DNA of 64,000 bases from Mycetohabitans endofungorum (GTDB lineage Bacteria; Pseudomonadota; Gammaproteobacteria; Burkholderiales; Burkholderiaceae). Each line of letters opens with the position of its first letter. The stretch's first letter is position 1. Positions 1 through 64,000 of this stretch are shown one piece after another. Below the pieces are notes generated by a model. That model had not been told where the DNA came from. It ran no database searches and saw only the letters and a program-made list of their open reading frames with translations. Where the stretch lies: contig NZ_CP132744.1 of assembly GCF_037477895.1 (NCBI RefSeq), positions 2,418,001-2,482,000 of the forward strand, read 5' to 3'. The position numbers were made by a program, and so were the translations under genes.

Positions 1-461
1 CTCCTACCAGCCCGCTCGCACAGCAGCGCAGTTAGCGCCGTGGTCGTCGTCTTGCCGTTCGTGCCGGTAATCGCCAGCACCTTGGGCTGGTAGCCGTCGT
101 TGGCCAACGCGCACAACGCCTGCGCAAAGAACTCGAGTTCGCCCCACACTTCAATGCCGCGCTCGCGGGCCGCGTCGATCAGCGCAGCCAGTTCCGCACC
201 AAGCGGCGACAAACCGGGACTGATGGCCACCAACTCGATACCGCCATCGAGCAGCGTGGGACTGAACGCACCGCTGACAAATTCGGCGTCGATACCCAGC
301 GCTGCCAATTGCGACAGGTTCGGCGGCGCGGCGCGGGTATCGGCCACACGCAAGCGGCAACCGTGGCGCGCGCACCAGCGCGCCATCGCCAGCCCCGATT
401 CGCCGAGCCCCAGCACGAGCGTCGTCGGGCGTTGCCGTTCTCCGAACTTCTCACCGAACAT
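1..461 (-). CDS. murD: UDP-N-acetylmuramoyl-L-alanine--D-glutamate ligase MurD (N-terminal part)
   Basis: This is the first 153 codons of MurD, which adds D-glutamate to UDP-MurNAc-L-alanine in the cytoplasm during peptidoglycan precursor synthesis. The reading frame opens with MFGEKFGER and a Rossmann-like glycine motif ([11 protein letters not shown]), and reaches the Mur-ligase ATP-binding P-loop GTNGKTT at about residues 131-137 just before the window ends. Only the N-terminal UDP-binding domain and the start of the ATPase domain are present; the loss is due to the window edge, not a mutation. The ATG at 461 is preceded by a GAGGAAA ribosome-binding site and lies 23 bases after the mraY stop, as expected within the dcw operon. 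Confidence 0.95.
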
Positions 462-484
462 CGTTTCGTTTCCTCAGTTCCCAG

Positions 485-1654
485 TTACCGTAATTTCAGC
501 GTGGACAGACCAAACAAGCACAACATCAACGTGATGATCCAAAAGCGGACGACCACCTGGGTCTCCTTCCATCCAGACAACTCAAAATGGTGATGCAACG
601 GCGCCATCTTGAAGATGCGCCGGCCCTCGCCATAGCGGCGCTTCGTGTAGCGGAACCACGTGACCTGCAACATCACCGAGACGGTCTCGGCGACAAACAC
701 GCCGCCCATGATGAACAGCACGATTTCCTGCCGCACGATCACTGCAATGGTGCCCAGCGCGCCACCGAGCGCGAGCGCGCCGACATCCCCCATGAATACC
801 TGCGCGGGGTACGTGTTGTACCAAAGGAACGCGAGTCCCGCACCGCCCATCGCCGAGCAAAAGATGAGTAACTCGCCCGCGCCGGGAATATGCGGAAACA
901 GCAGGTACTTCGAATAGACGGCGCTGCCCATCACATACGCGAACACGCCGAGCGCTGCCCCGACCAGCACGACCGGCATGATCACCAGTCCGTCCAGCCC
1001 GTCGGTCAAATTCACCGCATTGCTCGAGCCGACGATTACGAAATAGGTCAACGCAATGAATCCCCAGACGCCGAGCGGATAGCTGATCGCTTTCAGAAAC
1101 GGCAGGGCCAGATCGGCGCGCGCCGGCAAGCCGATTGAGAATCCGCTGCGCACCCACGCCATGAACAGATCGAACACGCGCGCGTTATTCGCCTCGGATA
1201 CCGAGAACGCAAGATACACGGCGGCGAACAAGCCGATCACCGATTGCCAAAAGTACTTTTCGCGCGAGGACATGCCGCGCGGGTCCTTGTAGACGACCTT
1301 ACGATAATCGTCGACCCAGCCGATCACACCGAAGCCAAAAGTGACCAGCATCACAATCCAGATGAAGCGATTGGTCAGGTCGCTCCACAACAGCGTCGAC
1401 ACGGCAATGCCAATCAGGATCAGCACACCGCCCATCGTCGGCGTGCCGGACTTGATTAAATGCGTCTGCGGTCCATCCTTGCGCACGGCCTGGCTCATCT
1501 TCAGCGCGGAGAGCTTGTGGATCACCGCAGGGCCGCAGACGAGTCCGATCAACAGCGCGGTGATGGTCGCCATCACCGCGCGAAACGTCAGATAGTTGAT
1601 CACACGCAAATAGCTTGCATCGCTTTGCAGCCATTGCGCCAGCGCCAATAGCAT
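485..1654 (-). CDS. mraY: Phospho-N-acetylmuramoyl-pentapeptide transferase MraY
   Basis: MraY transfers phospho-MurNAc-pentapeptide to undecaprenyl phosphate, making lipid I at the inner membrane. The 389-residue protein is a polytopic membrane protein with the family motifs WVDDYRK (catalytic Asp pair), [23 protein letters not shown] and the C-terminal [12 protein letters not shown] chose the ATG at 1654 (MLLALAQW) rather than an in-frame ATG 15 bases upstream, because AAAGGAC lies at the right distance and 389 residues is the usual Burkholderia length. It lies 11 bases after the murF stop. Confidence 0.97.
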
Positions 1655-1665
1655 TCGAGGTCCTT

Positions 1666-3096
1666 TCAATGCGCGCCGGTCTTAGCCGGCGCATCGGTTG
1701 CAGTGGGAAGGGTCAGAGCCTGGACCACGCGCTCCATGCGCATGAAACGCGAACCCTTAACCAGAATCGTCGCACCGGCGGCGCGCTCCGATGCGACGGC
1801 ATCCTGGCGGAGCAGCGCGGAAACGAGTGCCTCGGCTGAATCGAAATGATGAGCGTGCGGGCCGAACGCGGTGCACGCAGCGCGACTCGCGTCACCGAGC
1901 GCGTACAGTGCATCGAGCCCGCGTTCGCGCGCATAGGCGCCGACTTCGCGATGAAACGCGGGGCCGTTGTCACCGACTTCTCCCATGTCGCCTATCACCA
2001 GCACGCGCGGCGCTGCACGCATGGCCAGGACGTCGATCGCCGCGCGCATCGAATCCGGATTGGCATTATAGGTATCGTCGATAACCGTCGCGCCGGCCCA
2101 TGGCGTCACTTGGGCGAGCTTGGCCTGCAGCCGTCCATTGACCGGCTCGAAGGCCTCGAGCCCGCGCCGTATCGCATCCAGTCCGACGCCGGCGGCAAGG
2201 GCGGCCGCGGTGGCAGCGAGCGCATTGCGCGCATTGTGCTCGCCCGGCGCGCGCAACGATACCTCGAGCGCGCCGGCGCGGGTCTCAATTCGCAATGCGC
2301 CAGTGTCCGCGATCGTACCCTGAACCGCCGCATCGCTATGGGCACCGGGCCGGCGCAGCGCGAATTCCACGATCGGGTTGCCGGTGGCCGCCACCCGCCA
2401 GATATTGGCATACGGATCGTCGGCGGGGAACACCGCCGTGCCGTCCGGCGGCAGCGCATGGATCACGCTCGCGTGCTCCAGCGCCACGGCCTCAACCGTC
2501 CCCATGAACTCTTGATGCTCGCGCTGGGCATTGTTCACCAGCGCGATCGTGGGTCCGGCAATCCGGGCGAGTTGTTGCGTTTCGCCGGGATGATTGATGC
2601 CAAGCTCGACGACCGCGAGCCGATGCTGCGGCGCGAGCCGCAACAATGTGAGCGGCACGCCGGTGACGTTGTTTAGGTTGCCTTGCGTCGCGAGCCGCTG
2701 CGCTTGACCGACGGCGGCGGCAAAGATCGACGCGATCATTTCCTTGACCGTGGTCTTGCCGTTGCTGCCGGTCACCGCGACCAGCGGCAACGCAAACCTG
2801 CGACGCCAGCCGGCCGCAAGCGCGCCGAGCGCGGCCCGTGTGTCGGTCACGCGGATCGCCGGCACACGCCAGTCGCCGGGGCTACGCGATACCAATACGG
2901 CGGCCACGCCGCGCCGCGCAAGCTCCGGCAGAAAATCGTGCGCGTCGAAACGCTCGCCTTTGAGCGCGACAAACAGACTTGCCGGCCCGCAACTGCGACT
3001 GTCGGTTGAGACTTGATCGAAAGCGACCGTATCGTCGCCCAATACCGTGGCGCCGTCGATTAGTGCAGCCGCCTCGCGCAGCGTCAACCTCGTCAT
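1666..3096 (-). CDS. murF: UDP-N-acetylmuramoyl-tripeptide--D-alanyl-D-alanine ligase MurF
   Basis: MurF adds D-Ala-D-Ala to the UDP-MurNAc tripeptide, the last cytoplasmic step of precursor synthesis. The 476-residue protein has the three-domain Mur-ligase layout: an N-terminal substrate domain with STDSR near residue 30, the P-loop TGSNGKTT at residues 109-116 followed by VKEM, the NLNNVTGVP segment typical of MurF, and a C-terminal domain with [11 protein letters not shown]. Its ATG overlaps the murE stop by 4 bases (ATGA), indicating translational coupling. No anomalies seen. Confidence 0.97.
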
Positions 3097-4625
3097 TGGG
3101 CTTCTCCGCGAGGTTGCGTGGCGCGCGACGCGAGCGCGAGGCGTGCATGATCCTGATCCGAAAACGGCCGCTTCTTGCCCATCACTTCCTGTGTTGCCTC
3201 ATGCCCCTTGCCGGCGATCAGCACGACGTCAGCAGCGGCCGCGCCACGCACCGCCTGCAGTAACGCGCCGGCGCGATCTTCGATGGTGCGCGCGCGTGCC
3301 GGCTCGCGCATCGCACCGACGATCTGGCCGATGATGGCCAGCGGCGGCTCGCTACGCGGGTTGTCACTCGTCACGATGACGCCGTCGGCGAGCCGCTCGG
3401 CAATCGCCCCCATCAGCGGCCGCTTGGTTGCATCGCGCTCGCCCCCACAGCCGAACACGCAGACGAGCTTGCCGCCCCGCTGCGTGGCGATCGGCCGCAG
3501 TGCGTCAAGCGCCTTTTCCAAGGCGTCCGGCGTATGTGCGTAATCGACGACTACCAGCGGCTCATCCATTTGCAGCCGCCCGCCGAGCTGTTGCATCCGG
3601 CCGTTGACCGGTTCCAGCCGCGTGATTTGCGACAGCGCCGTATCGAATGGCACGTCGGCGGCCAGTAGCACGCCGAGGACGGCGAGCAGATTGGCGACAT
3701 TGAACATGCCGAGCGTGCTCACCTCGAGTTCGGCGTGCCCCCAGTCGGATACCACCGTGAAGGCGGTGCCGGTGGCGGTCGCGCGGATCGCCATTGCATG
3801 CAGCGAAGCGTCGCCGCGCGGCCTGGTCGAGGCGATGCCGTACGAGATCGTGCGCACCCGTGTGGCCAAATGCCCGATCAGCCGGCGCCCGGCCTCGTCG
3901 TCGCGATTGATGACCGCCGCGCGCAAGCCCGGCCACTCGAACAGCCGCGCCTTGGCGGCCTCGTACGACGCAAGGTCCTTGTGATAGTCGAGATGGTCCT
4001 GTGTCAGGTTAGTGAACACCGCAATGTCGAACGCGACGCCATTCACGCGCCCTTGGTGCAGTGCATGCGAGGACACTTCCATCGATACTGCGCTTGCGCC
4101 GTGCGCACGCAGCGCCGCCAGGCTGCGGTGCACCTGCGGCGCGTCGGGGGTCGTGAACCCGGTGGGCGAAAGCTGCCCCGGCAGTCCGGTGCCCAACGTG
4201 CCAACGATCGCGCAACGGGTGCCGCTGCCGCTCAGCGCGCCCGCGACCCAGTGACTGGTGGTGGTCTTGCCATTGGTGCCCGTAATGCCGACCATCAGCA
4301 TGTCGCGACTGGGCTCGCCATACCACGCACTAGCAATGTGGCCCGCAAGCTGATCGAGTTCAGGAACCTCAAGCACCGGTCCGCCAGCCGGAGACTCGCC
4401 GCCGGCCTGGACCAGCACGGCCGCCGCGCCGCGCTGCAATGCATCGGCAATATACGGACGACTGTCTGCGCCGTCCACTGCATACGAGACGAACGCATCG
4501 CCAGCGCGCACTGCGCGACTGTCCGCCTGCAATTGCGCATGCGGCGCAAGCCGGGTGCGCAACCACGCGAGCACATCGGCCCGCGCGCGCTCGATTTGTT
4601 CGGGCGTCAGTGGCGGGCGGCTCAT
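3093..4625 (-). CDS. murE: UDP-N-acetylmuramoyl-L-alanyl-D-glutamate--2,6-diaminopimelate ligase MurE
   Basis: MurE adds the third stem-peptide residue. The P-loop ITGTNGKTT lies at residues 114-122. The C-terminal DNPR motif (in VTSDNPRSEPP), which selects meso-diaminopimelate rather than lysine, is intact, so the wall should be of the mDAP type. Length (510 aa) and domain order are normal for Burkholderia. Both ends overlap neighbours by 4 bases (ftsI upstream, murF downstream), consistent with a tightly coupled dcw transcript. Confidence 0.97.
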   Translation of the reverse strand: MSRPPLTPEQIERARADVLAWLRTRLAPHAQLQADSRAVRAGDAFVSYAVDGADSRPYIADALQRGAAAVLVQAGGESPAGGPVLEVPELDQLAGHIASAWYGEPSRDMLMVGITGTNGKTTTSHWVAGALSGSGTRCAIVGTLGTGLPGQLSPTGFTTPDAPQVHRSLAALRAHGASAVSMEVSSHALHQGRVNGVAFDIAVFTNLTQDHLDYHKDLASYEAAKARLFEWPGLRAAVINRDDEAGRRLIGHLATRVRTISYGIASTRPRGDASLHAMAIRATATGTAFTVVSDWGHAELEVSTLGMFNVANLLAVLGVLLAADVPFDTALSQITRLEPVNGRMQQLGGRLQMDEPLVVVDYAHTPDALEKALDALRPIATQRGGKLVCVFGCGGERDATKRPLMGAIAERLADGVIVTSDNPRSEPPLAIIGQIVGAMREPARARTIEDRAGALLQAVRGAAAADVVLIAGKGHEATQEVMGKKRPFSDQDHARLALASRATQPRGEAQ

Positions 4626-6412
4626 CGTACGGTCCTTTGCGTCGCGCTCACATTGATGATTGGCTTAGCGTCGTTGCTGACCACGAGCTGCTTGACCGGC
4701 ATGTCGGGCGGCACATTCAGCGAGCGCAGCGTGTCGCCGGCAATCGCCGAGAAGACCGGACCGGAGACTTGTCCGCCGAAGTGACTGCCAACGGTCGGCT
4801 CATCGACCGACACTGCCACTACGATGCGCGGATTCGGCATCGGCGCCATGCCGACGAACGACGCCCGATATTTACCGCGGTCGTAGCCGCGTCCCACGTG
4901 CTTGTATGCAGTGCCGCTCTTGCCGCCGACGCGGTATCCCGGCACCGCCGCATCGGGCGATGTGCCGCCCGGCCGCGTGACGGTCTCTAGCATCGCGCGA
5001 ACCTGCCGCGCCGTAGTAGCCGAGAACACCTGCGTGCCTTGCGGCTCGTCACCGTTGTTGCCCCTGACCAGCGTGAGCGGAATGATGCGGCCGTCATGCG
5101 CGATCGCGGTATAGGCCCGGCCGAGCTGGAACAGCGACGCGGACAAGCCGTAACCATACGACATCGTCGCCTGCTCGATGCGACGCCAGCTCTTCCAAGG
5201 GCGCAACCGTCCAGCTGCCGCGCCGGGAAAGCCGACCTTCGGCGCCTGGCCCAGTCCGATGCTCGTATACATATTCCACATTTCCTCGGGCCGCAATTGC
5301 ATCGCGATCTTTGTCGCACCGATGTTGCTGGACTTCTGAATGACACCGCCAACGGTCAACACGCCAAAGCCGGCGTCGTCCGTGATCGTCGCGCCATCCA
5401 ATGTGAAGCGGCCCCCACCGGTATCGACTAACGTCGTCGGCGACACACGGCGCAAATCTAGTGCGAGCGACACAGTAAACGGCTTCATGATCGAGCCGGG
5501 CTCAAACACGTCGGTCAGCACACGGTTGCGCAACTGTTCGCCGGTCATGTGCGAGCGGTCATTCGGGTTGTATGTCGGATAATTGACCAGCGCGAGCACC
5601 TCGCCCGTCTTCACGTCGATGACGATCGCCGCGCCGGCCTTCGCCTTGAACCGATCGACCGCCGCCTTCAGGTTAGCGTACGCGATGTACTGGATCTTGC
5701 TGTCCAGTGACAACTCGACGTCCTGCCCATTGCGCGGCTTGACCAACTCGTCGACGTCTTCGACGATGCGCCCGATCCGGTCTTTAATCACGCGGCGGCT
5801 GCCCGGCACGCCGGCCAACTCCTTCTGGTCCGCCAGCTCGATGCCTTCCTGCCCCTCGTCCTCGACGTTGGTGAAGCCGATCATATGTGCAGTGATCTCG
5901 CCTTCTGGATAAAAGCGCTTGTATTCAGCACGCGCGTAGATGCCGGGGATGTCTAGTGAGGCGACCTTCTGCGCGACGTCTAATGGCACTTGCCGCTTCA
6001 CGTAGACGAATGTCTTGTCCTGCGACAACTTTGCGCGCAATTCTTTCTCACCCATCGACAACAGCTGCGAGAGCTTCGTCAGCTTATCGGCGCCCAGATC
6101 GTCGGGCACCGATTCGGGAATGGCCCAGATCGCGCGCACCGGCAAGCTGGTAGCCAACACTAGCCCGTTGCGGTCCAGGATCTTGCCGCGCGTGGCCGGC
6201 AACTCGATGGTGCGCTGGTAGCGGCTTTCACCCTGCTTTTGATAAAACGCGTTGCCCAGTCCCTGGATCCAGAATGCACGCGCCGCCAGTGCGACGAACG
6301 CGACGAACAGCAGAAACACGACAAGCTTGGAGCGCCACATCGGCAAGGGCACCGACAGCACCGGGCTCGATGAGAACGGTACATGACGACGATGATGGGC
6401 CGAGCGCTTCAT
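4622..6412 (-). CDS. ftsI: Septal peptidoglycan transpeptidase FtsI (PBP3)
   Basis: FtsI is the class B penicillin-binding protein of the divisome, cross-linking septal peptidoglycan in the periplasm. The 596-residue protein has a short cytoplasmic tail, one membrane anchor at about residues 29-48, a dimerisation domain and a transpeptidase domain. Catalytic motifs are complete: SIMK at 307-310 (nucleophile Ser307), SSN at 361-363 and KSGTA at 498-502. It overlaps ftsL and murE by 4 bases each. An in-frame ATG at residue 25 is possible but less likely, given the ATGA overlap with ftsL. Confidence 0.96.
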   Translation of the reverse strand: MKRSAHHRRHVPFSSSPVLSVPLPMWRSKLVVFLLFVAFVALAARAFWIQGLGNAFYQKQGESRYQRTIELPATRGKILDRNGLVLATSLPVRAIWAIPESVPDDLGADKLTKLSQLLSMGEKELRAKLSQDKTFVYVKRQVPLDVAQKVASLDIPGIYARAEYKRFYPEGEITAHMIGFTNVEDEGQEGIELADQKELAGVPGSRRVIKDRIGRIVEDVDELVKPRNGQDVELSLDSKIQYIAYANLKAAVDRFKAKAGAAIVIDVKTGEVLALVNYPTYNPNDRSHMTGEQLRNRVLTDVFEPGSIMKPFTVSLALDLRRVSPTTLVDTGGGRFTLDGATITDDAGFGVLTVGGVIQKSSNIGATKIAMQLRPEEMWNMYTSIGLGQAPKVGFPGAAAGRLRPWKSWRRIEQATMSYGYGLSASLFQLGRAYTAIAHDGRIIPLTLVRGNNGDEPQGTQVFSATTARQVRAMLETVTRPGGTSPDAAVPGYRVGGKSGTAYKHVGRGYDRGKYRASFVGMAPMPNPRIVVAVSVDEPTVGSHFGGQVSGPVFSAIAGDTLRSLNVPPDMPVKQLVVSNDAKPIINVSATQRTVR

Positions 6413-6768
6413 CGAGCCACTCCCACCGTGGTGCTCGGCGACGCGGAGCCAGATGCCCCAACCCCCACATCGCTGGCCGGCGGCGTATCGGCCGGCACGC
6501 TCGCCGGGTCAACGCTCACATACTGGGTACGACCCGGCACCACCGGCTGCATTTTCAGGTCGGCGGTGGCGATACGCTCGATGCGCGAGGTCTTTGACAA
6601 TGCGCTTTGCTGGTATTGCAACTGCGCATAGTCCAACTGCAGCTGATGCTCTTGCGACTGGGCGCGCTGAAGATCGATAAATACCTCGCGCTGCCGGTTC
6701 GTCGCGTTGACGACCGACAGCGCGCAGCCCAACACAACGATGAGCAGGACAATATTGAGCCGGCTCAT
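6409..6768 (-). CDS. ftsL: Cell division protein FtsL
   Basis: This is a small bitopic divisome protein (119 aa) that normally works with FtsB and FtsQ to activate FtsWI. It has an N-terminal membrane segment (residues 3-20), then a Gln-rich coiled coil (about 25-65) and a Ser/Ala/Gly/Pro-rich C-terminal tail that looks disordered. Identification rests on size, topology and position between rsmH and ftsI, because FtsL sequence is poorly conserved. The start codon overlaps the rsmH stop. Confidence 0.9.
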
Positions 6769-7718
6769 GCCAACACCCGCTCAGCGATGCGCATCACAGC
6801 GGAGCGGGCACGCGGGTTGGCCGCCACTTCCGCCTCGCCAGCAAAGACACGCCCAAGAATGCGCAACGGCGGACTGGGCAAGTCCGCCGCGCGAATCGGC
6901 AGGCGCCGGTCTATGGCCGGCGCGCGCGCGCGCGATTGAAGGAATCGCTTGACGATGCGGTCCTCTAGCGAATGAAAGCTGATGACCACCAACCGGCCCC
7001 CCTGCTCCAACGACTCCAATGCAGTCTCAAGAACTACCGGCAGCTCCGCAAGCTCTTGATTGATGTGAATCCGTATAGCTTGAAAGGTGCGAGTGGCCGG
7101 GTCCTGGCCCTTCTCGCGGGTCTTGACGGCACGCGCCACGATCTCGGCAAGCTCGCGTGTGCGCACGAGAGGCCCGAGACGCCCGGATTCCGCCCGGCGA
7201 GCAACAATCGCCTTTGCAATCTGAACAGCAAACCGTTCTTCCCCATAATCCCGTATCACCCCTATCAATTCCCGCTCGTCTACATGCGCGAGCCATTGTG
7301 CGGCGGACTCGCCGCGCGTCGGATCCATGCGCATGTCCAGTGGACCATCGTGGCGAAAGCTGAAACCTCGCGCCGGATCATCGATTTGCGGCGACGACAC
7401 GCCCAGATCCAGCAATACGCCCGACACGCGCACACCGCCGCGCGCCGCCAGCACGTCGCGTAGTTGCGCGAAGCTGCCATGCACGACATCCAGCCGTGGA
7501 TCGGCGATTCGGCGTGCCACCTCGATCGCCTGCGGGTCTTTGTCGAACGCAATCAACCGCGCGGCAGGCGCAAGCCGCGCGAGCACCGCGCGACTGTGGC
7601 CGCCCCGGCCGAATGTGCCATCGACATAGATCCCATCGGCGCGCGTGACCAGCGCATCGACCGCTTCTTCCAGCAGCACCGTGCGATGCTGTCCCGGCTT
7701 TTCTATTGCGGACGCCAT
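6765..7718 (-). CDS. rsmH: 16S rRNA (cytosine1402-N4)-methyltransferase RsmH
   Basis: RsmH (MraW) methylates C1402 in the ribosomal P site using S-adenosylmethionine. The SAM-binding loop is GTFGRGGHS (residues 34-42). Conserved later elements include [20 protein letters not shown] and the C-terminal [18 protein letters not shown] chose the ATG at 7718 ([20 protein letters not shown]): GGAG sits 8 bases upstream, the length becomes the usual 317 aa, and there is a short gap to mraZ; the frame stays open for another 33 codons upstream but without family similarity. Confidence 0.95.
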
Positions 7719-7732
7719 CCGATGCTCCGCAA

Positions 7733-8161
7733 TCAGAAAGTAAAGTTCTTTAGTGCGTCGGGCATACCTTGCGCCATCGCGGCCTGCTCCTTCGCAGCAT
7801 ACGTTTGCGCATCCCACAACTCGAAGTGGCTACCCATGCCGAGCAGCATCACCTCACGCTCCAGGTTCGCAGCGGCGCGCAACTCAGGCGAGACGAGCAC
7901 CCGGCCCGCAGAATCCATATCGACGTCCGATGCATTACCGAGGAAGATCCGTCGCCACCAGTGCGCATCCATCGGCAACGCGGCAATCTTGTTCCGGAAC
8001 ACTTCCCATTCAGGCCATGGAAATAGCAACAGGCAGCCATCGGGGTGCTTGGTGATCGTTACCCGGCCCTCTGCCTGTCCTAACAGCGCTTCCCGATAAC
8101 GCGACGGCACCGACATCCGGCCCTTCGCATCGAGCGTTAGCGCCGACGCCCCCTGGAACAC
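7733..8161 (-). CDS. mraZ: Transcriptional regulator MraZ
   Basis: MraZ is the ring-forming DNA-binding protein at the head of dcw clusters, which represses its own operon in other bacteria. The 142-residue protein contains the two SpoVT/AbrB-like repeats, [15 protein letters not shown] and [15 protein letters not shown] chose the GTG at 8161 (start FQGASALTL) over an in-frame ATG at 8185: AGGGAG lies 6-11 bases before the GTG, and 142 aa starting at this point is, from memory, the Burkholderia form. Confidence 0.93.
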
Positions 8162-8195
8162 GTCCCATCTCCCTGTCACCGACATGCGCAGCGCA

Positions 8196-8210
8196 TGCCA
8201 CCCGGACCCA
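8196..8210 (-). promoter_or_regulatory. Candidate MraZ operator
   Basis: On the minus strand the mraZ leader reads TGGGT-CCGGG-TGGCA, two TGGN-type boxes with a 10-base period. MraZ is known in other species to bind TGGGN direct repeats spaced by 5 bases upstream of mraZ. Only two boxes are visible and the second is imperfect, so this is an inference from position and spacing. Confidence 0.35.
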
Positions 8211-8269
8211 CCTCATCGCACAAGTCGCGCAGATAACACACAAAACTACACTTTTTCACACTGGGCCCC

Positions 8270-8298
8270 ACTTTAGAGGAACGCCCGGCAGGGGTCAA
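8270..8298 (-). promoter_or_regulatory. dcw (mraZ) promoter
   Basis: On the minus strand, TTGACC (5 of 6 to the -35 consensus) is followed after exactly 17 bases by TAAAGT (4 of 6 to the -10). This is the best sigma-70 candidate before the cluster. Transcription would start near 8262, giving an mraZ leader of about 100 bases that contains the candidate MraZ operator. Confidence 0.55.
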
Positions 8299-8733
8299 GG
8301 GCGCAACTGCGGTTTTGCACGCGAATTCATTCGATAGAACAAAGACTTAGCGCAACCCGTTAAAGCGGGTTCCATAAAGATTTTTCAACTAAATGAAGGG
8401 ATTGCCTGCGCTTTTAAAAGTAGTACGTGAGAATTCGGCACTTTTTTCACTGCGTCGCGGGGTTCGCGGGCCGGCAAAAGGTCATTTTTGCGCAACAATA
8501 GCAGCGCCACGCCGGATCGGGCGAGTTGACCCGGTAACCCGTAGGACCAACGCGATCGGCGTTGCGAGCTACCGGCCGTGTCATCACGCTCGACGTCACG
8601 GCACCCGGCCATGTCGACGCGATCAGATCGCCGGCAGTCGCACCGTGTCAACGCAATCGGCATTGGGAAGTCGCCCGCCTGCGGCCGGTCCCACGCCCGC
8701 TAGGTCCGGGCGGCGCATGCGATAGCGCTAGAG
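8299..8733. other. Intergenic region between coq7 and the dcw promoter
   Basis: No convincing gene in either strand; open frames here lack ribosome-binding sites and plausible composition. A small perfect inverted repeat (AACCCG-TTAAAG-CGGGTT, 8355-8372) could end leftward transcription arriving from coq7, but it has no adjoining T-run. Otherwise I see nothing. Confidence 0.5.
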
Positions 8734-9363
8734 CTAGATATAGTACGCAGTACGGGTCATCACACGCGCGGCCACGCGCATCAGTGCGGTCACCGGGGCG
8801 GGAAGCTCCACACCACCAGCGTCCGACGCAGCACGCGCATGTGTAATCTCGTCTGTGCGCATCTGCATGACGATCGCACGTGACGCGTGGTCGAGCGCCG
8901 GCAGCCGGTCCAGATGGCCATCCAGGTGCTGCTCGACCTGGCGCTCCGTTTCAGCCATGAAGCCAAGGCTGACGCGATCGCCGAACCGGCCGGCGACAAA
9001 GCCGATGGCAAGCGAGCCAGCGTACCACAACGGATTGAGCAAGCTCGGCCGCGAGTTTAGTTCGCGCAACCGATGTGCGGTCCACGCCAGGTGGTCCTCC
9101 TCCTCGCGCGCAGCCCGCTCGAACGCTTGCTTCAGCCGCTCGGAGTGGGTCGCCAGCTTCTGCGCCTGATAAAGCGCCTGCGCGCATACTTCACCGACAT
9201 GGTTCACTCGCATCAGCGCCGCCGCATGACTTTGCTCGGCCACCGTCATTTCACTGTCGTCGGCCACCACGTCGGGCTGCGGCACCGGCCGGCTCATTTT
9301 GGCCACCCCTGTGATCGAGCGCAAGCCACGGTCAAACTCCCCGATCAACTCGTCGAGCAACAT
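8734..9363 (-). CDS. coq7: 2-polyprenyl-3-methyl-6-methoxy-1,4-benzoquinone monooxygenase (Coq7)
   Basis: Coq7 is a membrane-associated di-iron hydroxylase for the penultimate step of ubiquinone synthesis. The iron ligands expected of the ferritin-like fold are present: Glu58 in the NHVGEVCAQ segment, EEEDH at 87-91, Glu139/141 in MAETERQ, and the E173-ITH176 pair. At 209 aa it has the usual bacterial length. The ATG at 9363 has AAGGAG 8 bases upstream. It appears monocistronic, diverging from the porin gene, and may be paired functionally with the ubiquinone-type hydroxylase at 47.5-48.7 kb. Confidence 0.94.
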
Positions 9364-9620
9364 TTCAATACTCCTTCATCCATACGTCACTATCACTGGA
9401 CGCGGCACCGGGTACCCCTTGCGCGCGCCCGCGCCCGGCAACCGTCGCGTAACGGATAGCGCCGGGCTAACTTAATTGATTCCGCCATCACACCCACGCT
9501 CATAAACCATTGACATTGAAGCGATTCTTTGCAGTCGTGGCCGATCAGGATAGCTACTGGCTGGCTGTTGCGTAAAAGTGACACAAGGCACCCCAAGCAC
9601 GGACAAAAACCGTCTTTTTC
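9364..9620. other. coq7-porin divergent region
   Basis: No gene seen. The stretch is increasingly AT-rich towards the porin. A perfect TTGACA occurs at 9510-9515 but has no acceptable -10 at 16-18 bases, so I do not call a promoter from it. Confidence 0.4.
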
Positions 9621-9649
9621 TTGGTCGATATGAACCCTTTTGCTACATT
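9621..9649 (+). promoter_or_regulatory. Candidate porin promoter
   Basis: TTGGTC (3 of 6) and TACATT (4 of 6) are separated by 17 bases, about 90 bases before the porin ATG. The match is modest and was chosen mainly for spacing and for the long leader usual for porin genes. Confidence 0.3.
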
Positions 9650-9737
9650 AAGCTCTAGCTTCTCGCGAAGTTGCAAAGCAAGGAAATTATCACACTGACT
9701 TTGCCTATCAGTCAGACAATCTCTGGAGATCATTTTG

Positions 9738-10922
9738 ATGAAAAAGTCGCTTCTCGCTCTCGCGGCATTGGGCGCTTTCTCAGGTGTTGCCCATGCGCAA
9801 AGCAGCGTGACGCTGTACGGTATCATTGACGAAGGCCTGAATTACACGAGCAACAGCGGCGGCCACACGCTATGGAACCTGTCCAGCGGCGTGATGCAAG
9901 GCAGCCGTTGGGGCCTGCGTGGCACCGAAGACCTAGGCGGTGGCTTGAAGGCGATCTTCACGTTGGAAAACGGTTTTGACGTCAACACCGGCAAGCTCGG
10001 TCAAGGCGGCCTCGAATTCGGCCGTCAAGCGTTCGTCGGTTTGTCGTCGAGCAGCTTCGGTACGGTCACGCTGGGTCGTCAATACGACTCCGTGGTCGAC
10101 TACGTCGGCCCACTGGAAGCCGGTGACCAATGGGGTGGCTACATTGCCGCTCACCCGGGCGACCTGGACAACTTCAACAACACCTATCGCATCAACAACT
10201 CGATCAAGTACACGAGCCCAAACTTCGCAGGCTTGACCTTCGGTGGCTTGTACAGCTTAGGCGGCGTGGCTGGCGACTTCTCGCGCAACCAAGCGTTCTC
10301 GCTGGGCGCCGGCTACACGAACGGCCCGTTGGTGTTGGGTGTCGGCTACTTGAACGTGCGTAACCCGAACGTCAGTTTCTTTGGCAACAGCACGTCGGGC
10401 ACGATCAACGCTGGCGTGTCGAACGTGACCTCATCGGTCTACGGCGGCTACGGCTCGGCCCACACGTATCAAGTGATCGGTGCGGGCGGCGCGTACACGT
10501 TCGGCCCGGCAACGGTCGGCATCACGTACTCGAACACGAAGTTCTACAAGCTGGGCAGCACGTACGCATCGGCTTTCGCTGGCAGCACTGCGACGTTCAA
10601 CAACGCCGAAATCAACTTTAAGTACCAGTTGACCCCGGCGTTGGTGCTCGGCGCAGCGTATGACTTCACGAAGGGCAGCTCGATCAACGGCCAGTCTCCT
10701 GCGAAGTACCACCAAGGCGCGCTGGGCGCGGACTACTTCCTGTCCAAGCGTACTGACGTCTACCTGATCGGTGTCTACCAGCACGCGTCAGGCAACACGG
10801 TGTCGACTTCGTCGAGCGGCGTAGACTCGGTGGCTGCGGCCACCGCCAATATCATGGGCCTGTCGCCGTCGACGACGAACAACCAAGCCACGGTTCGCGT
10901 CGGCATCCGCCACAAATTCTAA
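9738..10922 (+). CDS. Gram-negative general porin (OpcP/OmpC-like trimeric beta-barrel)
   Basis: This is a 394-residue outer-membrane porin of the Burkholderia/Neisseria class for passive diffusion of small solutes. A signal peptide is obvious (MKKSLLALAALGAFSGVAHA, cleaved before QSSVTLYG). The mature part begins with the class hallmark SSVTLYGIID, contains SRWGLRGTEDLGGGLKAIF and GLSSSSFGTVTLGRQ, and ends in aromatic-terminated strand RVGIRHKF. The ATG at 9738 has GGAGA 9 bases upstream; the in-frame TTG just before it is not needed. Codon use is strongly biased, suggesting high expression, and a strong terminator follows. Confidence 0.95.
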   Translation: MKKSLLALAALGAFSGVAHAQSSVTLYGIIDEGLNYTSNSGGHTLWNLSSGVMQGSRWGLRGTEDLGGGLKAIFTLENGFDVNTGKLGQGGLEFGRQAFVGLSSSSFGTVTLGRQYDSVVDYVGPLEAGDQWGGYIAAHPGDLDNFNNTYRINNSIKYTSPNFAGLTFGGLYSLGGVAGDFSRNQAFSLGAGYTNGPLVLGVGYLNVRNPNVSFFGNSTSGTINAGVSNVTSSVYGGYGSAHTYQVIGAGGAYTFGPATVGITYSNTKFYKLGSTYASAFAGSTATFNNAEINFKYQLTPALVLGAAYDFTKGSSINGQSPAKYHQGALGADYFLSKRTDVYLIGVYQHASGNTVSTSSSGVDSVAAATANIMGLSPSTTNNQATVRVGIRHKF

Positions 10923-10951
10923 TAACATGCTTTAAAACGGTTTTAACCTTT

Positions 10952-10976
10952 AAAGGCGCCTTCGGGTGCCTTTTTT
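10952..10976 (+). terminator. Rho-independent terminator of the porin gene
   Basis: A 9-bp stem (AAAGGCGCC / GGTGCCTTT with one G-T pair) closes a TTCG tetraloop and runs directly into TTTTTT. It stands 30 bases after the porin stop. It could also serve the convergent fadD gene, though the T-run is weaker on that strand. Confidence 0.9.
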
Positions 10977-11091
10977 AATGCGCTGCCACGCTGATACACG
11001 GCAGGTTCGACGTCGCAGCTAGCTCAGCGCCGGGGCCAGTTCAATGTCTCGGCGCACTCGCCGTCCCAGCAAACTTAATGTCAGAGCAGGC

Positions 11092-12768
11092 TTAGTGTCG
11101 AGGCGCGTCGCGCAGCTCGCGCCGCAGGATCTTGCCAACGTTTGTCTTCGGCAGTTCAGCCCTGAACTCGACCGCTTTCGGACGCTTATAGCCAGCTAGG
11201 CGCTCCCTACAGAACTCGATAACAGCCTGCTCGGTGAGCGCTGGGTCTTTTTTCACGATGAACAGCTTCACCACCTCGCCGGAATGCGGGTCCGTCACGC
11301 CCACCGCGGCGACTTCATAGACGCCCGGCATCTGCGCGACCACGTCCTCGACCTCGTTCGGATAGACATTGAAGCCCGACACCAGGATCATGTCCTTCTT
11401 GCGGTCGACGATTTTCACGTAACCACGTTCATCGATCACGCCGACGTCGCCGGACTTGAAGAAACCATCCGCCGTCATCACGCTGGCCGTCTCACCCGGG
11501 CGGTTCCAGTAGCCGGCCATGACCTGCGGGCCGCGAATGCAGATCTCGCCGGGCTGCCCCAGCGGCAACTCGTTGCCTTCGTCGTCACGGATCGACACTT
11601 CGGTGGACGGCAACGGCAAGCCGATCGTGCCTGTGTACTCGGTCGAGGTCGCCGGGTTGCACGTCACGCAAGGTGACGTCTCGGACAAACCATAGCCTTC
11701 GACGATCGGCGCACCGGTCATTTCGTACCACCGCTTCGCCACCGCCTCCTGCACGGCCATCCCTCCCGCGTTAGCTACCACCAGTTTCGAAAAGTCCAGC
11801 TTGCCGAAGTCTGGATGATTGAGCAGCACGTTGTACAGTGTATTGACTGCGGGGAACATACTGACCGCGTACCCCTTCAGCTGCTTGATCGTACCGGCAA
11901 TATCGCGCGGGTTTGGAATCAATACCGCAAGCCCGCCGGTACGAATCGTCAGCAGTGCGCAGACGGTCAACGCATAAATGTGATACAGCGGAAGCGCGAT
12001 CACCGTAGTCAATTGCGTGAGTTCTGCATGCGCGCTGCGCGCCGGATTAAGCCAGACTTCCGATTGCAGTACGTTCGCAACGATGTTCCGATGTAGCAGC
12101 GTCGCCCCCTTCGCGATACCCGTCGTACCTCCGGTATATTGCAGGAAGGCGACATCATCCGGTCCTTGCTGCACGGGGCGAAACGTGCCTCGCTTGCCCT
12201 GCGCGAGCGCATCGTTGAAGCGCACCGAGCCCGGCAGCGACCAGGCCGGCACCATCTTTTTCACATGCCGCACGACCCAATTGACCAGGCAGCCCTTCAC
12301 GCCCATCAGGTCGCCCATCGCTGCCACAATAACGTGGTTGACATCGGTGTTGGGCACGACCGCCTGCAGCGTCGTCGCAAAATTCTCGAGTAGGATGATT
12401 GCCTGTGCGCCACTGTCGCGCAGCTGGTGTTCAAGCTCGCGCGGCGTGTATAGCGGATTGACGTTGACCATGACATATCCGGCCCGCAACACGGCAGCAA
12501 TTGCAACGGGATACTGCAGTACGTTTGGCATCATCACTGCGACGCGAGCGCCCTGAGTCAGACCCTTGCATTGCAAATAGGCGGCCAATGCCCGCGACAG
12601 CCGGTCCAGTTCCCCATAGGTCAACACCTGCCCCATGCAGGCAAACGCTGGCCGCTCAGCAAATTTGCCAAAGCTCTCCTCGAGCAGCAGCGTCACCGAC
12701 GCATAGATCGACGGATCGATATCCGCTGGCACGCCGGCGGGATACGATTTAAGCCAGATGCGTTCCAT
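11092..12768 (-). CDS. fadD: Long-chain fatty-acid--CoA ligase (FadD-type)
   Basis: This 558-residue adenylate-forming enzyme activates fatty acids to acyl-CoA with ATP. It shows the P-loop-like YTGGTTGIAKGA, the YGLSETSP motif, GEICIRGPQVMAGYW, the hinge region FKSGDVGVIDERGYVKIVDRKKDMI and the C-terminal lysine motif PKTNVGKILRREL. The long upstream open extension (to 12927) is not coding-like; the ATG at 12768 has GGAGGAGG at ideal spacing and gives the family N-terminus MERIWLKSYPAGVP. Substrate chain length cannot be read from sequence; FadD is the nearest family by eye. Confidence 0.92.
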   Translation of the reverse strand: MERIWLKSYPAGVPADIDPSIYASVTLLLEESFGKFAERPAFACMGQVLTYGELDRLSRALAAYLQCKGLTQGARVAVMMPNVLQYPVAIAAVLRAGYVMVNVNPLYTPRELEHQLRDSGAQAIILLENFATTLQAVVPNTDVNHVIVAAMGDLMGVKGCLVNWVVRHVKKMVPAWSLPGSVRFNDALAQGKRGTFRPVQQGPDDVAFLQYTGGTTGIAKGATLLHRNIVANVLQSEVWLNPARSAHAELTQLTTVIALPLYHIYALTVCALLTIRTGGLAVLIPNPRDIAGTIKQLKGYAVSMFPAVNTLYNVLLNHPDFGKLDFSKLVVANAGGMAVQEAVAKRWYEMTGAPIVEGYGLSETSPCVTCNPATSTEYTGTIGLPLPSTEVSIRDDEGNELPLGQPGEICIRGPQVMAGYWNRPGETASVMTADGFFKSGDVGVIDERGYVKIVDRKKDMILVSGFNVYPNEVEDVVAQMPGVYEVAAVGVTDPHSGEVVKLFIVKKDPALTEQAVIEFCRERLAGYKRPKAVEFRAELPKTNVGKILRRELRDAPRH

Positions 12769-12814
12769 GCGGCACCTCCTCCGATTGATTTCGAATGATC
12801 GTGCTAAAAATGGC

Positions 12815-12843
12815 ATGCTAGCCGCAACGGCGTTCTCGGACAA
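12815..12843 (-). promoter_or_regulatory. Candidate fadD promoter
   Basis: Minus-strand TTGTCC (4 of 6), 17 bases, TAGCAT (4 of 6), about 45 bases before the fadD start. Reasonable but not strong. Confidence 0.3.
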
Positions 12844-12881
12844 TCGCTTTAGATGGTCTCCTCGGCCGACATTGCCCCTTT

Positions 12882-12953
12882 CAGTCGGCATTGAACGTGC
12901 AGTCGGTGTTGGCCGTGCAGGAAGCATTGACTGTTCAAGCGGCTTCGAACTGG
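12882..12953 (+). repeat. 18-bp degenerate tandem repeat, four units
   Basis: Four consecutive 18-base units start with CAG or CAA (CAGTCGGCATTGAACGTG and three relatives). Read on the plus strand in frame they would give six-residue repeats such as QSALNV, QSVLAV and QEALTV before a TAG, but the frame has no start codon. It lies just upstream of the fadD promoter candidate. Confidence 0.6.
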
Positions 12954-13285
12954 ACCAGGCAGTCGTAGAGCGCCTGCACCGCGGCCCGAGCCGGTCAATC
13001 GCTGGCGGGTCACCTCGTTGGCGTTGCGGCCATCCGGAGCCAGTTTCTTCTACCGTATCGACAAGCCAACCGCCCCTTGATCGCGTGCACGATCCGTGAC
13101 CGTGACTCGCTCAGTCATCGCGCCACGGTCGTCGAAGATGCACGCCGTTATGCCGTTTTCGATGGCGTAGCGCGCCCGGCACGGTATGGGTGGTGGCAGA
13201 AGCGGTTGGATCCGCAACCACAGTTATCCGATTCGGCAACATCAGTACCGCATTGCAAAATGCGTGAGCTGCTAAGGAGGACCTA
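12954..13285. other. Gap between fadD and the adhesin gene
   Basis: No gene, RNA or terminator that I can support. Short open frames in all directions lack ribosome-binding sites. Confidence 0.4.
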
Positions 13286-16200
13286 TCACCATTGGAATCC
13301 TCCTGACGCAACGGCCCCCAAATAACCGCGACCGTTCGCGTTTGCGGCGAGCTTGAAAACCCAGCGATTATTCGGCGTGACGTGCGATATGCCAAGCGCA
13401 GCGCCATACTGGCCGCGGTATGTTGCACCCGCAAACGCCGCCAAACTCTTCCCGGGTAACGTCGGTTGTGGCAATCCCGCCACCGCCATTGCCGCTGCAA
13501 TGCCTGCTGACGCGTCACGATCGACACGCGCAACGGCTTCGTCCAACTGAGCTTTGTTGACTGCATCGGTCGGTTCAGTGCCGCGTGCGACATGCGTGAT
13601 CTTGCGCTCCTGGCCAGGCGTGCCGACTGATACGCGAGTTTCGTCGACGCTAATACCGAGTTGCTCGGTCATGACCGACGGCAACTCTGCCGCGATCGCC
13701 TCGCGCAACCACCCATGAAGCACGTCTTGTTCGGGGGCGGCGTCACGTGACGTAGCGGCTGCCGTACTTGGGCTGGGCCGTGTCAAGGACGTCATTTCTG
13801 TTGGCTCAGAGTTTGGAGGTTGATCGGCCTGCACACTATTCGAAACACTTAAGGAACTGCTGGCGACCGGTTCAGGGATATTCTCGCCTACTTGAGACTG
13901 CTTTTCATTATCCGTCTTCGCCATTACAGCGGCTTGACTGACAGAAACCGGATCTGCACCGGCATCGCTCATCGTTGACGTGCTGCTTCGGCGCGAGGCC
14001 GGGGGTGCTGCCGACATTATGGCGCTCGCATCATGGCCAGCTGGCTGCGCCTGCTGCAGCGACTCTGCCCCGTCAGATCCGCCCCTATTGCCTGGTGCAA
14101 CGTCTTGCACCTTGTCAGCTGCTGTCAAAGCAGGGGACAAACTGGCCTCCAGAATCTGAAGTTGCATGTGGGTCTCGTCAGCGGACTGTGTTAGCTTACT
14201 GGCGACACGGGCACTGGCATCGCTCATCGTTGACATGCTGCTTCGGCGCGAGGCCGGGTGTGCCGATGTTGTGGCGCTCGCATCTTGGCCGGCTGGCTGC
14301 GCCTGCTGCAGCAACTCTGCCGGGCCAAATCCGCCCCTGTTGCCTGGTGCAACGTCTTGCACTTTGTCAGCTGCTGTCAAAGCAGGGGACAAACTAGCCT
14401 CCAGAGTCTGGAGTTGAGTGTGAGTCTCTTCAGCGAACTGTATTGGCTTACTGTCGACACGCGTACCGGCATCGCTCATCGTTGACGCACTGCTTCGAGG
14501 CGAAGCCGGGCGTTCCGCCAGCACCTGCCCAACTTCCATCTCCCTTGACGGGGCTGGGCCGCTTTGCCATATACCGCCCTCCAAGCCTGCTGCATCCAGA
14601 CCGTCCGATCTGCGTCGGTCTTCACTGCTGGATCGTAACCGCTTCGCCACCTGGGGCTGCTGATGCAGCAACACTGCCGATTTGGATCTTCCCCTGTTGC
14701 CCGGTGCAACGTCTCGCACCTTCTCAGCCACTGTCTGCTGCGCGGCAAGGGACGAGCTGGTCTCCGGGGTCTGGACCAAGGGCTGAGTGCGGGACTCGTC
14801 AGCGGACTGTGTTGACCTACTGCCGATACTGGCACCGGCATCGCTCATCGTTGACGTGCTGCTTCGGCGCGAGGCCGGGTGTGCCGATGTTGTGGCGCTC
14901 GCATCTTGGCCGGCTGGCTGCGCCTGCTGCAGCAACTCTGCCGGGCCAAATCCGCCCCTGTTGCCTGGTGCAACGTCTTGCACTTTGTCAGCTGCTGTCA
15001 AAGCAGGGGACAAACTAGCCTCCAGAGTCTGGAGTTGAGTGTGAGTCTCTTCAGCGAACTGTATTGGCTTACTGTCGACACGCGTACCGGCATCGCTCAT
15101 CGTTGACGCACTGCTTCGAGGCGAAGCCGGGCGTTCCGCCAGCACCTGCCCAACTTCCATCTCCCTTGACGGGGCTGGGCCGCTTTGCCATATACCGCCC
15201 TCCAAGCCTGCTGCATCCAGACCGTCCGATCTGCGTCGGTCTTCACTGCTGGATCGTAACCGCTTCGCCACCTGGGGCTGCTGATGCAGCAACACTGCCG
15301 ATTTGGATCTTCCCCTGTTGCCCGGTGCAACGTCTCGCACCTTCTCAGCCACTGTCTGCTGCGCGGCAAGGGACGAGCTGGTCTCCGGGGTCTGGACCAA
15401 GGGCTGAGTGCGGGACTCGTCAGCGGACTGTGTTGACTTACTGTCGACACGGGCACCGGCATCACTCATCGTTGACGCGCTGCTTCGAGGCAAGGCCGGG
15501 TGTTCCGCCAGCACCTGCCCAACCTCCATCTCCCTTGACGGGGCTGGGCCGCTTTGCCATATACCGTCCTCCAAGCCTGCTGCATCCAGGCCGTCCGATC
15601 TGCGTCGGTCTTCACTGCTGGATCGTAACCGCTTCGCCACCTGGGGCTGCTGATGCAGCAACACTGCCGATTTGGATCTTCCCCTGTTGCCCGGTGCAAC
15701 GTCTCGCACCTTCTCAGCCACTGTCTGCTGCGCGGCAAAGGACGAACTGGTCTCCGGGGTCTGGACCAAGGGCTGAGTGCGGGACTCGTCAGCGGACTGT
15801 GTTGACTTACTGTCGACACGGGCACCGGCATCACTCATCGTTGACGCGCTGCTTCGAGGCAAGGCCGGGTGTTCCGCCAGCACCTGCCCAACCTCCATCT
15901 CCCTTGACGGGGCTGGGCCGCTTTGCCATATACCGTCCTCCAAGCCTGCTGCATCCAGGCCGCCCGATCTGCGTCGGTCTTCACTGCTGGATCGTAACCG
16001 CTTCGCCACCTGAGGCTGCTGATGCAACAACACTGCCGATTTGGATCTTCCCCTGCTGCCCAGCGCAGCATCTCGCACCTTTTCAGCCGCTGTCTGCTGC
16101 ACGGCAAGGGACGAACTGGTCTCCGGGGTCTGGACCAAGGGCTGAGTGCGGGACTCGTCAGCGGACTGTGTTGACCTACTGTCGATACTGGCACCGGCAT

Positions 16201-19200
16201 CGTTCATCGTTGACATGCTGCTTCGGCGCGAGGCCGAGTGTGCCAACGTTGTGACACTTGCCACCGGCTCGGCTGGCTGCGCCTGCTGCGGCAACTCTGT
16301 CGAGTTGGATCCGCCCCTGTTGCCTGGTGCAACGTCTTGCACTTTGTCAGCTGCTGTCAAAGCAGGGGACAAACTGACCTCCAGAGTCTGGAGTTGAGTG
16401 TGGGTCTCTTCAGCGGACTGTGTTGGCTTACTGCCGACACGCGTACCGGCATCGCTCATCGTTGACGCACTGCTTCGAGGCGAAGCCAGGCGTTCCGCCA
16501 GCACCTGCCCAACTTCTATCTCCCTTGACGGGGCTGGGCCGCTTTGCCATATACCGCCCTCCAAGCCTGCTGCATCCAGGCCGTCCGATCTGCGTCGGTC
16601 TTCACTGCTGGATCGTAACCGCTTCGCCACCTGGGGCTGCTGATGCAGCAACACTGCCGATTTGGATCTTCCCCTGTTGCCCGGTGCAACGTCTCGCACC
16701 TTCTCAGCCACTGTCTGCTGCGCGGCAAAGGACGAACTGGTCTCCGGGGTCTGGACCAAGGGCTGAGTGCGGGACTCGTCAGCGGACTGTGTTGACCTAC
16801 TGCCGATACTGGCACCGGCATCGCTCATCGTTGACGCGCTGCTTCGGTGCGAGGCCGAGTGTGCCAACATTGTGGCACTTACCCCCGTCTCGGTTGGCTG
16901 CGCCTGCTGCGGCAACTCTGCCGAATCAGATACGCCCCTGTTATCTGGTGCAACGCCTTGCACCTTGTCAGCTGCTGTCAAGGCAGGGGATAAACTGGCC
17001 TTTGGGCTCTGCGTTTTTGCCCGCTCAGAGTTTGGATATTGATCGGCCTGCACACTATTTAAAACACTTGAGGAATTGCTGACAACCGGTTCAGGGATGT
17101 TCTCGCCTACTTGGGACCGCTTTTCATTATCCGTCTTCGCCATTACAGCGGCTTGACTGACAGAAACCGGATCTGCACCGGCATCGCTCATCGTTGACGT
17201 GCTGCTTCGAGACAAGGCTGGCTGTTCCGCCGGCACCTGCCTAACGCCCATCTCCCTTGACAGGGCTAGGCCGCTTTGCCATCCATCGTCATCCCTGTCC
17301 ACAATATACGGTTTCGTAAGCTCATCATACGGGGCCAACGTCCCCTGTCCTTTGCCTCCATTCTCAAAGGCGGAACTATTCTTTCCGAGAATTGGAGTAT
17401 GCGTATTGCCACTTGCATCATGCAACACAGCAACCTTGTTATCTACGACGCTAACGTCTATGCCGGAAACAGTGATCGGCGGCACATCGGTAAACGACGA
17501 TTGATGCCAGGCCAATTCGTGCGCCCCTGCCTGTTGCACGCCATCCGGATTCCCGTCGTCAAACGTGTCCACAGGAACGAACAGCGGCGTATCAGCTTGC
17601 AAACGGCGTTGTTCCAACTTGGGCGCTAATACTGGTAGCGACCGAGACCGCTGGCGTACCCGGTTAGCTCCTTGCATGCTAGGTAACGGCGCATGACTGT
17701 CGTCGGCATGGTCCTTTCCCGTATGCGATGGGTGCAGCCCTCGCGCGTCGATTTGATTAGCTGCGTCCTTCTGCAGGCCACTGAGATTTACATTGTCATT
17801 TTGTAGGTCTATGGCCGATAGCGGTTCATTTGTCGGTCGCTTCCTTTTCACCAAACGGCCTGCCTCCCTTGGCGAAGACTCACTGGGCAAACTTATTGGG
17901 ACCGACTGAGACCTCTCGCGCCGTCGTTTTTCTCTTTGTACGCCAACATCCGTTGATGTTCTAGCCGTCACGTTCAGTCGCTGTTTCCACTCCCATCCCG
18001 GAGTCAGCTTATCTTGCGTATCCGAACCGAGCGTGGACAGTTTCATCTCCCTTGAAGGAGCTGGGCCGCTTTGCCATCCATCGTCATCCCTGTCCACAAT
18101 ATACGGTTTCGTAAGCTTATCATACGGGGCCAACGTCCCCTGTCCTTTGCCTCCATTCTCAAAGGCGGAACTATTCTTTCCGAGAATTGGAGTATGCGTA
18201 TCGCCACTTGCATCATGCAACACAGCAACCTTGTTATCTACGACGCTAACGTCTATGCCGGAAACAGTGATCGGCGGCACATCGGTAAACGACGATTGAT
18301 GCCAGGCCAATTCGTGCGTCCCTATCTGTTGCACGCTATCCGGATTTCCGTCGTCAGACGTATGCACAGGAATGAACAGCGGCGTATCAGCTTGCAAACG
18401 GCGTTGTTCCAACCCGGGCGCTAATACTGGTAGCGACCGAGACCGCTGGCGTACCCGGTTAGCTCCTTGCATGCTAGGTAACGGCGCATGACTGTCGTCG
18501 GCATGGTCCTTTCCCGTATGTGATGGGTGCAGCCCTCGCGCGTCGATTTGATTAGCTGCGTCCTTCTGCGGGCCGCTGGGCATTCCACTGCCCTTTTGTG
18601 AGTCTATGACCGATAGCAACTCATTTGCCGGTCGCTTCCTTTTCACTAAACGGTCTGCCTCCCTTGGCGAAGACTCACTGGGCAAACTTATTGGGACCGA
18701 CTGAGACCTCTTGCGCCGCCGTTTTTCTCTTCGTACGCCAACATCCGTTGGTGTTCCAGCCGTCACGTCCAATCGCTGTTTCCACTCCCGTCCCGGAGTC
18801 AGCTTATCTTGCGTATCCGAACCGAGCGTGGACGGCTTTACATCCCAACGCGACTCTTTTTTCCGTACCTTCGGCTGGCTCGCCTCCTCTCCGTACGATG
18901 GCGCATCGTCCATCGACATAGCTTGCATATCGGATGGCTTCTTATCCCATGCCGCTTCGGCAATCGGCATGTCTTGCATACCCGACACGGGCGTGGACCT
19001 CAACATCTTTTCAGCCTTCTGCTCCGGCGTCACATCCCATCGCGTTACCCGTGGCTTCGGCTGGCTCGACCCCTCACCATGCGATGACGCGTCGTCCATC
19101 GACATAGCTTGCATCATAGCTTGCATGTCGGACGGCTTCTTATCCCATGCCGCTTCGGCAATCGGCATGTCTTGCATACCCGACACGGGCGTGGACCTCA

Positions 19201-20734
19201 ACATCTTTTCAGCCTTTTGCTCCGGCGTCACATCCCATCGCGTTACCCGTGGCTCCGGCTGGCTCGACCCCTCACCATGCGATGACGCGTCGTCCATCGA
19301 CATAGCTTGAGCTTGCCTCATAGCTTGCATATCGGACGGCTTCTTATCCCAGCGCGACTCTTTCCGAACCTTTGGCTGGCTCGCCTCCTCTCCGTACGAT
19401 GACGCATCGTCCATCGACATAGCTTGCATCATAGCTTGCATGTCGGACGGCTTCTTATCCCATGCCGCTTCGGCAATCGGCATGTCTTGCATACCCGACA
19501 CGGGCGCGGACCTCAACATCTTTTCAGCCTTTTGCTCCGGCGTCACATCCCATCGCGTTACCCGTGGCTCCGGCTGGCTCGACCCCTCACCATGCGATGA
19601 CGCGTCGTCCATCGACATAGCTTGAGCTTGCCTCATAGCCTGCATATCGGACGGCTTCTTATCCCAGCGCGACTCTTTCCGAACCTTTGGCTGGCTCGCC
19701 TCCTCTCCGTACGATGACGCATCGTCCATCGACATAGCTTGCATCATAGCTTGCATGTCGGACGGCTTCTTATCCCATGCCGCTTCGGCAATCGGCATGT
19801 CTTGCATACCCGACACGGGCGTGGACCTCAACATCTTTTCAGCCTTCTGCTCCGGCGTCACATCCCATCGCGTTACCCGTGGCTCCGGCTGGCTCGACCC
19901 CTCACCATGCGATGACGCGTCGTCCATCGACATAGCTTGAGCTTGCCTCATAGCCTGCATATCGGACGGCTTCTTATCCCAGCGTGACTCTTTCCGAACC
20001 TTTGGCTGGCTCGCCTCCTCTCCGTACGATGACGCATCGTCCATCGACATAGCTTGCATCATAGCTTGCATGTCGGACGGCTTCTTATCCCATGCCGCTT
20101 CGGCAATCGGCATGTCTTGCATACCCGACACGGGCGTGGACCTCAACATCTTTTCAGCCTTTTGCTCCGGCGTCACATCCCATCGCGTTACCCGTGGCTC
20201 CGGCTGGCTCGACCCCTCACCATGCGATGACGCGTCGTCCATCGACATAGCTTGAACTTGCCTCATAGCTTGCATATCGGACGGCTTCTTATCCCAGCGC
20301 GACTCTTTCCGAACCTTTGGCTGGCTCGCTCCCTCTCCGTACGATGACGCATCGTCCATCGACATAGCTTGCATCATAGCTTGCATGTCGGACGGCTTCT
20401 TATCCCATGCCGCTTCGGCAATCAGCGTGTCTTGCATACCCGACACGGGCGTGGACCTCAACATCTTTTCAGCCTTCTGCTCCGGCGTCACATCCCATCG
20501 CGTTACCCGTGGCTTCGGCTGGCTCGACCCCTCACCATGCGATGACGCGTCGTCCATCGGTGTATCTTCCGTATCGGACTCGACTATGGTTGACTTCGCG
20601 TCGTCGGAAAACAGCAATGCAATAACGACCCCGAGCACACACAACTTCCTTGTTAAAGCAAACCTGAAGTAATTGGGGCGACGAGCGCACGGAGCACCAT
20701 ACACTGCTACTGGTGTTGCATTATGAATCCGCAT
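13286..20734 (-). CDS. Giant repeat-built trimeric autotransporter-like surface protein
   Basis: One uninterrupted frame of 2,482 codons. Residues 29-46 form a basic-hydrophobic signal-like segment (RKLCVLGVVIALLF). Residues 60-633 are 105-residue tandem repeats. Then come two copies of a 265-residue unit, then a mosaic of 123- and 84-residue units. The C-terminus is a classic trimeric autotransporter end: neck-like RKITHVARGTEPTDAVNKAQL near residues 2378-2398, followed by a YadA-type membrane anchor of about 83 residues ending in GGFQW. Such anchors insert as a 12-strand trimeric barrel and display the passenger outside the cell. The passenger is unusual: rich in Ser, Asp, Gln, Arg and Lys, apparently disordered, with no YadA head or coiled-coil stalk recognised. 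RWD motifs and Arg/Lys clusters recur. The start at 20734 lacks a clear Shine-Dalgarno sequence, so it rests on the signal segment. Function is unknown; host interaction is an inference. Confidence 0.85.
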   Translation of the reverse strand: MRIHNATPVAVYGAPCARRPNYFRFALTRKLCVLGVVIALLFSDDAKSTIVESDTEDTPMDDASSHGEGSSQPKPRVTRWDVTPEQKAEKMLRSTPVSGMQDTLIAEAAWDKKPSDMQAMMQAMSMDDASSYGEGASQPKVRKESRWDKKPSDMQAMRQVQAMSMDDASSHGEGSSQPEPRVTRWDVTPEQKAEKMLRSTPVSGMQDMPIAEAAWDKKPSDMQAMMQAMSMDDASSYGEEASQPKVRKESRWDKKPSDMQAMRQAQAMSMDDASSHGEGSSQPEPRVTRWDVTPEQKAEKMLRSTPVSGMQDMPIAEAAWDKKPSDMQAMMQAMSMDDASSYGEEASQPKVRKESRWDKKPSDMQAMRQAQAMSMDDASSHGEGSSQPEPRVTRWDVTPEQKAEKMLRSAPVSGMQDMPIAEAAWDKKPSDMQAMMQAMSMDDASSYGEEASQPKVRKESRWDKKPSDMQAMRQAQAMSMDDASSHGEGSSQPEPRVTRWDVTPEQKAEKMLRSTPVSGMQDMPIAEAAWDKKPSDMQAMMQAMSMDDASSHGEGSSQPKPRVTRWDVTPEQKAEKMLRSTPVSGMQDMPIAEAAWDKKPSDMQAMSMDDAPSYGEEASQPKVRKKESRWDVKPSTLGSDTQDKLTPGREWKQRLDVTAGTPTDVGVRREKRRRKRSQSVPISLPSESSPREADRLVKRKRPANELLSVIDSQKGSGMPSGPQKDAANQIDARGLHPSHTGKDHADDSHAPLPSMQGANRVRQRSRSLPVLAPGLEQRRLQADTPLFIPVHTSDDGNPDSVQQIGTHELAWHQSSFTDVPPITVSGIDVSVVDNKVAVLHDASGDTHTPILGKNSSAFENGGKGQGTLAPYDKLTKPYIVDRDDDGWQSGPAPSREMKLSTLGSDTQDKLTPGWEWKQRLNVTARTSTDVGVQREKRRRERSQSVPISLPSESSPREAGRLVKRKRPTNEPLSAIDLQNDNVNLSGLQKDAANQIDARGLHPSHTGKDHADDSHAPLPSMQGANRVRQRSRSLPVLAPKLEQRRLQADTPLFVPVDTFDDGNPDGVQQAGAHELAWHQSSFTDVPPITVSGIDVSVVDNKVAVLHDASGNTHTPILGKNSSAFENGGKGQGTLAPYDELTKPYIVDRDDDGWQSGLALSREMGVRQVPAEQPALSRSSTSTMSDAGADPVSVSQAAVMAKTDNEKRSQVGENIPEPVVSNSSSVLNSVQADQYPNSERAKTQSPKASLSPALTAADKVQGVAPDNRGVSDSAELPQQAQPTETGVSATMLAHSASHRSSASTMSDAGASIGSRSTQSADESRTQPLVQTPETSSSFAAQQTVAEKVRDVAPGNRGRSKSAVLLHQQPQVAKRLRSSSEDRRRSDGLDAAGLEGGIWQSGPAPSREIEVGQVLAERLASPRSSASTMSDAGTRVGSKPTQSAEETHTQLQTLEVSLSPALTAADKVQDVAPGNRGGSNSTELPQQAQPAEPVASVTTLAHSASRRSSMSTMNDAGASIDSRSTQSADESRTQPLVQTPETSSSLAVQQTAAEKVRDAALGSRGRSKSAVLLHQQPQVAKRLRSSSEDRRRSGGLDAAGLEDGIWQSGPAPSREMEVGQVLAEHPALPRSSASTMSDAGARVDSKSTQSADESRTQPLVQTPETSSSFAAQQTVAEKVRDVAPGNRGRSKSAVLLHQQPQVAKRLRSSSEDRRRSDGLDAAGLEDGIWQSGPAPSREMEVGQVLAEHPALPRSSASTMSDAGARVDSKSTQSADESRTQPLVQTPETSSSLAAQQTVAEKVRDVAPGNRGRSKSAVLLHQQPQVAKRLRSSSEDRRRSDGLDAAGLEGGIWQSGPAPSREMEVGQVLAERPASPRSSASTMSDAGTRVDSKPIQFAEETHTQLQTLEASLSPALTAADKVQDVAPGNRGGFGPAELLQQAQPAGQDASATTSAHPASRRSSTSTMSDAGASIGSRSTQSADESRTQPLVQTPETSSSLAAQQTVAEKVRDVAPGNRGRSKSAVLLHQQPQVAKRLRSSSEDRRRSDGLDAAGLEGGIWQSGPAPSREMEVGQVLAERPASPRSSASTMSDAGTRVDSKPIQFAEETHTQLQTLEASLSPALTAADKVQDVAPGNRGGFGPAELLQQAQPAGQDASATTSAHPASRRSSMSTMSDASARVASKLTQSADETHMQLQILEASLSPALTAADKVQDVAPGNRGGSDGAESLQQAQPAGHDASAIMSAAPPASRRSSTSTMSDAGADPVSVSQAAVMAKTDNEKQSQVGENIPEPVASSSLSVSNSVQADQPPNSEPTEMTSLTRPSPSTAAATSRDAAPEQDVLHGWLREAIAAELPSVMTEQLGISVDETRVSVGTPGQERKITHVARGTEPTDAVNKAQLDEAVARVDRDASAGIAAAMAVAGLPQPTLPGKSLAAFAGATYRGQYGAALGISHVTPNNRWVFKLAANANGRGYLGAVASGGFQW
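13967..17181 (-). repeat. Mosaic of 369-bp and 252-bp coding repeats in the adhesin gene
   Basis: Occurrences of the TMSDAG codon block are spaced 369 or 252 bases apart. In the direction of translation, after a first unit of about 362 bases, the order is A-B-A-A-A-B-A-B-B (A = 369, B = 252). A units encode AKRLRSSSEDRRRS and IWQSGPAPSRE; B units encode SLSPALTAADKVQDVAPGNRG. Some neighbouring copies look identical over hundreds of bases, so recent duplication or conversion is likely. Confidence 0.85.
17244..18833 (-). repeat. Two tandem copies of a 795-bp coding unit in the adhesin gene
   Basis: Each copy encodes about 265 residues from STLGSDTQDKLTPG to WQSGPAPSREM. The junction blocks repeat exactly 795 bases apart (18833 and 18038). 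Each copy has RREKRRR or QREKRRR followed by K/E-RSQSVPISLPS, VKRKRP and RVRQRSRSLPV, and a more ordered-looking stretch around VPPITVSGIDVSVVDNKVAVLHDASG. Confidence 0.85.
18840..20557 (-). repeat. 315-bp tandem coding repeats (RWD repeats) in the adhesin gene
   Basis: A 105-residue unit made of two related halves is repeated about five times with exact 315-base period (equivalent points at 20385, 20070, 19755 and 19440), then shorter partial units. One half carries TRWDVTPEQKAEKML, the other KESRWDKKPSDMQAM. Across the block I count eleven RWD motifs and six AWD motifs. Confidence 0.85.
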
Positions 20735-20886
20735 TTTAAAGTCTCTAGTTGTTAGTCAACTGCTAGTCGGGCGGGGTGAAGGTGACAGTACGCGTAGACC
20801 CGCTCCTATGCAATCAGACGCGAAGCTTGTTGCGGAATTTAACAGGAGTTCGTCGGCTTGCCCATATACTGGTTAAAAGGTTTATT

Positions 20887-20915
20887 GTTATAGCGGCATC
20901 AAAGGACACCTCCAA
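20887..20915 (-). promoter_or_regulatory. Candidate promoter of the giant adhesin gene
   Basis: Minus-strand TTGGAG (3 of 6), 17 bases, TATAAC (5 of 6), in an AT-rich stretch about 150 bases before the start codon. Only the -10 is good. Confidence 0.3.
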
Positions 20916-21467
20916 CACCGTAACTATTATTTAAATTAATTTATTCAAAATTTTTTGACGGTGGTCCGTACTGCACGGGGAATGGTGGAACCGCAACGCC
21001 ATGCGCCCGCGTCTCATGGTCACAGCGTTCCCTGCACCATACCATTGCGGACGCAACATCAATATGAATGCGCCACTGTCTGTTCGCAGCACCACTATTA
21101 ACAATGCAGCGATAACACTGTTCGGCACCGCTGCGATTTTCGCGGCCGATATGGCCGGCGCGCCGCTCTCGATGATTTGGAGGATTTGTTATAGGCACCG
21201 CGGATACTAAAATCCTTAACAAAATGAGCCGCTAGGACTGTCAACCTGCGTCATGTTCTGCCAACTGCATCGTTATTTTGCTGGCAATGAGGTCACGGAA
21301 TTACACGCGGCGTCGCACGCACGAACAACATGATGCTAACAGCGGATCAAGTAAAAAATGGACTGCGTTCGCCGCTGGCGTCACTGGCACCCGGACGATA
21401 ACCGTCGATCGCTTACGCTCACGGGCAGGGGGAAAAGACGGGTGGGCTGAACAGGTGGGCCGCAAAG
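20916..21467. other. Gap between the rRNA operon and the adhesin gene
   Basis: Begins with a very AT-rich segment (about 20925-20960). Open frames up to 93 codons exist on both strands at 20931-21222, but none has a ribosome-binding site or recognisable motif, so I do not call them. Confidence 0.4.
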
Positions 21468-21502
21468 CCCAACGCCCGCTTCGGGGGGAAGCGGGCGTTG
21501 GG
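21468..21502 (-). terminator. rRNA operon terminator hairpin
   Basis: A perfect 15-bp GC-rich inverted repeat (CCCAACGCCCGCTTC and its complement) with a 5-base loop stands 13 bases after the 5S 3' end. The following T-run on the minus strand is poor (CTTTG), so termination may need extra factors, but position and stem strength make the role likely. Confidence 0.65.
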
Positions 21503-21515
21503 GGGCAATGGGGGA

Positions 21516-21631
21516 GCCTGACGATTACCTACTTTCACACGGGCAATCCGCACTATCATCGGCGTGGAGTCGTTTCACGGTCCTGTTCGGGATGGGCAGG
21601 GGTGGGACCGACTCGCTATGGTCATCAGGCA
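21516..21631 (-). rRNA. rrf: 5S ribosomal RNA
   Basis: Complement of a canonical beta/gammaproteobacterial 5S: starts TGCCTGATGACCATAGCGAG, contains CCCGAACAGGACCGTGAAAC and ends GTAGGTAATCGTCAGGC. About 116 nt. Ends are placed by the pairing of the terminal helix and may be off by a few bases. Confidence 0.95.
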
Positions 21632-21741
21632 AAAGGGGGAGCTGTCGCGCGGCGGGGCGCGCCAGCGAATCTGGAACAAGAAGCAGCCGGTAGGATTATG
21701 TCGTCGAGGACGGCACAACGGTAAAACGGACCAGTTATAGG

Positions 21742-24623
<2,882 letters not shown>

Positions 24624-24796
24624 CTATAACAAGTCCGTCTTGCAACGCACCGGCTATAGGTTGAGTTTTCGCGTTGTGCCGTATCTTCCAAGCGTCTTTT
24701 CAGATCACTCAAAACAATACTTTCAATCACTACCCGTCTATCTTCTGCGCCCATCTCAAGACGCGTCCAATAGACATTACTGCTTCTTTTTCCAGA

Positions 24797-24809
24797 TTGT
24801 TAAAGAACG
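24797..24809 (-). promoter_or_regulatory. Spacer boxA antitermination site
   Basis: Minus-strand CGTTCTTTAACAA matches the boxA element placed between tRNA-Ala and 23S in rRNA operons; it recruits the Nus antitermination complex. Confidence 0.6.
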
Positions 24810-24884
24810 TCACAGCCATACTGCACTGCTTGACCCACGGGTCAATCGCCAACACTCCGTTTGGGAGCGCTCGCGATTGAGCAG

Positions 24885-24960
24885 TGGTGGAGGCAGACGG
24901 GATCGAACCGACGACCCCCTGCTTGCAAAGCAGGTGCTCTCCCAGCTGAGCTATGCCCCC
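24885..24960 (-). tRNA. tRNA-Ala (anticodon TGC)
   Basis: A 76-nt cloverleaf with encoded CCA: GGGGGCATAGCTCAGCTGGG at the 5' end, anticodon loop TTTGCAA, T-arm GGTTCGATCC and a TGCCTCCACCA end. Standard position in the 16S-23S spacer. Confidence 0.97.
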
Positions 24961-25013
24961 CTTGGGTTCGGGCCGCGCTGCGCGCAGCGCTCGTGGCGCA
25001 CACCAGACTCGCG

Positions 25014-25090
25014 TGGTGGGTCTGGTTGGATTCGAACCAACGACCCCCGCCTTATCAAGACGGTGCTCTAACCGACTGAGCTACAGACCC
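25014..25090 (-). tRNA. tRNA-Ile (anticodon GAT)
   Basis: A 77-nt cloverleaf with encoded CCA: begins GGGTCTGTAGCTCAGTCGGT, anticodon loop TTGATAA, T-arm GGTTCGAATCC, end AGACCCACCA. Lies between 16S and tRNA-Ala. Confidence 0.97.
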
Positions 25091-25158
25091 TTCGTCTGTC
25101 CCTGTGACTTTCACAGCCGATAAGCGTGAGTACTTGAAGCGCAGACTTCTTGCTCCAG

Positions 25159-26690
<1,532 letters not shown>

Positions 26691-26883
26691 CAAACCTGTT
26701 ACTTGTTCGGGCCACAAAGGACCCTGTCGCTCAACTCAAAACGTTGACAGGTTTCGATTCTCTCAAAACCCACCTTCATTTCGCATGAGACTTAATGATT
26801 CTTTCGCATCGCCCCACCCGGCTTTTACCACCCGGGCGCAGCACGCCTGCACCATCAAGTACCCACACTTATCGGCTGTTACT

Positions 26884-26895
26884 TGTTAAAGAGCA
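26884..26895 (-). promoter_or_regulatory. Leader boxA antitermination site
   Basis: Minus-strand TGCTCTTTAACA is an exact boxA-type sequence about 195 bases before 16S, as in other rRNA leaders. Confidence 0.7.
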
Positions 26896-26979
26896 TCGCA
26901 ACCGCTTCGCCTCAACCTATCTGGCCTCGGCCCCGCATCGCGTCGCGTCGCGTCGCTGCATCAGCAGCAGAGAAACGAG

Positions 26980-27008
26980 ATTATGAAGATTTCTCGTCGC
27001 AGCGTCAA
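26980..27008 (-). promoter_or_regulatory. rRNA operon promoter (P1-like)
   Basis: Minus-strand TTGACG (5 of 6), 17 bases, CATAAT (5 of 6). Directly upstream is an A/T-rich UP-element-like stretch (about 27009-27032, with AAAAAGTTTTCAAAAACTTC). Transcription would start near 26973, giving a leader of about 280 bases that includes boxA and a small GCGTC repeat. Confidence 0.7.
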
Positions 27009-27141
27009 GAAGTTTTTGAAAACTTTTTCCACCACAGTGATTCGAGAAGATCCTACTCACCCGCCCCACTTTCGCGCAACGGCATCCGCAGCGCGAAAAA
27101 TAAGATTTTAGCGACCCATCACCTTCAACGCAAGTCCGTTT

Positions 27142-27918
27142 TCAACGATGCTTGAAGATAGGCTTGCGCTTCTCGACAAACGCCGCCATCCCTTCCTTCT
27201 GGTCCTCGGTGGCAAACAGCGAGTGGAACAGCCGGCGCTCGAAATGCACACCCTCGGTAAGCAAGGTCTCGTACGATTGATTGATCGATTCCTTAATCAT
27301 CATCACCGAAGGCAGCGAATATTCAGCAATCGCAGCCGCCGTGCTAAGCGCTTCGTCTAACAGCTTGCCTACCGCGACTACGCGAGATACCAGTCCCGCG
27401 CGCTCCGCTTCGTGTACATCCATGAACCGCCCGGTCAAGCACAGGTCCATCGCTTTGGCCTTAGAGATCGCACGCGGCAAGCGCTGCGTGCCACCGGCGC
27501 CCGGCATGACCCCGAGCTTGACCTCCGGCAGACCGAACCGCGCGGTGTCGGCCGCGATGATAATGTCGCACATCATCGCCAGTTCGCATCCGCCGCCCAG
27601 CGCCAAGCCCGCCACTGCGGCGATCACCGGTTTGCGCACCGCACGCACCGCCTCCCAGTTGCGCGTAATGTAGTTCCCTTTGTAAACATCCATATAGGTG
27701 TACTTCGCCATCATTCCGATGTCCGCGCCGGCGGCAAATGCCTTTTCACTGCCCGTCACCACGATCGCGCCGATCTGCTCGTCGTCGTCGAACGCCTTGA
27801 GCGCCGCGCCCAACTCGTCCATCAGCGCGTCGTTCAGTGCATTGAGCACCTTCGGGCGGTGCAGCGTGATCAGCCCGACCCGTCCGCTTGTGTCGACCAG
27901 GATGTTTTCGAATGTCAT
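27142..27918 (-). CDS. paaF: Enoyl-CoA hydratase (crotonase family, PaaF-type)
   Basis: A 258-residue crotonase-fold enzyme that hydrates 2-enoyl-CoA. Oxyanion-hole motifs are AFAAGADI and [15 protein letters not shown]. Both catalytic glutamates are present (GGGCE and [19 protein letters not shown]), so it should be a true hydratase. GGAGC precedes the ATG. It diverges from the phenylacetate genes across a shared control region, which argues for 2,3-dehydroadipyl-CoA hydratase (PaaF), but a general beta-oxidation role is equally compatible with the sequence. Confidence 0.88.
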
Positions 27919-27987
27919 GAATGCTCCATTGGCAAGGGGACCCGCGAAAAAACGCCGCGCAATCCGAAAAGAATGCTACCATTTTCC

Positions 27988-28003
27988 AACCAACCGGTCG
28001 GTT
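27988..28003. promoter_or_regulatory. Palindromic operator candidate of the phenylacetate genes
   Basis: AACCAACCGGTCGGTT is a 16-base palindrome with a single mismatched pair, placed 40 bases before the paaN start in the paaF-paaN divergent region. TetR-type PaaR repressors act on similar palindromes in other bacteria. No PaaR gene is in the window, so the assignment is by analogy. Confidence 0.45.
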
Positions 28004-28042
28004 TATTTATCCGTCTCCGCCTCAATTTTCCGACGACTCGCC

Positions 28043-29722
28043 ATGACACATCCGCTGTTTGTGAAGCATGAATCGACGTTGACACAGGCACTTCAGGCAC
28101 AGGAAACGCGCGGCTACTGGAGTCCGTTCCCCGAGATGCCCAGCCCCAAGGTGTACGGGGAAACGGCGAACGCGGACGGTGAGCAATCGTTCAAAGCGCT
28201 TTTGAACCAAACGTTCGATTTGGATCAGCCCCGCAATGGACTGGTAGGCCAGGAGCACTCGCCGTTCGGCTTCGCTTTGGGCGTGCGCTATCCGAAAGCC
28301 GATCCGGACTCGCTATTCGCCGCCGTGGCGCGCGCGCAGCAACCATGGCAGCGTGCGGGCCGCGACACGTGGGTGGGCGTGAGCCTGGAGATTCTGCAGC
28401 GGCTGAACCGGGCGAGCTTCGAGATTGCCTACAGCGTGATGCATACAACCGGACAGGCATTCATGATGGCGTTCCAGGCCGGCGGGCCGCATGCGCAGGA
28501 CCGCGCGCTCGAGGCCATCGCATGCGCATGGGACCAGTTGCGGCGCATCCCGGCCCAAGCTTACTGGGAAAAACCCCAAGGCAAGAACCCGCCGCTGGCA
28601 ATGGAAAAGCACTTTACGATCGTGCCGCGCGGCATCGGCCTGGTGCTGGGCTGTTGTACTTTTCCGACATGGAACAGTTATCCGGGACTATTCGCCGATC
28701 TTGCGACTGGCAACGCGGTGGTCGTCAAGCCCCATCCTGGCGCGATCCTGCCGCTGGCGATCACCGTACGTATCGCGCGCGACGTGCTGCGCGAGGCCGG
28801 CTTCGATCCGAACGTCGTTACGCTGTTGGCAACGGATCCGGATGACGGCACGCTCGTGCAGCAGCTCGCCACGCGCCCCGATGTCCGACTGATCGATTTC
28901 ACGGGCAGCACGCACAATGGCAATTGGCTCGAGCGCAACGCGACCCAGGCCCACGTGTATACCGAGAAGGCGGGCGTGAACCAGATTGTCATCGACTCGG
29001 TCGATGACATCAAGGCAGCCGCACGCAATATCGCATTCTCGCTGGCACTGTACTCGGGCCAGATGTGTACCGCGCCACAAAACATCTATGTGCCGCGCAA
29101 CGGCATCCGCACCCCCGACGGTACGCTTAGCTTCGACGAAGTCGCCCAAGCAATCGCCGAGGCCGTCCGGAAACTGACGTCGGACCCAGCCAAGGCGGTC
29201 GAATTAATTGGAGCCCTCCAAAACGACGCCGTAGTGCAGCGCATCGAACGGGCGCGCTCGCTCGGTACCGTGCTACTGGACAGCCAACCGCTCGTGCATC
29301 CCGCGTTCGAGCATGCACGAGTGCATACGCCGCTGCTGGTCAAGCTGGATGCGGCCACCGACCAGAAACGGTTTACGCAGGAATGGTTCGGCCCGATCGC
29401 ATTCGTCATCGCGACGGATTCCACCGCGCAATCGCTGGCGCTGGCCGGCTCGATTGCCGCACAGCACGGCGCGCTGACGCTATCCGTATACAGTGGTGAC
29501 GAGGCAGTGCAGCAAGCCGCGCACGAAGCGGCAATCGAAGGCGGCGTCGCGCTGTCGCTGAACTTAACCGGCGGCGTGTTCGTGAACCAGTCCGCGGCGT
29601 TCTCGGACTTCCACGGCACCGGTGCAAACCCAGCGGCCAATGCGACGCTGACCGACGCTGCGTTCGTGGCGAACCGTTTCCGCGTCGTGCAAAGCCGCGC
29701 GCACGTGGCACCGCGCGGCTAA
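28043..29722 (+). CDS. paaN: Phenylacetic acid degradation protein PaaN (aldehyde dehydrogenase family)
   Basis: A 559-residue aldehyde dehydrogenase-fold protein of the PaaN type. It has VKPHPG (residues 228-233), FTGST (286-290), the Glu in YTEKAG (E308) and the catalytic Cys342 in YSGQMCTAP. Unlike E. coli PaaZ it has no C-terminal MaoC hydratase domain. It is expected to oxidise the ring-opened aldehyde in phenylacetyl-CoA catabolism. The frame is open far upstream, but the ATG at 28043 starts the family N-terminus MTHPLF and lies after the paaF-paaN operator. First gene of a five-gene cluster. Confidence 0.9.
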   Translation: MTHPLFVKHESTLTQALQAQETRGYWSPFPEMPSPKVYGETANADGEQSFKALLNQTFDLDQPRNGLVGQEHSPFGFALGVRYPKADPDSLFAAVARAQQPWQRAGRDTWVGVSLEILQRLNRASFEIAYSVMHTTGQAFMMAFQAGGPHAQDRALEAIACAWDQLRRIPAQAYWEKPQGKNPPLAMEKHFTIVPRGIGLVLGCCTFPTWNSYPGLFADLATGNAVVVKPHPGAILPLAITVRIARDVLREAGFDPNVVTLLATDPDDGTLVQQLATRPDVRLIDFTGSTHNGNWLERNATQAHVYTEKAGVNQIVIDSVDDIKAAARNIAFSLALYSGQMCTAPQNIYVPRNGIRTPDGTLSFDEVAQAIAEAVRKLTSDPAKAVELIGALQNDAVVQRIERARSLGTVLLDSQPLVHPAFEHARVHTPLLVKLDAATDQKRFTQEWFGPIAFVIATDSTAQSLALAGSIAAQHGALTLSVYSGDEAVQQAAHEAAIEGGVALSLNLTGGVFVNQSAAFSDFHGTGANPAANATLTDAAFVANRFRVVQSRAHVAPRG

Positions 29723-29793
29723 CCGGCGCCACCCCGGCATTGCTCCACACCGACGAGAACGACGCTACCGGACAAGCACAGGCGACTGGCACC

Positions 29794-30996
29794 ATGACTG
29801 AAGCTTTTATCTGTGATGCAATCCGCACGCCGTTCGGCCGCTATGGCGGCGCGCTAAAAGACGTTCGCGCAGACGACCTTGGCGCGATCCCGATCAAGGC
29901 GCTGCTCGAACGTTACCCGTCAATGGACTGGGCGGCGGTGGACGACGTGATCTTCGGCTGCGCGAATCAGGCCGGCGAAGATAACCGCAACGTCGCTCGG
30001 ATGGTCGGGCTGCTCGCCGGCCTGCCCATTGACGTGCCGGGCGCCACGGTGAACCGACTATGCGGCTCGGGCATGGATGCGATCGGCACCGCGGCGCGAG
30101 CGATCCGCGCAGGTGACGCGTCGCTGATGCTGGCCGGCGGTGTCGAGAGCATGACGCGCGCGCCGTTCGTGATGGGCAAGGCCAACACCGCGTTCTCACG
30201 CCAGGCCGAAGTCTTCGATACGACGCTTGGCTGGCGTTTCGTGAACCGGCTGATGAAACAGCAGTACGGCATCGATTCGATGCCGCAGACCGCCGAAAAC
30301 GTCGCGGCCGCCTATAACGTGAGCCGTGCCGATCAGGATGCATTTGCGTTACGCAGCCAGCAAAAGGCCGCCCGTGCGCAGCGTGACGGCGTACTGGCTG
30401 CCGAGATCGTGCCGGTCACCGTGCCGTCCCGCAACGGCGATGCGATCGTGGTGCAGCACGACGAGCATCCGCGCGAAACGTCAATGGACGCACTGGCCAA
30501 GCTCGGCGGTGTGGTACGCCCAGATGGCACTGTCACCGCCGGCAATGCGTCCGGCATCAACGATGGCGCCTGTGCGCTGCTAATCGCCAGCGAAGCAGCC
30601 GCACGCGCGCACGGGCTCACGCCGAAGGCGCGCGTGCTTGGCATGGCAACGGCGGGAGTCGAGCCACGCGTGATGGGCATCGGACCGGCGCCCGCGACGC
30701 GCAAGCTGCTGCGGCAATTGAACATGACGCTCGATCAGTTCGACGTCATCGAGTTAAACGAAGCATTCGCTGCACAAGGCCTGGCCGTGCTGCGGCTGCT
30801 GGGCATCGCCGACGCCGACCCGCGCGTGAATCCAAACGGCGGAGCGATCGCGCTCGGCCACCCGCTCGGCGCATCCGGCGCGCGGCTGGTAACGGCCGCC
30901 ATGTACCAGTTGCACCGCAACGGCGGCCGCTATGCATTGTGTACGATGTGCATTGGAGTCGGACAGGGTATTGCATTGGCCATCGAGCGCGTCTGA
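29794..30996 (+). CDS. paaJ: 3-oxoadipyl-CoA thiolase (PaaJ/PcaF-type)
   Basis: A 400-residue thiolase with all catalytic residues: Cys90 in NRLCGSG, His356 in [10 protein letters not shown] and Cys386 in [10 protein letters not shown]. It would release acetyl-CoA and succinyl-CoA from 3-oxoadipyl-CoA at the end of the phenylacetate (and beta-ketoadipate) route. The ATG at 29794 gives the family start [19 protein letters not shown]. It lies 71 bases after paaN. PaaJ and PcaF cannot be separated by eye; context favours PaaJ. Confidence 0.92.
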
Positions 30997-31041
30997 AGTC
31001 GGCCTCGCGCATTCATTTCGCCTAGGCAGGAGGAAACTCCC

Positions 31042-31833
31042 ATGACTTACACGTCAATTCTGCTCGACATCGACGCAGCCGCTCACGTCGCAACCATTAC
31101 GCTGAACCGCCCGGACAAGCTCAACAGCTTCACCCGCGCGATGCACGCCGAGCTACGCGCGGCGCTGGATGAAGTGCAGCACTCGGGTGCCCGGGCGCTG
31201 GTCCTGACAGGCGCTGGCAAGGCATTTTGCGCGGGTCAGGACCTCGAGGACCTCGACTTCACGCCCGGCCATGAAACCGACCTGGGCGAGCTAATCGATC
31301 AAAACTTCAATGCACTCGTGCGGCGGCTGCAGCAGCTGCCGCTGCCGGTGACCGCAGCGGTCAACGGCACCGCAGCCGGCGCCGGCGCAAACTTGGCGTT
31401 GGCATGCGACATCACACTTGCCGCGCGTTCGAGCCGTTTCATCCAGGCTTTCGTGAAGATCGGGTTGGTACCGGACACTGGCGGCACGTGGACGCTGCCA
31501 CGACGAGTCGGTATCGCTCGCGCGCTGGGACTGTCGCTCACTGGCGAGAAGCTTAGCGCGGAAAAGGCTGAAGCGTGGGGCCTGATCTGGCGCGTCGTTG
31601 ATGATGCGGCCCTTCTGCCACAAGCGCGAGAGCTCGCCGCGGAACTCGCGCAGCAGCCCACCGCCGCGATCGTCGCGACCCGACAGGCCATCCGCAGCGG
31701 CGCAACGCTGGATTTGGATGTACAGCTGGATCTTGAACGCGACCTGCAGCGCAAGCTTGGCGTGTCGCACGACTATGCGGAAGGCGTGCGCGCGTTCATC
31801 GAGAAACGTCAACCCCGTTTTGACGGACACTGA
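31042..31833 (+). CDS. paaG: 2-(1,2-epoxy-1,2-dihydrophenyl)acetyl-CoA isomerase PaaG
   Basis: Crotonase-fold protein of 263 residues that converts the ring-epoxide to the oxepin-CoA. AFCAGQDLEDL and GTAAGAGANLALACD form the oxyanion hole. The usual second catalytic Glu is replaced by Asp in GLVPDTGGTW, the pattern known for PaaG isomerases and absent from the hydratase at 27.1 kb. AGGAGG lies just before the ATG. It is followed by paaI after 1 base. Confidence 0.92.
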   Translation: MTYTSILLDIDAAAHVATITLNRPDKLNSFTRAMHAELRAALDEVQHSGARALVLTGAGKAFCAGQDLEDLDFTPGHETDLGELIDQNFNALVRRLQQLPLPVTAAVNGTAAGAGANLALACDITLAARSSRFIQAFVKIGLVPDTGGTWTLPRRVGIARALGLSLTGEKLSAEKAEAWGLIWRVVDDAALLPQARELAAELAQQPTAAIVATRQAIRSGATLDLDVQLDLERDLQRKLGVSHDYAEGVRAFIEKRQPRFDGH

Positions 31834-31834
31834 T

Positions 31835-32305
31835 ATGGACCACTCTCCTCTCACCGACGCCGAACCCGGCGTGGTGCAAGCCGAGCTGCTCGCGCGCGAC
31901 TGTGCCGCGGCGATGTACGAGAACGATGCGTGCACCCGCTGGCTCGGCATTCAGATAGTTGAAATTCGGCCCGGCTACGCGCGCGCGACGATGCAGGTGC
32001 GCGCCGAATTTCTGAATGGCCACGATATCTGCCACGGTGGATTGATCTTCACGCTTGCCGATTCGGCATTCGCATTTGCGTGCAACACTTATAACGTGAA
32101 TACGGTGGCAGCCGGATGCACGATCGAATACCTGCGGCCGGTGCACCGCGGCGACGCGCTGACCGCGGAAGCCGTGGAGCAGGTGCGATCTGGGCGCACC
32201 GGCCTCTACGATATCCGTGTGACCAATCGCGCCGGCGAGCCGGTCGCGATGTTTCGCGGCAAGTCGGCACACATCAAAGGAAACGTCATTCGATCGAACG
32301 ATTGA
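31835..32305 (+). CDS. paaI: Hydroxyphenylacetyl-CoA thioesterase PaaI
   Basis: A 156-residue hotdog-fold thioesterase. The core GHDICHGGLIFTLADSAFAFACN carries the conserved HGG and catalytic Asp. It is thought to rescue CoA from dead-end hydroxyphenylacetyl-CoA esters. I chose the ATG at 31835, one base after the paaG stop; the longer upstream frame overlaps paaG wholly and is not coding-like. Confidence 0.92.
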   Translation: MDHSPLTDAEPGVVQAELLARDCAAAMYENDACTRWLGIQIVEIRPGYARATMQVRAEFLNGHDICHGGLIFTLADSAFAFACNTYNVNTVAAGCTIEYLRPVHRGDALTAEAVEQVRSGRTGLYDIRVTNRAGEPVAMFRGKSAHIKGNVIRSND

Positions 32306-32351
32306 CGCCCGCTACAAGCTACGGGACAGACACAGCAATAAGGAGATTTTA

Positions 32352-33659
32352 ATGAACACTGCCCTGCCGCCGGAGCCAATTGAAAAAGCCAGTCGCGACG
32401 AACTACAGGCCCTGCAGCTGGAAAGGCTGAAAAAAACGCTAGCGCACGCGTATACACATTCACTAGTGTATAAGCGCAAATTTAATGAAGCGGGCGTGCA
32501 TCCGGACGACTTGAAAACGCTGTCGGACTTATCCCGCTTCCCGTTCACGACGAAGCAAGACTTTCGCGATAGCTATCCGTTCGGCATGTTCGCCGTGCCA
32601 ATGGACCAGGTCTCGCGCATCCACGGTTCGTCCGGCACCACCGGAAAGCCGACCGTGGTCGGCTACACGGCCAACGATATCGACATGTGGGCCAACCTCA
32701 TGGCGCGCTCCATCCGCGCAGCAGGGGCGCAGCGCGGCGACAAGGTCCATGTCAGCTACGGCTACGGGCTCTTTACTGGTGGGCTGGGCGCGCACTACGG
32801 GGCAGAACGCGCGGGCCTGACCGTGATCCCGTTCGGTGGCGGGCAGACCGAGAAGCAAGTCCAGCTGATCCAGGATTTTCGCCCCGACATCATCATGGTC
32901 ACGCCGAGCTACATGCTATCGATCGCCGATGAATTCGAGCGACGGGGCCTGGATCCGGCCGAATCGTCGTTGCGCATCGGCATTTTCGGCGCGGAGCCGT
33001 GGACCAACGACATGCGCGCGGCGATCGAGAAACGCATGAGCATCGACGCGGTCGACATCTATGGGCTGTCAGAGATCATCGGCCCCGGCGTCGCCTCCGA
33101 ATACGCGGAAACCAAGGACGGCCCGACGATCTGGGAAGACCACTTCTATCCGGAAATCATCGATCCGGACACTGGTGAGGTGCTGCCCGAAGGCGTATTC
33201 GGCGAACTGGTGTTCACCTCGCTGACCAAAGAGGCTTTGCCAATCATCCGCTATCGTACCCGTGATCTAAGCCGGCTGCTGCCCGGCACCGCACGCGCGA
33301 TGCGGCGCCTGGAGAAGATCACTGGCCGCTGCGATGACATGATGATCATCCGGGGCGTGAACGTGTTCCCGTCACAAATCGAGGAGCTGTTGCTCAAGTA
33401 CGCCACCGTGCTTGCCCCTCACTACCAGATCGTGCTGACCAAGGAAGGTCCGCTCGACGTGATGACGATCCATGTCGAGCCCTGCCCGGGATCGGCACTG
33501 GACGAACGCGCAATCGAAGCGGCACGCGCAAGCCTAGCGCACGATGTCAAGGCGCTGGTCGGCGTCACGGCGCAAATCGCCGCCTTGCCAGTGAACAGCA
33601 TCGAGCGCTCAGTGGGTAAGGCGCGCCGCGTCGTGGACAAACGTCGTGCGTCAGCCTGA
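32352..33659 (+). CDS. paaK: Phenylacetate--CoA ligase PaaK
   Basis: A 435-residue adenylate-forming ligase that starts the pathway by making phenylacetyl-CoA. Motifs: P-loop HGSSGTTGKPTVVGYT, DIYGLSEIIGPG, RTRDLSRLLPG and the C-terminal lysine region NSIERSVGKARRVVD. AAGGAG stands ideally before the ATG. The oxygenase genes (paaABCDE) are not in this window. Confidence 0.95.
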   Translation: MNTALPPEPIEKASRDELQALQLERLKKTLAHAYTHSLVYKRKFNEAGVHPDDLKTLSDLSRFPFTTKQDFRDSYPFGMFAVPMDQVSRIHGSSGTTGKPTVVGYTANDIDMWANLMARSIRAAGAQRGDKVHVSYGYGLFTGGLGAHYGAERAGLTVIPFGGGQTEKQVQLIQDFRPDIIMVTPSYMLSIADEFERRGLDPAESSLRIGIFGAEPWTNDMRAAIEKRMSIDAVDIYGLSEIIGPGVASEYAETKDGPTIWEDHFYPEIIDPDTGEVLPEGVFGELVFTSLTKEALPIIRYRTRDLSRLLPGTARAMRRLEKITGRCDDMMIIRGVNVFPSQIEELLLKYATVLAPHYQIVLTKEGPLDVMTIHVEPCPGSALDERAIEAARASLAHDVKALVGVTAQIAALPVNSIERSVGKARRVVDKRRASA

Positions 33660-33697
33660 GGCCTGAGCCGATGGCGGCCACGCGCAACACGGCCGCT

Positions 33698-33802
33698 CAA
33701 CTGTTGAACAGCAGCGGCCACATCCGGCCGCCCAACTGTTGAGCAGCAGCAGCCACATCCAGCCACTCAACTATTGGGCAGCAGCAGCCACATCCGGCCG
33801 CC
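33698..33802 (-). repeat. 35-bp tandem repeat, three units, covering the mltA stop codon
   Basis: CAACTGTTGA-type blocks start at 33698, 33733 and 33768, an exact 35-base period. The unit at 33768 encodes the last residues of MltA and its TGA (GGRMWLLLPNS-stop); the other two lie beyond the stop, between mltA and paaK. Duplication of the 3' end of mltA is the simplest explanation. Confidence 0.8.
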
Positions 33803-35005
33803 CTGCTTCATCCGGCCCGCCAGGTCGCCCGCGTCATCACCTAGTCCCCAAAAGTAGTCGGCCCGCACGCCGCCTTTGATCGCGCTGCCCACGTCCTGCG
33901 CGAACACCAGCCGGTTCATCGGCTGATTCGACAATGGCCGGGTGGTCTGCAGGAATACCGGCGTGCCGAGCGGGATCGACGTCGGGTCAACCGCGATCGA
34001 GCGTTCGGGCGTGAGCGGCACCCCCAACGCACCGACCGGCCCGTCGGCTCCGCCGCTGGGCACGCCTTCGCTGGATGGCACTTCCTTGAAGAACACGAAG
34101 CGCGGATTCACATCCAGCAGAGCATCGACGCGCAACCGGTTCGCCCGGGCCCATGCCTTAATTCCCTGCATCGTCGCCTGCGCCGGTGAAAGCTCGCCAC
34201 GATCGATCAGCCAACGGCCGATCGAACGATACGGCTGGTTGTTGGTGCCACTGTAACCGACCCGCATCACCGTGCCGTCGTCGAGCAATACCCGGCCGGA
34301 GCCTTGCACCTGCAGAAAAAACGCCTCGATCGGATCGTCCACGTAGACAAGCTCGTTGCCGGCCAGCATGCCGGAGCGTATCAGCTGTGCACGCGGCGGC
34401 AACACCGCGTCCGGGCGGGCTGCCCTCGGCCAGCGATACAATGGGTACAGGTACGGCGCACGCCGGTACCGAGACCCATGCAACAACGGCTCGTAGTAGC
34501 CGGTGACGAGACCGTCGAGCGTGCCGTCGCTATTAGCCAGCACAAACGGCGTGAAGTACGTCTCAAAAAACGTACGCGCGGCGGCCACGTCAAGATCATC
34601 CAGTTGCTGCGCAGCAACACACGCACGCCGCCAATTCGCTAGCGTGTTCATGCGTGCACAGTTCTGCCGCAGCGCGCCGGTAGTTCCGATCAGGCTGTCC
34701 TCCTGCCAACCGGGCACCTGCTGCCAGCTGACCGGCGTGAGCCGCGCACTGATCAGCGCCTGCTGGCTTGGCGTGGCAACGACCGGCGGCACGTGCATCA
34801 CCGGCCGCACCGCACCGCTGCCACCGCATGACGCAAGCATCGCCGCTGCGACGATCGTCGCGATCAGTGTCGCGGCGCGGCCCCAGCGCCGCACACCGGC
34901 TGCATGCCGGTCCCTTGCGGCCGCCCGCCTCGGCCCGCTGCCATGCGCGCCACCGTTACCATACACGCAACCGTTAAAATGCTCGCTCGTTTCCCAAACC
35001 GTCAT
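33767..35005 (-). CDS. mltA: Membrane-bound lytic murein transglycosylase A (MltA), lipoprotein
   Basis: MltA cleaves peptidoglycan glycosidic bonds with 1,6-anhydro product formation in the periplasm. Visible motifs: GYYEPLLHGSR, QVQGSGRV, VGYSGTNNQPYRSIG, NPRFVFF and the C-terminal 3D domain with DPTSIPLGTPVFL and AQDVGSAIKG-VRADYFWG (catalytic Asp). A lipobox (MLASC) follows a hydrophobic stretch. With the ATG at 35005 the signal region is long (about 60 residues); the in-frame GTG at 34894 gives a textbook signal MRRWGRAATLIATIVAAAMLASC-type start, so the true start may be there. The open frame further upstream has no family similarity. Confidence 0.88.
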   Translation of the reverse strand: MTVWETSEHFNGCVYGNGGAHGSGPRRAAARDRHAAGVRRWGRAATLIATIVAAAMLASCGGSGAVRPVMHVPPVVATPSQQALISARLTPVSWQQVPGWQEDSLIGTTGALRQNCARMNTLANWRRACVAAQQLDDLDVAAARTFFETYFTPFVLANSDGTLDGLVTGYYEPLLHGSRYRRAPYLYPLYRWPRAARPDAVLPPRAQLIRSGMLAGNELVYVDDPIEAFFLQVQGSGRVLLDDGTVMRVGYSGTNNQPYRSIGRWLIDRGELSPAQATMQGIKAWARANRLRVDALLDVNPRFVFFKEVPSSEGVPSGGADGPVGALGVPLTPERSIAVDPTSIPLGTPVFLQTTRPLSNQPMNRLVFAQDVGSAIKGGVRADYFWGLGDDAGDLAGRMKQGGRMWLLLPNS

Positions 35006-35123
35006 GTCTGCGTTCTTCACCGCTTGCCCGTGGCTACTACCCACGGTTGAAATACTGCTGCCGATTGGATTGCTCGCGTACATCGTATGGTACGTGCGCC
35101 GCCCGCCGCGCAAGCGCGATTGA
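35004..35123 (+). CDS. Possible small membrane protein
   Basis: A 39-codon frame: a hydrophobic segment (VEILLPIGLLAYIVWYV) followed by a basic tail RRPPRKRD. Its ATG shares the CATG tetramer with the alternative mltA ATG on the other strand. The composition fits a one-pass inner-membrane miniprotein. There is no clear ribosome-binding site and no family recognised, so it may be chance. Confidence 0.3.
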   Translation: MSAFFTACPWLLPTVEILLPIGLLAYIVWYVRRPPRKRD

Positions 35124-35214
35124 CGCCCTGCGGCGCTGCGCCGGCCAGCCGCCACGGCGGTCCACGCCGAAGCGGTCGCGGCGCCGCGCCGCGCCGCGCC
35201 GCCATCGTGCGCGC

Positions 35215-35589
35215 TCAATGCAGCATGCGCGGCATGCACAGCGCAAATTCCGCTATCGGCGCCTCGAAGCGCGTACCGTCCTCGGCCACGCAAAAATACT
35301 CGCCGCGCATCGTGCCGACCGGCGTCGCAATGACCGCCCAACTCGTATATTCGAATTGCTCGCCCGGCCGCAGCAATGGCTGATGTCCGACGACCCCGAG
35401 TCCTTTGACCTCTTGCACCTTCGCCTCGCTGTCGGTAATGATCCAATGGCGCGCAATCAACTGCGAGGCAACCTGTCCGGTATTGCGTATCGTCAACGTG
35501 TAGGCAAACGCATATTGCTGGTGCTCCGGGTCGGACTGGTCCGGCAGATAGGCCGCCCGCGCCGAGACGCTCAATTCATACTGACTCAT
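35215..35589 (-). CDS. apaG: Protein ApaG
   Basis: A 124-residue fibronectin-III-like protein of the ApaG/DUF525 family (conserved RHWIITD, VVGHQPLLRPGEQFEYTSW, PVGTMRGEYFCV). The family is tied to Co2+/Mg2+ resistance phenotypes and diadenosine tetraphosphate metabolism, but its biochemical role is unsettled. The length is typical. Divergent from rpe. Confidence 0.94.
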   Translation of the reverse strand: MSQYELSVSARAAYLPDQSDPEHQQYAFAYTLTIRNTGQVASQLIARHWIITDSEAKVQEVKGLGVVGHQPLLRPGEQFEYTSWAVIATPVGTMRGEYFCVAEDGTRFEAPIAEFALCMPRMLH

Positions 35590-35719
35590 CCTGGATTCCG
35601 ATAAAGGTCGCGCAATACGGGCGCACGCTCACCCATGGCGCGGGCATGCAGATCCCTGCGCATCGCATTTTCGTTGATGCGCTTGCGTGTCGCAACCTGC
35701 AATGCGATGTGGCTGATAC

Positions 35720-35798
35720 GACGGGCTGACCCGACGTGGCTGGTCTGACGTGGCTAATCCGACGTGGTTGACGTGACGTAGCTAGCGTGACGCGATCC
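35720..35798. repeat. 14-bp degenerate tandem repeat between apaG and rpe
   Basis: Successive blocks beginning GACGTGG or GACGTAG start at 35733, 35747, 35761 and 35775, with degenerate copies on both sides (from 35720 and to about 35798). The region separates the divergent apaG and rpe genes and should hold both promoters. Confidence 0.7.
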
Positions 35799-35911
35799 AC
35801 TGACATGTCAATGCAGGCATCAGGGCGCCGCTCCCGGGCTAGGCTGGCGTCGCGCCGGCACGCTAGAATAACGCTTTGTTTGCCGCTCAGCGCCCGCCAA
35901 CGCATTCCAAG

Positions 35912-36583
35912 ATGACTTTTCGCATCGCCCCAAGCATTCTTTCCGCTGACTTCGCCCGCCTCGGCGAAGAAGTGCGCAACGTGGTCGCCGCCGGCGCCGA
36001 CTGGATCCACTTTGACGTGATGGACAACCATTACGTACCCAACCTGACGATCGGCCCGATGGTTTGTGAAGCGATCCGCCCGCACGTCAACGTGCCGATC
36101 GACGTGCATCTGATGGTCCGTCCGGTGGACCGCCTCGTGCCGGACTTCGCAAGGGCGGGCGCGAACGTGATCAGCTTCCATCCAGAGGCGTCCGACCATA
36201 TCGATCGCACTCTATCACTGATCCGGGACCACGGTTGCAAGGCGGGATTGGTATTCAATCCCGCCACGTCTTTGAACTACCTGGACCACGTGATGGACCG
36301 CGTCGACCTGGTGCTGATTATGTCGGTGAATCCCGGTTTCGGTGGACAGTCGTTCATTCCCGAGGCACTGAATAAGCTGCGCGAGGCGCGGCGGCGCATC
36401 GACGCGTATGCGGCACAGACGGGCCGCGAGATCCACCTGGAGGTGGACGGCGGCGTGAAGGCCGACAATATCGCGCAAATCGCGGCCGCCGGCGCCGATA
36501 CGTTTGTCGCGGGTTCGGCAATCTTCGGGCAGCCCGACTACCGACAGGTGATCAACCAGATGCGCGCTGCACTCAGACGGTGA
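35912..36583 (+). CDS. rpe: Ribulose-phosphate 3-epimerase
   Basis: A 223-residue TIM-barrel enzyme interconverting ribulose-5-phosphate and xylulose-5-phosphate. Metal and catalytic residues lie in [20 protein letters not shown] and EVDGGV; the phosphate-binding segment is AGSAIFG. The ATG at 35912 begins [18 protein letters not shown], the normal N-terminus. An earlier in-frame TTG is unnecessary. gph follows after 7 bases. Confidence 0.96.
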
Positions 36584-36590
36584 GCGCGCG

Positions 36591-37331
36591 ATGACTGACA
36601 CCAGCCTGACACCGGTTGCCGATGACAATCGCCGCGGTGCGCCCCCCATCAGACCGGTCGAGGCCGCGATCGTCGATTTGGATGGCACGATGGTCGATAC
36701 CGCCGGCGATTTCACGGCGGCGCTCAACACGGTGCTCGGCGAGCTCGACTTGCCGCCGATCGATCAAGCCGAAGTCGTCGCCTACGTCGGCAAGGGCTCC
36801 GAGCACCTCGTGTGCAGCGTGCTGTCGGCACGCCTGCCGCCAACCAAGGTCGAGCAGCGGTTCGATGTGGCACTGGCCAGGTACCAGCGGGCATACGCGG
36901 TGGTCAATGGTCGCCACACGCGGCTCTACCCGGACGTGATCCGCGGGCTGGACGCATTCAGGGCTGCGCGGATCAAGCTTGCATGCGTGACCAACAAACC
37001 GCTTCGATTCGCGCTCGAGTTGCTCGAGCAGTATAACCTGCGGCCGTATTTCGAAGTGGTGTTCGGCGGCGACAGCCTGCCGCGGAAAAAGCCGGACCCG
37101 TTGCCAATGCTAGCCGCGTGCGACGCGCTCGGCGTGCCGCCCGCGCAGGCGGTCGCGATCGGCGACTCGGAAAACGACGCGCGCGCGGCGCGCGGCGCCG
37201 GGCTCGCGACGTTGACCGTACCATACGGTTACAACCACGGCCAACCTGTACAATCGATCGACTCGGATGGTATAGTGGGTTCGCTGCTGGAGGCGGCCAA
37301 CCGGGTGACGGCGCCACACGCCGCGCAATAG
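36591..37331 (+). CDS. gph: Phosphoglycolate phosphatase
   Basis: HAD-superfamily phosphatase, 246 aa. Motif I is VDLDGTMVDTAGDF (nucleophile Asp), motif II CVTNKP, motif III lysine in KKPDP and motif IV GDSENDARAARGAG. It removes 2-phosphoglycolate formed by DNA repair or photorespiration-like reactions. It shares an rpe-gph-trp arrangement seen in many proteobacteria; the N-terminus is about 20 residues longer than in E. coli. Confidence 0.94.
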   Translation: MTDTSLTPVADDNRRGAPPIRPVEAAIVDLDGTMVDTAGDFTAALNTVLGELDLPPIDQAEVVAYVGKGSEHLVCSVLSARLPPTKVEQRFDVALARYQRAYAVVNGRHTRLYPDVIRGLDAFRAARIKLACVTNKPLRFALELLEQYNLRPYFEVVFGGDSLPRKKPDPLPMLAACDALGVPPAQAVAIGDSENDARAARGAGLATLTVPYGYNHGQPVQSIDSDGIVGSLLEAANRVTAPHAAQ

Positions 37332-37361
37332 CATCCGTCCCAGGGTATCCGCAACATCGTC

Positions 37362-37436
37362 ATGTTTCTAAACAGAAAACGCAGTCTTGGCAGTATCGAC
37401 CGGGGAGCCTGGCCCTGGCGCCGCTGGCACGCCTGA
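37362..37436 (+). CDS. trpL: trp operon leader peptide TrpL
   Basis: A 24-codon frame with three Trp codons crowded at its end (residues 15-24 GAWPWRRWHA, then TGA), directly ahead of a terminator hairpin and of trpE. This is the signature of ribosome-mediated attenuation: when charged tRNA-Trp is scarce, the ribosome stalls on the Trp codons and the terminator is not formed. The start ATG lacks a clear ribosome-binding site. A TATAGT at 37271-37276 inside the gph 3' end is a possible -10 for the leader transcript. Confidence 0.75.
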   Translation: MFLNRKRSLGSIDRGAWPWRRWHA

Positions 37437-37450
37437 GCGCGATTGCGCGT

Positions 37451-37491
37451 CGAAACCCGTTGCTTGCCGGGTTTCGATTTCCCCGTTTTTT
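37451..37491 (+). terminator. trp attenuator terminator
   Basis: A 9-bp perfect stem CGAAACCCG / CGGGTTTCG with an 8-base loop begins 15 bases after the leader stop. It is followed by ATTTCCCCG and then TTTTTTGTTTT. The competing antiterminator pairing was not resolved by eye; CCGGGG at about 37410 can pair with part of the left arm. Confidence 0.65.
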
Positions 37492-37662
37492 GTTTTCGTT
37501 GTCGCCCCCGGCATCGCGGCCGTGTCCGCGCTACGCACCATGTAGCGCCGCCGCGTCCCGGTACGTTGGCTTCGGCACCTATGCTGCGGCCGGGCCGCGA
37601 CATTGGTTCAGTGCATACCGCGCCGTGCACCGAGCACCAATAGGACAATAGGACTTGCCAAC

Positions 37663-39168
37663 ATGACCGAGCTTGAATTCCAGTCCCTTGCCAACAAAGG
37701 TTACAACCGCATTGCGCTGATTGCTGAGGTGCTCGCCGACCTTGATACGCCGCTGTCGCTGTATCTGAAACTCGCTCACCCCGAACGAGGAGGCGCGAAT
37801 TCGTTTCTGCTCGAGTCGGTGGTCGGCGGCGAACGCTTCGGCCGCTATTCATTCATCGGCCTACCCTCGCGCACCTTGCTGCGTACGCGGCAAGCTGACG
37901 GCACCGGCATCACCGAAGTGGTGTGCGACGGCCAGGTCATCGAAACGCACGAAGGCGATCCGTTTGCATTCATTGCGCAGTTCCAGGCGCGTTTCAAAGT
38001 CGCGCTCCGACCCGGCATGCCCCGTTTCTGCGGCGGCCTGGCGGGCTACTTCGGCTACGACGCGGTGCGCTTCATCGAGAAGAAGCTCGCGCATTCGACG
38101 CCCAAGGACGATCTGGGCCTGCCGGACATCCAGCTGCTGCTGACCGAAGAAGTGGCAGTGATCGACAACCTGGCCGGCAAGCTCTACCTGATCGTCTACG
38201 CCGATCCGGGTGCACCGGAGGCGTACACGCGCGCCAAGCAGCGGCTGCGCGAATTGCGCAACCGGTTGCGCAGCCCGGCCCAGCCTCCGGTCACGTCGCC
38301 GACGGTGCGCACTGACACCTATCGCGAGTTCGCCAAGGACGACTATCTGGCCGCGGTGCGCAAAGCCAAGGAATACATTGCCGCCGGCGAACTGATGCAG
38401 GTGCAAGTCGGGCAGCGGATTTCGAAACCGTTTCGCGACCATCCCCTGTCGCTGTATCGCGTGCTGCGCTCGCTGAACCCGTCGCCGTATATGTATTTCT
38501 ACAACTTCGGTGACTTCCACGTGGTCGGCGCATCACCTGAGATCTTGGTGCGGCAGGAAGAGCGCGGCGGCGAGCAGATCGTGACGATCCGCCCGCTAGC
38601 CGGCACGCGCGCGCGCGGCAGTACGCCGGAGCGCGACGCGCAGTTGGCGACGGAGTTGCTGAACGACCCGAAGGAGATCGCCGAGCATGTGATGCTGATT
38701 GATCTCGCGCGCAATGACGTCGGCCGCATCGCGCAAACGGGCTCCGTGGTCGTCACTGACAAGATGGTGATCGAAAAATACTCGCACGTGCAGCATATCG
38801 TCAGCTCAGTCGAGGGCAAACTCAAGCCCGGCATGACGCCCTTCGATGTGCTGCGCGCCACATTCCCAGCCGGCACGCTGTCCGGCGCCCCGAAGGTCCG
38901 CGCGCTGGAATTGATCGATGAACTTGAGCCGGTCAAGCGCGGCCTGTACGGCGGCGCGGTCGGCTATCTGTCATTTTCTGGCGAAATGGATCTGGCGATC
39001 ACGATCCGCACCGGCGTGATCCACGACGGCAACTTGTACACGCAGGCCGCCGCCGGCATCGTCGCTGATTCGGTGCCTGAAGCGGAATGGCAGGAAACTG
39101 AGAACAAAGCGCGTGCCGTATTGCGCGCCGCCGAGCACGTGCAGGATGGCCTGGACGCGCAGTTCTGA
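37663..39168 (+). CDS. trpE: Anthranilate synthase component I
   Basis: A 501-residue chorismate-binding subunit making anthranilate from chorismate and ammonia. Conserved parts: LLES near the N-terminus for tryptophan feedback binding, IRPLAGTRARG, LIDLARNDVGRIA, VIEKYSHVQHIVSSVEG and TFPAGTLSGAPKVRALELI. The ATG at 37663 gives MTELEFQSLANKGYNRI with AGGA upstream. It is separated from trpG by 599 bases, which is unusually long. Confidence 0.96.
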   Translation: MTELEFQSLANKGYNRIALIAEVLADLDTPLSLYLKLAHPERGGANSFLLESVVGGERFGRYSFIGLPSRTLLRTRQADGTGITEVVCDGQVIETHEGDPFAFIAQFQARFKVALRPGMPRFCGGLAGYFGYDAVRFIEKKLAHSTPKDDLGLPDIQLLLTEEVAVIDNLAGKLYLIVYADPGAPEAYTRAKQRLRELRNRLRSPAQPPVTSPTVRTDTYREFAKDDYLAAVRKAKEYIAAGELMQVQVGQRISKPFRDHPLSLYRVLRSLNPSPYMYFYNFGDFHVVGASPEILVRQEERGGEQIVTIRPLAGTRARGSTPERDAQLATELLNDPKEIAEHVMLIDLARNDVGRIAQTGSVVVTDKMVIEKYSHVQHIVSSVEGKLKPGMTPFDVLRATFPAGTLSGAPKVRALELIDELEPVKRGLYGGAVGYLSFSGEMDLAITIRTGVIHDGNLYTQAAAGIVADSVPEAEWQETENKARAVLRAAEHVQDGLDAQF

Positions 39169-39504
39169 CAGGCCCGCCCCCATTGAGCGACGCGTGCCCG
39201 CCGCCAACCAGATTGAACGCGTGAACGCGTTGTCGGCAGCCGCACTGTGTCATTTGGGTCGACAGGCCCGCGCGCGAAACGCTACAATGAACCCGACCGA
39301 CCCGGCCAACGCGCCGGGCCGCTATTTCAGCCAGGCGTAACCCATGCTTCGAACCACGTTGACCCGTGCAGCCCAGTGGTGGCGCTTCCGCTAGGAAGCG
39401 GCACGTCGTGGTTCGCCCACCGCACCTTGCCGCCGTATCCGGTGGCAGGTTGACAACCCTGATAGTGCTACGGTACGGCGGCTCCAAGCTCAAGGAGATT
39501 GCCG
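39169..39504. other. trpE-trpG spacer, left part
   Basis: No gene recognised. It contains a small hairpin CGCTTCC-GCTA-GGAAGCG (39383-39400) without a T-run, so probably not a terminator. Confidence 0.4.
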
Positions 39505-39777
39505 ATGCCGTTGACAGATCCAGTCGTCGCCAACACGCCCGAACCGCTCGATGCGGGCCCCGTCGTCCCTGCTGTGGCACGCGCAACCGGTTGCGCGTGC
39601 AACGTCCGCGCGCTGCGCGCCCGGGTTCATGTTCGCTCTCGCTTGTGTCGGATGCCTGTGGCGACCCCGCCTGTGGCGGCCCCATGCCGGACCGCATTGA
39701 GCAGGTCCGTGGGCCAGCAGCTTCATCGCGTCGATTTTTCGTTCAATATCAGTCCATTGGGTGCCGTATGCTGCTGA
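39505..39777 (+). CDS. Possible 90-residue ORF coupled to trpG
   Basis: ATG at 39505 has AAGGAGAT about 6 bases upstream, a far better ribosome-binding site than that of trpG, and the stop overlaps the trpG start by 10 bases. The product begins [19 protein letters not shown] and is Pro/Ala/Arg/Cys-rich with no recognised domain. It may act mainly to couple ribosomes into trpG, or be a chance frame over the palindrome at 39577-39600. Confidence 0.35.
39577..39600. repeat. Perfect 24-bp palindrome
   Basis: GCACGCGCAACC is followed at once by its exact reverse complement, with no loop. It lies in the trpE-trpG spacer. It could be a dimeric protein-binding site or part of a dispersed element; no T-run adjoins it. 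Confidence 0.7.
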
Positions 39778-40355
39778 TGATCGATAACTATGACTCGTTC
39801 ACCTACAACCTCGTCCAGTACTTTGGCGAGTTGGGCGAGCAAGTGCAGACCTACCGCAATGACGAGATCAGCTGTGACGAGATCGCCGCGCTGAGCCCGC
39901 AGCGTATCTGCCTGTCGCCTGGACCCAGCAATCCGCAACACGCCGGCGTGACACTCTCGGTCATCCAACGCTTCGCCGGCCGCATCCCGATGCTTGGCGT
40001 ATGCCTGGGACACCAGGCGATCGGCGAGGCGTTCGGCGGCCGCATCGTGCGAGCCAAGACGATCATGCATGGCAAGGTCAGCGAAATCGAGACCGATCGG
40101 CGGGGGATCTTCGCCGATCTACCGCACCGCTTTCAGGTCACGCGGTACCATTCGCTAGCCATCGAGCGCGACACGCTGCCCGACTGTCTGGAGGTCTGCG
40201 CATGGACCGACGATGGCGAAATCATGGGCGTGCGCCACAAGACGCTGCCGATCGAGGGTGTGCAGTTCCATCCGGAATCGATCCTGTCCGAGCATGGCCA
40301 TGCCCTGCTTGAGAATTTCATCGCTCAAAGCCGCACTGCGGCGCTTACCCGATGA
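39768..40355 (+). CDS. trpG: Anthranilate synthase component II (glutamine amidotransferase)
   Basis: A 195-residue class I glutamine amidotransferase supplying ammonia to TrpE. Catalytic triad region: nucleophile Cys in [15 protein letters not shown], His and Glu in [14 protein letters not shown]. The oxyanion motif [12 protein letters not shown] and start [18 protein letters not shown] are canonical. The frame is open upstream, but the ATG at 39768 matches the family. It overlaps the reading frame of trpD's longer alternative start. Confidence 0.95.
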
Positions 40356-40423
40356 ACGCGCGCCCTACCGACGCGATGCCCCTGTCTCCCCCGCTCACTG
40401 GCCTAACCCGCACGGAGAACCGG

Positions 40424-41455
40424 ATGCCCATCACCCCTCAGGAAGCGCTGCAGCGTACCATCGAGCACCGCGAGATCTTCCATGACGAGATGCTGCACCT
40501 GATGCGGATGATCATGCGCGGAGAAATGTCGCCGGTCATGGTGGCCGCCATCATCACCGGGCTGCGCGTGAAGAAGGAAACGATCGGAGAGATCACTGCA
40601 GCGGCAACCGTCATGCGCGAGTTCGCTCACCACGTACAGGTAGCCGACAACCGGCACTTTGTCGATATCGTGGGCACCGGCGGCGACGGCTCGCATACGT
40701 TCAATATCTCCACGGCAACGATGTTCGTGACCGCCGCAGCCGGCGCAAAGGTCGCCAAGCATGGCAATCGCAGCGTGTCATCCAAGTCCGGCAGCGCCGA
40801 TGTGCTCGAAGCGCTCGGCGTCAACATCAACCTAACGCCGGAACAGGTGGCGCAGTCTATCGAGGCGACCGGCATAGGGTTCATGTTCGCGCCGAACCAC
40901 CATCCGGCGATGAAGAACGTCGCGCCGATCCGTCGCGAAATGGGGGTACGCACGATCTTCAATATACTGGGACCGTTGACCAATCCGGCGGGGGCACCGA
41001 ACCAACTGCAGGGCGTGTTCCACGAGGATCTGGTCGGCATCCAGGTCCGGGTGATGCAACAGCTTGGCGCAAACCACGTGCTGGTCGTCTACGGGCGAGA
41101 CGGGATGGACGAAGTATCGCTCGGCGCGGCGACACGGGTCGGCGAGCTGCGCGATGGCCAGGTGCACGAATACGAGATTCATCCCGAAGACTTCGGCCTG
41201 CAAATGGTGTCGAATCGCTCCCTGAAGGTCGCCAACGTGGACGAATCGAAAACAATGCTGCTCAGCGCACTGGACAATACGCCGGGCATTGCCCGCGAGA
41301 TCGTCGCGCTCAATGCCGGTACCGCGCTGTATGCGGCCAACGTCGTCGCTTCGATCGGCGACGGGATCCGGCAAGCGCGTGAGGCAATCGCCAGCGGAGC
41401 CGCCCGTGCGAAGGTCGATGAACTTGTCCGTTTTACGCAGCAGTTGAGTCATTGA
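40424..41455 (+). CDS. trpD: Anthranilate phosphoribosyltransferase
   Basis: A 343-residue enzyme joining anthranilate to PRPP. Motifs: [18 protein letters not shown] (PRPP binding), [35 protein letters not shown] and [13 protein letters not shown] chose ATG 40424 ([10 protein letters not shown], with GGAGA upstream and usual length) over the ATG at 40352, which overlaps trpG and would add 24 unlike residues. Confidence 0.95.
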
Positions 41456-41473
41456 GCCAAACAGAGCACCATC

Positions 41474-42280
41474 ATGACTGATATTCTCGATCGCATCATT
41501 GCAGTCAAGCGCGATGAGATCCGTGCCGCGCAGGCGAGTGCACCTCTGGCAGCGTTGCAACTGAGCGCCCACGCGCGGCGCGGCGACCTACGCGACTTCG
41601 TTGCGGCGTTGCGTGCCAAACACGCGCTCGGACAGCCGGCGATCATCGCCGAGGTGAAAAAAGCCAGCCCCTCCAAGGGCGTGTTGCGCGAAACTTTTGT
41701 GCCAGCCGACATTGCGTGCTCGTACGCACAGCACGGCGCCGCATGCTTGTCGGTACTCACGGACGTGCCGTTTTTCCAGGGCAGCGCGCGCTACCTCCAG
41801 CAGGCTCGCGACGCGTGCCCACTGCCCGTGCTGCGCAAGGACTTTATCATCGACCCGTACCAGGTGCTGGAGGCGCGTGCGATGGGTGCGGACTGCATCC
41901 TGCTGATCGCCGCCGCGCTGGAGCCAGCGCAGATGCGCGAGCTGGAAGCGTACGCCCATTCGCTGGGGCTCGCGGTACTGGTGGAAGTGCACAATGCGCA
42001 CGAACTGGACGTGGCGTTGACGCTAAAGACACCGCTGATCGGCGTCAACAATCGCAACCTGCGCACGTTCGCCGTCACGCTGGACACCACACTTGGGCTC
42101 CTCGACAGCATTCCCGACGAGCGTATCGTGGTAACCGAGTCGGGGATCCTGACGCGCGACGACGTGGACCGGATGCGTGCAGCCGACGTTCATACTTTCC
42201 TGGTCGGCGAAGCGTTCATGCGCGCGGACAATCCCGGTGCCGCGCTCGCCGACATGTTTTTCGGACTGCAACGTCCATGA
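41474..42280 (+). CDS. trpC: Indole-3-glycerol phosphate synthase
   Basis: A 268-residue TIM-barrel enzyme. Catalytic lysines and glutamate are in [28 protein letters not shown] and [16 protein letters not shown] and VTESGI complete the phosphate site. It is monofunctional (no TrpF domain). It starts 18 bases after trpD and overlaps the next gene by 4 bases. Confidence 0.96.
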
Positions 42281-42927
42281 CGACGATGAGCATCGAACGC
42301 GAAATCAAGCTTGCGCTGCCGGCGTCGCAGATCGAGGCCGCCCGCGCGCTGCTCGCCGAGTTGAGTGGACATGATGGCCAACCGACCGCCCTCGCCAATC
42401 TCTACTTCGATACGCCCGACGACAGGCTCGCGCGCGCCGGCGGTGCATTGCGATTGCGACGCACGCCTGATGGCTGGCTGCAGACTTTCAAGTTCGGCGG
42501 CGGCGCGTCGGACGGGGTGCACAGTCGCCATGAATGGGAAATGGCGGTGGCCGGCGACGCGCTTGAACTCGACGCGCTGCTCGCCGCGTGCGGCGACGCG
42601 CAAGCGCGCGCGCTCGTGCGCAACGCTGCGGCGACGCTCGTGCCTCTGTTTCGCACCGACTTCACGCGCACGCTATGGCCGCTTCACTGGACCGGCACAC
42701 CCATCGAAGCCGCGCTGGACATTGGCGAAGTGCAGGCCGAGGTGGACGGCGCAGTGCGGCGTGCGCCGATCTGCGAAATCGAACTTGAACTGAAGGATGC
42801 GCCGAAGGCCAGTGCGCATGCGGCTCTCGACGCGCTCGCCGCCGTCATCAAGCAGCACTTGCCGGGCACCACGTCCGAGGACGTCAGCAAGGCCGAACGG
42901 GGTTATCGGTTGCGCAGCGGCCAGTGA
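42277..42927 (+). CDS. CYTH domain protein (inorganic triphosphatase-like)
   Basis: A 216-residue CYTH-fold protein. The signature ExExK appears as EREIK at residues 6-10, followed by basic and acidic strand residues (LRLRR, TFKFGG, RHEWE, EIELELK). Family members hydrolyse triphosphates with divalent metal, with YgiF as the closest E. coli type, but this one lacks a CHAD domain. The ATG overlaps the trpC stop (ATGA), so it is probably translated from the trp transcript. Its link with tryptophan synthesis is unclear. Confidence 0.85.
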
Positions 42928-42978
42928 ACCATCCGTGGTTGCCGGCGCCCCACCCTTCCATCCGACTTTATCGCGATC

Positions 42979-43950
42979 ATGGCTTCCCGCACTAGACACT
43001 CCACCACCGCCGCATTGCGCGGTGCCGACGAACAGCGAACCGAGCGCCAGCAACCGTCGTTGCTCGATGAGACGCGGGCCGAACATCGGCAATCATCGTT
43101 GCACGGCGACACCGCCGGCGAATCCCGGCAGCCATCGTGGCTCGGCGACGCACAGGCTGCCCCTCGGCAACCGTCGTTGTTCGACGATCCACCGCCCCCG
43201 CATGAGTGCACGGTGGCACCATCGCCGCGGTCATGTCCACCGTCTTGCACGACACTCACCCTCGAACAACAATTCGACAGCCTGCCACCGGCGTGGCGCG
43301 CGCACCTGGTACCGTTCATCGGCAGTTCGGCATACGCACGCCTATGCGAGTTCGTCGACTACGAGCGCAGCAGCGGCAAGACGGTCTATCCGACGGACGT
43401 ATTCCGCGCATTGCATCTGACGTCGCCGGACGACGTCAAGGTGGTCATCTTGGGTCAGGATCCCTATCACGGCGAGGACAACGGCGTGCCGCAGGCGCAC
43501 GGACTAGCGTTTTCCGTCCCCCCCGGCGTCCGGCCTCCCCCGTCGTTACGCAATATTTTCAAGGAGATCGCCGCGAACTTCGACCATGCGGTGCCACGCC
43601 ATGGCTGCCTGGATCATTGGGCCCGGCAAGGGGTGCTGCTGCTCAATACAGTACTGACCGTCGAGCGTAACCGGGCGGCCAGCCATGCAAAGCGCGGCTG
43701 GGAGCAATGCACGGACACGCTGATCGAGCACCTTGCCACGCAACACGAAGGCCTCGTGTTCATGCTGTGGGGCTCGCATGCGCAAGCCAAACGACAGTTA
43801 CTGCACGGCCGCGGCCACCGGATTCTCGAAGCACCGCATCCGTCACCGCTGTCGGCGCACCGCGGCTTCCTTGGTTGCCGCCACTTCGCGCTTGCCAATG
43901 AGCATCTGCGCCAGGTTGGTCGCGAGCCGATCGATTGGCGCGTGCTGTAA
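42979..43950 (+). CDS. ung: Uracil-DNA glycosylase with repeated N-terminal extension
   Basis: Family 1 uracil-DNA glycosylase, 323 aa, about 80-90 residues longer than typical bacterial Ung. The core is intact: GQDPYHG at 159-165 (catalytic Asp161), [15 protein letters not shown], and the DNA-intercalation loop HPSPLS at 287-292. The N-terminal extension holds four copies of a 13-residue unit centred on Q-P/S-S-L/W-x (QPSLL 25-29, QSSLH 38-42, QPSWL 51-55, QPSLF 64-68). The last resembles the sliding-clamp-binding pentapeptide QLSLF. No obvious ribosome-binding site precedes the ATG at 42979, so a later start is possible. Confidence 0.92.
43045..43188 (+). repeat. 39-bp tandem repeat in the ung N-terminus, four units
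   Basis: The codons for the Gln of each QxSxx motif lie exactly 39 bases apart (residues 25, 38, 51 and 64). The units have diverged at other positions (ETRAEHR, DTAGESR, DAQAAPR linkers), while Gln and Ser stay constant. Confidence 0.8.
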
Positions 43951-44060
43951 GCCGACTGGTGCCCTGCCATGAGTTGACTGGGGCGTGCCTTGAGCCGATT
44001 GTGGCCTGCCGGGAGCCGGCTATAAGCCTGCCCGAAGCCGATTGGAGGCGGCCGGAAGCC
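43950..44060 (+). repeat. 21-22-bp degenerate tandem repeat after ung
   Basis: Five consecutive units of 21 or 22 bases begin GCCGA, GTTGA or GCCGG and contain a CCTGCC-like core (for example GCCGATTGTGGCCTGCCGGG). The array begins at the ung stop and lies in the ung-azoR convergent region. No terminator T-run. Confidence 0.65.
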
Positions 44061-44170
44061 AACCCCATTCGGGGCGCCGCTCCGTTGGCCGCCCAGTCGG
44101 CAGGCCGGAACACCGCTCGGAACTGGCAGTGCTACTGGCGACGTCATGCCCGCACGCCGGCAACTGCGCA

Positions 44171-44764
44171 TCACAGAGCGGCAATTGCCTCGCGCGCCGC
44201 CGCCAGGCCGCTTTGTTTGGATTGCTCACCGAGGTTCAGCCCTTCGGCGAAGATGAACGTGACGTCGGTCAGGCCGATAAAGGCGAGGAACGTTTTCAAA
44301 TAAGGCGTCTGCAAGTCCGCCGGCGTGCCGAGATACTTGCCACCGCGCGCGTTCACGACATACACCTTCTTGCCCGTGACCAGTCCTTGTGGGCCCTCCG
44401 CCGTATAGCGGAAGGTCACGCCAGCACGCGCGACATGGTCGAAATACGCCTTCAACTGGCTGGAGATACCAAAGTTGTACATTGGCGCGCCGATGACAAT
44501 GATGTCGGCAGCCTTCAACTCCGCCACCAAGGCGTCGCTGCGGGCGATGATCGCCTGCTGCTGCGCATTGCGTTGTTCTGCCGGCGTGAAGAAGGCGCCA
44601 ATTGCTGCTTCGTCCAGGTGCGGCAAGCTATCGGTCAACAGATCCCGCACGACCAGCGTGGCATCCGGATGCGACTGTTGCAGCTTCGCCGTCAATTCAT
44701 TAGCCAACAGCGTGGATTGCGCCTCCGTGCGCGCAGCGGAATTGATCTGGAGAATCGTAGTCAT
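44171..44764 (-). CDS. azoR: FMN-dependent NADH-azoreductase (AzoR/AcpD family)
   Basis: A 197-residue flavodoxin-fold quinone/azo reductase. Conserved FMN-contact segments: [18 protein letters not shown] near the start and [29 protein letters not shown] in the middle. I chose ATG 44764 ([12 protein letters not shown]) because GGAG stands 8 bases upstream; the frame is open further upstream without family similarity. Confidence 0.93.
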
Positions 44765-44879
44765 TTTGGGCTCCGTCAGGTTCAGTTCGAGCGTCATGCC
44801 CGGTCAAGAGCCATTCTAGTTTTTGGCACAGCGCGAAAAAGGGGGCTGCGCGACACGGATTGTTGCACTGGCGGAACGA

Positions 44880-46673
44880 TCATCGGCCGGCATGCAACCA
44901 CGCGTCGCGCGCGCGCTTGGCCGGCGCAGGACTCGTCCGTGCCGTAAGCGTGTAGTTCACCACCTCCGGTGCATCCAGCTTGAGTCGTACAGTACGCAAT
45001 TCGTCCCGACGGAACGCGTGCACCTGCACCACGTCACCGGGCCGATAGCGTGCCAGCAGCGCATCAGGTCCGCTGCCGGGCACCCGCAACCCATCAATGG
45101 CCACCAACACGTCACCCGCGGACAAACCTGCCTTTTGCGCCGCGCCACCGTCGGAGACGCTCGCAAGCGTACAGTCATTGCCGGTACGCAAGCGCGCCCC
45201 CAACGATGGGTTGCCGTTCGTGTCGGCAGCAGCCAGTTCAACACCGAACGGCGCGAGTAGTGCGTCCAGCGGCAAATCGCGCGTGCCGTTCACCGCGTCA
45301 CGAAAGAGCCGGCTCAAGTCCGCGCCGCTCGCCTCGGCAAACAACGCCGGGATATCGGCCGCCTCGACGCCGGTTAGCCGCCCCGCGTAGAAGTCGCGTC
45401 CGTAGCGTTGCCACAGCAGACGCATCACGTCATCGAGCGACTTGCGATGGCGCGTCTGCGCCCGAATCGACAAGTCGAATGCCAGCGCAATCAGCGATCC
45501 CTTCGTGTAGTAGCTCACGATCGCATTGCCCGCATTCTCATCCTGCCGGTAGTACTTAATCCATGCATCGAACGAGCTTTCGGCCACGGTTTGACGCAAT
45601 CGCCCGGCGCCGCGCAGCACAGAGCCGATTGTCTTGCCCAACTGCACAAGGTATTCGTCCTGCGAGATCAGCCCTGCTCGGACCAGTATGAGGTTTTCGT
45701 AGTACGACGTGAACCCCTCGAACAGCCAAAGCAGCGGCGTATAGTTTTCCCGCGTCAGGTCGTACGGTGCAAACGCCGCCGGCTTGATCCGCTTCACGTT
45801 CCAGGTATGGAAATACTCGTGACTGCATAGGCCGAGATACGAGCGATAGCCATCCGTGGTCTGCGGCTTGCCCTTTACCGGCAGATCATCGCGCTTGCAG
45901 ATCAGTGCGGTCGACGCGCGATGCTCGAGCCCACCGTATCCGTCGCCCACCGCTAGCGTCATGAACACGTACCGGTCCATCGGCGCATGCTTCGTGCGTG
46001 GCTCAAACAGCGCAATCTGCGCTTCGCATATCCGCTTCAAATCTGCGCACAACCGCGGCATGTCCAGCGCCGGTACCTTACCTGCCATCACAACGTCGTG
46101 CGGCACGCGGTGCGCATCAAAGCGGGCCAGTTCGAACTCGCCAACCGTGACCGGATGGTCGATCAATTCATCGTAGTCCTGTGCGACGTACAAGCCGAAC
46201 GCGTAACGACGCGTGCCACGTGCCTCGCGCAACGCGGTAGCGACCCGCCAGCCGCGATAGGCGTTGCCTTCAGGTCGCCGGATCTCCACCTCGCACGGCC
46301 ACTGCTCACGTCCGGCCACGGCTAGGAAGACACTGGTACCGTTAAAAAAACCGAGCGACTCGTCCAGATGCGCGGCGCGCACCGACAGGTCCCACGCGTA
46401 GACCTCGTAGGTCAACGTCAACGGGCCGTCCACGGCAGCTGCACGCCACGTGTTCTTGTTCAGCTTGGCGACGGCGACCTTACGGCCGGCCTGGTTCGTC
46501 GCCCTCAGCGTCACAATATGGCGTGCAAATTCGCGTACCAGATAACTGCCCGGTATCCAAACCGGCAACATAAACTGCTGGCCGTCCGGCTCCGGATCCG
46601 CCACGGTCAACGTGACCTCGAACAAGTGGGCAGCCGGGTGCTTCGGGATGATGGAATAACGAATCGGCTTCAT
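44880..46673 (-). CDS. M61 family metallopeptidase (glycyl aminopeptidase-like) with PDZ domain
   Basis: A 597-residue protein: N-terminal beta domain, a gluzincin catalytic domain and a C-terminal PDZ domain. The zinc site is HEYFH at 285-289 with the third ligand Glu319 in LLWLFEGFTSYYE; the WNVKRIKP extension is typical of M61. The PDZ core is near residues 500-560 (ASVSDGGAAQKAGLSAGDVLVAIDG). No signal peptide, so probably cytoplasmic. Third in a leftward group with the hydroxylase and dsbC. Confidence 0.9.
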   Translation of the reverse strand: MKPIRYSIIPKHPAAHLFEVTLTVADPEPDGQQFMLPVWIPGSYLVREFARHIVTLRATNQAGRKVAVAKLNKNTWRAAAVDGPLTLTYEVYAWDLSVRAAHLDESLGFFNGTSVFLAVAGREQWPCEVEIRRPEGNAYRGWRVATALREARGTRRYAFGLYVAQDYDELIDHPVTVGEFELARFDAHRVPHDVVMAGKVPALDMPRLCADLKRICEAQIALFEPRTKHAPMDRYVFMTLAVGDGYGGLEHRASTALICKRDDLPVKGKPQTTDGYRSYLGLCSHEYFHTWNVKRIKPAAFAPYDLTRENYTPLLWLFEGFTSYYENLILVRAGLISQDEYLVQLGKTIGSVLRGAGRLRQTVAESSFDAWIKYYRQDENAGNAIVSYYTKGSLIALAFDLSIRAQTRHRKSLDDVMRLLWQRYGRDFYAGRLTGVEAADIPALFAEASGADLSRLFRDAVNGTRDLPLDALLAPFGVELAAADTNGNPSLGARLRTGNDCTLASVSDGGAAQKAGLSAGDVLVAIDGLRVPGSGPDALLARYRPGDVVQVHAFRRDELRTVRLKLDAPEVVNYTLTARTSPAPAKRARDAWLHAGR

Positions 46674-46749
46674 CGGGATACGCAGGTAGGCGCCGGCCCG
46701 CCGGCCGGACGAACGAATCGGGAGCCACGGACCGCCACTGGGCGAAACG

Positions 46750-47493
46750 TCAATGCTGCGCGGACAGAGCCTTGTCGAGTTGCTCGGCCGGCACCGCGCC
46801 GGGGAGCCGGCGCCCGTCGGCCAGGATGATCGTCGGCGTGCCGCTCACATTCAACTTCTGGCCCAGCGCCAGGTTTTTCTGCAGCGCGCTGGTATCGCAA
46901 TTACCGGCCCCGCTCGGTGACTGATGATCGAGCATCCACGCCTGCCACGCCTTCGCGCGGTCCGCCGAACACCAAATCGCCTTCGCCTTCACGTCGGAGT
47001 CGGGCGAAAGCATCGGATACAGGAAGGTGTAGACGGTGATATTGTCGAGTCCCTTCAGCGTCGTCTCCAGCCGCTTGCAGTATCCGCAATTCGGATCAGA
47101 GAACACTGCGAGTTTGCGCGCGCCATTACCCTTGACAACCTTGACGGCGTTGGCCAGTGGCAGGCTCGCGAAATCGACCTTGTTCAACTCGTCGTTGCGT
47201 ACCTGCGTCAGGTTCTTCCGCGTGCGAGTCTCCACCAGGTCGCCCAGCACCAGATAATCGGCATTGGCGTCGCTATAGACGATTTCCTTGCCAAGATTGA
47301 CCTCGTACAGCCCGGCGATCGGCGTCTTAGCCACGCCCTTGATGCTCGCGTCGGAACCAAGCCGGTTCTGCACCGCGGCCTTCACGCTATCTAGGCTCGG
47401 ATCGGCAAATGCGGAATAGCTTGCCAACGCGGCGGCTGCCAGCAGCGCACCGGCCACCGAGGTCAGCGCGATCGTGCGAATTCGAAGTGTCAT
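46750..47493 (-). CDS. dsbC: Thiol:disulfide interchange protein DsbC
   Basis: A 247-residue periplasmic disulfide isomerase. Signal peptide residues 1-30 (cleavage after SAFA), an N-terminal dimerisation domain, then a thioredoxin fold with active site CGYC at 136-139 (DPNCGYCKRLE) and cis-Pro GTPTI. A further Cys pair (WCSADR, GNCDT) matches DsbC. ATG 47493 has AAGGAA upstream; the alternative ATG at 47520 is less likely. Confidence 0.93.
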   Translation of the reverse strand: MTLRIRTIALTSVAGALLAAAALASYSAFADPSLDSVKAAVQNRLGSDASIKGVAKTPIAGLYEVNLGKEIVYSDANADYLVLGDLVETRTRKNLTQVRNDELNKVDFASLPLANAVKVVKGNGARKLAVFSDPNCGYCKRLETTLKGLDNITVYTFLYPMLSPDSDVKAKAIWCSADRAKAWQAWMLDHQSPSGAGNCDTSALQKNLALGQKLNVSGTPTIILADGRRLPGAVPAEQLDKALSAQH

Positions 47494-47525
47494 CGTGGTT
47501 CCTTGTTTGATTGAGCGCACACACG

Positions 47526-48707
47526 TCAGCCGAGCGCAGCCGACACCAGCCAGCGCTTGATGAATGGCTGCGCGCCGACCATCGCCATCCCGACGTTGCG
47601 AATGCCACGGGCCAGACCGCCCGGCAGCGCAAACAACCGCTGCAGCCCATCGGTTGCGATAGTCAACTTTTGAATGTCCTCGCGACGCGAACGCTCGTAA
47701 CGTCTAAGCAGCGTCAGATCGCCGAGATCACGAAACGGTTCCTTGCGGTTCACCACATCTAGCAACGCAGCGACGTCGCGCAGCCCGAGGTTGACCCCCT
47801 GCCCCGCGAGCGGATGGATCAGGTGAGCCGCATCGCCGACGAGCGCCACGCGCGGTGCGATCAGCCGGTCCACTGTCTGCAGCGCCAGCGGAAATCCTTG
47901 CGCGGGGGTCACGCCTTCGAGCGTGCCGACCTGACGCAAACTAGCACCGCCCGTGGCGACCTCGATCCGTTCGGCCAGCGCGGCCAGGTCCAGTTGCAAC
48001 AACCCATTTGCGTGCTCGGTACGGGCGGACCAGACTAGCGACACGTGCGAGTCCGGTAACGGCAGCAACGCGAGGATCTCGCCGTCGATGAACCACTGGA
48101 ATGCGGTTTCGTGATGCGGCTTGTTGCATCGGAAATTCGCCACAACACCCGTTTGCCGGTAGTCGCGCCGTTTTACCTTCGCGCCGACCTGCTGCCGCAC
48201 CCACGAGTGCGCACCATCCGCACCGACGACCAGGTCGGCAGACAACACCCGCGCATCGTCCAGCGTCACGCTGACGGCTTCCGGGTGGTGTTGTAGTGCC
48301 TGTGCCCGCGATTCGCACCAGGTCAGTAGCGGCTGAAACTGCAATGCTGCGTCGAGCGCGCGTTCGATCAAGCTTGATTCAACGATCCACGCCAGCTGCG
48401 GAACCGCCGCCTGAAATGCAGAAAAATGGAGTTGCGCGTGCGCATCGCCGAACACACGCATGTCGTACACTGGACACAACCGCGCCGGGTCAAGCGCTTG
48501 CCAGACCCGCAGCCGCTCCAGCAACGCTTGTGAACTGGACGACAGCGCATAGATACGCGTGTCGAACCGATATTCGCTTGGCTCGGGCGCGCGCTGCGCG
48601 AGCAACGCGACGCGCAGGCCGGCTTGAGTCAGCGCGAGCGCGGCGGCCTTACCGACCAGCCCGCCGCCGATTACGATGACCTGATGGTTCGAATGTGCGG
48701 AATTCAT
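47526..48707 (-). CDS. UbiH/UbiF/VisC/COQ6-family FAD-dependent hydroxylase
   Basis: A 393-residue class A flavoprotein monooxygenase of ubiquinone synthesis. FAD-binding GGGLVGKAAALAL near the N-terminus, the middle DGAHSWVR motif and ALVGDAAHLIHPLAGQGVNLGLRDV are all present. The ring position hydroxylated cannot be decided by eye. ATG 48707 (MNSAHSNHQVIVIGGG) was chosen over upstream in-frame starts because the Rossmann strand follows immediately. Probably co-transcribed with dsbC. Confidence 0.9.
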   Translation of the reverse strand: MNSAHSNHQVIVIGGGLVGKAAALALTQAGLRVALLAQRAPEPSEYRFDTRIYALSSSSQALLERLRVWQALDPARLCPVYDMRVFGDAHAQLHFSAFQAAVPQLAWIVESSLIERALDAALQFQPLLTWCESRAQALQHHPEAVSVTLDDARVLSADLVVGADGAHSWVRQQVGAKVKRRDYRQTGVVANFRCNKPHHETAFQWFIDGEILALLPLPDSHVSLVWSARTEHANGLLQLDLAALAERIEVATGGASLRQVGTLEGVTPAQGFPLALQTVDRLIAPRVALVGDAAHLIHPLAGQGVNLGLRDVAALLDVVNRKEPFRDLGDLTLLRRYERSRREDIQKLTIATDGLQRLFALPGGLARGIRNVGMAMVGAQPFIKRWLVSAALG

Positions 48708-49009
48708 CGGCACATTATAGCGGCCGGGGCCGGCGATCTCGGGCCGAGATACTACGCGCAAGGGCCGCATTTGCGGTCGGCGAACAGGTACACGATTGCA
48801 CCGGACAACATCGGTGCGGAACGCCCCGTCCAGCACACTAGTACACGGTACGTAATGTATTAATCAACAAACACAAGCCACAGCTTGCGATGCAATTTTT
48901 GCATTAACCACTGCGTCGTCAACTGCATGAAGCCCTCACCCGTCCGAGAATATACCGATTATGGCGGATATTAAAACACAGGCAAATCAATGATTACGTA
49001 GCTTCGTTT
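48708..49009. other. Transition into the low-GC island
   Basis: Base composition becomes visibly AT-richer from about 48840. It probably contains the promoter of the next gene, but I cannot point to a good -35/-10 pair or to a type III-regulon box (TTCG-N16-TTCG not found). Confidence 0.4.
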
Positions 49010-50164
49010 ATGTCCTCCCGGAATCGCGCAATTGGCATCCCGCCTCAAGCAAAATCGTTAAAGTGCAAACTCCAATTAATCATGCTGGTTGACGATATGC
49101 AAGTAAATAATGCCCTCGCGGATCGGCACATAACGCAACTCGCCGTATCAGGTTCGGCAAGCGATAACCCATTCAGCGCAGAAGACCACAATCCATTTAG
49201 AGGTGCTGCCCAGCGGACACAGCAGCCAACTTCACCACGGAAACCCGTTACTCTTGATCAGTTTTACCAATTGCTGCTTGGAGAGAGCTCCCAGGCACGT
49301 GATACAGCATCCTTTCAGCCGACCAGCCTCAGGAGAGTGCCCAGCTTCTCGAATTTAGAAGAAGCCAAAGAAAAGGGCGACAAATTTTTAAAAGCATTGA
49401 AGAATCCACATGCTAATCCTCTTGACAAAAATAAACTGAGTGCGCAGCATCAGGACCGCGCGCAAAACGACGAGCAGCCCCGGACACCGGAGCGCCGCTC
49501 TGCAAAGTACGATACCGATGCATCGCGCTACGCAGCACATGTACGAGCCTCAATGTCAGCAGGTCGCCCGGTGGCTCAACCTACCCATAGTGCAGCGTCC
49601 CAGGCGAGTCAACCGGCAAAGCAAAGTCCCGAATCAAAACCGACTCAAGCCCATCGCTCTTCTATAAACGAGATTTGGGACGATGACCTCAATCAGAGCA
49701 TACTGCAGGCTAAAGCATGGTTGGAAAGTCAATTTAAAGATGTGGATCCCGCAGCGAGTGATGCACACAGCCAAAAGCAGTTGCAGTTAAAGCAGGGAAT
49801 AACCAAGGCAACCCACACGCAAACGGAATTAATAAACGATCACGGCCTTCCATCATCTATTAAGCCATTTGCACATAATATCACCGGTTCGTCAGAGGCT
49901 ATTGACCAGCAAAGCCAATTCGCATCAAAGCCAAACATTCTTAAACGAGTCAAGAGTTTTCTCAAGAAAAAAAATAAAACCGAATCCGCGAATGCAAATA
50001 TTGAAACCGGCATACACCGTCCGACGCGGCAAGATACGACGAATACCGACAGTACGGGGAGGACTAGGCGCTCGTTTGCCAGCATCGCGGCCAGCGTGAG
50101 AAGCTTCAGCTCACGTGTCAGTCGGCGTTTCCGTAAGACGCGTCATCATCCAGTCGGCGCGTGA
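49010..50164 (+). CDS. Unrecognised Ser/Gln-rich protein, candidate secreted effector
   Basis: A 384-residue frame with no family I recognise. The N-terminus is Ser/Ile/Gln-rich without a Sec signal. Two NPF tripeptides (residues 53-55 and 61-63) lie in an acidic-polar stretch. Most of the middle is hydrophilic and Gln/Ser/Pro-rich, apparently disordered, with possible helices at EEAKEKGDKFLKALK and DDLNQSILQAKAWLESQF. The last 75 residues are strongly basic (ILKRVKSFLKKKNK, SRRFRKTRHH). Lower GC than neighbours, isolated position and composition suggest horizontal acquisition. A second in-frame ATG at 49082 is an alternative start; neither has a good ribosome-binding site. Effector status is inference. 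Confidence 0.6.
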   Translation: MSSRNRAIGIPPQAKSLKCKLQLIMLVDDMQVNNALADRHITQLAVSGSASDNPFSAEDHNPFRGAAQRTQQPTSPRKPVTLDQFYQLLLGESSQARDTASFQPTSLRRVPSFSNLEEAKEKGDKFLKALKNPHANPLDKNKLSAQHQDRAQNDEQPRTPERRSAKYDTDASRYAAHVRASMSAGRPVAQPTHSAASQASQPAKQSPESKPTQAHRSSINEIWDDDLNQSILQAKAWLESQFKDVDPAASDAHSQKQLQLKQGITKATHTQTELINDHGLPSSIKPFAHNITGSSEAIDQQSQFASKPNILKRVKSFLKKKNKTESANANIETGIHRPTRQDTTNTDSTGRTRRSFASIAASVRSFSSRVSRRFRKTRHHPVGA

Positions 50165-50472
50165 TGCCCCCCGGACGGCGACGAGAGGCTCAGCCCGGGT
50201 AGCGCTATGCGTCGCGCATCCCGTCGCCGTCGCGCTCGGCGCGCGCAAGCGCGCTAGTCACCTCATGTTTCCTAGAGGCAAACTTGCATCAAATTTGAGC
50301 GAGCCTATGCTGCCCCAATAGGGCATCGCCAAGATACCTCATCTACCGCGTAACGCAACAGCCAAGCGTCAGCGTTGATGCATCAATCAGGCACTGCCGG
50401 ACTTCGGCAGTGCCCGCCCCTTCTGACTCATACGGCTCCCTGTTCAAACCCGCAACCAGGGATTGCGGCGGA
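50165..50472. other. Gap with a strong hairpin
   Basis: No gene. At 50390-50414 a perfect 10-bp stem GGCACTGCCG / CGGCAGTGCC with a 5-base loop could terminate transcription from either side (the effector-like gene or the small leftward ORF), though neither strand has a real T-run. Confidence 0.5.
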
Positions 50473-50568
50473 CTACAGACTCGTGCCATATGGGTTGCCG
50501 CCAACATCGACGCCGCTGTAGTCGTCGGTGCTCATCGATAAACTTGTTGCTGGATTGACTGGATACAT
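50473..50568 (-). CDS. Very small ORF with strong ribosome-binding site (31 aa)
   Basis: ATG at 50568 is preceded by AAGGAG at 7-base spacing, one of the best Shine-Dalgarno matches in the island. The product begins MYPVNPATSLSMSTDDYS and ends GVDVGGNPYGTSL, without Cys or a membrane segment. A hairpin lies 58 bases beyond the stop. It could be a peptide precursor or small regulator; no maturation genes are recognised nearby. I do not recognise it. Confidence 0.4.
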   Translation of the reverse strand: MYPVNPATSLSMSTDDYSGVDVGGNPYGTSL

Positions 50569-51042
50569 AGCGGCTCTCCTTGTGAGGAGGTAGTGAAATG
50601 CCACGCGTCTTTTCGCGGGGCAGGTGAAAATTAGTCCTCGTTCGGCATCAGAATCATGATGACCAGCTCTGCGTCGTCGCCGGGACCCATGTGCAGGTTC
50701 AACCTGACTGCCATGCGTAGAGTCACCATTGGTTGTGCGACGCAGTGACGAAAGACGGCGGTATGCGATACCCGCGACGAAACCGGCGTCGCGCCTGACT
50801 GGGCGCAATCCCTACATGCGCAGCTTGGGGCGCTGGTTTTAAGGATACGGCGGGCGTCCAACCCGACGAATCCCCATGTGTCCGTGCAAGCCACGTAAGG
50901 GGATGGTGACCTTGCCGCAGAAGCGGCTTTATTCCCTTGTATGACCTCGAGCATACAGGGGCACATATGGGCATGCGCACGCTATACGGAAATGTCGAAA
51001 CTATCGCAGAGACATACTGTGACAGCGTAGGACGGCCGGATT
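50569..51042. other. Island segment without supported gene
   Basis: Overlapping leftward frames of 111 and 85 codons (between 50631 and 50980) exist but lack ribosome-binding sites and convincing composition. Possibly decayed mobile-element DNA. Confidence 0.4.
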
Positions 51043-51426
51043 GTGGCTAGCCAGAACGAGGCGCGCGTACTGCGCGCGCTCAATCGGTTCGGCTGGCTGC
51101 CCACAAAGTCGCTTGGTGCGCTACTCTGGCAGCCCTGGTTGCGGAAGCCGGCCAGCGAGCCGGACATGCAGCCGCGGATGCCGGCTCCATCGGCCCGGCT
51201 GATGGCGCAGCACACGCTGCGCCGGCTGTATCTAGCTCGCCAGGTACTGCGAGCGCGGGCACCTGATAACAGTCTGATTTACACGCTCACCGAAGCAGGC
51301 GTGCGCTGGCTCGCGCAGCAGCTCGGCATGCCGGCGGTATCGGGCAAGGATTGGGTGAGGCGCTTCAGCTCGGCGCAGTTCCGCCACCACAGCATCGCGA
51401 ACGACATCGCGATTGCGGGTATCGTG
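51043..51426 (+). pseudogene. 5' fragment of a replication-relaxation (MobA-like) family gene
   Basis: From GTG 51043, about 128 residues look like the winged-helix start of replication-relaxation family proteins carried by integrative and plasmid elements (NEARVLRALNRFGWLPTKSL, AQHTLRRLYLARQVLRARAP, IYTLTEAGVRWLAQQLG, FRHHSIANDIAIAGI). After GIV at about 51426 the frame continues for 79 codons into AT-rich, unrelated, Phe/Ser-rich sequence, so the gene has been cut by insertion or deletion. Family assignment is from memory. Confidence 0.55.
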
Positions 51427-51734
51427 TTTTCGTTTTGTATTTTCCCAGTCGCCACATTTTCAGAAATTCTTTTTTCTTGTCCCGAGAACCATTTTCTGGC
51501 TATAGTGTTTTTTCAAGCCAGCCACCCAGGAACGGCAGCCGCCAGTTCGCGATGTCTTCGCGCATCATCCCTAAAAAACGGGCATAAACAAACCAGAGTA
51601 AGCGCATCGGCCAGGCCGTTTTTCAGTTCATGGCCCAATCTTGACCTCAGCTCGTCAAATTAAACATATTAATAGCTGACGCTCCTCAATATTTCCCCAA
51701 TTTCTGGGCGCGCGATGGCGCCGAATTGATTGCT
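51427..51734. other. Foreign segment after the gene break
   Basis: AT-richer DNA. A 35-codon leftward frame (51607 to 51500, ending WRLPFLGGWLEKTL) might be a remnant of another protein; no ribosome-binding site. Nothing else seen. Confidence 0.35.
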
Positions 51735-51995
51735 TCAGGTGTCTGATTTTTTTGCAATAGGAACAGGCATGGCAGATACTTCGTCGGCATAGTAATCCAC
51801 GCGCACCACTTGCTCTATCATGCGTTTTCCGTTGCCAAACGTAAGACACAATCCATTTAATTCACTCCGTGCGTCATAGTTATCAACGTATCCGTAATCC
51901 TCGATTATCTGTGTAGTCTCATCACCCGTCGGCGGATTCATGAGGTTGGCAATGAATCTAGCCATCGATTTTTTCGTTGAATCTTCTTTACTCAA
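51735..51995 (-). CDS. Hypothetical small protein
   Basis: An 86-codon frame with TTG start (an internal ATG at codon 11 is the alternative). The product is hydrophilic and acidic in the centre (TTQIIEDYGYVDNYDARSELNGLCLTFGNGKRMIEQ) and looks like a small folded protein rather than a shadow frame, since no other coding strand competes. No family recognised; no clear ribosome-binding site. Confidence 0.4.
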   Translation of the reverse strand: MSKEDSTKKSMARFIANLMNPPTGDETTQIIEDYGYVDNYDARSELNGLCLTFGNGKRMIEQVVRVDYYADEVSAMPVPIAKKSDT

Positions 51996-52341
51996 TTTTC
52001 AACTCAAGTAACGAATCTTGATTATCACCATAAAAGAGTATTCATGACATCGCGCAGACGCACATTCGCAACCAGAATTACCGGACTTCTCTGATCATCT
52101 CTTATAATCCACCTCACATGCCAGCCCGTTCCCTATTACGTATAACAGATACAAGGTTATGATGCTGTATATGCTTTGAAGCTAAAATCCAGAAAATTTG
52201 GTTATCGGCAAAAAGGGATGGATGCTGTAGCGTCATCCTCGACCCTGGCTGCCAATTTTTTCCTCACATGAGAACGGCCATCACGACAGCCCCGAAGCAT
52301 CTATCATCACGGCTTCGACTTCATAGCATCACTTTGTGCAG
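51996..52341. other. Gap before the methylase gene
   Basis: Low-GC, multiple stops in all frames, no RNA or promoter that I can defend. Confidence 0.4.
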
Positions 52342-54045
52342 ATGACTCAAAACTTGCAGAACGCTCCTCAAGCAGACTCGGACAAGGCATCGCGCCTGAA
52401 TGCAGCGGAGTACGAAAACCTTCCGCGCGAAACGCTTATTGAGATGTTGAGGCGACGCGACCGCCAGACCCCATATGGCTTAGTCTGGGAAAGCAAGAAC
52501 ATTGTGCAAGACAAGGCACTGAACCGCGATTTTGTCGCGCTTGAGCTAAACCCCTCGTTGTCGTGCGGTGCGGCACCATGGCGCAATCTCATCATCGAGG
52601 GCGACAACTACGATGCCTTGCGCAACCTAGTCAGTACCTATGCCGGGCAGGTCAAGCTTATCTATATTGACCCACCGTATAACACGGGGCGTAAAGATTT
52701 TGTTTACAACGACAGTTATTTTGACTCGACCAATCGCTATCGGCATTCGACGTGGTTGGAGTTCATGTATCAGCGGCTACGGCTAGCCAAAGACCTGCTT
52801 ACGGAAGATGGGGTTATTTTTGTGTCCATCGACGATAACGAGCTATTTAACCTCGGATTGTTAATGAATAAGGTGTTTGGCGAAGGAAATTTCATCGCCA
52901 ATGTTATTTGGCAGAAAGTCTATTCCCCGAAAAATACGGCCATTCATTTCTCTGATGACCATGAGTACGTGTTAATTTACACTGCCGACCGGAATATTTG
53001 GCGACCGAATCCTTTACCTCGTTCAGCAGAACAAGACAAGGCATATAAAAATCTCGATAATGATGCTCGTGGTGTATGGAAGGCCGAAAATATGACGGCG
53101 CGCAATCCATATAGCGCAGGTCGGTATCCGGTAACCTGTCCCTCCGGGCGAGTAATCGAAGGTCCGCCGGCGGGCACATACTGGCGAATTTCAAAAGAAA
53201 AACTCCTTGAACTGGATGCGGATAATCGAATTTGGTGGGGGAAAAATGGAAATAACACTCCTGCCGTCAAACGATTTCTCTCCGAGGTCAAGCAAGGCGT
53301 CGTACCTCAAACGCTGTGGACCTACGACGCCGTAGGCCACACACAAGACGCAAAAAAGCAGCTCAATGAAATATTGTCAAAGGACAGAAACGAAGATGTA
53401 TTTTCGACCCCAAAGCCATTACAGTTGATGGACCGTATCCTGCGTTTGGCAACAAAACCCGGCGATTTGGTTCTCGACTTCTTTGCCGGTTCCGGCACGC
53501 TGGCACAAGCCATGTTGCAACTCAACAAGGAAGATGGCGGCGAGCGCCGTTTCATTCTGGTATCTAACACCGAAGCCACCGATTCCGAGCCGGACAAAAA
53601 CCTGTGCCGCGATGTGTGCGCGACGCGAGTACGGCGAGCAATCGAAGGCTACACGTCCGCTAAGGCTGGCCAGGTCGAAGGCCTCGGCGGCGATTTCGCA
53701 TACGTGCGTGCCCGCCACATCCCGACGCATCGCCTGGAAGAACGGCTGGACGATGGCATGGTCTGGTCGTATATCCAGATGAAGCACCATCATCCTCTGT
53801 CCGAGCGCGGCAGGCTGATTTCGGTGTCGGCCTGGATGCAAGAGGTCATCATCTATGTACCAAACACCACGGCGAAGATGAAAACCGCCCTGCGCGAAGC
53901 ACTGGCCGAGCATCCACAAGCCATTGTCTATACCTGGACGCCAGCGGCATTGGTGGATGTGGTCAACGAAAACAACCTGCGAGAAGTGCCGTCCGACCTG
54001 ACGCGCGGCTTCCGATTTGGCAAGCTCGGGGGCGTTCAAGCATGA
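52342..54045 (+). CDS. Type III-like DNA adenine methyltransferase (Mod)
   Basis: A 567-residue beta-class N6-adenine methyltransferase. Motif IV DPPYNTG lies at residues 110-116, before motif I FAGSGT at about 378-384; this order defines the beta class of type III Mod subunits. STPKPLQLMDRIL and LVSNTEATD flank motif I. The region between should hold target recognition. ATG 52342 was chosen; a GTG 6 bases earlier is possible, and neither has a clear ribosome-binding site. The stop overlaps the start of the ruined restriction gene, so this is now probably a solitary methylase. Confidence 0.85.
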   Translation: MTQNLQNAPQADSDKASRLNAAEYENLPRETLIEMLRRRDRQTPYGLVWESKNIVQDKALNRDFVALELNPSLSCGAAPWRNLIIEGDNYDALRNLVSTYAGQVKLIYIDPPYNTGRKDFVYNDSYFDSTNRYRHSTWLEFMYQRLRLAKDLLTEDGVIFVSIDDNELFNLGLLMNKVFGEGNFIANVIWQKVYSPKNTAIHFSDDHEYVLIYTADRNIWRPNPLPRSAEQDKAYKNLDNDARGVWKAENMTARNPYSAGRYPVTCPSGRVIEGPPAGTYWRISKEKLLELDADNRIWWGKNGNNTPAVKRFLSEVKQGVVPQTLWTYDAVGHTQDAKKQLNEILSKDRNEDVFSTPKPLQLMDRILRLATKPGDLVLDFFAGSGTLAQAMLQLNKEDGGERRFILVSNTEATDSEPDKNLCRDVCATRVRRAIEGYTSAKAGQVEGLGGDFAYVRARHIPTHRLEERLDDGMVWSYIQMKHHHPLSERGRLISVSAWMQEVIIYVPNTTAKMKTALREALAEHPQAIVYTWTPAALVDVVNENNLREVPSDLTRGFRFGKLGGVQA

Positions 54046-54311
54046 GCCGCATCGACCCGTTACCGTTCCAGGAGCGGCATATCGCTGCGCTGGTCGAACG
54101 ATTCCCGAATCTGCGCGACGACTACAATCGGTTAACGAATCCGGGCGAGTTGAACACGCTGTGCAAGTAGTCGGCGGCCGTCATGCTGCAGGCACCGACT
54201 GGCATTGGCAAAACGCTGATTGCAACCGAAGTCGTTGCGCGCTTCTCGTCGCTCGATAACGTCGTCTGGCTCTGGTTCGCGCCCTATGCCACGCTGATTG
54301 GTCAAGCCGCA
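54042..54311 (+). pseudogene. Remnant of a type III restriction (Res) helicase gene
   Basis: ATG overlaps the mod stop (ATGA). The frame reads MSRIDPLPFQERHIAALVERF and stops at TAG after 42 codons (54168-54170). The same frame continues as SAAVMLQAPTGIGKTLIATEVVARF with an intact Walker A (GIGKT) and APYATLIGQAA, then loses similarity near 54311. So the gene has both a nonsense codon and a deleted 3' end; restriction activity is not expected. Confidence 0.75.
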
Positions 54312-54520
54312 AACACCCGCTCGCAGCGGGCAAAAAAATCATCTTCATTGCGGAAATACAGATTTCGTATGCACCGCATAGCGATGAAATCATCGGCAAT
54401 CAGGGTGGTCCCACTCCCAACCCATAGACAAAGACCGCACAAAATCCTGTCCCGCAAAACCGTACCCGACTTGCCTGCACCCTTGGCTAGAAGCGCCTCC
54501 AAAAACGTTACAATTGCCAT
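54302..54520 (-). CDS. Unrecognised ORF at the end of the res remnant
   Basis: A 72-codon leftward frame (MAIVTFLEALLAKGAGKSGTV at the start, EDDFFARCERVF at the end) with TATAAA about 15 bases upstream of the ATG. Its last codons and stop fall in the res remnant, so it may itself be truncated by the junction. It looks protein-like but I cannot assign a family. Confidence 0.3.
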   Translation of the reverse strand: MAIVTFLEALLAKGAGKSGTVLRDRILCGLCLWVGSGTTLIADDFIAMRCIRNLYFRNEDDFFARCERVFAA

Positions 54521-54668
54521 TTCCGTGATTAAAATTTATACAAAATCGCTGCGTTTCCGCTCCGATTTGTGCGTGTTGCTCTCGTCGCCTGGCTGCCGCC
54601 TTTTCCCGGCATCGCCACCGCTGTCGCATAGAGACAGCGCTTAAACGATTGATACTTCAGGAAATTTC

Positions 54669-55763
54669 ATGAGCCTCAAATGCGGCATCGTCGGCTTGCC
54701 CAACGTCGGCAAGTCCACTCTCTTTAACGCGCTGACTAAGGCGGGCATCGCCGCCGAGAACTATCCGTTTTGCACGATCGAGCCAAATGTCGGCGTGGTC
54801 GAGGTGCCGGATCCGCGGCTCGACGCTTTGGCACAGATCGTCAAGCCTGAACGCGTGCTTCCAGCGGTCGTCGAGTTCGTCGATATCGCCGGGCTCGTCG
54901 CGGGTGCGAGCAAGGGCGAAGGTCTGGGTAACCAGTTCCTGGCCAACATCCGCGAGACGGATGCGATCACGCACGTGGTGCGCTGCTTTGACGACGACAA
55001 CGTGATTCACGTCGCCGGCAAGGTGGACCCGCTCGCGGACATCGAAGTGATCCATACTGAGTTGGCGCTGGCTGACCTGGCGACCGTGGAGAAGGCGCTC
55101 GCACGCTATTCGAAGGCGGCAAAATCGGGCAATGACAAGGAAGCAGTCAAGCTAGCAGCCGTGTTGGACAAGGTACGCGCACAGCTGGACCAGGTACGCC
55201 CGGTCCGTGCGATGGATCTGTCCGAGGACGAACGTGCGTTGATCAAGCCGTTCTGCCTAATTACTGCGAAGCCGACGATGTACGTGGCTAACGTGCGGGA
55301 GGACGGTTTCGAGAACAATCCGTACCTCGATGCGGTGCGTGGCTACGCAGCGAAGGAAGGCTCGCCGGTCGTCGCCGTGTGCGCCGCCATCGAAGCGGAA
55401 ATCGCCGAGTTACCGGACGATGAAAAAGGCATTTTTCTGTCCGACATGGGCATGGACGAGCCTGGACTGAATCGCGTGATCCGGGCGGGCTTCAAGCTGC
55501 TGGGGCTGCAGACGTACTTCACCGCCGGCGTCAAGGAAGTGCGCGCGTGGACCATCCATGTCGGTGATACGGCACCGCAAGCGGCCGGTGTCATCCATAC
55601 GGATTTCGAGCGCGGCTTTATCCGCGCTCAGACGATTTCGTACGATGATTACATCACGTACAAAGGAGAACAAGGCGCGAAGGAAGCGGGCAAGATGCGC
55701 GCCGAAGGCAAGGAGTACGTCGTCCAGGATGGGGATGTGATGAACTTCTTGTTCAACGTCTAA
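54669..55763 (+). CDS. ychF: Redox-regulated ATPase YchF
   Basis: Obg-family P-loop protein, 364 aa, that binds ribosomes and prefers ATP. Walker A is GLPNVGKST (residues 9-17), switch [22 protein letters not shown], and the G4 position shows NVRE instead of NKxD, explaining ATP preference. A helical middle domain and C-terminal TGS domain ([26 protein letters not shown]) follow. AGGAA precedes the ATG. Confidence 0.96.
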
Positions 55764-55863
55764 CGCGCTGTTGCCGGCGCGCGGTCCAATAGCGCTCACT
55801 GCGCCGCGACAAACTCCGCGAGTCACCCGCCGCCATGTCCGTGCATTGCAGCCGTCCCCGCCG

Positions 55864-57756
55864 CTACTCAGGCAACGGCAGCGACCAATCGGCATCCGGC
55901 ACGCCTGCGGCCGCGGCCTGCCGGCGCCCCACAGTCGCACCGGTGGCGTCCCATCCCCGCGTCAACTCCAGCGCCTGGCGCTCGAACAACCGTCGGTAGA
56001 AGCCCCCCTCCACGCGAATCAATTCATCGTGGCTGCCTTCCTCGACAATCCGTCCCTTATCCATCACGAGCAGCCGGTCCAGTGTTCGGACCGTGGACAG
56101 CCGGTGCGCGACGACCAGCGTCGTGCGCCCCATCATCAGTCGCTCCATCGCCCGCTGGATCAGCACCTCGCTCTCGCTGTCTAGGCTGGAGGTCGCCTCG
56201 TCCAAGATTAGGATCGGCGCATCGGCAAGAAAGGCACGCGCGATCGCCACCCGCTGGCGCTCGCCACCGGACAGTTTGATGCCCCGCTCGCCGACCAACG
56301 TCTCGTAGCCGTCGGGCAGCGCGGTGATGAAGTCGTGAGCACTGGCCAGCTTCGCCGCACGCTCGATCTGCGCACGGCTTGCGCCGGGCTTCGCATACGC
56401 GATGTTTTCGGCCAGCGAGCGATGGAACAACAGCGGCTCCTGCTGCACGATCGCAAGCTGGCTGCGCAGCGACGCCTGCTGGACGTTGGCGATATTCTGC
56501 CCGTCGATCGTGATCCGCCCGCCGCTTACGTCGTGCAGCCGCTGGATCAGCTTAATAAACGTCGTCTTGCCCGAGCCTGAATGGCCGACCAGGCCGACAC
56601 GCTCGCCATGGACGATGCGCACAGAGAAATCCTTGTACAGCGGTGTCGGGTGAGCGCCGTATCGGAACGTCACGTGCTCGAAGCAGATCTCGCCCCGTCG
56701 AATCATGATACGCCCCGCGCCCGGTTTGTCGTCGATACCCAAGGGCTGCGCCTGCAACGACACCAGTTCCTCCATGTCGTTGACTGAACGCTGCAGGTTG
56801 CGGATGTGCATGCCCACGTCGCGCAGATACCCCTGCAACATAAAGAACATGGTCAGCGCAAAGGTGATATCGCCTACGCTGGCCAAATCGCGAACCCACA
56901 GCAGCAGGGCCGCTCCAAGCATCGCAGCCTGCATCGCGACCAACATGCTGCCCCGCACACTACCGCTGATCGTGCCGCGGATCCAAGTACGGCGCGTGCG
57001 TTGCCGCCACTTGCCGATCACACGGGCAAGGCGCATGTCCTCGCGCTGTTCAGCGCCAAACGCCTTCACCACGGCATTGCAACTGACCGCGTCGGCCAAC
57101 GCGCCGCCCATCCGCGTGTCCCACGCATTACCCAGCCGCGCGGCCGGAGCCACGTAGCCAAGCGACAACATCACGGTGACTGCGACATACGCGATCGATC
57201 CGATGCCGACCACGATGCCCATCACCGGCCATTGCACGCCGAGCAGCACGGTGGCGCCAACGAGCATCACCAGCGACGGCAACAGCGCGATTAGCAATGT
57301 GTCGTTGAGCAGGTCCAGTGCCCACATGCCGCGCGTGATCTTGCGCACGGTCGAGCCGGCAAAGCTGTTCGCGTGCCAGTCGGCGGAGAAACGCTGCACG
57401 CGATAGAACGCGCTGGACGCAGTCTCGCTCATCATTTTTAACGTGAGCGCAATGATGCTCAAAAAACCGAACTGGCGCATCAACATGCCACCCAACCCCA
57501 GCGTCGCAACAGTCCAGAAGGCCGAAACCGCCGCGCCCCACGCGGCCTGCTTGCCTGCGGCGCCGCTCGCGCCGGTGGCGAGCGCATCGATCAGGCGTCC
57601 CGCATAAAGCGGCGTCAGCACATCGGCGAGCGCCGACAGCAACGCCAGTGATGCGATCGCCGCGATCCGCCAGGGCTGCTTGCCCCAATGCGAAAAGGTG
57701 AAACCGAGGACAGCCTTGAAGGCCTGCCCGCCAAAGTCGATTTTTTTTCGAGTCAT
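55864..57756 (-). CDS. ABC transporter, fused permease and ATPase (exporter type)
   Basis: A 630-residue half-transporter: about six membrane helices in residues 30-320, then a nucleotide-binding domain with Walker A GHSGSGKT, Q-loop IVQQEPLLF, signature LSGGERQRVAIARA, Walker B ILILDEATS and H-loop AHRLST. It belongs to the MsbA/HlyB-type exporters; the substrate cannot be inferred. An Ala/Arg-rich tail follows the ATPase domain. ATG 57756 chosen; ribosome-binding site weak. Confidence 0.9.
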   Translation of the reverse strand: MTRKKIDFGGQAFKAVLGFTFSHWGKQPWRIAAIASLALLSALADVLTPLYAGRLIDALATGASGAAGKQAAWGAAVSAFWTVATLGLGGMLMRQFGFLSIIALTLKMMSETASSAFYRVQRFSADWHANSFAGSTVRKITRGMWALDLLNDTLLIALLPSLVMLVGATVLLGVQWPVMGIVVGIGSIAYVAVTVMLSLGYVAPAARLGNAWDTRMGGALADAVSCNAVVKAFGAEQREDMRLARVIGKWRQRTRRTWIRGTISGSVRGSMLVAMQAAMLGAALLLWVRDLASVGDITFALTMFFMLQGYLRDVGMHIRNLQRSVNDMEELVSLQAQPLGIDDKPGAGRIMIRRGEICFEHVTFRYGAHPTPLYKDFSVRIVHGERVGLVGHSGSGKTTFIKLIQRLHDVSGGRITIDGQNIANVQQASLRSQLAIVQQEPLLFHRSLAENIAYAKPGASRAQIERAAKLASAHDFITALPDGYETLVGERGIKLSGGERQRVAIARAFLADAPILILDEATSSLDSESEVLIQRAMERLMMGRTTLVVAHRLSTVRTLDRLLVMDKGRIVEEGSHDELIRVEGGFYRRLFERQALELTRGWDATGATVGRRQAAAAGVPDADWSLPLPE

Positions 57757-58344
57757 TTGCAACCGCCCACGACTCGCGGGTCGCGGGACTGTCCCAAAAG
57801 AGAAACAGAAACGGACAGACGATGCGGACCGGATAAACCGGCGACAAGCAACGGATCTGTCGGGAAGCCGCGCGGGTGCTGGGCAACCCGCACCGGCAGC
57901 GATCTAACGATGATGTGGCGCCACACGTGGGACGGCGATCTGCGGCATCAGCATCACCGCGCCTCCCTCGGTGTCTGTTGATCAGAAAAGAAAAGCGGGA
58001 ATGCCAAAAATCGAATCGTAGCAGCAGCACAATGCAACTGCAAACTACGACAATTTAACATGCTACGGCCACGACCAGGCGGTGTCGCGCCGCAACGCGC
58101 TCCACGGCGGTATCCTGCCTTATCGTAGCGACGCATAGCCCCTCACTTCCGGGCGCGCCCCGCCTTGCTCCTCACCCCGGCTTGTTCTATAGCACCGCTT
58201 GCACGCGGGCCAAGCTACCACACTGCCGATGCGATCCATCATCGTCGCCCGGAGCCGTACAATAATGGTTTTAGTCAGCCGCGCATGCGCTTCGCGCCCG
58301 CGCCAAGCTGCCCCCTCCAGCTTCGTCTCTATTACGCAAACCCG
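57757..58344. other. Divergent region between the ABC exporter and ettA
   Basis: No gene supported. A TACAAT at 58258-58263 might be the ettA -10, but no good -35 accompanies it. Confidence 0.4.
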
Positions 58345-60012
58345 ATGGCTCAATACGTCTTTACCATGAACCGGGTCGGCAAGATCGTGCCGCCCAAGCG
58401 ACATATCCTAAAGGACATCTCGCTGTCATTCTTTCCTGGCGCGAAGATCGGCGTACTCGGCCTGAATGGCTCGGGCAAATCGACCTTGCTGAAAATCATG
58501 GCCGGATTGGACAAAGACATCGAGGGTGACGCCACCCCGATGTCTAACATCCAGATCGGCTACCTGCCCCAGGAACCACAACTTAACCCGCAACACACGG
58601 TCAAGCAAGCGGTCGAAGAAGGCCTCGGCGAGCTGTTCCACGCGCAGCAGCGGCTTGATGAAATCTACGCGGCCTATGCCGAACCGGACGCCGACTTTGA
58701 CGCGCTGGCTGCCGAACAGGCGAAGTACGAGGCGATCCTGGCCACCGCCGAAGGCGGTAGCGCCGAGCAGCAACTCGAGGTGGCAGCCGACGCGCTGCGA
58801 CTGCCGCCATGGGACGCCAGGATCGAGCACTTGTCCGGCGGCGAAAAACGCCGTGTCGCGCTGTGCAAGCTGCTGCTGCAAAAGCCCGACATGCTGCTGC
58901 TCGATGAGCCGACGAACCACCTCGACGCGGAATCGGTCGAGTGGCTCGAACAGTTTCTGGTGCGCTTCCCGGGCACGGTCGTGGCCGTCACGCACGATCG
59001 CTACTTCTTGGATAACGCAGCGCAGTGGATTCTGGAACTGGATCGGGGCCACGGCATCCCGTGGAAAGGCAATTACAGCAGTTGGCTGGACCAGAAGGAA
59101 ACTCGCTTAAAGCAGGAAGAGGCGGCGGAGTCCGCTCGTCAGAAGGCGATCCATAAGGAACTGGAGTGGGTACGCCAGAACCCGAAGGGCCGCCAGGCCA
59201 AGTCCAAGGCGCGTATCGCCCGCTTTGAGGAACTGAACAGCGTCGAATACCAGAAGCGCAACGAGACACAGGAAATCTTCATCCCGGTGGGCGAGCGTCT
59301 CGGCAACGAAGTCATCGAGTTCCAGAACGTCAGCAAAAGCTTCGGCGACCGCCTGCTGATCGACAATCTGAGCTTTTCGGTACCGCCCGGCGCGATCGTC
59401 GGCATCATCGGGCCGAACGGTGCGGGCAAGTCGACGCTGTTCCGGATGATCACGGGCCGCGAGCAACCGGACTGCGGCACCGTCAAGCTCGGACCCACGG
59501 TCAAACTCGCCTACGTGGACCAAAGCCGGGATGCGCTGGCCGCCGACAAGACGGTGTTCGAGGAGATTTCCGGCGGCGCGGACGTGCTGACGGTCGGCCG
59601 CTACGAAACGCCGTCGCGCGCGTACATCGGCCGCTTCAATTTCCGCGGCGCCGACCAACAAAAGCAGGTGGGGAACCTGTCGGGGGGCGAACGCGGACGG
59701 TTGCACATGGCCAAGACGCTGATCGCCGGGGGCAACGTGCTGCTGCTGGACGAACCATCAAATGACCTGGACGTCGAAACGTTGCGCGCGCTCGAGGATG
59801 CGCTGCTCGAATTCGCGGGATCGGTGATGGTGATTTCGCACGATCGCTGGTTCCTGGACCGGATTGCCACGCACATCCTCGCGTTCGAAGGCGATTCGCA
59901 GGTGGTGTTCTTCAATGGCAACTACCAGGAATATGAAGCCGACAAGCGGGCGCGTCTCGGCGACGAGGCAGCCGCACCAAAGCGGCTGCGGTACAAGCCG
60001 ATCACGCGTTGA
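58345..60012 (+). CDS. ettA: Energy-dependent translational throttle protein EttA
   Basis: ABC-F ATPase of 555 residues, the exact usual length, acting at the ribosomal E site to gate translation by cellular energy. Two ATPase cassettes: Walker A GLNGSGKST and GPNGAGKST, signatures LSGGEKRR and LSGGERGR, Walker B LLLDEPTNHLD and LLLDEPSNDLD. The linker between them (PtIM, about 240-320) is basic and helical. No membrane segments. ATG 58345 gives the family start MAQYVFTMNRVGKIVPPK; the longer upstream frame is not family-like. Confidence 0.96.
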   Translation: MAQYVFTMNRVGKIVPPKRHILKDISLSFFPGAKIGVLGLNGSGKSTLLKIMAGLDKDIEGDATPMSNIQIGYLPQEPQLNPQHTVKQAVEEGLGELFHAQQRLDEIYAAYAEPDADFDALAAEQAKYEAILATAEGGSAEQQLEVAADALRLPPWDARIEHLSGGEKRRVALCKLLLQKPDMLLLDEPTNHLDAESVEWLEQFLVRFPGTVVAVTHDRYFLDNAAQWILELDRGHGIPWKGNYSSWLDQKETRLKQEEAAESARQKAIHKELEWVRQNPKGRQAKSKARIARFEELNSVEYQKRNETQEIFIPVGERLGNEVIEFQNVSKSFGDRLLIDNLSFSVPPGAIVGIIGPNGAGKSTLFRMITGREQPDCGTVKLGPTVKLAYVDQSRDALAADKTVFEEISGGADVLTVGRYETPSRAYIGRFNFRGADQQKQVGNLSGGERGRLHMAKTLIAGGNVLLLDEPSNDLDVETLRALEDALLEFAGSVMVISHDRWFLDRIATHILAFEGDSQVVFFNGNYQEYEADKRARLGDEAAAPKRLRYKPITR

Positions 60013-60037
60013 CATCCGGTCGCGGGCCGCTTATGCG

Positions 60038-61867
60038 TCAGATTGGCGCAGTACGGGCCTCGAGCCACGCTTTCGCGTCGCCGCTCAAATGCTTGCCGAC
60101 CCGCTCACGCACTTGCGCGTGGTAAGCGTTGAGCCAGGCCACTTCGTCTTCACGCAGCAACGACCGCTCGATGCAGCGGGTATCGATCGGGCACAGCGTC
60201 AGCGTCTCGAAGCAGAGGAACTCGCCGAACTCGGTCGTGCGCGCCGGCTGGCTCAGCAACAGGTTTTCGATGCGGATGCCCCACTGGCCGGGACGGTAGA
60301 TACCAGGCTCGTTCGACGTGATCATGCCTTTTTCCATCGCCGTGTAGGACTCGGCCGGCGCGTAGTGCGAAATCACCTGCGGTCCTTCATGCACGTTCAG
60401 GAAATAGCCGACCCCATGGCCCGTGCCGTGCCCAAAGTCCATGCATGCGTCCCAAATCGGCGCCCGTGCTATCGCGTCTAGCATCGGCGAGCGCACGCCA
60501 CGCGGAAACGTCGTGCGCGACAGCGCAATCATACCTTTGAGCACCAGCGTGAAATCGCGCCGCTGCTCGGCACTGGTCCGGCCCACCGGCACGACGCGTG
60601 TAATATCGGTGGTGCCGCCCAGATACTGACCGCCGGAGTCGATCAACAGCAGACCGTCGCCCTCGATCAGCGCATGCGACTGCGGCGTTGCGCGATAGTG
60701 CGGCATCGCGCCGTTGGCGTTGAACGCAGCGATCGTTGGAAAGCTAAGGGACACGAAGCCGGGGCGGCGTGCTCGCGCGGCGGTGAGCTTTTCGTCGATC
60801 GTCAACTCGGTGATGCGCTCACGCCCGAGCGCCTGTTCGAACCACGCGAAGCATTCCGCGAGCGCGGCGCCGTCCTGCTCCATCGTTGCACGCACATGGA
60901 CGGCTTCCGCTTCCGTCTTGCGCGACTTTGCAAAGGTCGACGGATTCACCACCTCGACGAATTTCACACCAGGCTGCACGGCTTGCATCAACCCATACGT
61001 GACGCGGCGCGGATCGATCAGTAGCGTGCTGCCCGGCTCAATCGCGGCCAGCGCCGCCGGCGCGTCCCGGTATGGGGCGACGCGCACACCGTCCTGCGCC
61101 AGCCGCTCACGCAACACCGCGTCGATCTTGCCGTCGGCCACGTACAGCGTCGCGTGCTGCGGCCCAATCAACGCGTGCGCAACAAATACCGGGTTGTAGC
61201 TCACGTCGGCACCGCGCAGGTTGAAAATCCATGCGATGTCATCCAGCGTGGAGACGAAATGCCAGTGCGCCCCCTTGTCGCGCATCGCGCTGCGCACCTG
61301 GTCGAGCTTTTGCGCGCGGGTCACGGGCGCGTAGGCGGGATCGTGCTCGTACACCGGCGTCCCAGGCAGCGTTGGCCGGCCGTCCCAGATCAACTCGAGC
61401 AGGTCCACGTCGGCGCGCAGTTGCACGCCAGCCGCCTGCAACGCGTCCTGCAACACCCGCGCAGCGGCCAAGCCAAGCGTACTGCCATCCACGCCGACCC
61501 GCGCACCGGGTTCCAGGTGTGCGGCGAGCCAGTCCACATGGGGCTGCGCCTGTCCAGCTTGAATCTTTATCAACTCGATGCCGCTGTCGGCCAGTTCCGT
61601 GGCAGCCTGCACCCAGTAGCGGCTGTCGGTCCACAGTCCCGCAAAGTCCGGGGTCACGACCAACAGGCCAGCCGAGCCGGTGAAGCCGGATAACCACGCA
61701 CGGCCCTGCCAGCGTTGCGGCAGGTACTCGGACAAGTGCGGATCAGCAGACGGCACGATATACGCGGCCAGATCGGCTCGTTTCATCGCATCGCGCAGCC
61801 GCGCCAGCCGCTCGGCGAGGGAGACCGCCTGGTCGGCGGCGGGTTGTCGGACATTCATTGAGTTCAT
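60038..61867 (-). CDS. pepP: Aminopeptidase P family protein (M24B, Xaa-Pro aminopeptidase)
   Basis: A 609-residue three-domain aminopeptidase P of the long form. The C-terminal pita-bread domain holds the metal ligands: Asp in LLLIDSGGQYLGGTTDITRV, His in GHGTGHGVGYFLNVHEGP, Glu in MITSNEPGIY and IRIENLLL. It removes an N-terminal residue before proline. ATG 61867 overlaps the stop of the small upstream gene (ATGA), which decides the start against the longer open frame. Confidence 0.92.
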   Translation of the reverse strand: MNSMNVRQPAADQAVSLAERLARLRDAMKRADLAAYIVPSADPHLSEYLPQRWQGRAWLSGFTGSAGLLVVTPDFAGLWTDSRYWVQAATELADSGIELIKIQAGQAQPHVDWLAAHLEPGARVGVDGSTLGLAAARVLQDALQAAGVQLRADVDLLELIWDGRPTLPGTPVYEHDPAYAPVTRAQKLDQVRSAMRDKGAHWHFVSTLDDIAWIFNLRGADVSYNPVFVAHALIGPQHATLYVADGKIDAVLRERLAQDGVRVAPYRDAPAALAAIEPGSTLLIDPRRVTYGLMQAVQPGVKFVEVVNPSTFAKSRKTEAEAVHVRATMEQDGAALAECFAWFEQALGRERITELTIDEKLTAARARRPGFVSLSFPTIAAFNANGAMPHYRATPQSHALIEGDGLLLIDSGGQYLGGTTDITRVVPVGRTSAEQRRDFTLVLKGMIALSRTTFPRGVRSPMLDAIARAPIWDACMDFGHGTGHGVGYFLNVHEGPQVISHYAPAESYTAMEKGMITSNEPGIYRPGQWGIRIENLLLSQPARTTEFGEFLCFETLTLCPIDTRCIERSLLREDEVAWLNAYHAQVRERVGKHLSGDAKAWLEARTAPI

Positions 61868-62118
61868 CGGCGAAAAGGATGTGAGCCAAGCGAGACGGTC
61901 ACGGCCACGGCCGTCATCGCGCCAAGCACGCACAGCGACCATTCGAGCACTTCGCCATCCTCGAACAGCCCGCTCGCGTTGCCGGCCAGTTTAACCGCGC
62001 CGGCGGTCAACGCGCCAACGATAAGCGCAGGCAGTGCCGCCGTGCGGCGTGCTGGATGGCGCCACCAGCCAAAGCCGCCAATTGCGGCGCCCAACAGCAA
62101 GGTGCCAATCCAGCCCAT
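61864..62118 (-). CDS. Small membrane protein upstream of pepP
   Basis: An 84-residue hydrophobic protein with about three membrane segments (IGTLLLGAAIGGFGW, LPALIVGALTAGAVKLAG, LCVLGAMTAVAVTVSL). The stop overlaps the pepP start, implying translational coupling. It faintly resembles GlsB/YeaQ-type small membrane proteins by size and Gly/Ala-rich helices, but I cannot confirm a family. Confidence 0.6.
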   Translation of the reverse strand: MGWIGTLLLGAAIGGFGWWRHPARRTAALPALIVGALTAGAVKLAGNASGLFEDGEVLEWSLCVLGAMTAVAVTVSLGSHPFRR

Positions 62119-62580
62119 CAGCGCATTGTGCCAAGTATCATGGAATTCGCCTGACGAACACCCACGGCCGGCATTGCGTTTCGGTCCTGAATCATGGGGT
62201 ACGGCTTTAAACAGGCATCGAGATCAGAAACAGGTTTCCATATGGTAGCGCATAGCGACGGTGTTCCCCGCACATTCCGAAAGTGCTGCGCGGGCGATGC
62301 AGGATCAGGAACTTGCGCTGCAACGTGAAGCCTTGACGACGCAGCCTCGCATGAATCGACTGGCCGCTGTCCGACACCGTCACGCCATTAATCTCGTGTA
62401 CGTGCGGCTCGTGCGCGTGGCAGTGCCACTGGCGATCGCCGCCAATCAGGATCCCGGCGGTTAGTCGAATCGGGAAGGTGAACGGCGCCGGGAAAAGTCG
62501 CCCAGCACAAGAATATTGGGTATCGTCATCGAACGCCAGCCGGCCGCGATGCGCCGCCCTTAGCACGCCAGCGTCCGGGG
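62119..62580. other. Gap before hemA
   Basis: A leftward 126-codon frame (62587-62207, TTG start) spans most of it, but it lacks a ribosome-binding site and recognisable motifs, so I leave it uncalled. Nothing else seen. Confidence 0.35.
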
Positions 62581-62606
62581 TTGCCAACAGCCAAAAAAGT
62601 TATAAT
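62581..62606 (+). promoter_or_regulatory. Candidate hemA promoter
   Basis: A perfect TATAAT at 62601-62606 lies 24 bases before the hemA ATG. TTGCCA (5 of 6 to the -35) is upstream, but with only a 14-base spacer, too short for an ideal promoter. The -10 is convincing; the -35 is doubtful. Transcription would give a leader of about 18 bases. Confidence 0.4.
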
Positions 62607-62630
62607 GACCGCTACTTTTGACGGCAACCA

Positions 62631-63965
62631 ATGCATCTGCTCACCATCGGAATCAACCACCACACCGCGCCGGTCGCATTGCGCGAGCGCGTGGCGTTTC
62701 CGCTCGAGCAGATCAAGCCAGCCTTGCACACGCTCAAGGACGCGTGGGCGCGACGCGATGAGGCGCGCATCGCGTCCACCAGCGCCGTCGCGCGTATTGC
62801 GCACGCACCGCAAGCACTGGCGGAGGCCGCGATACTGTCGACCTGCAACCGGACCGAAATCTACTGTGCGACTGACGACCGCGCCGCGCGTGAGCATGCG
62901 ATCGCGTGGCTGTCGAGCTATCACCGGATCCCGGTCGAGGCGCTTGCACCGCATATCTACGCGTTGCCGCAGTCCGAAGCAGTCCGCCATGCGATGCGAG
63001 TGGCATCGGGCCTGGATTCAATGGTGCTCGGCGAAACCCAGATCCTGGGCCAGATGAAGGACGCTGTGCGTACCGCGTCAGAAGCCGGTGCGCTCGGTAC
63101 CTATCTGAACCAGTTGTTTCAGCGCACGTTCGCGGTGGCCAAGGAAGTGCGCGGGCAGACGCAGATCGGCGCGCATTCGGTATCGATGGCCGCCGCAGCC
63201 GTGCGACTGGCGCAACGCATTTTTGAGAACATCGCCGGGCAACGCGTGTTGTTCATCGGTGCTGGCGAGATGATCGAGTTGTGTGCGACGCATTTCGCTG
63301 CGCACAATCCACGTGAGTTGATTGTCGCCAACCGCACCGTGGAGCGCGGCAGCAAGCTGGCCGAGCGCTTCGGCGGCAAGGCGATCATGCTCGCCGATCT
63401 GCCGTCGCGGCTGCACGAGTTCGACATCGTCGTGTCGTGTACCGCGTCTACCCTGCCGCTCATCGGCCTGGGCGCGGTGGAACGCGCGGTCAAGGCGCGC
63501 AAGCACCGGCCGATGTTCATGGTGGACCTGGCGGTGCCGCGCGACATCGAGCCCGAAGTGGCCGAGCTGGACGACGTGTTCCTTTATACGGTGGACGACC
63601 TCGGCTCGATCGTGCGGGAAGGCAATGCCATCCGGCAGGCCGCCGTCGCGCAGGCCGAGGCGATTATCGAGACACGCGTGCAAGCCTTCATGCACTGGCT
63701 TGAGCAACGCAGCATCGTGCCGGTGATCCGTCACATGCACACGCAAGCCGACCGGCTGCGCCGTGTGGAGTTGGAGCGCGCCCAGAAAATGCTGGCACGC
63801 GGCGACGATCCCGCCGCCGTGCTCGAGGCACTGTCGCAGGCGCTGACCAATAAGTTCATCCATGGCCCGACGCATGCGCTGACCCACGCGGCCGGCGGCG
63901 ATCGCGACAAGCTGGTCGAGCTGATGTCCGGCTTCTACCAGCACGCCGGCCTCTCCGAGCGTTAG
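62631..63965 (+). CDS. hemA: Glutamyl-tRNA reductase
   Basis: The first enzyme of the C5 haem pathway, reducing glutamyl-tRNA to glutamate-1-semialdehyde. 444 aa. Start [19 protein letters not shown] is canonical; the catalytic Cys72 lies in [11 protein letters not shown], further from the start than in E. coli because of an insertion at about residues 35-62. Later: [16 protein letters not shown], the NADPH-binding [12 protein letters not shown] and [13 protein letters not shown]. The stop lies 35 bases before the window end; prfA commonly follows in relatives. Confidence 0.96.
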
Positions 63966-64000
63966 TGGCGCTCGTCACCCGCCGGCACGCGCGTATCGTC

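Follow-up and report, generated by a model that had tools for sequence, protein, structure and literature searches.

The window analysed here, a 64,000-nucleotide stretch of the Mycetohabitans endofungorum genome, carries a long gene for a repeat-built protein, which sits downstream of a ribosomal RNA operon. The gene, its parts and the operon lie as follows.

13286..20734, reverse strand: whole gene, 2,482 aa, ATG start (reading frame)
20591..20734, reverse strand: N-terminal extension and signal-peptide-like hydrophobic stretch, residues 1-48, RKLCVLGVVIALLF (hydropathy, by eye)
18815..20590, reverse strand: repeat family A, residues 49-640, an array of 17 Trp-Asp units resembling UHM ligand motifs (ULMs), at the distal end of the passenger
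20480..20521, reverse strand: first ULM-like motif, W80, KPRVTRWDVTP
20279..20320, reverse strand: second-type ULM-like motif, W147, KVRKESRWDKKP
18830..18871, reverse strand: last ULM-like motif, W630, KVRKKESRWDVKP
17225..18814, reverse strand: repeat family B, residues 641-1170, two copies (repeat comparison)
13715..17224, reverse strand: family C repeats, residues 1171-2340 (repeat comparison)
13502..13603, reverse strand: YadA neck/stalk PF05662, residues 2378-2411 (Pfam)
13289..13471, reverse strand: YadA anchor PF03895, residues 2422-2482, GGFQW end (Pfam)
rRNA operon: 5S 21516-21629, 23S 21739-24623, tRNA-Ala, tRNA-Ile, 16S 25159-26691

Past the 3' end of the gene come an AMP-binding (acyl-CoA synthetase-like) gene, a porin and a COQ7-like gene, an order common to a related genome (G005) as far as the two were compared. 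An upstream promoter scan gave three weak matches of uncertain worth, one of them on the strand of the gene. The source genome (two contigs, 3.55 Mb in all) encodes three YadA-anchored proteins, so that the present one has two paralogues.

The reading frame stands as the earlier note had placed it, and so does the C-terminus, which it had read as a YadA-type neck and anchor. In Pfam, residues 2422-2482 match PF03895 (E 1.4e-12, 47.9 bits against a cut-off of 22.7) and residues 2378-2411 match PF05662 (E 3.4e-8, 34.2 bits against 28.4); the best PDB relative of the C-terminus by sequence is the solved Hia anchor 2gr7 (E 1.1e-16). NCBIfam returned an EmaA anchor match far under its cut-off, the remaining matches being weak and unrelated. 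At the N-terminus, hydropathy and reading by eye place a basic, then hydrophobic stretch at residues ~28-42, with the hydropathy peak at residues 31-41. By domain, the gene product is a type Vc (YadA-class) trimeric autotransporter, which would be expected to trimerise and to display its passenger at the cell surface. The anchor and neck are common to the adhesins Hia, YadA and EmaA, but here they come without any head or long coiled-coil stalk that we could find: Pfam matched no YadA head family at E <= 1 and no stalk stretch other than residues 2378-2411, much as had been proposed from the letters of the sequence.

The three repeat families described earlier were also recovered. Family A has a DNA repeat with a 105-residue period (4.8 copies, nt 19055-20559). 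Family B is present as two copies at an offset of 265 residues (measured between anchor points 665 and 930), and each contains basic clusters (KRRRKR or KRRRER, plus VKRKRP) and two RSxSxP motifs (residues 676, 764, 941 and 1029). Family C has periods of 123 residues (3.3 copies) and 84 residues (2.2 copies), with GRSKSAVLLHQQPQVAKRLRSSSEDRRR in five full copies. Against the PDB, the family B profile gave one match, unrelated, and the family C profile two, both to ribosomal bL20. The passenger (residues 49-2360) consists of 13.8% Ser, 11.5% Ala and 7.4% Pro, lacks Cys and has a longest Pro-free run of 44. By a simple heptad measure devised here, none of its 28-mers passes, whereas 13.8% do so in residues 50-280 of a coiled-coil-like paralogue; with no head or long stalk domain and no heptads in the passenger, a head-and-stalk fibre was rejected. 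Charge-hydropathy falls on the disordered side across residues 81-640 and is mixed elsewhere (80-residue windows), and TOP-IDP is positive in all passenger windows. The disorder that had been proposed for the whole passenger is thus supported indirectly by its Pro-rich, Cys-free composition and by charge-hydropathy over residues 81-640, with a mixed outcome for the rest, and we infer it from composition and simple sequence measures.

One earlier claim proved too strong, namely that a flexible passenger on a YadA anchor would be a new architecture, because the type Vc protein BimA, which faces the host cytosol, is reported to carry short actin-binding motifs on flexible linkers, and its function to require oligomerisation (PMC9569871, PMC6555100). 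BimA, which mimics actin factors, is the closest known protein in its working, with a YadA-class anchor and short eukaryotic-like motifs; nevertheless, it acts on actin through WH2 and proline-rich motifs, whereas the motif described below resembles spliceosomal ULMs. The common anchor class, and this precedent in Burkholderia living in the host cytosol, raise the prospect of a BimA-like actin assembly factor. We consider this very improbable, as Pfam found no WH2 family on the whole protein or its pieces and the conserved residues are RWD..P rather than an actin-binding helix with LKKT, which we take to be an actin-binding motif.

Mycetohabitans are fungal endosymbionts, which supports the earlier guess of a bacterium living in a host. 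M. (Burkholderia) rhizoxinica is reported to live as a symbiont inside the cells of Rhizopus microsporus, and two YadA-domain proteins are listed for it (PMC3102044). The gene is real, as three further Mycetohabitans genomes have orthologues of it, one complete (1,876 aa, G005) and two cut by contig ends (G002 and G007). The first 60 residues are identical to the complete orthologue at 41 of 60 positions; the last 113 are identical at 106 (G005), 112 (G002) and 112 (G007), or 94-99%. Among eight Mycetohabitans genomes, each of the four large ones (3.3-3.8 Mb) has the gene and three YadA anchors, and the four small ones (1.1-1.2 Mb) have neither. A scan of named genomes with six short peptide patterns, which finds close relatives only, located one locus, in M. 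endofungorum HKI456 (NZ_PRDW01000008.1), and plasmid records searched for relatives gave no match. The family B profile matched in four of 388 genomes of the bacterial family, all Mycetohabitans, and the family C profile in five of 398, namely the same four and a weak fifth (G559, E 9.6e-4). The family A profile A1, described below, found its own genome and one weak single match each among 399 genomes of Burkholderiales and 398 of Pseudomonadota (G278, E 0.0087; G1123, E 0.00995), the other three array-bearing genomes evidently lying outside these two samples. The G278 match was set aside because it falls in an Arg-rich frame of 205 residues, with which a frame of 938 residues on the opposite strand overlaps. 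Within the genomes searched, only four, all Mycetohabitans, have clear homologues of the passenger, which the earlier note had suggested looking for.

Long, near-identical DNA repeats whose copy numbers differ between genomes might also arise by largely neutral, recombination-driven expansion, the passenger then serving as a flexible spacer alone. This explanation has a slim chance in our view: the gene is free of internal stops in all four large genomes as far as the sequence extends, blocks within B and C are invariant across them, and the core of the family A unit, as set out below, is constrained.

The ULM-like motif of family A is the most informative point of the protein and was absent from the earlier note. 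The window has 17 Trp-Asp units of this family, 11 of them RWD and six AWD, spaced 30-38 residues apart. The unit has the form [S/T]-R-W-D-[V/K]-[K/T]-P preceded by basic residues; the second-type motif recurs at W252, W357 and W462. Elsewhere, 14 RWD units occur in G005, and eight and four in the two truncated orthologues, so that all 26 Trp-Asp units of the other three genomes are RWD. G005 and G007 each have one degenerate unit without Trp (SRLDVKP and SRLGMKS, respectively). A scan of seven sequences (139,559 residues) for a looser version, [KR]x0-3[ST]RW[DN], found it in none of the other frames of 80 residues or more.

The likeness of these units to the N-terminus of SF3B1 was spotted by eye in the translation before any profile search. 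SF3B1, U2AF65/U2AF59 and SF1 are ULM-bearing partners of U2AF-homology domains. They resemble the array in their R-W-D core, which several members follow with T/K-P, and in the basic residues before it, which in the array lie mostly at -4 and -5 (see below); human SF3B1 is reported to contain at least five ULMs, and the array is likewise multi-motif. Unlike the array, which is bacterial, YadA-anchored and spaced at 30-38 residues, they are eukaryotic nuclear proteins. ULMs are reported to be located in unstructured regions (PMC2791216). Their Trp is described as sitting in a UHM pocket with an Arg-X-Phe loop while the preceding Arg meets an acidic helix, and small-molecule inhibitors of UHM-ULM binding as stopping early spliceosome assembly in extracts (PMC7648758, PMC6633205). 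A dye-tagged cyclic KSRWDE peptide is reported to bind the SPF45 UHM at 1.46 uM (PMC7648758).

Profile A1 was built from 17 of 29 distinct units, leaving out four of AWD type and eight near-duplicate RWD units; A4 was built from 13 of those 17, and A9 and A10 from eight each. Against 177,635 distinct PDB sequences, A1 gave seven matches at E <= 10: three sequences of one picornavirus polymerase and four spliceosomal ones, namely yeast Hsh155 (residues 94-104), S. pombe U2AF59 (two sequences, RKRSLWDIKPPGY) and human SF3B1 (residues 334-343). The splicing-protein matches have E-values of 0.23-7.7, each weak singly. A 17-position core profile had a single PDB match, to Hsh155 96-104. The reversed profile had none, and a column-permuted profile had three, all unrelated. 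When the units were divided by genome, the G005 and G007 half-profile gave U2AF59 as its two best matches together with Hsh155 (three splicing proteins among six matches), while the half-profile of the window and G002 gave none among four. A phmmer search with residues 49-672 as a single sequence matched nothing in the PDB. The Hsh155 match spans R100 and W101, residues whose change is reported to prevent two-hybrid interaction with the Cus2 UHM, and ULM5 of human SF3B1 is reported to include R337, E340, T341 and P342 (PMC6633205). The U2AF59 motif RKRSLWDIKPPGY may be compared directly with the G005 unit ARRASRWDVKPPGM.

Pfam gave a graded picture. For one 80-residue copy, the SF3b1 family PF08920 was the only family at E <= 10 (E 0.028, 15.3 bits, under the cut-off of 25.1). 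It reached 32.6 bits on the window array (residues 49-672), 26.1 on that of G002, 12.6 (E 0.19) on that of G007 and 13.8, under the cut-off, on the full-length protein; no family matched the G005 array or any of 17 single units. The whole-array match was rejected as sole proof, and we do not claim membership in PF08920, because repetition inflates array scores and lifts unrelated families (TraC and a vitellogenin family) over their cut-offs as well. A strict ULM pattern occurs twice in G005 and not at all in the window, G002 or G007. Single E-values prove nothing, and the weight for a ULM likeness lies only in the pattern of matches: that several distinct ULM-bearing proteins are matched at the motif itself is difficult to obtain by chance. 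The weak point of the likeness, as judged by alignment, is position -3. Among the flanked RWD units, a basic residue is present at -4 in 33 of 36 and at -5 in 28 of 36 but at -3 in two of 36; the window RWD units have Glu or Val there, where the solved ULMs matched here are basic.

Conservation was assessed on the distinct RWD units of the four Mycetohabitans genomes, using between-genome pairs only. The only invariant columns among the 17 distinct RWD units are R, W, D and the P at W+4. The Arg is kept in all 36 flanked units via three different codons (36 of the 37 RWD units were counted, one at a contig edge having no flank, and the six AWD units were excluded). In ungapped comparison, pN/pS was 0.36 in the core (-2 to +4) and 0.86 in the linkers, and after alignment 0.37 and 0.80, values to be read with the caveats that repeats homogenise, that pairs are not independent and that pS is lower in the core too (0.27 against 0.49 in the linkers, aligned). 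Because the core pN/pS lies below that of the linkers and the Arg is kept via three codons, selection seems to keep the seven-residue motif while the spacers vary.

These data also bear on the plainest alternative: an ordinary type Vc surface protein with low-complexity, fast-evolving repeats, active in adhesion, spacing or biofilm, whose likeness to ULMs is chance convergence in a repeat containing Arg, Lys, Trp and Asp. Its anchor and neck are ordinary, the genome has two more YadA-anchored paralogues, individual E-values are weak, the half-profile of the window and G002 fails, and linkers and copy number vary, with Trp-less and AWD units present. RBRH_03838 and RBRH_03272 of M. rhizoxinica are likewise named as candidate autotransporters, perhaps with a role in attachment (PMC3102044). 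Chance convergence does not lead one to expect, however, that the invariant columns should be the ULM-defining residues, that core pN/pS should be the lower, or that reversed and permuted profiles should match no splicing factor, and we judge an ordinary surface protein unlikely, if still a serious contender.

The ULM reading appears to be the best-supported mechanism; it rests on a short motif. The six AWD units among 17 in the window and the Trp-less units in G005 and G007 count against it. Behind the array, families B and C offer further short motifs. KRxR, presumably NLS-like, is invariant in the alignments of both families (six sequences each). RSxSxP, which we take to be a 14-3-3 mode I motif, is found twice in the first B unit of the window, where shuffling predicts 0.015 occurrences (p 0.00005, a post hoc value, since the motif was chosen after being noticed). 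Each B unit of the orthologues has one or two such sites; in one B copy of G005, RSRSLP is replaced by RSRSLS. In Ataxin-1, a ULM, an NLS and a 14-3-3 site are reported to overlap in one stretch (PMC2791216). The protein could accordingly be a linear-motif hub aimed at the host whose main targets are not UHM proteins, capturing 14-3-3 or importin through RSxSxP or KRxR, for which the RSxSxP excess, the invariance of KRxR and the Ataxin-1 case all speak. Yet these motifs are short and were picked post hoc, one B copy departs from the pattern, 14-3-3 binding would need host phosphorylation and the RWD array is left unexplained; such a hub is improbable.

Returning to the ULM reading, the long, flexible passenger would be a string of eukaryote-style short linear motifs and not a rigid adhesin fibre. 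Its outermost segment would be a ULM-mimic array with 11 RWD-type motifs per chain, which makes about 33 for the whole trimer. In the fungal cytoplasm, these motifs may bind the UHM tryptophan pocket of host splicing factors (U2AF65/U2AF35 and the SPF45/PUF60/Tat-SF1 class). A distal array on a trimer could bind UHM proteins or multi-UHM complexes with high avidity, and its high valency could sequester, concentrate or redirect them, or hold complexes at the bacterial surface. UHM proteins are mainly nuclear and an anchored passenger is not, which counts against splicing factors as targets; an encounter might involve splicing factors that are newly made or that shuttle, or a passenger that has been released. 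Once released, the passenger might be carried into nuclei by the basic clusters that families B and C contain; these clusters, together with the RSxSxP motifs of family B, would suit nuclear import and 14-3-3 binding, on a post hoc analogy with Ataxin-1. UHM binding, access to splicing factors and an effect on splicing are each presumed here. In outline, an endofungal symbiont's type Vc autotransporter whose ULM-mimic arrays capture host splicing factors is a tentative proposal with, in our estimate, a little under an even chance. The fuller version, in which a high-valency array (dozens of ULMs per trimer) captures early spliceosome-assembly factors, with NLS-like and 14-3-3-like sites behind it, and steers host splicing from the cytoplasm or, once released, from the nucleus, is possible but doubtful.

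Parts of this proposal have precedents. Listeria InlP is reported to bind the splicing factor RBM5 (PMC9763339), and a Ralstonia effector to target SR34a (PMC11859261); both are bacterial proteins aimed at host splicing factors, as proposed here, and the excerpts of these accounts mention neither a YadA anchor nor a ULM array. The TAL effectors of Mycetohabitans, one of which is reported to enter the yeast nucleus, are also repeat proteins of these symbionts directed at host nuclear processes (PMC10746252), but they are described as T3SS-delivered DNA binders, unlike this autotransporter. No bacterial ULM mimic was among the matches listed in literature searches aimed at one. If UHM binding is true, a bacterium would display on its surface an array that imitates what holds the early spliceosome together, and would do so in a symbiosis in which the bacterium controls fungal reproduction; the range of known type V secretion passenger functions would widen, and a directly testable link between endosymbiont and host splicing would be at hand. 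Burkholderia small molecules also target the spliceosome: FR901464 is reported to bind SF3B1, and spliceostatin C of B. rinojensis to inhibit the spliceosome. SF3b function would thus be approachable by two unrelated routes in related bacteria.

Six units of the N-terminal Trp-Asp array (family A) of the 2,482-residue protein carry the sequence AEAAWDKKP, in which the Trp-Asp-Pro portion is retained and the Arg is gone; among the four Mycetohabitans genomes compared, this form is present only in G000, the genome from which the window comes.

18932-20431 of the window: six AWD units, at W110, W215, W320, W425, W530 and W596

Relatives of the motif that have no Trp were found in this protein and in its orthologues from two other Mycetohabitans genomes, G005 and G007.

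Residues 654 and 919 of the window protein: QRLDVT/QRLNVT, at the start of B units
Residue 732 of the G005 orthologue (L026): SRLDVKP
Residue 162 of the G007 orthologue (L027): SRLGMKS

The QRLDVT/QRLNVT stretches that open these B units may be decayed array units. Behind the array, family B and family C both show by eye a recurring pattern in which hydrophobic residues and a KRxR cluster come after RSxS (for example at residues 676, 764 and 1371), hinting that the two modules have a common ancestor. In two draft genomes (loci L025 and L027), the family A copy numbers are lower bounds, since position 1 of each contig falls within the array.

Further YadA-type anchors are encoded as follows.

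L028:6711-8441, minus strand (G000 C1, about 1,010,700): second YadA-anchored protein, 576 aa
L029:6346-7737, minus strand (G000 C2, about 686,300): third protein with a YadA anchor, 463 aa when read from TTG as start codon
G005:C1:720695-720877: third anchor of G005, in an open frame of merely 127 residues

The second protein has a coiled-coil-like, Pro-poor passenger and a C-terminal region resembling that of the 2,482-residue protein, with which it makes a useful contrast. The third has a short passenger within an open frame of 487 residues, and the adjoining frame, read by eye, looks AraC-like; its G005 homologue may be truncated, given the length of its frame. Two short tandem repeats elsewhere in the window bear no relation to the array gene.

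33690-33803 of the window: 35 bp x 3.3
35701-35784 of the window: 14/28 bp units
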